Source of the DNA: Candidatus Bipolaricaulota bacterium
Lineage (GTDB): Bacteria; Bipolaricaulota; Bipolaricaulia; UBA7950; UBA9294
Reading direction: 5' to 3'
Length of the DNA stretch: 34,561 nt
Assembly (NCBI GenBank): GCA_026390315.1
Contig: JAPLGE010000091.1
Span: 1-34,561 of the forward strand
Shown: positions 1 to 34,561 of the stretch, one piece after another
How the letters are laid out: every line of letters starts with the position of its first letter
How positions within the stretch are numbered: position 1 is the first letter of the stretch
Position numbers and translations under genes: made by a program
The notes under the pieces: generated by a model
What the model was told of the DNA's origin: nothing
The model's database searches: none
Seen by the model: the letters and a program-made list of their open reading frames with translations, nothing else

Positions 1-56
1 AACGCGGCGACGGCAACAAGGACGAGGAGCGCGAGGGGATGCGTGAGACGGATCAT
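1..56 (-). CDS. N-terminus of a membrane/secreted protein (partial, runs off window)
   Basis: Minus-strand ATG at 54-56 gives MIRLTHPLALLVLVAVAA..., hydrophobic; 4-nt ATGA-type overlap with the stop of the upstream VWA-like gene. Confidence 0.6.
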   Translation of the reverse strand, partial: MIRLTHPLALLVLVAVAA

Positions 57-1834
57 CGCGATCTCCTCCAGGTTGCGCCGCGGTAGAGCAGGTCCTCCGC
101 CAGGAGGGCGAGCAGGGCGAGCGCCGCCAGGTACGGCCACAGTCCGACGAGCGCCGACTTGCGCGTTTCCGGAGCCGTCGCGGGCGAGGCGAGGGCCGCG
201 CTCTCCGTCGGCGGGGAGGATTCTGCCGGATCGAGGTTCGCCGCAACGGGGAAGGTGCCACGATCGGTCGAGAGGGTGTAGACCCCGGGTGCGGGAGGGA
301 CGAACGCTTCTGTGCCGGCGGGAAGCGGGAGTTCCTCTCCTCGCGGTCCCTTGAGTCGGACCGCTCGTCCGTAGTCGCCAAGCGCGATCGGCTCCCCGAC
401 CAGAACGTCCGCGGTCGCCTCCCGGCCGGAGGAAGACGAGAACGACCGCAGGATGTTCGCCACGAGGAGCGGGAAATCGACGGTGAGGGGGAGGTTCGTC
501 TCCAGGAGGTCCGGCGCAACGAAGACGATCCGTCGACGCACGTCCGCGTAGCGGCAGAGGAAAGGCTGCGAGCCGAGGGCGAGGATGACCCGGACCTCCT
601 CATCGAGGGCGACGCTGGGCGAGGCGCGGACCCCGAAGTTGGAGGGGTCCACCTGGGCGAGCAGAGGATCGTCGGGGGCCGCGACCGTGAGGGGGCCCGG
701 TTCGGCGTCTCCTCCGATCTCAACCAGCCCTGCGAGTCCGGAGTGGACGAGCAGAGCGTTTCCCGTCGTCTCGGCCGGCAGGGTGGTCCCGTAGGCGACG
801 ACCAGGTCCGCGGCTGACGGATCGTCTGGGGCGAGCAGGGCCACTGGCCCCGCGGCCCGGAGGGCGGCGAGCAAGTAGCGGTTCTCCTCTCCGATCCAGC
901 GGATTCGTCGCTCGATCAAGGCGGGGAGCGTGGAGTAGCGGACGTCGTCGTCCGGGAAGCCGTCCTTTGTGTCCAGGCTCGCGACGAAGGCAGGCCCGAG
1001 CGAGCCGGGGAGCGGAAGGACGTAGGCCTCCTCTCGGCCAGGCGCAAGAACGAAGGAAAGGACGGCCGCGCGGACCCCGTCGCTCACTTTGGCATTCCCC
1101 TCTCGGTAGGAGGCTCCATGGTTCACAAGCCGGACGAACGCAGTAGACCCGCTGCCGTCTGGGTTCTGCCGCACGTTGAACGCCGTGACGGCGAGGTTCT
1201 CGTCCGGAGGGAAGAGGGTCTCCTCGAGATTCGGAATCGCCCCGCCGAGGCGGTGGTCGCCGAGCCAGAAGATCCGATCGAACCGGCCCGCCCCTCCTTG
1301 GCTCTCCAGGAGGACGCGGAGCTGGGCCGCCGTGCCGTCGGCGAGGAAGGTCGGCGCGGAGGTGGAGACGGCGCGCAGCGCGTCGGCGTGGTCTTCGGAG
1401 AACGACGACAGGACGCTCGGCGCGCTGGAGAGCTGGACGACGGCGACCGGCGAGCTCGGGTAGCGGCGCAGAAGGTCCAGCGCAGCCTGACGAGCGAGCT
1501 CGTAGCGGACCGTTCCATCGCGGGCGCGAGAGCGCATGCCGGCGCTCCCGTCGAGGACGACCGCCATCCCGGCGAGGTGAGGCCGCGCCACGCGTATCGC
1601 CGGACCGGCGAGGGCGACGCTCACGAGGGTGAGCACGAGGAGCTGGAGGAGAAGAAGGGGCTCCAGGCGCTGCCGGATCCGGGCCGCCCGCGACCGCGGC
1701 TCGCTGGGAAGGCCGTCCCAAAGGAAGAGGGCGGAGACCTCGTGGCGGCGGCTCCGCGTGCGCAGGAAGTAGAGGAGAAGGATGGCTCCCCCGGCGAGAA
1801 GGAGATAGAGGGCCGTGGGGGCGACGAGCGTCAT
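53..1834 (-). CDS. BatA/VWA-like membrane protein (aerotolerance-type N-terminal region)
   Basis: 593 aa; N-terminus MTLVAPTALYLLLAGGAILLLYFLRTRSRRHEVSALFLW typical of BatA-type proteins; VWA-like VVLDGSAGMRSR; C-terminal TM; operon with MoxR and DUF58. Confidence 0.85.
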   Translation of the reverse strand: MTLVAPTALYLLLAGGAILLLYFLRTRSRRHEVSALFLWDGLPSEPRSRAARIRQRLEPLLLLQLLVLTLVSVALAGPAIRVARPHLAGMAVVLDGSAGMRSRARDGTVRYELARQAALDLLRRYPSSPVAVVQLSSAPSVLSSFSEDHADALRAVSTSAPTFLADGTAAQLRVLLESQGGAGRFDRIFWLGDHRLGGAIPNLEETLFPPDENLAVTAFNVRQNPDGSGSTAFVRLVNHGASYREGNAKVSDGVRAAVLSFVLAPGREEAYVLPLPGSLGPAFVASLDTKDGFPDDDVRYSTLPALIERRIRWIGEENRYLLAALRAAGPVALLAPDDPSAADLVVAYGTTLPAETTGNALLVHSGLAGLVEIGGDAEPGPLTVAAPDDPLLAQVDPSNFGVRASPSVALDEEVRVILALGSQPFLCRYADVRRRIVFVAPDLLETNLPLTVDFPLLVANILRSFSSSSGREATADVLVGEPIALGDYGRAVRLKGPRGEELPLPAGTEAFVPPAPGVYTLSTDRGTFPVAANLDPAESSPPTESAALASPATAPETRKSALVGLWPYLAALALLALLAEDLLYRGATWRRSR

Positions 1835-2709
1835 TGGAGAACCCCTCCCGCACGCAAGCGCTCGTGGATCAGCCTCTCCACGGGAAGGTCCGTCGGGACG
1901 AGGAAGTGCGGGATGCGGTGGCCGGAGAAGAAGGCCGTCATCTCGTCGAGGAAGAGCCCCAGACGGCGCTCGTACTGGGCGAGGGTCCTTCGCCCAACGA
2001 CGAGTTCCATCGACCGGCCGCTCTCCACCTCGCGGATCTCGAAGGTTCCCTCCATTTGAGGGTGGAGTTCCTGCGGGTCGACGACCTGAACCACCACGAT
2101 GTCGTCACCGCGGTGGAGGAGACGCGCAATCCCCTCCTGATACCCGGACCGGCTCAAGAGGTCGCTCACCAGGAAGACGAGGCCACTCTCGCGGCTCGCG
2201 GACAAGAAGTCGCCGATCGTCCGGTCGAGCGACGTCGTGCCCGCCGGAGCGACGTCCTGCAAGGCGCGAAGGATGTGGTTCATCTGGCCCATCCCGTGCC
2301 GCGGCGGGATGGCGGAGAGAAGGCGGTCGCAGAAGGGATAGAGCCCGACGCGGTCCAGCTCCCGGAGCCCGATGTAGGCGATCGCGGCAGCGAAGCGCGC
2401 GGCATAGCGTGCCTTGGGAGGATCGCCGAGCCGCATCGAAGCGGAGAGATCGACGAGGAGGTAGATCGGCCGATCGGCCTCGTGGACGAAGGTCTTGACG
2501 AGGACTCTGTCCAGGCGCCCGAGCAGATTCCAGTCGATGTAGCGGAAGTCGTCGCCCGGGGAGTAGTCGCGGTAGTCCGCGAACTCGACGCTCGTCCCGG
2601 CGCGAGGCGAAGGGTGAGTGCCGGCGAGCTTCCCCTTCCGCCGGCCCTTGACGATGAACTTCAGGTTGGCAAGACGGCGAAGGAAGGCCTCGTCGATCAG
2701 CGGTTCCAT
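1831..2709 (-). CDS. DUF58 domain-containing protein
   Basis: MEPLIDEAFLRRLANLKFIVKGRRKGKLAGTHPSPRAGTSVEFADYRDYSPGDDFRYIDWNLLGRLDRVLVKTF: DUF58 signature (G.S.EF.DYR.Y.PGDD.R.IDW). Confidence 0.93.
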   Translation of the reverse strand: MEPLIDEAFLRRLANLKFIVKGRRKGKLAGTHPSPRAGTSVEFADYRDYSPGDDFRYIDWNLLGRLDRVLVKTFVHEADRPIYLLVDLSASMRLGDPPKARYAARFAAAIAYIGLRELDRVGLYPFCDRLLSAIPPRHGMGQMNHILRALQDVAPAGTTSLDRTIGDFLSASRESGLVFLVSDLLSRSGYQEGIARLLHRGDDIVVVQVVDPQELHPQMEGTFEIREVESGRSMELVVGRRTLAQYERRLGLFLDEMTAFFSGHRIPHFLVPTDLPVERLIHERLRAGGVLQ

Positions 2710-3692
2710 CAGACGGGGCGGGTCTCTTCCCAGACTTGCGCGAGCAGGTCTTCGACTCGGACCCCCTCGGCCTCGCCCTTGAAGTTGAGGATGACCCGGT
2801 GGACGAGCGCGGGGAGGAAGACGGACTCGATGTCGGCCCGGCGGACGTTGGGCTCGCCGGAGAGGAAGGCGTGCGCCTTCGCGGCGAGGATCAGGGCAAT
2901 CGCCCCCCGCGGGCTCGAGCCGTACTCCACGAAGCCCTTGACCGGGGATGGAGCGTGCGCGGCCTTGGGGTGCGTGGCGAGGACAAGCCGGCCGACGTAG
3001 CGGCGAAGCTCTTGGCCGATGGGGACCTCCCGGACGACCCGTTGTGCCGTCAGGACCTCCTCCCTTCCCGCGACCGGCTCGGGAAGCCGGAGCCCCTCTC
3101 CCTCGGTGTTGCGCCTCGCGATCTCGATCAACTCCTCCAGATTCGGCTGATCCATGGCTCCCTTGAGGAGGAATCGGTCGACCTGAGCCTCGGGGAGAGG
3201 ATAGGTCCCCTCCATCTCGATCGGATTCTGGGTGGCGAGAACGGCGAACGGTTCCTCCAGCGGGTAGGTGGTCTTCCCGACGGTGACCGTCCGCTCCTCC
3301 ATCGCTTCGAGCAGGGCCGACTGGGTCTTGGGCGTCGCTCGGTTGATCTCGTCGGCGAGAACGAGGTTGGCGAAGAGCGGCCCCGGGGAGTACGTGAAGC
3401 CGCGACGTCCGCCCTCTTCGGTGAGGATGTTCGTCCCCACGATGTCCGCAGGCATGAGGTCGGGGGTGAACTGGATCCGCGAGAAGCGAAGGCCGAGGGC
3501 GCTCGCCAGGGTCTTCACGAGGAGCGTCTTCCCCAGGCCGGGGACCCCTTCCAGGAGCAGGTTTCCTCGGGTGAGGAGTGCCATCAAAGTGAGTTCGACA
3601 ATCCGGGCGTGGCCGACGATCACCCCCTCGATCGCTTCGTGCAGTCGGGCGAGCGCGCCTTGGGCCAGATCGATGTCTCTCTCCGTGATCAT
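2709..3692 (-). CDS. MoxR-family AAA+ ATPase
   Basis: Walker A GVPGLGKT, Walker B LADEINRA, ATQNPIEMEGTYPLPEAQVDRF typical of MoxR. Confidence 0.95.
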   Translation of the reverse strand: MITERDIDLAQGALARLHEAIEGVIVGHARIVELTLMALLTRGNLLLEGVPGLGKTLLVKTLASALGLRFSRIQFTPDLMPADIVGTNILTEEGGRRGFTYSPGPLFANLVLADEINRATPKTQSALLEAMEERTVTVGKTTYPLEEPFAVLATQNPIEMEGTYPLPEAQVDRFLLKGAMDQPNLEELIEIARRNTEGEGLRLPEPVAGREEVLTAQRVVREVPIGQELRRYVGRLVLATHPKAAHAPSPVKGFVEYGSSPRGAIALILAAKAHAFLSGEPNVRRADIESVFLPALVHRVILNFKGEAEGVRVEDLLAQVWEETRPV

Positions 3693-5164
3693 GGGCCTCC
3701 TTGTGTGATCGACTCGAAGTATCGCTTGACCGAATCCTGTGCGCTGGGCGGAAGCGACCTGCCGGCGAGGACCGCCCGCAAGGCGTCGTAGTCGAGGGCG
3801 AGTCGCGGAAGTCCGCTCTCCGGCTGGGGGAGCGCCTCCAAGGGGACCCCCTTGGTAAGGAAATTCTGGAACTCGCCGCTCTTTCCCACGATTCCCGCGA
3901 GGTCCTCCGGCACGAAACCGGCGGCCGGGCTGGGTGCGCCAAGGCGGTCCGAGGCGAGGGGAGAGGCCTCTTCGTCCCCGCCGACGAGCGAGGCGTCTTT
4001 CTCCTCGCCGGGAACACCTGGTCGCTCGGAGCCGGCGCCCGTTCCTCCCTCCGTGGGCCCTTCGTTCTCGGAGGACCCGGTGCCCGGGGGGCTCTCGCCT
4101 GAGGCACCCCAGGCGGAGGTCTCTCCGTCCTCCGACGAGGCGGGGGGCGGGGCCTCGGCCCCTTCGGGCGGCGTTGCTGCTTGCTGGGCCGTCTCGCCTT
4201 CTGAGAGCACGCGTGCCTTGGCGACGTTCTCGCCGAGAGCCTCGGGGTCCTCTTCGTTCAGGAGGGCCTCGATCGCCTCGCGCAGGGATTGGTCCGCAGT
4301 CTGGTCCATGAGCTCGGAGAGCGACTGGCGCTCCTCGGGCGTGAGAGGGCCGGGGCGCTGCGCGAGCCGTTCCTCTATCTGGGAAAGGACCTCGGAAAGG
4401 GACGCCGCGCCTTCCTTCCGATCCTGGGCAAGGTCACCGAAGTCGTTCACGGACTCGGACAGGATCCCCTCCGATCCGGGGCTTCCCGATACGCCGGCGA
4501 GGAGGTCGTCCAGGGTCTGATCGGGCATCTTGCCGGCAGGCGGAGTGGGAGTTCCCTGCGGGACTCTCTCGCGTGGAAGGCCGGCCGCCGCGTCTGCGGA
4601 CGTCCGATCGGGGGTGGGGCGGCTGGCGACGAGGGGCGAGCTTGCGGGAGCCTGGGAGAGGACTTGCTCCGCAGTGGACAGGGCCAAGGGCTCAAGCGAG
4701 AAGAGAAAGGCCGCGCCCGCAAGAGCTAGTGCACCGAGCGCCGGAACGAGAACAGGGACGACTCCGAGCGGGAGGGCCTTCTTCAAGCGGAGGGGGAACC
4801 CCTCCAGAGCCTTCTCGATCCGTCGGCGGAACGGGCGGCCGCGGCCAGTCTCTCGCAGCTCGCGGAGGGCGCTCAGGCGCTCCCCCGTCCCCAAGGCGAG
4901 GTCGACCTTCAAGAGAAGAAGCGGCACGTTCGGTCGCCGGGCGTGCCCGAACGCGAAGGCCGCCGCCGCAACAAAGAGGGGCAGCGCCGCAAGCCAGACG
5001 AGCGGGAACGGCGCGGCCTTCGGCCAGAGGCCGAAGACCCGTCCCCCCGCGAAGAGGAGCAACGGCACGACGCAGACCGCGAACGCGAGGCCGGCGAAGC
5101 GAAGGCCGCGCAGGCGGCGACTCCTCCGATCGACCCGCCGTTCGAGGACCGCCAAGCTAAGCAC
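3689..5164 (-). CDS. Uncharacterised membrane protein with acidic, low-complexity cytoplasmic/periplasmic segment
   Basis: 491 aa from GTG at 5162-5164 (8-nt overlap with upstream gene); several TM segments then Glu/Gln/Pro/Gly-rich region. Confidence 0.75.
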   Translation of the reverse strand: MLSLAVLERRVDRRSRRLRGLRFAGLAFAVCVVPLLLFAGGRVFGLWPKAAPFPLVWLAALPLFVAAAAFAFGHARRPNVPLLLLKVDLALGTGERLSALRELRETGRGRPFRRRIEKALEGFPLRLKKALPLGVVPVLVPALGALALAGAAFLFSLEPLALSTAEQVLSQAPASSPLVASRPTPDRTSADAAAGLPRERVPQGTPTPPAGKMPDQTLDDLLAGVSGSPGSEGILSESVNDFGDLAQDRKEGAASLSEVLSQIEERLAQRPGPLTPEERQSLSELMDQTADQSLREAIEALLNEEDPEALGENVAKARVLSEGETAQQAATPPEGAEAPPPASSEDGETSAWGASGESPPGTGSSENEGPTEGGTGAGSERPGVPGEEKDASLVGGDEEASPLASDRLGAPSPAAGFVPEDLAGIVGKSGEFQNFLTKGVPLEALPQPESGLPRLALDYDALRAVLAGRSLPPSAQDSVKRYFESITQGGP

Positions 5165-5801
5165 TCGACTCGCCTCCCCTCTTCCTGCGAAGCAGGAGGA
5201 AGAACAGGGCGGCGGCGGCTGTCGGGACGGCAAAGGAGAGAAGAACCCCCTCTTTCGCCTGGGTACCGAGAAGGACGGCCGGGAGCCCAAGGGGACTCAA
5301 AGCGAGGAGAGCCGGAAGGGGCGCCAGGCAGTAGAAGAGAAAGGCGAGGTACTTCAGCGGGAAGGCGCGGGAGGACGAGACGCGGGTCGGTCCTTCGAGC
5401 AGCCGGCCTCCTAGAGCGCACGCGAGCGAGAAGGCCGTCGTGTAGACGAGGATGAGCAGGAGTGCGGCCTCCTTTCCCGGGTAGAGTGAACGCGCGAAAA
5501 GGAGGTAGGGGAGAGTGAGGAACTGGCCCAAAAGGACGCGCTTGGCGAGGAGAAGCGCGGCGGCAGGGCGTGGCTCTCCGCGGGCGGCGCTCGTGGCTCC
5601 TAGGTTGAGGCCGAGGACTCCCATGAGAAAGGCGTGGGCGGAGAAGTAGATGGGGAGCCGCGACAGGAACGAGAAGAGAGAGAACTCCTTGACGCGCTGT
5701 GCCCACGGGACAGAGAAAAGAAGGGCCACGCCGCACAAGAGGACCAGCACGAGGAACGGCTCGAGCGTCTCTTCGTCGATTAGGGCGTCTGGGCTAGCCA
5801 T
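5157..5801 (-). CDS. Multi-spanning integral membrane protein, unknown function
   Basis: 214 aa, multiple hydrophobic helices; overlaps neighbours by 8 nt on each side. Confidence 0.75.
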   Translation of the reverse strand: MASPDALIDEETLEPFLVLVLLCGVALLFSVPWAQRVKEFSLFSFLSRLPIYFSAHAFLMGVLGLNLGATSAARGEPRPAAALLLAKRVLLGQFLTLPYLLFARSLYPGKEAALLLILVYTTAFSLACALGGRLLEGPTRVSSSRAFPLKYLAFLFYCLAPLPALLALSPLGLPAVLLGTQAKEGVLLSFAVPTAAAALFFLLLRRKRGGESSA

Positions 5802-7497
5802 TCCGACCTCCCTTCACCACGTAGACGGCGACTTCTCTCACTTCTATCTCTAGTCCAGAGTATCGCTTTTCTCTCTCACCCTCACGCGAAGCCACAAGCC
5901 ACGTGCCTTCCTGGAAGGGAAAGGCTCCGGCAATGGTCGCGAAGACGGTGGCGGCGTCCTTCTCCAGGGTCACGTCCTCGGCCGGCATCGCGTCGCGGAG
6001 ACGGAACCGGCTCTCTCCAGTCGGGATGCTGCCGAGCGCGTAGGCCCTGCCACCGTCAAACAGGATCGCCTGACCCAAGGCGGCCTCACGGTTGACGATC
6101 CGCACCTCACTTTCCTCAAACCGATCGACCCGCAGGAGGGCTTGGCCTCGGTCTCCGGCCCGCAGAGATCTCGTCTCCCCCGCCGCGAGAACGAGGGACG
6201 CGATGCCGTTCCGAAGGTCGAGGTCGATGTCGAAACGTGCGACCTGCAGGCTCTTGGGAAGCTCCTCAACCCACGGCAGAGGATCTCTCACTTCTACGCG
6301 CACCGGGCGGTCGTCCGTCGCGAACAATTCCATGTCGAACATCGTGATGGCGACTGTATCTTGCACGTGTACTATCGTTATGTACTGATATAGCGCTGCA
6401 ACACGCTCCGCCCAGATTGTGTACAAACCGGACGCAAGGCAGAGCGAGCCCGTCGTGATGGCCAAGAGAAGGAGCCGGCGGCGTGGCCGCCCCACGCGCA
6501 AGACGATCGTGGCAAGCGCAAGCACGCTCGCCGCGACGAGGCCTGCGGCGACGAGATAGCTGGGGCGCCGCAGGCGCACGCCCGCAAGGAGGGCCTTGGT
6601 TGGCGAGGAGAGCGAAAGGACGTGAGCAGGCGTGATGTGGGAGCTGATGGCCGCCCACGTCGCCTCGTCAACGTCGAAGACGCCCTTCGTCACCACGAAG
6701 ACGCTCCCGGCGCCGTAGTCACCCTCGAGGAGGAGCGGAACCGCATCCTGTCTCAGCAGGACGCGACCTCCCGACTTCGCCTGGCCGGAGAGGTAGAAGG
6801 AGCCGCGGCCGTCCTCGGTCAAGGTTGGAAGGTCGATCGGGAGGAGCTCGCGGAGGAGAGGCGAGTCGAGGAGGTAGAAGTCGCGCCCCGTGAAGACGAC
6901 GAGCGTGCCGCCGGCGAGGATCCAACGGGCGAGCGCCGCGCAGCGCTCGGGGTTGAGGCCGGAGGAGAGGCGCCCGAGCCAGACGGAGGAGATCCCTTCG
7001 TAGCTCTGCCACAGGAGAGGGAGATGCTCGGGATCGACGAACGCTGGGTCGCCGGTGACGGGCTGGGCAAAGGTGCCGACCTGAAGAGGGAACGGCGCGT
7101 CGCGGCGGAGCGCGTCCAGGTCGACCGTCGCTGAGGCGAGGGGCGCGCCGGACGCGTCAAGGAGAACGCCCTCCAAGGGCCGGGTGGCGTCGTAGATAGG
7201 GATGGCCCACTCCTGGAGGCCCGTCCCCAGGAGCGTGAGAGGAATCCGCACGGTGCTGGTCGCCTCGCCGCGCCAGGCGTTCCCCATGGGCTGACGCAGG
7301 ACGAGGGAACCAGCGAATGGGAATCCAACGCCGCTGATCCGTGCCTCGACCGAGGTGCAGGTGTTGGGGACGAGCGATCCGGCAACACCGACCTCGAGGG
7401 TGAGTCGGGCGGCGCCGAAGCCCTGCCCGGAAAGGGCAAGGACCAAGGCTCCGACGAGGGCGCCGCAAAGCCGCCTTTCCAAGGTTCCCACCGCCAC
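5794..7497 (-). CDS. Signal-peptide membrane protein with glutamine-amidotransferase-like region and two TM helices
   Basis: GTG at 7495-7497 preceded by GGAGGG; N-terminal signal (LCGALVGALVLALSGQGFGA), region ARWILAGGTLVVFTGRDFY, two TM segments. Longest ORF extends to 7584. Confidence 0.7.
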   Translation of the reverse strand: MAVGTLERRLCGALVGALVLALSGQGFGAARLTLEVGVAGSLVPNTCTSVEARISGVGFPFAGSLVLRQPMGNAWRGEATSTVRIPLTLLGTGLQEWAIPIYDATRPLEGVLLDASGAPLASATVDLDALRRDAPFPLQVGTFAQPVTGDPAFVDPEHLPLLWQSYEGISSVWLGRLSSGLNPERCAALARWILAGGTLVVFTGRDFYLLDSPLLRELLPIDLPTLTEDGRGSFYLSGQAKSGGRVLLRQDAVPLLLEGDYGAGSVFVVTKGVFDVDEATWAAISSHITPAHVLSLSSPTKALLAGVRLRRPSYLVAAGLVAASVLALATIVLRVGRPRRRLLLLAITTGSLCLASGLYTIWAERVAALYQYITIVHVQDTVAITMFDMELFATDDRPVRVEVRDPLPWVEELPKSLQVARFDIDLDLRNGIASLVLAAGETRSLRAGDRGQALLRVDRFEESEVRIVNREAALGQAILFDGGRAYALGSIPTGESRFRLRDAMPAEDVTLEKDAATVFATIAGAFPFQEGTWLVASREGEREKRYSGLEIEVREVAVYVVKGGRNG

Positions 7498-7747
7498 GTT
7501 CCCTCCGGCCGGAGGGTGGATTCCTCGCTCTTCCGCACGGATTCGACGCTCTGTGTTGGCTCCGCCTAGTCTCGTCCGTCTCAACAGCTCTTCTCAAGGC
7601 AACCGTGCCCGTTCGAGGGCGCGTTGTCAACACCCAACGGTTGGGGCCATTCGCCGACCAAAGCCTCTTTCGGGGCGGCGGGCGCGGTCCGTCACCCCCG
7701 GCTCGAGGCGGGGAGATCGGAGTCGGGTCGAGGGACGGGAAGGAGTC

Positions 7748-8368
7748 CTATTGCGGGAGGTTGTTCACGGCGACCGTAGCGTCCTCGTTCAGGACGTCCG
7801 CGTAGATCTGGGTGGTCTGGATCGAGCGGTGGCCGAGCTGCTTCTGGACGAGGCGTATGTTGTACTTGGACGCGCGGTAGAGGAGGGAAGCGTACGTGTG
7901 GCGACAGGAGTGGATGGAGAAGCGTGCGGGAAGTCCGACGGCGCGGGCCTCGGCCTTGAAGATGCGGAAGACGGCGGTCCGCGTGAGCGGGCCTCTGCTC
8001 CTGGAGGAGACGAAAAGAGGGGCCGGGGGTGCTGCAGACTGGCCGACCTGCTCCTTCCAGGCGAGGAAGTCGACGAGGTGACCGCGGAGCGGGGCGCCGA
8101 GGTGCACGGCGCGCTTCTTGTGGCCCTTGCCGTCGCGCACCACGAGGACGGCGGGATCGCCGTCGAGAAGGAGGTCCCGCACGCACAGGGCACAGATTTC
8201 GGAGACCCGCAGCCCGCTGTCGAGCGCGACGTGCAGGATGGCCCAATCGCGCACGGACTTGTTGTGGGCGGTGTCGCTCGAGGTCTCGGCGCGGCGGCGG
8301 CAGTGCTCCTTGAGCGTCTGGACTTGGCTGGGCGTCAGAAAGTCCTCTGGGGTGATGTCGAGCGGCAT
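7748..8368 (-). CDS. Tyrosine recombinase/integrase, short catalytic-domain-only form
   Basis: DSGLRVSEICAL (Arg I), DGKGHKKR (Lys), HSCRHTYASLL (HxxR), LGHRSIQTTQIYADV (LGH...Tyr). Start at MPLD (SD GGGAG upstream) gives 206 aa, without a full N-terminal core-binding domain. Confidence 0.9.
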   Translation of the reverse strand: MPLDITPEDFLTPSQVQTLKEHCRRRAETSSDTAHNKSVRDWAILHVALDSGLRVSEICALCVRDLLLDGDPAVLVVRDGKGHKKRAVHLGAPLRGHLVDFLAWKEQVGQSAAPPAPLFVSSRSRGPLTRTAVFRIFKAEARAVGLPARFSIHSCRHTYASLLYRASKYNIRLVQKQLGHRSIQTTQIYADVLNEDATVAVNNLPQ

Positions 8369-8427
8369 GTCATCGTCTCCCTTCGCCGGGCGAGCGTAGC
8401 GGGCGGCCGCCCCGGGAGACGGGACAA

Positions 8428-8461
8428 CGGTCGCAACAAAAGGACTCTTTTGTTGCGACCG
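8428..8461. repeat. Perfect 15-bp inverted repeat with 4-bp centre (34 bp), 5' of the recombinase gene
   Basis: CGGTCGCAACAAAAG-GACT-CTTTTGTTGCGACCG, arms exactly complementary. Confidence 0.95.
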
Positions 8462-8585
8462 CGAGGCTTGTGACGCAAAAGGGCCTTCACGTGCGGCGTT
8501 CACGTTCCCGCACCGTAGCGCACGCGCGAGAGGGTGCCGCAGAAGGAAGTCCGCCCGGCCCGCCGGAGGCGGGTCTAGGGGCCTC

Positions 8586-9359
8586 TCAGTCGATCGTGTA
8601 TCTTTGGATGATCTTCTTTTCTTCCGCAGCGACCTCGCCGATCACCTCAAAGTGCTCGGCAATCCCGGAGTGCTTCAGCTTCTCGGCGAGGAGGTTGTCT
8701 AGCTGGAAGATCCCGGCGGAGTTCGACATCTCGATCTCGATCTTGACGGGCCGCTCGGTTCCCTTCTTGATCCTCACCTTCTTGATCGCCATGGCCGACA
8801 CGGAGTGGATCGTCGCCTCGCCCGCGGTAAAAGGGATGCGGGCGCGTCCAGACTCCATGTCTAGCGCGTCGGCGATTTTGACGACCCCGCCCTCGACGGT
8901 GAGGGGGGTGACGTCGCGGCGGTGGGCGTGAATGGCGTGCAGAACCTCCCCTTCGAGGACGGGCGCCGTCTCGTCAGCGTAGATCCCGGCGAGGAAATCC
9001 CGTGCGAGAGGCGCGGCCAGGATGAGGGAGAGGTCCTCGTGGTCGTGGCGGTCGATGACGTGCCCCACGTCGTGGAGGCAGGCGGCGAGGACGACGATCA
9101 CTTCCGCGTCCTCCGGGGCGAGGCGGTGGTCCTTGACCGCGCTCGGGACGACCCCGCCGGCCGAAAGGAGGCGGAGGAGCTTCAGCGCGATGTTCGTGAT
9201 GATTCGGACGTGCACGGGGCCGTGGTCGTTGATGTGCATCCGGTCCATCGCGGTGACGTTCGAGGCACTCCACAAGGCGGCCAGGCGCGGCGACGCGTCG
9301 ATCCGCGCCACCACCTGGCCGAGGCGTTCGTTTCCGCGAACTGGGAGGTTAAGTGCCAT
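8586..9359 (-). CDS. HD-domain metal-dependent phosphohydrolase
   Basis: DHGPVHVRI, ACLHDVGHVIDRHDHEDLS, HAIHAHRRD, KIADALDM: HD-superfamily motifs. Confidence 0.9.
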   Translation of the reverse strand: MALNLPVRGNERLGQVVARIDASPRLAALWSASNVTAMDRMHINDHGPVHVRIITNIALKLLRLLSAGGVVPSAVKDHRLAPEDAEVIVVLAACLHDVGHVIDRHDHEDLSLILAAPLARDFLAGIYADETAPVLEGEVLHAIHAHRRDVTPLTVEGGVVKIADALDMESGRARIPFTAGEATIHSVSAMAIKKVRIKKGTERPVKIEIEMSNSAGIFQLDNLLAEKLKHSGIAEHFEVIGEVAAEEKKIIQRYTID

Positions 9360-9792
9360 GGACCTCTTCCTTGAGCGGCTCCCACCACTCGGAGAAGGGC
9401 TCGGGCGAGACGGGCGAACCTTGAGCCTCGAGGAAGGAAACGCGCTCGCGCAGGAACGCGATCTCGTCGCGCAACGAGCGGACGAGTTCCGCGCGCTCAT
9501 CCGGTGTCGCCTGGTTTCGTACGATACCCGTTGGAGTGATATTTGACGTAGCGAACTTTCTTAGGACGCTACTGCGCAAGGCCTCACTCGCCTCGGTTAT
9601 CGTTAGCCCGCTATCGTACAGATCCTGTAGGCGGCGCAGGATTTCCACTCCCGGGTCGGCGACGAGGATCTGGTTGTTCGGCCCGCGACGGAGGTGATCC
9701 GCCAACAGGTCCTTGACGGCTTCGATGCGGTTCCGGACCTGGTTCGTGGTGGAAAGGCCCAAGGTCCGGCGCAGCTCGCTGATCGTGTTCAT
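9349..9792 (-). CDS. Small helix-turn-helix-like protein with C-terminal coiled coil
   Basis: 147 aa, MNTISELRRTLGLSTTNQVRNRIEAVKDLL...GLTITEASEAL...ELVRSLRDEIAFLRERVSFLEAQ; overlaps HD gene start by 11 nt. Confidence 0.7.
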   Translation of the reverse strand: MNTISELRRTLGLSTTNQVRNRIEAVKDLLADHLRRGPNNQILVADPGVEILRRLQDLYDSGLTITEASEALRSSVLRKFATSNITPTGIVRNQATPDERAELVRSLRDEIAFLRERVSFLEAQGSPVSPEPFSEWWEPLKEEVHGT

Positions 9793-9876
9793 GCTCACCC
9801 CCCTTGGACGATAGCGCATTCTCGTGCCTTCGCCAACGTTTGTTCGCCCCCCGGGGATCGAGTAGCCTAGGGGCTC

Positions 9877-11589
9877 ATGAAGATCCGCATCCTCGACGCA
9901 TCCCTCGCCCGACGGATTGCCGCCGGTGAAGTGATCGAGCGGCCTGTTTCCGTCGTCAAGGAGCTGGTCGAGAACTCCGTCGACGCGAAAAGTGAGAGTA
10001 TCGCGATCGAGCTCGAGGAGGGAGGGGCGCGGTCGATCGTGGTCCGCGACGACGGCGACGGGATGGACGAGACGGACCTTGCCCTCTGCGTCCAGCGGCA
10101 TGCCACGAGCAAGATCGCTCGAGAGGAGGACCTGGACCGCATTGCCACCCTCGGCTTCCGCGGCGAGGCCCTGGCGAGTGTCGCCGCGGTGGCGCGCGTG
10201 CGGATCGTGTCGTGCCCCTTCTCTGACCAGGAGGCGCACGAAGTAAGGGTGACGGCCGGGGAGCTTGAGGGGCCGTTCCCCGCGGGTCGCGGCCGCGGCA
10301 CGACCGTCGAGGTCCGGGACCTCTTCTTCAACCTTCCCGCGCGGGCTCGCTTCCTCGGCGCGGCCCGCACCGAGTTCCTGCATTCGAGCCGCGTCGTGCA
10401 GCGAATGGCCCTCGCCACTCCTGCGATCGGCTGGACGTTGCGCCACGGAGAGCGGGTCGCGCTGGAGGCCGGGCGAGCCGCGAGCCTGCTCGAGCGAATC
10501 GCTCAGATCTACGGCGCGGAGGTGGCGCGAGCCTTGGTCCCGCTCGAAGCGGAGCGGGAGGGAGTGCGCGTCTCGGGCTACGTCAGCCGGCCGGACCTTC
10601 GGCGCGGGAATCGAAGGGACCAGCTCTTCTGCGTGAACGGACGGCCGGTGAGCGATCGCGCGCTGTCCTACGTCCTCGCGAGCGCCTACCAGCGCCTCCT
10701 GCGTCCGGGAGCCTACCCGGTGGCGGTCGTCTCGATCGACCTGCCGTTCGACCAGGTGGACGTGAACGTGCATCCGCGGAAGGAGGAGGTCCGCTTCGGC
10801 GCGTCCCGGGCGGTCCAGGACGCTCTGGCTCAGGCTCTCCACGTGGCGCTGGGCTCGCCGCACGTCGCGGCGCCGCTCCTTCCGGCGGTGGGGCCCTTTC
10901 CGGCGAGGAAGGCCGCCGGCGATTCCGTGGCCGAGCCCCGGCTTCCTTTGCGGGTCGAGGCCGCGGTGAGGCAGGCGCTTCGCGACCAGACGGACGTGAG
11001 AGTCGAGAGCACTCGGAGGGCGATTGGCCAGCTTCACCGGACGTACCTCCTGGTCGAGGGCCCGGACGGCCTGGAGATCGTCGATCAGCACATCGCCCAC
11101 GAGCGGATCCTCTACGACGGGCTGCGCGCCGGGCGGGCAGAGGGTGAGATTCCCCGGCAGCGATTCCTCATCCCGGTCCGGCTCGAGCTTTCCCTCGAGG
11201 GGGCGGCGCTGGTCGCCGCCGCGCGCGAGGACCTGGAACAGGCGGGGATCGGGCTCGACGAGTTCGGCGGCGGGACCTTCCTCCTGCGGGAGTATCCGAG
11301 CCTTCTCGCGGAGCGCCAGGCTCGCCAGGGCTTTCAGGCCCCGATCGAGCGGATCGCTGAGCTCATGGGCGGAGGGGAGAAGCCGAAGGAAGCCCTGTTT
11401 CATCAGCTGTTCACGGAGATCGCCTGCGCGGCCGCGATCAAGGCCGGAGATCGGCTCCCCCTGGACGAACAGCAGAGGCTCGTGGAGCAACTGATGGCGC
11501 TCGACGACTGGCAGACGTGCCCTCACGGCCGGCCGATTGTCTTCGCCGTCTCCCGCGAGGACCTCGCGCGCCGCTTCCAGCGGCGCTAG
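9877..11589 (+). CDS. mutL: DNA mismatch repair protein MutL
   Basis: MKIRILDASLARRIAAGEVIERPVSVVKELVENSVDA, GFRGEALASV; C-terminal DQHIAHERILYD and CPHGRP. Confidence 0.97.
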   Translation: MKIRILDASLARRIAAGEVIERPVSVVKELVENSVDAKSESIAIELEEGGARSIVVRDDGDGMDETDLALCVQRHATSKIAREEDLDRIATLGFRGEALASVAAVARVRIVSCPFSDQEAHEVRVTAGELEGPFPAGRGRGTTVEVRDLFFNLPARARFLGAARTEFLHSSRVVQRMALATPAIGWTLRHGERVALEAGRAASLLERIAQIYGAEVARALVPLEAEREGVRVSGYVSRPDLRRGNRRDQLFCVNGRPVSDRALSYVLASAYQRLLRPGAYPVAVVSIDLPFDQVDVNVHPRKEEVRFGASRAVQDALAQALHVALGSPHVAAPLLPAVGPFPARKAAGDSVAEPRLPLRVEAAVRQALRDQTDVRVESTRRAIGQLHRTYLLVEGPDGLEIVDQHIAHERILYDGLRAGRAEGEIPRQRFLIPVRLELSLEGAALVAAAREDLEQAGIGLDEFGGGTFLLREYPSLLAERQARQGFQAPIERIAELMGGGEKPKEALFHQLFTEIACAAAIKAGDRLPLDEQQRLVEQLMALDDWQTCPHGRPIVFAVSREDLARRFQRR

Positions 11590-12476
11590 GCGGGGACGAG
11601 AACTCGGAGGGCCCGCGGCACGGAAGCGATTTGGAACGACTCCCCAGGGAGCTCGTAGGGCTCCCCATCGATGTGCGCCACGAGCCTTTCCGGCGAGGTG
11701 ACCGTGACCTTCTTCTCTTGCCGATAGTGGACCTGGCGGAGATGAAGGTGCTTGCCGGCGCGCGCCTGGGGAAGGCGAACGAGGCGCTCGAGACGCGGGA
11801 AGTCCTCGACCGCCGCGAGGTCGATCAGCCCGTCGGAGACCTCGGCGAGGGGAGCGAGCTTGAACCCGCCACCGCAGTACTTGCCGTTCGCGATTCCGAC
11901 CGAGATGCAGTGCAGGTCTTCCTTCCACGCGCCACCTTCCACCGTGATCGGGAAGGCCTTGAAGCGGAAGACCTCCTTCACCGCCGCGCAGAGGTAGGCG
12001 AGCGGTCCATGGACGCGCTCCATTCGGAGGACGTCGCGGGCGACCTGGGCGTCGATTCCGATCCCGACTCCGTTCACGAAGTAGCGATCTCCGACGACGT
12101 AGCCGAGGTCGACCTTCTCCTCCCTGCCCCCCTCGAGGAGGTCGAGGGCCTGGAGCGGGTCGGCGGGGATGCCGACCATGCGTACGAAGTCGTTTCCCGT
12201 TCCCGCCGGGATGACGCCGAGCGCCGCCTCGGACCCGACGAGGCCGTTCGCCACCTCGTTGACCGTCCCGTCCCCACCCATGGCCACGACGTACTTGAAC
12301 CCTGCCTCGATTCCGGTGCGGGCCACGTCCGTCGCCTCGGAGGGTTCGTTCGTGTAGTGGAGGTCGTAGGAGATCCCGCGGCGATCAAGCTCCTGCTTGA
12401 CCTTGGGGAAGAGCTCCTTGCAGCGGCCCTGTCCGGCAATCAGGTTCACAACGAGGAAGTACGAGTCCTTCTCCAT
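11586..12476 (-). CDS. Diacylglycerol kinase / YegS-like lipid kinase
   Basis: VVAMGGDGTVNEVANGL, GVIPAGTGNDFVR: DAGK catalytic motifs. Confidence 0.93.
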   Translation of the reverse strand: MEKDSYFLVVNLIAGQGRCKELFPKVKQELDRRGISYDLHYTNEPSEATDVARTGIEAGFKYVVAMGGDGTVNEVANGLVGSEAALGVIPAGTGNDFVRMVGIPADPLQALDLLEGGREEKVDLGYVVGDRYFVNGVGIGIDAQVARDVLRMERVHGPLAYLCAAVKEVFRFKAFPITVEGGAWKEDLHCISVGIANGKYCGGGFKLAPLAEVSDGLIDLAAVEDFPRLERLVRLPQARAGKHLHLRQVHYRQEKKVTVTSPERLVAHIDGEPYELPGESFQIASVPRALRVLVPA

Positions 12477-12546
12477 GGACGAGATCCTACGGATCGGCCG
12501 CGGGTCTTGTCAAGGGAAGGCCGTTTGCAGGGGTCAGGAAGGCCGG

Positions 12547-12552
12547 TATACT
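12547..12552 (+). promoter_or_regulatory. Candidate -10 (TATACT) for a leaderless mutS transcript
   Basis: TATACT lies 7 nt 5' of the mutS ATG; no SD seen. Confidence 0.5.
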
Positions 12553-12559
12553 GAGCGAA

Positions 12560-15091
12560 ATGGCGGAATCGACTCCGATGATGGAGCAGTACCTTCGGCT
12601 GAAAGCCGCGCACCCGGACGCGATCCTCTTCTTCCATCTCGGCGACTTCTACGAGGCGTTCTTCGAGGACGCGGCGGTGCTCGCGCGTGAGCTGGACGTG
12701 GTTCTCACGGCGCGCAACGGCCATCCGATGGCCGGGGTCCCAGTGCGTCGGGGCGAGGTCTACGTCAACCGCCTTCTGAAGCGGGGATACAAGGTCGCGG
12801 TCTGCCAACAGGTCGAGGACCCGCGTCAGGCCATCGGTCTCGTGCGGCGCGAGGTCGTGCGGGTCGTGACCCCGGGGACGACGCTCGACGACGGCGTGCT
12901 CGAGGCCGGGGAGAACAACTACCTCGTCGCGGTGTACCCCCGAGGCGGCCGGTACGGGATCGCGGCGCTCGACCTGTCGACCGGCGAGTTGTCCGCGACG
13001 GAGGCCGCCGACCGGAAGGAGCTCGCTGGGGAGCTCGGTCGCCTCGCGCCGAGCGAGATCCTGGTTCCCCAGGGTCGCGAAGAGGACGTGCCCTCAAGCG
13101 CCGATCGAGCGGCGGTCAGCGTGCTCGACGAGGGAGCCTTCTCCGCGAAGGGCGTCGCGGCTCCGGACCTCGGAGTCCCGGAAGCGGCCCTGGCCGCGGC
13201 GGGGGCGATCCTCTTCTACGTGCAAGAGACGCAGAAGGACGCGGCGTCTCACATCCGTCCCCTCGCCTACTACGGGCTCTCCGGGCGAATGGAGCTCGAC
13301 CCCTTCACCGTCCGCAGCCTCGAGCTCGTGAAACCTCTCTACGAAGGGAAGGAGGAAGGAACGCTCCTTCATGTCCTGGACCACTGCGCGACGAGCATGG
13401 GGCGACGCCGGCTCCGGCGGGCTCTCCTCGCACCCCTCACCGACCGCCCGGCGATCGAGGGGCGGCTCGATGCGGTGGAGGCCCTGGCGCAGGACGAGCT
13501 CTTGGTCCAAGAGGTCACGGCGTCCCTGCGCGAGGTCCACGACTTGGAGAGGCTCACCGGGAAGCTTGGGGCGCGGCGGATGAGCCCTCTCGAACTTCTG
13601 GCCCTGCAACGGACGCTCGCGAAGATCCCTGGAATCGCGGAGACGCTCGACCGCGGATTGAGCGGGTCTCCTGCGGGCGGGCCGCGACCGTCTCTCCTCC
13701 AAGGAGTCCTCGATTGCCTCCGTGACGCCCGCCTGCCTCCTCTCGCGAAGACCCTCGACGGGATGCTCGTCGATCAGCCACCCCCCGACCCGGCCGAAGG
13801 GGGCCTCATCCGGCCCGGATTCGACGGGGAGCTCGACCGGCTGCGGGGCGAGGTCCGCGCCCTGCGCGAGGCGATCGCGGCTTTCGAGGCGACGGAGCGG
13901 GAGCGGAGCGAGATTCCGTCCCTCAAGATCGGCTACAACCGGGTCTTCGGCTACTACCTGGAAGTGACGCGGACGCACCTCGCCAAGGTCCCTCCTCACT
14001 ACCGCCGGCGTCAGACCCTCGCGAGCGCGGAGCGCTTCACGACCGACGAGCTGCGTGGCTACGAAGAGAGGATCGTGCACGCCGAGGAGCGGTCGAAGGC
14101 GCTCGAGGTCGAGCTCTTCCGGCGGACGGTGGACCGCCTGGTCGGGGAGATTCCCCTCCTGCAGCGAGCGTCCGACGCGCTCTCCGAGCTCGACTTCCTC
14201 CTCTCCCTTGCCGTGGCGGCGCGGCGGAACCGATACCACCGACCCCGGTTCGTCGAGGAGCACGCCCTCCGAGTCCGGCGAGGCCGCCACCCGGTCGTCG
14301 AGCAGGGCGTGGAGTTCGTCCCCAACGATCTGGACCTCCCGAGCGGAAAGGACCTCGTCATCCTCACCGGGCCCAACATGTCCGGGAAGTCTGTCTACTT
14401 GCGCCAGGCTGCCCTCATCGCCCTGATGGCTCAGACGGGATCCTTCGTCCCGGCGGAGGAGGCCATCCTCCCGCTCGTGGACCGGGTCTTCGCCCGCGTC
14501 GGAGCGAGCGACCGGCTGAGCGACGGCGTCAGCACGTTCATGATGGAGATGCTCGAGGTGGCGACAATCGTGGAGCGGGCGACCTCGCGCAGCCTGATCA
14601 TCCTGGACGAGGTGGGGCGCGGGACGAGCACCTTCGACGGCGTCTCCATCGCCTGGGCGATCGCCAAGGAGCTCGCCACGCGACTCAAGGCGAAGACGCT
14701 CTTCGCGACCCACTATCAGGAACTCACTCGGCTCGCCGACGAGGTCCCGTCGGTCGTCAACCTGCACGTGGCGGCCAAGCAGGTCGGGAAGGAGGTCGTC
14801 TTCCTCCATCGGGTCGAGCCGGGGGTTGCGGAGAGAAGCTACGGGGTGCACGTCGCCCGGCTCGCTGGGCTTCCCGCGCGGGTGACGGAGGCGGCCGATC
14901 GAATCCTGGAGAGGCTCCTTGCCGAGGCGCCCCTCTCGAGCGTCGGAGAGACCCGAGCGGCGGCGGAGCCGCTCCCGCTCTTCGGCGCTGAAGACCATCC
15001 GGTGGTGAAGGAGCTGCGCGCGGTCGATCCCAACCGGCTGACTCCCCTCGAGGCGCTCGAGCTCCTGGTGCGCCTGAAGGAGCGGCTGTAG
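12560..15091 (+). CDS. mutS: DNA mismatch repair protein MutS
   Basis: 843 aa; FFHLGDFYEAFFEDA, TGPNMSGKSVYLRQ Walker A, IILDEVGRGTSTFDG. Confidence 0.98.
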   Translation: MAESTPMMEQYLRLKAAHPDAILFFHLGDFYEAFFEDAAVLARELDVVLTARNGHPMAGVPVRRGEVYVNRLLKRGYKVAVCQQVEDPRQAIGLVRREVVRVVTPGTTLDDGVLEAGENNYLVAVYPRGGRYGIAALDLSTGELSATEAADRKELAGELGRLAPSEILVPQGREEDVPSSADRAAVSVLDEGAFSAKGVAAPDLGVPEAALAAAGAILFYVQETQKDAASHIRPLAYYGLSGRMELDPFTVRSLELVKPLYEGKEEGTLLHVLDHCATSMGRRRLRRALLAPLTDRPAIEGRLDAVEALAQDELLVQEVTASLREVHDLERLTGKLGARRMSPLELLALQRTLAKIPGIAETLDRGLSGSPAGGPRPSLLQGVLDCLRDARLPPLAKTLDGMLVDQPPPDPAEGGLIRPGFDGELDRLRGEVRALREAIAAFEATERERSEIPSLKIGYNRVFGYYLEVTRTHLAKVPPHYRRRQTLASAERFTTDELRGYEERIVHAEERSKALEVELFRRTVDRLVGEIPLLQRASDALSELDFLLSLAVAARRNRYHRPRFVEEHALRVRRGRHPVVEQGVEFVPNDLDLPSGKDLVILTGPNMSGKSVYLRQAALIALMAQTGSFVPAEEAILPLVDRVFARVGASDRLSDGVSTFMMEMLEVATIVERATSRSLIILDEVGRGTSTFDGVSIAWAIAKELATRLKAKTLFATHYQELTRLADEVPSVVNLHVAAKQVGKEVVFLHRVEPGVAERSYGVHVARLAGLPARVTEAADRILERLLAEAPLSSVGETRAAAEPLPLFGAEDHPVVKELRAVDPNRLTPLEALELLVRLKERL

Positions 15092-15128
15092 CTTCGGGCG
15101 GGGCGAAGAAGGGCAGGATCCGATTGAG

Positions 15129-16208
15129 ATGGGGCGGATGAAGACAAGAGGTTCCGTCGTGCTCGCCGGTTACTACGGGTTTGGGAACCTGGGCGACGAG
15201 GCGCTCCGTGCGGCGCTCGAGGAGGCTCTCGAGAAAGCTGGCCACCCGCCTCCTCTGGTTCTCGCCCGCCGGCCGAAGGGTCCGAGAGAGATAGACCGGG
15301 CTCGCCCGGTGCGCGTCCTCCGTGCCCTTCGCCGCTCCACGGCACTCGTCTTCGGCGGCGGAGGGCTCTTGCAGAACCGGACGAGCGGGAGATCCCTTGC
15401 CTACTACCTGTCCCTCGTCCTCCTCGCACGACTCGCTTGCCGTCCGGTCTTCCTCTTCGGTCAAGGGATCGGGCCCATCCAGGGGAGATTCGCGCAGGGG
15501 GCCACGCGCCTCGTGCTACGACGCGTCCGTCGGATCGGCTGCCGAGACGAAGGGAGCCTCGCTTTCCTCCGTTCGCTCGGGCTCTCCGGCGTCCTCGACG
15601 GAGACGCCCTCTTTCTCCTTCCGCCCCTCGGCGACGGGGAGGCCCCAGAGCGAAGGGACCGCCCTCGAGTCGTCCTCGCCCTGAAAGGAGGGGGACGATC
15701 CGCGCCGCGGCCGCTCCTCGAGCGCTGGAAGGTACTTCTCTGCCGGCTCCACGAGCTTCGAGACGTTTCCTTCACTCTCCTCGTTTCCTTCCCGGAGGAG
15801 GACCTTTTACTGGCGCAGGCGCTCGATCGGTGCGTCGACGTGCCGAGTCGGATCGCGTGTCCGGGCACGGCCGAGGAGGCGACGCAGGAGCTCGTTGGGG
15901 CCGCCCTTCTCGTCGGCTCGCGGCTCCATGCCCTCGAGATGGGCCTCCGCGCCGGTGTGCCGCTCCTCGCGATTCCGGAAGACCCGAAGATCGCGCGTTT
16001 CGTCGAGGACGCGAGAGCCTTCTCCGCGCCCGAGATCCCTCTTTCCGTCTTCCCGTCGCCCGAGGACGTCGTCTCCCTCATCGACGCGCCGCCCGACCGC
16101 CGCCGGCTTCTTGGGGCGTACCAGGCCCTGCACGAGCGCACGAGCCGCGCGTTCGCGGCTTTCCTCGAGGACCTCGGCGGAGCCCAAGGAGCGGATCGAG
16201 ATGGCTAG
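15129..16208 (+). CDS. csaB: Polysaccharide pyruvyl transferase CsaB-like
   Basis: VVLAGYYGFGNLGDEALRAAL, ALVFGGGGLLQNRTS, GQGIGPIQG: CsaB-type motifs. A second in-frame ATG is at 15138. Confidence 0.85.
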   Translation: MGRMKTRGSVVLAGYYGFGNLGDEALRAALEEALEKAGHPPPLVLARRPKGPREIDRARPVRVLRALRRSTALVFGGGGLLQNRTSGRSLAYYLSLVLLARLACRPVFLFGQGIGPIQGRFAQGATRLVLRRVRRIGCRDEGSLAFLRSLGLSGVLDGDALFLLPPLGDGEAPERRDRPRVVLALKGGGRSAPRPLLERWKVLLCRLHELRDVSFTLLVSFPEEDLLLAQALDRCVDVPSRIACPGTAEEATQELVGAALLVGSRLHALEMGLRAGVPLLAIPEDPKIARFVEDARAFSAPEIPLSVFPSPEDVVSLIDAPPDRRRLLGAYQALHERTSRAFAAFLEDLGGAQGADRDG

Positions 16209-17166
16209 CGGATCCCAAAGGGGATCGGCCGACGGGCGCGGGCATTCCCCTGTGCTGCTCAAGGAAACGGTCGCGCTCCTTGCCCCGCGGCCTGGCGGCA
16301 TCTACGTCGACGGGACGGTCGGCCTGGGCGGCCACGCCGAGGCTCTGCTGGAGGCGGAGCCAGGGATCACGCTCGTCGGGATTGACTGCGACGAGGAGGC
16401 GCTCGGCCACGCCGCAACTCGGCTGGCCCCGTTCGGCGGGCCCGTCCATCTCGTCCACGGGAGCTACCGGGATCTCGCCGTCCACCTCCGTCGCCTGGGG
16501 ATCGGAGCGATCGACGGGGTCCTTCTGGATCTAGGTCTCTCCTCCTTCCAGCTCGACTCACCCGCACGCGGGTTCAGCTTTCGCGGAGAGGGCCCGCTCG
16601 ACATGCGCATGGATCGCTCTCAAGGCAAGACGGCGGCCGATCTCGTGAACCGCGCTTCCGCAGAGGAGCTGGCGACGCTCATCCGTCGCTACGGTGAGGA
16701 ACGGTTCGCGCAGAAGATCGCCTGCGCCATCGTTGCCGCGCGCACGAGGAGCCCAATCCAGACCACGCAGGAGCTCGCGGACCTCGTCCGCCGTGCGGTG
16801 CCGCGCCGCTTCCATCCAGAGCGGATCGACGCCGCGACGCGCACGTTCCAGGCGCTGCGGATCGCGGTGAACAGAGAGCTTGAGAACCTGGAGCAGGGCC
16901 TCACGGCGGGGTTCGAGGCCCTCCGCGCTGGCGGGGTGATGGTCGCGATCAGCTACCACTCCCTGGAGGATCGGATCGTGAAGACGTTCCTTCGCGAGAA
17001 GGCCCTGGCCTGCACCTGCCCGCCCGACTTCCCGGTCTGCGTGTGCGGGAAGGCAGTGGAGGCGGAGATCCTGACCCCACGGCCGATCCTTCCCTCCGCG
17101 ACGGAGGTCTCGTCGAATTCCCGGTCGCGAAGCGCGAAGCTGCGGGCGGCACGCAAGGTAATCTAG
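16201..17166 (+). CDS. rsmH: 16S rRNA (cytosine(1402)-N(4))-methyltransferase RsmH
   Basis: HSPVLLKETVALL, VDGTVGLGGHAEALL, ISYHSLEDRIVK. The start overlaps the csaB stop. Confidence 0.96.
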   Translation: MASGSQRGSADGRGHSPVLLKETVALLAPRPGGIYVDGTVGLGGHAEALLEAEPGITLVGIDCDEEALGHAATRLAPFGGPVHLVHGSYRDLAVHLRRLGIGAIDGVLLDLGLSSFQLDSPARGFSFRGEGPLDMRMDRSQGKTAADLVNRASAEELATLIRRYGEERFAQKIACAIVAARTRSPIQTTQELADLVRRAVPRRFHPERIDAATRTFQALRIAVNRELENLEQGLTAGFEALRAGGVMVAISYHSLEDRIVKTFLREKALACTCPPDFPVCVCGKAVEAEILTPRPILPSATEVSSNSRSRSAKLRAARKVI

Positions 17167-17192
17167 TTCGTCTCCGCGCTCGACAAATGTCC

Positions 17193-17210
17193 CCCGGGCG
17201 AGGGCCCGGG
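17193..17210 (+). other. Hairpin in the rsmH-ftsL gap
   Basis: CCCGGGC-GAGG-GCCCGGG, perfect 7-bp stem. Confidence 0.5.
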
Positions 17211-17226
17211 CGCCTTACCTTCTGTG

Positions 17227-17595
17227 ATGAGGATGCGTCGACGAAGGAGAGGGGCGATCCGGGACGGGGCGGGGGCGGCGTGGCTGCGCGGCAGGTTGCG
17301 TCTTCCTTCCATGCCCGTTGTGTCCGGGACCTGGCTCTTCGTCGCCATCGGCGTAGCGGGCCTTTGTCTTTTGTACCTGTGGCAGAGCACGCTGATTCTC
17401 GACCTCACGGCGCGGCGCGAGAGCGCGAAAGAACGGCTCACGGCGACCCTGGAAGTGAACCGATGGCTCGATTTCCAGATCGGGGAGGCCTTCTCGCTTG
17501 ACCGGATCTCTGAGATCGCGCGGACGAGGCTCCACATGGTCGAACCGACCAGCATTCGATATGTCCACGTGGCGAGCCCGACGCGAGAACCCTGA
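17227..17595 (+). CDS. ftsL: FtsL-like septum protein
   Basis: Small single-TM protein between rsmH and a PBP, with C-terminal RISEIARTRLHMVEPT typical of FtsL. Confidence 0.75.
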   Translation: MRMRRRRRGAIRDGAGAAWLRGRLRLPSMPVVSGTWLFVAIGVAGLCLLYLWQSTLILDLTARRESAKERLTATLEVNRWLDFQIGEAFSLDRISEIARTRLHMVEPTSIRYVHVASPTREP

Positions 17596-19282
17596 CGCAC
17601 GCCGGACCACCGACCGGAGAGTGCGTGCCTTGGCGCTCTTCCTTGGGTTCCTGTGCGTTGTGGTGGTCGGCCGCCTCGCGGAGCTTCAGCTCTTCGAGCA
17701 CGGACGCTGGGCCGCCGCGGCGCAGGCGATGCAGGAGAGGACGATCGAGCTGACCCCGCGGCGCGGGACGATCTACGACCGAAAGGGCGTCGCCCTCGCC
17801 TTCGACGTGAAGGCCGTCGCCATCGCGATCGACAGCTTCAACATGACGAGGCCGGAGACGCTCGTCAAGATCCTGTGCGAAGAGCTGGGCACGTCGGCGC
17901 GGACTCTCGAGCCGCTCGTCTACCGGCCGAGCTACTTCACCTGGATCAACCGGAAGGTTGACCTCGAGACGGCGCACGCGATCGAGAAGAGAGCGAAGGA
18001 GGCCGGATCCTACGGCCTCATCTTCATGGACACCTGGAAGCGGTGCTACCCGCAGGGCGCGCTCGCCTCGAACCTGATCGGCTTCGTCGGGCTGGACGGA
18101 CGCGGCCTGGAGGGCTTTGAGCTCGCGTACGACGCGTACCTGGGAGGCGACCCCGCGACGCTGCAGGTCGTCCAGGGCGCGGACGGCCGCACCTACCACA
18201 CCGAGACGAGCGACAAAGGGCTCCCCGGACAGGACCTCCGCCTCACGATCGACAGCCGCCTTCAGCTCCTGTGCGAGGAGGAGATCGATCGAGGGGTGGC
18301 GACGTTCAAGGCCAACGCGGGGTTCATCGTCTTGCTCGATCCGGAGAACGGCGACGTCCTGGCGATGGCGCAGAATCGCCGGTACGACCTGAACCACTTC
18401 CAAGCCTCGACCGCCGCGGCGAGGAAGAACCTCGCGGTCAACTTCCTCTTCGAGCCCGGCTCGGCGTTCAAGGCGATCACGGGTCTCGCCGCCCTCGACT
18501 GCGGGGCGGTCCGGCCCGAAGACCGCTTCAACGGAAACGACGGTGTCACGCTGTACGGCCACACGATCCACAACTCCGAGAACAAGTCCTACGGCACGGT
18601 CAGCTTCGGCGAGGTGATCGAGCAGTCGATCAACACCGGGATGATTCGGGCCGCGCAGAAGCTGGGAGAGGAGCGCATGTACCGCTATCTCGTGGACTTC
18701 GGCTTCGGTCAGAAGACCGGGATCACGCTCCCGGGTGAGGAGAAGGGGATCCTGACCGACGTCGTCGATTGGTCTGGGCTCTCGCTCGCCTCCACCGCGA
18801 TTGGCCAGTCGGTCGCCGTGACGGGGATCCAGCTGGCGCGAGCCATGGCCGTCGTGGCGAACGGCGGACTCCTTGTGGCCCCGCGGGCCGTCCGGGCGCC
18901 CGCGCCAGGGGACGAAGCGGGCGACGCGCCCGCGCCGAAACGGGTTGCCTCCGAAAGCAGTTGTGGCGAGATGCGAGCGCTCCTCCGCCGGGTCGTGGCG
19001 CAGGGGACGGGGACCCTCGCCGAGGTGAAGGGGTTTGCGGTCGCCGGCAAGACCGGGACGGCCCAGAAGGCGCTCCCTGGCCGAGGGTACGCGGACGGGA
19101 AGTACACGTCGCTCTTCGCCGGCTTCCTCCCCGGCGAAAGGCCCGAGTACGTTCTCCTCGTCGTGCTCGACGAAGTAAAGACGACCCCGATCTGGGGAGG
19201 CTACACCGCCGGCCAGATCTTCCACGGTGCGGCCTCGCGGATCGCGGCGCTCGAGCACCTCGCCCCGGTGGCGGCCCGCTAG
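17561..19282 (+). CDS. ftsI: Penicillin-binding protein, class B (FtsI/PBP2-like transpeptidase)
   Basis: RGTIYDRKG, SxxK (PGSAFKAIT), SxN (EQSINTGM), KTG (AGKTGTAQ). In-frame ATG at 17561 overlaps ftsL. Confidence 0.92.
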   Translation: MSTWRARRENPDARRTTDRRVRALALFLGFLCVVVVGRLAELQLFEHGRWAAAAQAMQERTIELTPRRGTIYDRKGVALAFDVKAVAIAIDSFNMTRPETLVKILCEELGTSARTLEPLVYRPSYFTWINRKVDLETAHAIEKRAKEAGSYGLIFMDTWKRCYPQGALASNLIGFVGLDGRGLEGFELAYDAYLGGDPATLQVVQGADGRTYHTETSDKGLPGQDLRLTIDSRLQLLCEEEIDRGVATFKANAGFIVLLDPENGDVLAMAQNRRYDLNHFQASTAAARKNLAVNFLFEPGSAFKAITGLAALDCGAVRPEDRFNGNDGVTLYGHTIHNSENKSYGTVSFGEVIEQSINTGMIRAAQKLGEERMYRYLVDFGFGQKTGITLPGEEKGILTDVVDWSGLSLASTAIGQSVAVTGIQLARAMAVVANGGLLVAPRAVRAPAPGDEAGDAPAPKRVASESSCGEMRALLRRVVAQGTGTLAEVKGFAVAGKTGTAQKALPGRGYADGKYTSLFAGFLPGERPEYVLLVVLDEVKTTPIWGGYTAGQIFHGAASRIAALEHLAPVAAR

Positions 19283-21132
19283 GCGCCCAAGCGCCGCAGG
19301 TGGATCGCGAGCATGGAGAGGTCGGCCTGCGGGACCCCGGGGACGCGCGCGGCCTGCCCGAGGGAGCGCGGACGCGCCCGGCCGAGAAGCTCCCTCCCCT
19401 CGGTGGAGAGGTTGGCGAGGACAGTGTAGTCGAGGTCGCCGGGGATGAGCCGGTTCTCCAGGCGCACGAGCCTCTCGATTTCGCGGGAATGCTGAGCGAG
19501 GCAGCCTGAGTACTTCACTTCGATCTCGACTTCGCTTGCGACGTCCTCCGGGACGTCGTCGCCGGGGACGAGGTCGGCGAGGCGGATCTCGGGCCGGCGA
19601 AGGATCTCGTACAGGCTCGCCCCGTTCGCGAGGAGGGGCGAGCTCCCTCGTTCGATGAGACGTTGGTTCAGCGGATCGCCCGGGCTCGCACGCCGCTCCC
19701 TGAGGGCTTCCAGGATCCGCTCGATCGACCGGCGGCGCTCGAGGACCTTCTCGTGGCGCGCCTTGGACAAGAGCCCGATCGCGTGGCCGATTCCTCCTAG
19801 TCGGAGGTCCGCGTTTCCCTCGCGCAAGGTGATCCGGTGCTCGGCGCGGGACGGGAGCATCCGGTAGGGCTCGGTGACGCCCTTCGTGACGAGGTCGTCG
19901 ACCAGGACGCCGGCGAACGCTTGAGTTCGCGAGAGGACGAGGGGCTCTTCTCCGCGGACCCGTTGCGCGGCGTTGATCCCGGCGAGCAGCCCCTGCGCCG
20001 CGGCCTCCTCGTACCCGGTCGTCCCGTTGATCTGGCCGGCGAGGAAGAGGCCCTCGATCTCCTTCACCTCAAGCGAGGCCTCGAGCTGTCTTGGGTCGAC
20101 GTAGTCGTACTCGATGTCGTAGCCGTAGCGCTCGATGCGGGCGCCTTCCAGGCCGGGGACGGAGTGAACGATCCTCTCCTGGATCTCCGGGGGAAAGGCG
20201 GTGTAGATCCCCTGGAGATAGACCTCGGCCGTCTCCCGTCCTTCCGGCTCGAGATAGACCCGGTGCGAGGTCCGCTCCGGGAAGCGGACGACCTTCGACT
20301 CCAGGGTGGGGCAGTGGCGCGGGCTCTCCCCGCCGACGAGGCCGTTGTAGTTTGGGCTCTCGGCCAGATTCTCGCGCACGATGCGATGGGTCTCCTCGGT
20401 CGTGCGGGTGACGTACACCGGGAAGTCGTTCGCGAGGACGATCGGCTCGTCCCAGAAGGAGAAGGAGAGGGGAATCCGGCTTGTGTCCTGGCGTTCGAGT
20501 GACGAGACGTCGAGGGACGCCCGATGGACGCGGGGGGTCGTCCCCGTGTTCAGACGCCCGGTCCGAAGACCCAGGGCGCGCAGGGACGCGGCCAGTCCGA
20601 CCGAAGGAGGCTCCCCGCTTCGGCCGCCCGGGTAGGCGAGGCGGCCGACGACGACCCGCCCGTCGAGGAACGTCCCCGGCGTCAGGACGACCGTGCGGGC
20701 CGCAAGAAAGAGGCCTTCGCGCAGGACGACGCCCGCGACTCTCCCGCCTTCGACCGGCACGCCCTCGACCATTCCTTCGATCAGGTCGAGTCCGTCTGTC
20801 TCCTCGAGCGTCTTCTTCCACAGCCGTGCGTAGAGGAATCGATCGGTCTGGGCGCGACGCACCTGCATCGCCTTCCCCTTGCTCGTGTTCAGGAGGCGCA
20901 CGTTCAGCATCGACCGGTCGGTGAGGCGGGCCATCTCCCCGCCGAGGGCGTCCACCTCGCGCACGAGTTGGGACTTCCCCGGCCCACCGATCGCGGGATT
21001 GCACGGCATCTTCCCAATCTCAGAGAGGTTGATCGTCACGAGCGCCGCGGAGGCTCCCAGGCGCGCGGCAGCCAACGCCGCCTCGCAGCCGGCGTGTCCG
21101 GCTCCCACCACCACGACGTCGTAGTGCCCCAT
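19279..21132 (-). CDS. mnmG: tRNA uridine-5-carboxymethylaminomethyl modification enzyme MnmG (GidA)
   Basis: YDVVVVGAGHAGCEAALAAARLG, CNPAIGGPGKSQLVREVDALGGEM, PGTFLDG. Confidence 0.97.
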   Translation of the reverse strand: MGHYDVVVVGAGHAGCEAALAAARLGASAALVTINLSEIGKMPCNPAIGGPGKSQLVREVDALGGEMARLTDRSMLNVRLLNTSKGKAMQVRRAQTDRFLYARLWKKTLEETDGLDLIEGMVEGVPVEGGRVAGVVLREGLFLAARTVVLTPGTFLDGRVVVGRLAYPGGRSGEPPSVGLAASLRALGLRTGRLNTGTTPRVHRASLDVSSLERQDTSRIPLSFSFWDEPIVLANDFPVYVTRTTEETHRIVRENLAESPNYNGLVGGESPRHCPTLESKVVRFPERTSHRVYLEPEGRETAEVYLQGIYTAFPPEIQERIVHSVPGLEGARIERYGYDIEYDYVDPRQLEASLEVKEIEGLFLAGQINGTTGYEEAAAQGLLAGINAAQRVRGEEPLVLSRTQAFAGVLVDDLVTKGVTEPYRMLPSRAEHRITLREGNADLRLGGIGHAIGLLSKARHEKVLERRRSIERILEALRERRASPGDPLNQRLIERGSSPLLANGASLYEILRRPEIRLADLVPGDDVPEDVASEVEIEVKYSGCLAQHSREIERLVRLENRLIPGDLDYTVLANLSTEGRELLGRARPRSLGQAARVPGVPQADLSMLAIHLRRLGA

Positions 21133-21144
21133 GGCGCCGCTTTC

Positions 21145-21891
21145 TTAGGAGGACCTCTTCTGCAGGAAGTGGAAGAAGTCGATGGGGACTGGGAAGACGA
21201 TGGTGGACGCGTTCTCGGCCGAGATGTCGACCAGGGTCTGCAGGTAGCGGAGTTGGAGGGCCGCGGGGTTACGGTCGATGATCGCGGCGGCCTCGGAGAG
21301 CTTGGTCGCCGCCTGGAGCTCACCCTCGGCGTTGATGATCTTGGCGCGGCGCTCGCGCTCCGCCTCGGCCTGGCGGGCGATCGCCCGCTGCATGTCGGCC
21401 GGGATCTTTACGTCCTTGATCTCCATCGCCTTGACCTTGATCCCCCACGGGTCGGTCTGCTCGTCGACGATCTCCTGGAGCTTGAGGTTGATCTTCTCCC
21501 GCTCAGCGAGGAGTTGGTCGAGCTCGACGCCGCCGATCACGCTGCGCAGGGTCGTCATGGCGATCTGGCGCGTCGCCTCGAGGAAGCTCTCGACCTGGAC
21601 GACGGCGGCGTTCGGGTCGACGACGCGGAAGAAGAGGACGGCGTTGACGCTCGTCGTGACGTTGTCTTTGGTGATCACTTCCTGCGGCGGGACATCGAGG
21701 GTGACGGTGCGGAGGCTGATCTTCACCATCTTGTCGACGATCGGGATGAGGAAGAAGATCCCCGGTCCCTTCGCTCCGATGACCCGTCCCAGCCGGAAGA
21801 TGACGCCGCGCTCGTACTCCCGCACGACGCGAATCGCGTTCAGCAGGAACAGAACGACGACGGCCGCAATCGCCGCAATGGCAATGGTCAT
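21145..21891 (-). CDS. SPFH/stomatin-like (slipin) protein
   Basis: N-terminal [43 protein letters not shown], stomatin pattern to the C-terminus. Confidence 0.94.
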
Positions 21892-21978
21892 GCTCTTTCC
21901 CTCCTTCTTACTCTTCAGGATCTTACGGGCCTGAGGCTCGCTGTGTCAATCGAGTTCATGGGGGTCGCCCGTCCTTAG

Positions 21979-21984
21979 TATAAT
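21979..21984 (+). promoter_or_regulatory. Consensus -10 (TATAAT) upstream of tpiA
   Basis: Exact TATAAT, followed by SD GAGGAGGG and the ATG at 22006; -35 weak. Confidence 0.55.
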
Positions 21985-22005
21985 GCCGCAAAACGAGGAG
22001 GGACG

Positions 22006-22776
22006 ATGGCGCGACGCCGACTCATTGCCGCAAACTGGAAGATGAACAAGACCCCGGAGGAGACCGAGGCCTTCGTCCGGTCGTTCCTCCCGGAGGCCGC
22101 GCGCCAAGCCTCTCTGGAGGTTCTGTTGCTCCCGCCGTTCACCTCCCTCGACCGCGCGGGACGCCTCCTCGTCGGGACGGGGATCGCTCTGGGCGCTCAG
22201 GACCTTCATTTCGAGGCCGCGGGAGCCTTCACCGGCGAGGTCTCGGCGGCGATGCTTTCCGCCTGCGGCTGCCGCTACGTCCTGGTCGGCCACTCGGAAC
22301 GCCGCGCACTCCTACGCGAGGACGACGCCCTGGTGAATCGCAAGCTTCGCAGGGCCGTCGCTTCAGGACTCGTTCCGATCCTCTGCGTGGGGGAGACCCT
22401 CGCCGAACGCCGCGGCGGCGAGACCGAACGGCGAATCGCCGCGCAGCTCGCGGCGGCTCTGGACGGAGTCGAGTCGCGCGACGTTCGACCTCTCATCATC
22501 GCCTACGAGCCAGTCTGGGCGATCGGCACCGGCGAGGCCGCCTCTCCGGCGGCGGCCGAAGAGGTGATGGGGCGGATCCGCGAGACGGTCGGGTCCGCTC
22601 ACGGGAAAGAGGCTCGAGAGGGCGTGCGGCTCCTGTACGGGGGAAGCGTCACGCCGCAGAACATCGCTTCGTTCCTCGACCGGCCCGACATCGACGGGGC
22701 GCTCGTTGGCGGGGCATCGCTTCGGCCCGACGCGCTCGCCCGAATCGTCGCCGCGGCCTCGTCCGAGCGCGCTTGA
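22006..22776 (+). CDS. tpiA: Triosephosphate isomerase
   Basis: AANWKMNK, GHSERR, AYEPVWAIGTG, LYGGSVTPQN. Confidence 0.97.
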   Translation: MARRRLIAANWKMNKTPEETEAFVRSFLPEAARQASLEVLLLPPFTSLDRAGRLLVGTGIALGAQDLHFEAAGAFTGEVSAAMLSACGCRYVLVGHSERRALLREDDALVNRKLRRAVASGLVPILCVGETLAERRGGETERRIAAQLAAALDGVESRDVRPLIIAYEPVWAIGTGEAASPAAAEEVMGRIRETVGSAHGKEAREGVRLLYGGSVTPQNIASFLDRPDIDGALVGGASLRPDALARIVAAASSERA

Positions 22777-22819
22777 CAGGCTCCAGGCGCAAGGAGTACG
22801 TTCGCCGCGAGGGGGAACG

Positions 22820-23365
22820 ATGCTAGGAACCATCCCAAACCAGATCACGCTGGCGCGCATTGCGTGCGTTCCGCTCTTCATGTTCCTCGTCCTTTCGGGA
22901 AGGAGCCTGGGGACGATCCTGGCCATCGCTCTCTTCTCGCTCGCCGCGATCTCCGACGCAGTCGACGGCTACCTGGCGCGGAGCCTCAAGCAGACCACCC
23001 TCCTCGGCAAGTTCGCCGACCCGATCGCGGACAAGCTCCTCGTGGTGGCCGCGCTGCTGGCGTTCGTCCAGCTGGGCGAGCTCACGGCGGCGCCGGTGAT
23101 GGTGATCGTCGCTCGCGAGTTCCTCGTCACGGGCCTCCGCATCCTCGCGATCGCTCAGGGGGAGGTGATTGCGGCGAGTCTGTTCGGGAAGCTGAAGACG
23201 ATCTCCCAGATCGGCCTCGTCCTGGCCATCCTCGTCGACCGCATCGCCGGCTGGGGCGACGCGGGCGAGGTGGCCAAGGCTGGCTTCCTCTACCTCGCGA
23301 TCACCCTCTCTCTCATCTCGGCGGGCGAGTACTTCTACCGCTCGCGGCACCTGTTCAGCCGCTAG
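22820..23365 (+). CDS. pgsA: CDP-diacylglycerol-glycerol-3-phosphate 3-phosphatidyltransferase
   Basis: IPNQITLARIACVPLF, SDAVDGYLARSLKQTTLLGKFADPIADKLLV (CDP-alcohol phosphotransferase motif). Confidence 0.94.
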   Translation: MLGTIPNQITLARIACVPLFMFLVLSGRSLGTILAIALFSLAAISDAVDGYLARSLKQTTLLGKFADPIADKLLVVAALLAFVQLGELTAAPVMVIVAREFLVTGLRILAIAQGEVIAASLFGKLKTISQIGLVLAILVDRIAGWGDAGEVAKAGFLYLAITLSLISAGEYFYRSRHLFSR

Positions 23366-23473
23366 AACGCACCTTTGTCTTCCCATCGGGTAACGGACCG
23401 TCCGCGCGTGCTTGACGCGCACGACCGCCCTTCGCCGTTCCGTCTGCGATGCTGGAGAAGGAAGGCACGCACC

Positions 23474-26400
23474 ATGACGCACACGACTACGCTCGGCCGA
23501 TTCGTTTCCGCCGGCTGGCTTTGCGGGTTTCTCTGTGCCGTGACGCTCGCGGCACAAGGGGCCTCCTTGACGCTTGAGCTCGCGGGCGCTCCGGCCCCGG
23601 TCGGCCGCGGCACGGCGCTCGTCTACACCGCGACCCTCGCGAACCCCGGGCCGCTCGGCCTGACGAACTTGGCGTTCAGGGACCCGCTTCCCACGGGCCT
23701 TGACCAGTGGGGTGCGGAGTACCGCATCGACGGCGGACCCTGGTCTGCCTACCCCGTGAGCGGCCTCGTCTCGCTCCTTCCCCTTCCATCTGGCGCGACG
23801 AGGACGATCGAGGTTCGGGCAACGGTCGAGCACTCCGGGCCGGGGAGCCTCTCCAACACGGCGCAGGTCGCTGATCCGACCGGCCCGCTCGCGGCCGCCT
23901 CGTGCGTCACGAACGTCCTTCCCTCGGTCGACGCCGGCGCCGACAAGATGGTGCGTCTGCGGGGCGAGATCGAGCTCTCCGACGCGTGGGCCGGAGACGG
24001 CGGGGAGGCGATCGCCTCGTACGCTTGGACCGACCACGCCGCGGGCGGGAGCTTCGACGATCCCGGCCTTCTCCATCCCCGCTACACGGCCCCTGGGGCT
24101 GGCGGCCTTGTCACCCTGATGCTCACCGTCACGGATCGCCAGGGAGGACAGGCGAGCGACTCGCTGCGCCTGCGCGTCAACTCCTTCCCCTCCGTCGAGG
24201 CCGGAAGGGATCGGACGGTCGTCGAAGGCGGCTCGGTCTCACTCTCGGACGCCGCTGCGAGCGACAGCGACGGCTGGGTCGTCTCCACGGTCTGGAACGA
24301 CGCAGGCGCCGGCGGAACCTTCTCCCCCTCGGCCGCGGTCCCCAACCCGACCTACGTCGCTCCTGCCACGGACGAGTGCGGCGGGGAGGACGTCATCCTC
24401 ACCCTCACCGCGACCGACGACTGGGGGGCGGAGGCGCTCGACTCGCTCACCGTTCGCGTGACGAACGCGAACAAGTCCCCCACGGCCGAGGCCGGTCCCG
24501 ACCGGACCGTCTCTTCGGGAGCGGAGGCGACCCTCGTCGGCCTTGGGAGCGACCCCGACGGCGGAGCCCTCCGCTTCTCCTGGGAGCACGTGGCCGGCCC
24601 TTCGCTCTCCGTCACCGGCTGGGACACGATGGAGCTTCGCTTCCTCGCCCCGAGGGTCTCTGCCGCGACGGTTTTGCGCCTTCGCTTGACGATCACGGAC
24701 GTCTGTGGCTCAAGCGGAACGGACGAGGTCGCGATTACCGTGACCCCGCCTGCCGCAGCGGGCGCGATCGCTGTTTCGGCGCGGGCCGACCCCACGACCG
24801 CACGCCCCGGGGACCGCGTCACGTTCGCCTACACGGTCACGAACTCGAGCGAGACGAGGCTCTCTCAAGTCGTCCTGACCGATTCCCTCGTCGGCGAGAT
24901 CCCCCTCAGCTCTCGGGGCCTCGCGCCGGGCGAGAGGGCGACCGCCGCCTCGGTCGTGACCGTGCGCGAGGCAGACCTTCCCGGCCCGCTCGTCTCCACC
25001 GTGACCGCCACGGCCCGCGACGACACCGGGGCGGGCTTCACGGCCACGGCCTCGGCGGGCGTCGAGCTCGTCCTCGGACGCTCCTCGATCGAGGTCTCGA
25101 TCGAGGCAGAGGACGCGCGCGGCTTCCCGCTCCTCCCCTTCTCGCCCCTTTCCGTCGGGGACGCGATCGTCTACCGAATCAGCGTGCGGAACACCGGGGA
25201 GACGTTCCTCGAGAACCTGAGAGCGGTCGAGGACTTTCTGGGGCAGGTTTCGCTCGGCCGTGACCGCCTCGGCCCGTGGGAGACGACGAGCGGAGCGATC
25301 CGCCGTGTCCTGACCGAGGCCGACGTCGCAGGGTCGGTCGAGGGCCGAGTCACCGTGACGGCGATCGATCCATCGAGCCGCACGGTCGAGGCGAGCGACT
25401 CGATCGTCCTCCTCGGGGCGTCGCTCGACAGGGGGCAGATTGGCTTGACGATGGCGACGAGCGTTGCCCAGGCGGCGGTCGGCGACTCCATCACCACTAC
25501 CTACACCCTGGCCAACGTGGGCGCCGTTCCAGTTCAAGAGCTCCTTCTCCTGGACGACCGGCTCGGATCGATCCCCCTCCCGGCGCGAACGCTCGCCCCG
25601 GGGGAGTCGGTGACGGCATCCGCGACCTACACGGTCCTCCTGCAGGACCTTCCCGGCCCATTGGTCGACTCCGCCTCCGCGAGCGCCGCCGATCCCCTGG
25701 GGCGGGCGGCGAACGCCGAGGCCGGCCCGGTGAGCGTCTCTCTCACGCCGCCGTCGACGGCTGGCGGAGGAGGCGCCCTCGAGGCCGCGTCCGCCCCGCC
25801 GGTGATCATCAGCGAGGTCGCGTGGTCCGGCACTCCCGCCGACCCAAACGGCGAGTGGATCGAGCTTCAGAACCTCGCGACGACCCCGATCGACCTCGCC
25901 GGCTGGAGCCTCGTCTGGTACCCCAAGGGATCCGAGGCCCCTCCTCCGAGCCTGTGGAAGCGAGTGGAGCTCTCGGGCACGATCAGTGCGTCGCCCATCG
26001 ACTTCACCCGCCGGCCGCCGGGCCGGCCGGAGATCACCTTCCTCAAGCGGAAAGGAGACGAGGCCTCGTGGCAGGTCTTCGACATGTCCTGGTGGAGCGT
26101 GGGGAAGAAGGGGAGCGACGGCCGCGGGTTCTACCTCCTTGAGAGAAAGGACGACTCGACCGTCCGCGACGTAAAGGCGGACCTCGTCTACGATACGCAA
26201 GCCCCCTACCGCCTCGACCTTCCCGACGACGGAGCCGTGATCCTCCTCCTGAACGCGGCCGGAGAGGTCGTGGACAGCTCGAACGCCGATCATCCGTACC
26301 GGTCGGGCTGGCCTGCCGGTGACCAGAAGAGCGGCGCCACCATGGAACGGAGCGACACGGCCAGCGGCGGGGCGGAGTGGCACACGAACCCGGGCGTCCT

Positions 26401-26770
26401 CGTCTACGGCCTCGACTCCAAGGGCAACCGGCTCCGTGCCACGGCGGGAAGGCCGAACTCTCCGGACCTCGTGGAGCTGACCCTGCTCGCGGAGAAAGAG
26501 GTTCGCCCGATCCGAAGGGACGGGCGGTTCGAGGTCTCGCTTGGGCTTCGCCGCTCAAGCGCAAGCCCTTGGACCGTGCTCAGCGCGCTCGGGGTCGCGG
26601 CGGCCGGCGGGGGAGGAGCGCAGGGAGACGTGGCCTTGTCCGGCCGCTCGACCGCCGAGGGCTATCGCCTGGCGATCGACCCGAGCGGCCTTGCCGCCGG
26701 AACCTACTACGTTTGGGTCAGCCAGGAGGAAGGCGAGGCAATCCTCGTCCCGATCGCGGTCGGTTCCTGA
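23474..26770 (+). CDS. Large secreted multi-domain surface protein: DUF11-like and PKD/Ig-like repeats plus lamin-tail-like domain
   Basis: About 1098 aa; signal peptide; PKD-like repeats (P.VDAGADKMV, PSVEAGRDRTV, PTAEAGPDRTV); three DUF11-like units; VIISEVAWSGTPADPNGEWIELQNLATTPIDLAGWSL = lamin-tail-like. Confidence 0.85.
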   Translation: MTHTTTLGRFVSAGWLCGFLCAVTLAAQGASLTLELAGAPAPVGRGTALVYTATLANPGPLGLTNLAFRDPLPTGLDQWGAEYRIDGGPWSAYPVSGLVSLLPLPSGATRTIEVRATVEHSGPGSLSNTAQVADPTGPLAAASCVTNVLPSVDAGADKMVRLRGEIELSDAWAGDGGEAIASYAWTDHAAGGSFDDPGLLHPRYTAPGAGGLVTLMLTVTDRQGGQASDSLRLRVNSFPSVEAGRDRTVVEGGSVSLSDAAASDSDGWVVSTVWNDAGAGGTFSPSAAVPNPTYVAPATDECGGEDVILTLTATDDWGAEALDSLTVRVTNANKSPTAEAGPDRTVSSGAEATLVGLGSDPDGGALRFSWEHVAGPSLSVTGWDTMELRFLAPRVSAATVLRLRLTITDVCGSSGTDEVAITVTPPAAAGAIAVSARADPTTARPGDRVTFAYTVTNSSETRLSQVVLTDSLVGEIPLSSRGLAPGERATAASVVTVREADLPGPLVSTVTATARDDTGAGFTATASAGVELVLGRSSIEVSIEAEDARGFPLLPFSPLSVGDAIVYRISVRNTGETFLENLRAVEDFLGQVSLGRDRLGPWETTSGAIRRVLTEADVAGSVEGRVTVTAIDPSSRTVEASDSIVLLGASLDRGQIGLTMATSVAQAAVGDSITTTYTLANVGAVPVQELLLLDDRLGSIPLPARTLAPGESVTASATYTVLLQDLPGPLVDSASASAADPLGRAANAEAGPVSVSLTPPSTAGGGGALEAASAPPVIISEVAWSGTPADPNGEWIELQNLATTPIDLAGWSLVWYPKGSEAPPPSLWKRVELSGTISASPIDFTRRPPGRPEITFLKRKGDEASWQVFDMSWWSVGKKGSDGRGFYLLERKDDSTVRDVKADLVYDTQAPYRLDLPDDGAVILLLNAAGEVVDSSNADHPYRSGWPAGDQKSGATMERSDTASGGAEWHTNPGVLVYGLDSKGNRLRATAGRPNSPDLVELTLLAEKEVRPIRRDGRFEVSLGLRRSSASPWTVLSALGVAAAGGGGAQGDVALSGRSTAEGYRLAIDPSGLAAGTYYVWVSQEEGEAILVPIAVGS

Positions 26771-26849
26771 GGGAGTCCCTCTCGTCGACCGGCCTCTTCT
26801 CGCGCCGCGGCTTGCACGAGGTTTCCCGAGAAGAGAGAATCGTCTTGAG

Positions 26850-27941
26850 ATGAGTGATTCTCCTCTTCTAGGACGCCGACCGCTCTTGGAGGTGCTTCTC
26901 GCCGCCGCGCTCTTCGGCGCGAGCGCTCCCCTGGCGAAGCTCCTTCTCGGCGAGGTCGAGCCGATTCCGCTCGCCGCGCTCCTCTACCTCGGCGCGGGCC
27001 TTGGGATTCTCCTGGTCCGCGTCCTGGCAAAGGCCCCCGGCCCTGGCAGGGGCCGCGAGTCGCGCCTCGATCGCAAGGACCTCCCTCGGCTTGCCGGAGC
27101 GGTCCTCGCCGGCGGGGTCGCCGCTCCGCTCCTTCTTCTCTACGGGCTGCGCGCGACGGAGGCAGCCACGGCGTCTTTGCTCCTCAACTTTGAGGCCGTG
27201 GCGACGGCTGCGATCGCGGCCGTCCTCTTCCGCGAATCCGTGGGGCAGAGGACGTGGGTCGCAATCCTCGTCGTGAGTCTCGGAAGCGTTCTCCTCTCTC
27301 TCGATCCGTCGGCGGGGTGGGCTCCGTCGACCGGGGCGCTTCTCATCCTCGCTGCGTGTGCCATGTGGGGCTTGGATAACAACCTGACCCGCGAGGTCTC
27401 GCTCAAAGACCCCGGAGAGATCGTGGCCGTGAAGGGCCTCGTCGGCGGAGGTGTGTCCCTCGTGCTCGCCCTTGCCCTGCACAGGCCATTCCCAGGGCTG
27501 GAGGCGATCGGCCTCGGGCTCCTCCTGGGGAGCCTCTGCTACGGAGCGAGTATCAGCCTGTTCGTGCGCGCCCTACGAAAGCTGGGCTCGGCCCGAACCG
27601 GCGCCTTGTTTGCCGCGGCTCCGTTCATCGGCGCGGCGGTATCGTTCGTCATCTTCCGCACTCTGCCTGTGGCCTCGTTCTTTGCGGCGCTCGCGCTCAT
27701 GGCCGTGGGAGCCTGCCTCCTCTTCTTCGAGCGCCACGCGCACCCTCACGCACACGAGCCGCTCGAGCATGCCCATTCCCATCGCCACGACGACGGCCAT
27801 CACGCCCACGACCACGAGGGCCCGTTGGCTTTGGCAGTGGAGCATGCCCACTCCCACGCGCACGAGCCGGTCGCGCACGCCCACGCGCACCGGCCCGACG
27901 CCCACCACCGCCATCCCCACGGCCAAAAGGCCCGTGGCTAG
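26850..27941 (+). CDS. EamA/DMT-family transporter with histidine-rich C-terminal tail
   Basis: About 10 hydrophobic helices in two EamA-like halves; tail HAHPHAHEPLEHAHSHRHDDGHHAHDHE... Confidence 0.88.
   Translation: MSDSPLLGRRPLLEVLLAAALFGASAPLAKLLLGEVEPIPLAALLYLGAGLGILLVRVLAKAPGPGRGRESRLDRKDLPRLAGAVLAGGVAAPLLLLYGLRATEAATASLLLNFEAVATAAIAAVLFRESVGQRTWVAILVVSLGSVLLSLDPSAGWAPSTGALLILAACAMWGLDNNLTREVSLKDPGEIVAVKGLVGGGVSLVLALALHRPFPGLEAIGLGLLLGSLCYGASISLFVRALRKLGSARTGALFAAAPFIGAAVSFVIFRTLPVASFFAALALMAVGACLLFFERHAHPHAHEPLEHAHSHRHDDGHHAHDHEGPLALAVEHAHSHAHEPVAHAHAHRPDAHHRHPHGQKARG
27735..27938 (+). repeat. His-rich coding repeat, tail of the DMT transporter
   Basis: Recurring EHAHSHxH / HEPxxHAH units; GAGCATGCCCAYTCCCA occurs twice. 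Confidence 0.8.
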
Positions 27942-28065
27942 ATCGGTTCACCGATCTCACGGGATGGACACACCTTCTTCACAAGAGCCACACAGAGCCC
28001 GGGTAGAGTGAGGGCGCTGGTTGCGAGTGAATGCAACTCGTACCCCCGATACCAGCCCACCAGGC

Positions 28066-28097
28066 GGAGAGGTCCTTCGGGACCTCTCCCTGTTTTC
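28066..28097 (+). terminator. Rho-independent-type terminator
   Basis: GGAGAGGTCC-TTCG-GGACCTCTCC followed by CTGTTTTC. Confidence 0.75.
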
Positions 28098-28228
28098 GGG
28101 AAGGCTGGGCCACCATCCGGCCGCTTGAGGCGGGAGGAGGCTTGGATCAGCGGGACCCAAGCTTCGAACTCTTCTAGTCAAAAGATACTTCTCAGTGAGG
28201 TCTGTCTCTCCTGGGGGCCGAGCACGAC

Positions 28229-28256
28229 TTGCCATGCTTTGTCTTGCAAGTATGAT
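28229..28256 (+). promoter_or_regulatory. Sigma70-like promoter upstream of the AbrB-like gene
   Basis: TTGCCA-N16-TATGAT. Confidence 0.55.
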
Positions 28257-28301
28257 TTACCCGGCTTGACCTACCCGCAGGAGACATGCAAAGGGGGCGC
28301 T

Positions 28302-28556
28302 TTGGCGAGAGAGTCGAAGGGACCGAAGTTCTACGGCGCGGTCACGGTGAGCGAGCGAGGCCAGGTTGCGATCCCCGTCGAAGCCCGGCGGGACCTGGAG
28401 ATCCAGGAGGGGGAGAAGCTCCTGGTTTTCGGAGCGCACGGGGGCGGGCTCTTCTTCACTCGGGCGGAGCAGCTTCGAGAGCACATGGGAAGAATGCTCC
28501 ATGTCTATCGATCCGCTCTCGAGAGCGACGAGTCGGGAGAGAGACGCCCGGAGTAG
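28302..28556 (+). CDS. SpoVT/AbrB-like DNA-binding domain protein
   Basis: KFYGAVTVSERGQVAIPVEARRDLEIQEGEKLLVFG; probable TTG start at 28302 preceded by AAGGGGG. Confidence 0.85.
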   Translation: MARESKGPKFYGAVTVSERGQVAIPVEARRDLEIQEGEKLLVFGAHGGGLFFTRAEQLREHMGRMLHVYRSALESDESGERRPE

Positions 28557-28695
28557 ATCGAGAACGCGAGCCGGACGCTGCGCTTCGTCTCGCGAACGCC
28601 TTCCGTCCGTGAAAGAGTCCCGGGCTCTCCCTCTGGCCGATCGAGATCCCTAGTGCTCGACGCGAGAATCTACTGGGAGAAGGAAAAGGAGTGGA

Positions 28696-29712
28696 ATGGC
28701 CACGATGATCCAGATCGAAGAACTGGTCAAGGTGTACAAGGGAGGGATCCGCGCTGTCGACGGGGTTTCCTTCGACGTCGAGGAGCAGGAGATCTTCGGG
28801 TTCCTTGGTCCGAACGGCGCCGGGAAGTCCACGACGATCAAGTGCGTCATCGGCCTCCTCCGCCCCACCTCGGGGCGGATCCTCATCCGCGGGACGGACG
28901 TCCGTCAGAGTCCGAAGCTCGTCAAGCCAATGATGGGCTACGCCTCGCAAGAGACCGCGGTGGACGATCGGCTGACGGGCTGGCAGAACCTCTTCTTGCA
29001 GGGCCACTTCTTCCACCTCGCGCGCAAGGAGATCGATGAGCGAGGCGAGGAGGTGCTGCGCCTGTGCGGCCTGTGGGAGCGGCGCAACGACTCCGCGGGG
29101 ACCTACTCCGGAGGAATGTTGAAGCGGCTGGACATCGCGGCCGCCCTCATCCACCAGCCGAGCGTCCTCTTCTTGGACGAGCCGACGCTTGGACTCGACG
29201 TCCAGACCCGCAAGGTCATCTGGCAGTACATCGAGAAGCTGCGCAGCGAACAGAAGATGACGATCTTCCTGACGACGCACTACATGGAGGAGGCGGATGC
29301 CCTGTGCGATCGGCTGGCGATCATCGACCGCGGCAAGATCATGGCGAACGGGAAGCCAGGCGCGCTCAAGGCCGACATCGGCGGGGACATCGTGACGGCG
29401 CGCTTCGTCGCCCCGGAGGAGAAGGTCTCGCGGCTCGTGCAGGCGCTCTCGGCCTTGCCTGAGACGGTCTCCGTGACCCCGATGGGGGACGGCCTGCAAC
29501 GGATCGTGGCCCGTCAGCGCGGCGACCGGCTGATTCCGGAAGTCTTCGCTCTCGCGGCGAAGAACGAGGTCGGGGTGGAATCGATCCGACTCCACCGCCC
29601 GTCGCTCGACGACGTGTACCTTCACTTCACCGGGCGCGAGATGCGCGACGAGCAGGGATCCCGAGAGGAGATCGGGAAAGCCCGTATGACGCAAAGGAGG
29701 CTTCGACGATGA
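28696..29712 (+). CDS. ABC transporter ATP-binding protein (ABC-2/DrrA-like)
   Basis: GPNGAGKSTTIK, YSGGMLKRLDIA, LFLDEPTLGLD. Confidence 0.96.
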   Translation: MATMIQIEELVKVYKGGIRAVDGVSFDVEEQEIFGFLGPNGAGKSTTIKCVIGLLRPTSGRILIRGTDVRQSPKLVKPMMGYASQETAVDDRLTGWQNLFLQGHFFHLARKEIDERGEEVLRLCGLWERRNDSAGTYSGGMLKRLDIAAALIHQPSVLFLDEPTLGLDVQTRKVIWQYIEKLRSEQKMTIFLTTHYMEEADALCDRLAIIDRGKIMANGKPGALKADIGGDIVTARFVAPEEKVSRLVQALSALPETVSVTPMGDGLQRIVARQRGDRLIPEVFALAAKNEVGVESIRLHRPSLDDVYLHFTGREMRDEQGSREEIGKARMTQRRLRR

Positions 29713-30491
29713 CCTTTCTCTCGGACGTCTGGTACGTGGCGTGGCGTGAACTCGTGATCTTCGTGCGGACCCCGGTCCGCATCATCATGGTCGTGATCCA
29801 ACCGCTCATCTGGCTTGGCCTCATGGGGAACATGATGCAGGGGTTCGCCAAGAGCCCGATGGTCGGGCAGATGTTGGGCACCGGAAACTACCTCACCTTC
29901 ATGACGCCGGGGATCATCCTCATGACGGTGTTGTTCGGGGGGGCGTTCTCCGGCATGTCCATCGTCTGGGACCGGCGCATGGGGTACCTTGAGAAGCTCT
30001 TGGCCGCGCCGATCTCCCGTGCGGCGATTCCGTTCGGGAAGGCGTTCGCCGCGGCGATCCAGGCCGGGGTTCAAGTCCTGCTCATCGTGCTCATCGCGAC
30101 GGCTCTCGGCGTGCGCTTCGCGACGGGACCGCTCGGGCTCCTCGTCATTCTCCTGATCGCGATGTGCTTCAGCCTGATCCTGAGCAGCTTCTCCCTGTCC
30201 CTGGCGGCGCGGATCAAGAGCCACGAAACGCTCATGGCAATCGTCAACTTCTTCACGATGCCGCTCATGTTCACGAGCAATGCGCTCTTTCCGATCGAAG
30301 CGATGCCAGGCTGGTTGGCGACGATCGCGAGGTACAACCCGGTCACCTACGCCGTGACGGCGATCCGTCAACTCACCCTGTCAGGTTGGGACTGGCTCGC
30401 CATCGCCTCAAGCCTTGGGATTCTGGCGGGATTGACGATCGCGGTTCTTACCCTGTCTCGGTTCCTCTTCCAGCGAGCGACGGCGGACTAG
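29709..30491 (+). CDS. ABC-2 type transporter permease
   Basis: 260 aa, 6 TM-like, LMTPGIILMTVLFGGAFSGMSIVWDRRMGYLEKLLAAPISR; 4-nt overlap with the ATPase. Confidence 0.94.
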   Translation: MTFLSDVWYVAWRELVIFVRTPVRIIMVVIQPLIWLGLMGNMMQGFAKSPMVGQMLGTGNYLTFMTPGIILMTVLFGGAFSGMSIVWDRRMGYLEKLLAAPISRAAIPFGKAFAAAIQAGVQVLLIVLIATALGVRFATGPLGLLVILLIAMCFSLILSSFSLSLAARIKSHETLMAIVNFFTMPLMFTSNALFPIEAMPGWLATIARYNPVTYAVTAIRQLTLSGWDWLAIASSLGILAGLTIAVLTLSRFLFQRATAD

Positions 30492-30644
30492 CGGCGTCGC
30501 GCGAGGCCTTCTGCCTCACGGGGAGAGCCGATTGGATCGGCTCGGCGGTCTTTCGGAGCCGGCCCCGGAAAGGCCAGGCTCACGGAGAAGGGCGAGGCGC
30601 GAAGGGAACGATAGCCGCAGGCTCGGCCGGGTCTCCCGCCGCTG

Positions 30645-30672
30645 CCCGCGGCCGCTCGCTTTCGGCCGCGGG
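30645..30672. terminator. Strong hairpin between convergent genes (possible bidirectional terminator, no U-tract)
   Basis: CCCGCGGCCG-CTCGCTTT-CGGCCGCGGG perfect 10-bp stem. Confidence 0.4.
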
Positions 30673-30678
30673 ATCGGG

Positions 30679-31530
30679 CTAGCGCAGCCGCATCCGCGCG
30701 ACGAGGACCGGCGGGATCTCGGGGAAGTGCTCCCAGGAGAGCGGGCGGGCTCCTACCGACCCTTCGTCGAACCCTGGTTCCTCGAGCGCGTCCAGGACAA
30801 GCCCGGCGCGGAAACCCGCGCCGAGGAGCAGGGAGAGCGGCCGATGGAAGTAGTACTGGGGCGCCGGCTGGCCGATCATCCCCTCGCCGCGCGACGTGAA
30901 GGGTCGGCGGTAGCGGCGGACCTTGACCGCGCGGGCCATCGTGAACCGGTCGTTCTCCTTCTCCTCTTCGAGCACCAGGCGGCAGGCGTCGTTCGCGAAA
31001 GAGGGGTGGAGGACGGAGAAGACGAATCGGCCGCTCGGCTTGAGAAGCTCGGGAAGGCAGCTGAAGAGCGGCTCGATCGCCTCCATGTCCATCAGGGCCA
31101 TCGTCGAGACGGCGGCGTCGAAGCGGCGGCTTCCGAGCGTCCGCAGTTCGGCAGGCTTCGTGGCGTCGATCCGAAGATAGGTGACCGCGCTCGGGCGCGC
31201 CGCGGACTTCTCTTGCGCGAGCTCGAGGAATCGCTCGCAGAAGTCGCAGGCGACGACCGTCGCCCCAAGCTCGGCCATCTTGCGGGCGAAGGCGCCGTTC
31301 CCGCACGCGACGTCGAGCACCGTCTCACCTGGCTTGAGGCCGAGCAGCCGCTCGGTCGCCGGGCCGATCAGCACGCGCTGGAAGGCGTTCCCTTCTCCGA
31401 ATCGCGCGTCCCAGAAGTCGGCGTTCTCTTCCCACGCCCTGCGGACCTCCGAGAAACCCTCGTCGGCTTCGTTTCGACCGTCGGTCACGTTCGCCTCCTC
31501 GGAGCGCCCTCGCCGGATCGGGGACTCCAT
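30679..31530 (-). CDS. Class I SAM-dependent methyltransferase
   Basis: GETVLDVACGNGAFARKMAELGATVVACDFCERFLELA, motif I plus downstream motifs. Confidence 0.92.
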   Translation of the reverse strand: MESPIRRGRSEEANVTDGRNEADEGFSEVRRAWEENADFWDARFGEGNAFQRVLIGPATERLLGLKPGETVLDVACGNGAFARKMAELGATVVACDFCERFLELAQEKSAARPSAVTYLRIDATKPAELRTLGSRRFDAAVSTMALMDMEAIEPLFSCLPELLKPSGRFVFSVLHPSFANDACRLVLEEEKENDRFTMARAVKVRRYRRPFTSRGEGMIGQPAPQYYFHRPLSLLLGAGFRAGLVLDALEEPGFDEGSVGARPLSWEHFPEIPPVLVARMRLR

Positions 31531-31532
31531 CC

Positions 31533-32069
31533 CTAGCGGACCTGCGGCTTGTCGCCTCGGGTTCGCTTCGCCGCGTCGTGCCTCCGACGCGCGCAGACGC
31601 CGACGACCTCTCCCGTCGCGACGACGTGCCCCTTCATCGCGCGGACGAGACCCCGCCTGTGGACGCGCTTGGGCTCAAGGGCGAGGCAGGAGTCGAGCGC
31701 GTGGACTCGGAAGCGGTAGCTGTGAGCGCCCCACGCCGGGCACGGCCCTCCGTACCCGGGCCGTCCGAACGACGTCACGCCCTGCTTGGCTCCGTTCTCG
31801 AGCCTCGGTGTGGCGGGAACGGCCTCCGGGAGCCCCGTTACGTCGGCGGGGATGTCGTACACGATCCAGTGGACCCAGGTGAAGAGCCGCAGCCCTGGCC
31901 CCGGCACGTCGAGGTCTTCCGCGAGGAGGACGAAGCTCCTCGTCCCTTCCGGGGCACCCCGCCAGCGGATCTCCGGTGAGACGCCGTCCCCCTCGCAGGT
32001 GTGGCGCGGGCCGATCGTCCCGCCCGGCCCGATGGACGGGCACTCCACGATCAGACGATGCTCGCGCAT
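31533..32069 (-). CDS. YbhB/YbcL-family PEBP-like protein
   Basis: RHTCEGDGVSPEIRW...FVLLAEDLDVPG...FTWVHWIVYDIP...GRPGYGGPCPAWGAHSYRFRVHAL. Confidence 0.94.
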   Translation of the reverse strand: MREHRLIVECPSIGPGGTIGPRHTCEGDGVSPEIRWRGAPEGTRSFVLLAEDLDVPGPGLRLFTWVHWIVYDIPADVTGLPEAVPATPRLENGAKQGVTSFGRPGYGGPCPAWGAHSYRFRVHALDSCLALEPKRVHRRGLVRAMKGHVVATGEVVGVCARRRHDAAKRTRGDKPQVR

Positions 32070-32185
32070 TTCCCCTCCAACGACCGATCCGCCGGACGAA
32101 CGGGCTCGGAGCATGGTGCGGCGGGCCAGCGGAGCCGTCAAGTTCCTCCCGGGGACGCCAGCCCGGGGACGGGATCGCGTCTGAC

Positions 32186-33262
<1,077 letters not shown>

Positions 33263-33334
33263 CTCGTCCCTTCCTTTGCGTCGGCCGTCGCCTGATCCCG
33301 GTCTGCGCCCGGACCCTTGGTCGCTTCGTGCGCA

Positions 33335-33363
33335 AGGGTAGCTATTGAGAGCCGTCCGGGCAA
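33335..33363 (-). promoter_or_regulatory. Candidate promoter of the MalK-like gene
   Basis: Minus strand TTGCCC-N17-TACCCT. Confidence 0.4.
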
Positions 33364-33462
33364 GTCGAGCAGGGCTCAGCGACTTGGGGAAAAGCCCGCG
33401 GTCGATGCGTCTCCGGGCACCGCGGGGTACGCTCGTCCCCACGACGCCGAATCGCCGGGTAG

Positions 33463-33488
33463 AGAGGTCCTCCGGGACCTCTCCGTCT
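33463..33488 (+). terminator. Terminator-like hairpin related to the one at 28066
   Basis: GAGAGGTCC-TCCG-GGACCTCTC then CGTCTTCCCC. Confidence 0.5.
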
Positions 33489-33673
33489 TCCCCGAGCCGG
33501 ATCTTCCGCCCCGGACGCCCGCCGGCCTGACTCCTCGAGCCTTCGCGGGCGCTCGCTCGCCGGGAACTGGGCGCAGAAGTCAAGAGGCAAGACCAGACCC
33601 CCGCGCCCCCCCATCGGTGTCTCCTCGCTCCCTCCATCCCTGAGGGAAGAGACACCGTAGCCTCACCTCCCGC

Positions 33674-33735
33674 TTCGAGTACCTTCCTTAGCTGAGGCAA
33701 CGATCCCGTTTCGTGTACTTTCTTGGTGAGGCAAT
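33674..33735 (+). repeat. Imperfect direct repeat upstream of the riboswitch promoter
   Basis: TTCGAGTACCTTCCTTAGCTGAGGCAACG (33674) and TTCGTGTACTTTCTTGGTGAGGCAAT (33710), 36-nt period. Confidence 0.6.
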
Positions 33736-33743
33736 GCGCCCAC

Positions 33744-33772
33744 TTGTCCTCGGCGACGTCCTCCGCTAGAAT
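33744..33772 (+). promoter_or_regulatory. Sigma70-like promoter for the riboswitch transcript
   Basis: TTGTCC-N17-TAGAAT, placing the TSS near 33779, at the 5' edge of the aptamer. Confidence 0.65.
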
Positions 33773-33778
33773 CACTCC

Positions 33779-33866
33779 GAGCCCGAAAAGGCAAACCCGG
33801 CGAAAGCCGGGGACGCAAAGTCACGGACCTAACGGAAGGGTTCCCACGGTGGCCGGACCGCCGAAG
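33779..33866 (+). ncRNA. Cyclic-di-GMP-I (GEMM-I) riboswitch aptamer
   Basis: GGCAAACCcggCGAAAgccgGGGACGCAAAGtCacggacCTAA...ggtgGCCGgaCCGCCGA matches the GEMM-I core (GCAAACC, CGAAA tetraloop region, GGGACGCAAAG, CTAA, CCGNNGA). Confidence 0.95.
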
Positions 33867-33908
33867 GCGAAGACGCATCCAAGCGTCTTCTTCGCCTTGT
33901 TCCCTTTG
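33864..33908 (+). terminator. Terminator-like expression platform of the riboswitch
   Basis: AAGGCGAAGACGC-ATCCAA-GCGTCttcTTCGCCTT then GTTCCCTTTG; left arm abuts/overlaps the aptamer 3' end. Confidence 0.7.
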
Positions 33909-33944
33909 TGAAGTCTCCTTGCGTCGCCGCTTCTCGGCGTGGCT

Positions 33945-34204
33945 CGCGGCCCGCCGACCGCCTCTCCGGGTGCGGTCGGTGGGCTTGCGGGTCCGAGCCG
34001 GAAGCGGGCGAGGGGGTGGACTGAGGAGAAGAGAGGAGTGACTTGCCCTCCTGTGAGTACCTCCGGCTGCGGGCCCCACTTCTGGGGCCCGCGGTCCTTT
34101 CCCAGGTACGCTGGAGGAGAGACCGGCGCAGGTCAGTTAGCGGCGAAGCGGCCGAAAGTCAACAGAGGACCCGCCTGAGCCGCTTGCGCAGCGGGTCAGG
34201 GCGG
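33945..34204. other. Hairpin-rich non-coding region (possible structured RNA)
   Basis: GCCCGCCGACCGC/GCGGTCGGTGGGC (33949-33984), GCGGGCCCCA-CTTC-TGGGGCCCGC (34069-34092) inside GTACCT/AGGTAC, and CCGCCTGAGCCGCT-TGCGC-AGCGGGTCAGGGCGG (34171-34204). No convincing ORF. Confidence 0.5.
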
Positions 34205-34248
34205 CAAAGAGCCTTCCTGCCCGTCATGCCTCACGGAAGCTTCGGGCT

Positions 34249-34422
34249 CTAGCGTTCCTTCTCGTGCCGTTCGAGGTACTCGGCGATGGCCTCGACGGTC
34301 ACGTAGTTGAGCGAACGATCCTTCTTCTCGGCGAGCTTGATCAGCCTCTCGACCAGCTTCTCCGCCTGCCTCTTCTCCGGGATGTAGATGGACATCTTGT
34401 CCAGGACTGTTTTCTTCGGCAT
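34249..34422 (-). CDS. Small ribbon-helix-helix (CopG/MetJ-Arc-like) DNA-binding protein
   Basis: 57 aa, below the ORF-track cutoff: MPKKTVLDKMSIYIPEKRQAEKLVERLIKLAEKKDRSLNYVTVEAIAEYLERHEKER; strong SD (GAGAGGGGGG) upstream. Confidence 0.8.
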   Translation of the reverse strand: MPKKTVLDKMSIYIPEKRQAEKLVERLIKLAEKKDRSLNYVTVEAIAEYLERHEKER

Positions 34423-34499
34423 AGGACCCCCCTCTCAACATGTGCTGATCCTAGCTACACTTGAGAGAGCCGAAAGTTGCATCGGCGAGAGGAGCCGTT

Positions 34500-34561
34500 G
34501 TGCCTAAGTCCCGCACGCGCCGTCCCGGAGCCCGCCTCGATGGCAGGAGTGCCTCGCCGTC
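34500..34561 (+). CDS. Possible start of a CDS running off the window (GTG start)
   Basis: GAGAGGAG SD-like, then GTG CCT AAG TCC... open to the window end (VPKSRTRRPGARLDGRSASP). Confidence 0.3.
   Translation, partial: MPKSRTRRPGARLDGRSASP

Follow-up and report, generated by a model that had tools for sequence, protein, structure and literature searches.

c-di-GMP-I riboswitches normally control a downstream gene, and few cases are known in which a riboswitch is part of a noncoding RNA instead of a gene leader. A c-di-GMP-I (GEMM-I) aptamer at positions 33780-33866 (+ strand) of a contig from a Candidatus Bipolaricaulota MAG raises the question what such an element does when no gene follows it. 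The window, i.e. the whole stretch of DNA that was analysed, is the entire contig C171 (34561 bp) of a 1.76 Mb genome in 223 contigs. No + strand gene was found 3′ of the aptamer up to the contig end at 34561, where a GTG ORF starting at 34500 (+) runs off the contig. The directly downstream same-strand gene by which a cis-acting riboswitch is recognized is missing at this locus, which has the following features:

32186-33262, − strand: divergent upstream neighbour, MalK-type ABC transporter ATPase (ABC_tran, OB_MalK, TOBE_2)
33744-33772, + strand: σ70-like promoter TTGTCC-N17-TAGAAT (9 of 12 matches; 0.1 expected)
33780-33866, + strand: c-di-GMP-I aptamer; P2 has a GAAA loop, and P3 combines tetraloop-receptor-like arms (CCUAAC/CACGG) with a small apical hairpin
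33849-33911, + strand: GTG, the only possible start in the frame of the ORF-type relatives, with a stop after 20 codons; judged noncoding
33864-33898, + strand: stable hairpin AAGGCGAAGACGC/GCGTCTTCTTCGCCTT (33864-33876 with 33883-33898), overlapping the 3′ strand of P1, weak U-tract
33924-33990, + strand: conserved block 2, 77-97% identical in the second copy; hairpin 33949-33984 with TCTCCGGG (33963-33970) at its tip
34045-34066, + strand: conserved block 3, CCCTCCTGTGAGTACCTCCGG; contains CCUCC twice, each stretch anti-Shine-Dalgarno-like
34069-34103, + strand: GC-rich hairpin GCGGGCCCC/GGGGCCCGC with tail TCCTTTCCC; closes the conserved block on its 3′ side and is the proposed transcript end
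34252-34422, − strand: convergent gene of a 57-aa protein, ribbon-helix-helix-like (RHH-like) by eye, no Pfam match

The aptamer and its promoter-like site

The GEMM-I core named in a preliminary description of this DNA was confirmed with covariance models. RF01051 matched positions 33780-33865 with 75.4 bits (E 3.5e-15, whole-genome search; gathering score 35) and RF03167 matched 33781-33866 with 68.1 bits (E 3.1e-14, cmscan; gathering score 59), both above the gathering score. Within the Rfam clan the choice falls on RF03167, the c-di-GMP-I-GGC variant. The G at position 47 of its consensus (GCGAAG), which we infer from consensus and family name to be the defining mark of this variant, is absent from the window, which reads GCAAAG. 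Because position 47 is an A, the aptamer is filed under RF01051. In the alignment, the canonical ligand contacts G20, G21, C46 and A47 are kept (residue numbering after PMC7288161), and the contacts of RF01051 are complete (G20, C46, A47 and a C pair near position 92, the latter placed by alignment only). Judged by its sequence, the aptamer is expected to bind c-di-GMP. A specificity for cGAMP was considered on account of the stretch AAAAGGC, which reads ACAGGGC in many GEMM-I RNAs, and was rejected since the altered base is position 19 and G20 is kept.

The promoter TTGTCC-N17-TAGAAT, also described before, proved to be the sole promoter-like site in 1.26 kb, compared with a mean of 0.1 in shuffled sequences. 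Its −10 box ends about 7 nt before the aptamer and, therefore, the first transcribed base, at about 33779, would be that of the aptamer itself. Immediately 5′ of the −35 box, at 33674-33736, lie TTCGAGTACCTTCCTTAGCTGAGGCAACG and TTCGTGTACTTTCTTGGTGAGGCAATG, imperfect direct repeats with a spacing of about 36 bp and possibly binding sites of a regulator. An inverted repeat, CGGTGTCTC...GAGACACCG, is located at 33615-33657 in the intergenic DNA that separates the MalK-like gene from the promoter of the RNA. The statement that no gene follows on the same strand was upheld as well: the GTG at 33849 in the aptamer frame stops after 20 codons, and the region is devoid of codon bias.

Ten c-di-GMP-I matches and seven GGDEF domains were found in the host genome. 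Several of the other matches precede ordinary genes by eye, e.g. for a secreted protease-like protein, and other signal-peptide ORFs. The host genome also has c-di-GMP-I aptamers in tandem (L005/L010 and L004/L009), and a signal-peptide ORF follows the L010/L005 pair.

Extent of the RNA and its relatives

A second full copy, 81% identical to the window over 330 nt, is located at C212:6744-7072 and is preceded by a promoter-like site (TTGTCT-N17-TACTAT) at the same distance from the aptamer. The two copies are 97% identical in the aptamer, 57% in the hairpin 33864-33898, 77-97% in 33901-33990, about 60% in 33991-34050 and 80-87% in 34051-34110. Upstream, and downstream until the convergent RHH-like gene, identity is at background (30-57%); the conserved unit therefore extends from the aptamer to about 34110. 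The unit folds far more stably than shuffled sequences, with a z-score of −6.4 for the whole RNA and of −7.7 for the 3′ domain alone.

The terminator-like hairpin reported behind the aptamer stood only in part. The hairpin 33864-33898 is stable, but its U-tract is weak, it is absent from the list of the terminator scan, and no other part of the module is as poorly conserved in the second copy. Ligand-controlled termination at this hairpin could occur in the window; the hairpin is not conserved in C212. Hairpin 34069-34092, the last conserved element, is the better candidate for the transcript end. Its U-tract is weak and it is not listed by the scan; similarly placed hairpins in G020, G001 and another family of the phylum have better U-tracts. 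A third copy in the host genome (L007, contig C15, 1501-1587) looks decayed, with A47 changed and no recognizable −10 box. It occupies the ancestral locus described below, beside an Lhr-type helicase, and a membrane pyrophosphatase gene follows 1059 nt downstream. Searches up to E 1 of the window's end and ten related loci gave no second Rfam family of note in the 3′ domain, and in 100 genomes of the phylum, aptamer-less matches to the window's 3′ domain did not exceed chance.

R1, a model of the window's aptamer subtype, detected 31 copies at ≥74 bits in the order, set apart by 11 bits from ordinary GEMM-I matches. These relatives are of two kinds. ORF-type members (G002, G006, G018b, G019a, G020a, G020c, G024a, G025b and G028; in other families G060, G092, G095a and G098b) mostly carry a Shine-Dalgarno-like GGGAGG in the apical hairpin of P3. 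Their secreted-protein ORF (MAGLPK and signal peptide) starts from an AUG within the tetraloop-receptor-like arm. Pairs of them display a third-position excess (e.g. 39/19/54) and gaps in multiples of three. From their sequence, the ORF-type loci L022, L023, L025, L032, L035, L037, L049, L229 and L236 appear to be compact translational switches with the start site inside the aptamer.

The window belongs to the noncoding kind, found in 16 genomes from seven genera of the family, in which the 200-400 nt following the aptamer evolve as noncoding RNA. Mismatches are flat over the codon positions (19/15/21 in the window pair, 22/23/22 in G010/G011, 45/49/49 in G018a/G017) and gaps break the reading frame. 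Several members including the window have lost the AUG position (ACG, AAG, AGG); in several others the AUG is part of the tetraloop-receptor-like arm. Translation from the GTG at 33849 or from the relatives' AUG was rejected, as the codon-position tests gave no coding signal. Two noncoding members, G001 and G027a, are less certain, their aptamers being more like the ORF type. The 3′ domain of the noncoding kind can be aligned only within genera. A viral origin was rejected, since the single IMG/VR match is a leader of the ordinary kind, in front of a secreted-protein-like gene.

Members of the noncoding kind share one place in six genera, beside a divergent Lhr-type helicase or a GPICDECLGR-motif protein. 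At most of these loci a gene for an ArsB/CitMHS-type transporter follows on the same strand, 350-1090 nt downstream. All ten genomes examined have a promoter-like site of the transporter's own, TTGNNN-N17/18-TANNAT, which is weak (7-9 of 12 matches, without shuffle control) and recurs in place and sequence within genera. With its neighbour thus equipped, the RNA gives the impression of an independent unit at the ancestral locus, too. The copies in the window and on C212 sit outside this locus, and neighbours differ between loci.

CU-rich motifs and a proposed mechanism

The octamer TCTCCGGG occurs in 10 of the 16 noncoding 3′ domains, compared with a maximum of 5 for any 8-mer in 200 shuffles; this count includes genomes of close relatives and overstates independence. 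Folding places it at a hairpin tip in G000a, G000b, G001 and G009-G011, and as CTCCGGG in G000c. One paralog group (G024c, G025c, G026, G027b) is devoid of UCUCCGGG. In 12 representatives, CCTCC was counted 17 times (7.0 expected; 0 of 300 shuffles) and CTCCGG 12 times (2.1 expected). UCUCCGGG, CCUCC and CTCCGG are by sequence anti-Shine-Dalgarno-like, and the 3′ domain has the conserved CU-rich loop motif typical of anti-Shine-Dalgarno sRNAs, its loop position being predicted by folding. As CU-rich motifs can pair with any Shine-Dalgarno sequence, they name no target. A general switch between the 3′ strand of P1 and a downstream CCUUC was rejected because duplex energies were, overall, no better than those of shuffles (Stouffer z −0.9). 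The CCUUC motif is enriched, and only the G010 group stands out in the duplex-energy test.

In a different family of the class (G096-G098), the RNA core headed by c-di-GMP-I aptamers is another one, CUCC(C/A)AGAGUUUU-stem-(C/U)ACCUCCU-stem-UUUUUGCUC within an outer helix. An alignment of eight sequences has 93% paired cells and a clear loss when slid; 8 pairs are changed on both sides, compared with 2.3 ± 1.3 in shuffles (0 of 500). The core is also present without a detected c-di-GMP aptamer in G095, G097 and G099. The aptamer-less core on G099:C221 lies near the contig start and has a promoter-like sequence of its own. No Rfam family matched the core, and it could not be aligned with the 3′ domain of the window. 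It therefore seems that fusion took place on more than one occasion, or that the RNAs have become too different to be recognized as related. The loci L232, L235, L225, L226, L250, L254, L255 and L257, with covarying stems and an invariant ACCUCCU loop and with or without an aptamer, represent a candidate new structured RNA family. They also have a UUUU/UUUUU internal loop flanked by GAG/CUC.

Among the options raised in the preliminary description, that of a noncoding RNA is favoured by the conserved block, the noncoding substitution pattern, the two copies and their relatives, and the end of conservation at about 34110. We regard it as probable that the element is an aptamer-headed noncoding RNA and not the leader of a gene, and an aptamer-headed regulatory RNA, in which we place moderate confidence, is the best reading overall. 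The locus would be a noncoding RNA gene in its own right, about 330 nt long (33779 to about 34106), with the c-di-GMP-I aptamer as 5′ domain and a structured, conserved effector region as 3′ domain. The RNA would most likely act in trans as a regulatory RNA, and binding of c-di-GMP would alter the amount of RNA made or the folding of its 3′ domain. More tentatively, we propose an anti-Shine-Dalgarno mechanism, in which the CU-rich motifs (UCUCCGGG at the hairpin tip and the CCUCC stretches) would pair with Shine-Dalgarno regions of target mRNAs. Transcription, ligand binding, the direction of control and mRNA pairing are what we infer from this make-up. A phylum-wide class of c-di-GMP-controlled trans-acting sRNAs, in which GEMM-I aptamers were fused more than once to RNAs displaying anti-Shine-Dalgarno motifs, is conceivable but rather doubtful at present. 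In such a class, one second messenger would set the activity of a translational repressor RNA.

Alternative explanations and known systems

The merRNA of Bdellovibrio has been proposed to be a c-di-GMP reservoir or sponge (PMC3627812). A plentiful aptamer RNA that takes up the messenger and sets it free again, with a 3′ domain serving for stability only, would agree with the merRNA-like make-up of the window RNA, which combines a GEMM-I aptamer with a length of several hundred nt and the absence of an ORF (PMC3627812), and with the three copies in the host genome, two of them full and one decayed. However, a mere sponge would not need the shared CU-rich 3′ motifs, and the other family has its 3′ RNA also in aptamer-less form, so that we consider this function unlikely. 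Loss of function has even less to recommend it. The third copy without A47 and a recognizable −10 box, and the ORF-type relatives which begin their ORF at the matching place, would fit a former ORF-type switch that lost its ORF and now does nothing. Such decay is highly improbable given that the aptamer and two 3′ blocks, but not the flanks, are conserved between the window and C212 and that the motifs are common to several genera.

The two other options of the preliminary description involve neighbouring genes. An unusually long 5′ leader or attenuator could belong to a gene past the contig end or to the ORF starting at 34500, as would be usual for c-di-GMP-I switches and as the same-strand transporter of most relatives at the ancestral locus might suggest. 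Conservation between the two copies, however, is at background after about 34110, the next gene lies on the opposite strand in the window and at C212, neighbours vary between loci, and the transporter has its own promoter-like site, weak and uncontrolled by shuffling but recurrent. A leader is improbable on these grounds. The antisense option, in which c-di-GMP would set read-through past 34106 against the convergent RHH-like gene at 34252-34422, gained from the arrangement in the host genome, where the second copy, too, is followed by a convergent RHH-like paralog, 93% identical. Among riboswitch families, moreover, the antisense arrangement is most frequent for c-di-GMP switches (PMC9943018). 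It lost in the relatives, where the arrangement is not conserved: RHH-like genes are common in the family (eight in the host genome) and unlinked to the RNA in other genera, and the stretch between RNA and gene is not conserved in the host genome. The RHH-like gene was therefore rejected as fixed partner of the RNA; one duplication, from which both copies in the host genome may derive, explains the pair. Antisense control is thus very unlikely.

If the preferred reading of a trans-acting regulatory RNA is true, these bacteria may, as far as sequence evidence goes, have signal-controlled regulatory RNA. A conserved set in one phylum, together with a covarying RNA with and without aptamer, would demonstrate that small RNAs have repeatedly acquired ligand-sensing domains, and c-di-GMP control of a trans-acting RNA would become open to testing.

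The window aptamer resembles RF01051 and RF03167 in sequence, structure and ligand-contact residues. In contrast to these cis-regulatory Rfam classes it has no cis gene, and its position 47 is A instead of the G of the GGC consensus. In Rli55 of Listeria, a B12 riboswitch heads a noncoding RNA whose effector part is a protein-binding ANTAR-like element (PMC8079631). The order of aptamer, hairpin and further part in one noncoding RNA is the same, whereas the ligand and the effector part differ and the proximal hairpin of the window is not conserved. The SAM riboswitches SreA and SreB of Listeria act in trans by pairing with another mRNA and masking its ribosome-binding site, and SreA in addition regulates, in cis, the operon that follows it (PMC8079631). 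The window RNA would share the pairing with mRNA but has no cis operon downstream. CU-rich anti-Shine-Dalgarno loop motifs on variable stems are also known from the alphaproteobacterial alpha-r14/cuckoo sRNAs with their CCUCCUCCC loops (PMC10746234); these lack an aptamer, and the main loop motif of the window is UCUCCGGG. In make-up, the window RNA also resembles the merRNA of Bdellovibrio bacteriovorus, a stand-alone, massively expressed GEMM-I noncoding RNA of several hundred nt without a conserved ORF, reported only in Bdellovibrio (PMC3627812). It likewise places a GEMM-I aptamer within an ORF-less noncoding RNA that seems to stand alone, but it occurs in another phylum, in several genera and with CU-rich 3′ motifs, and would extend the merRNA idea from one genus to an unrelated phylum.
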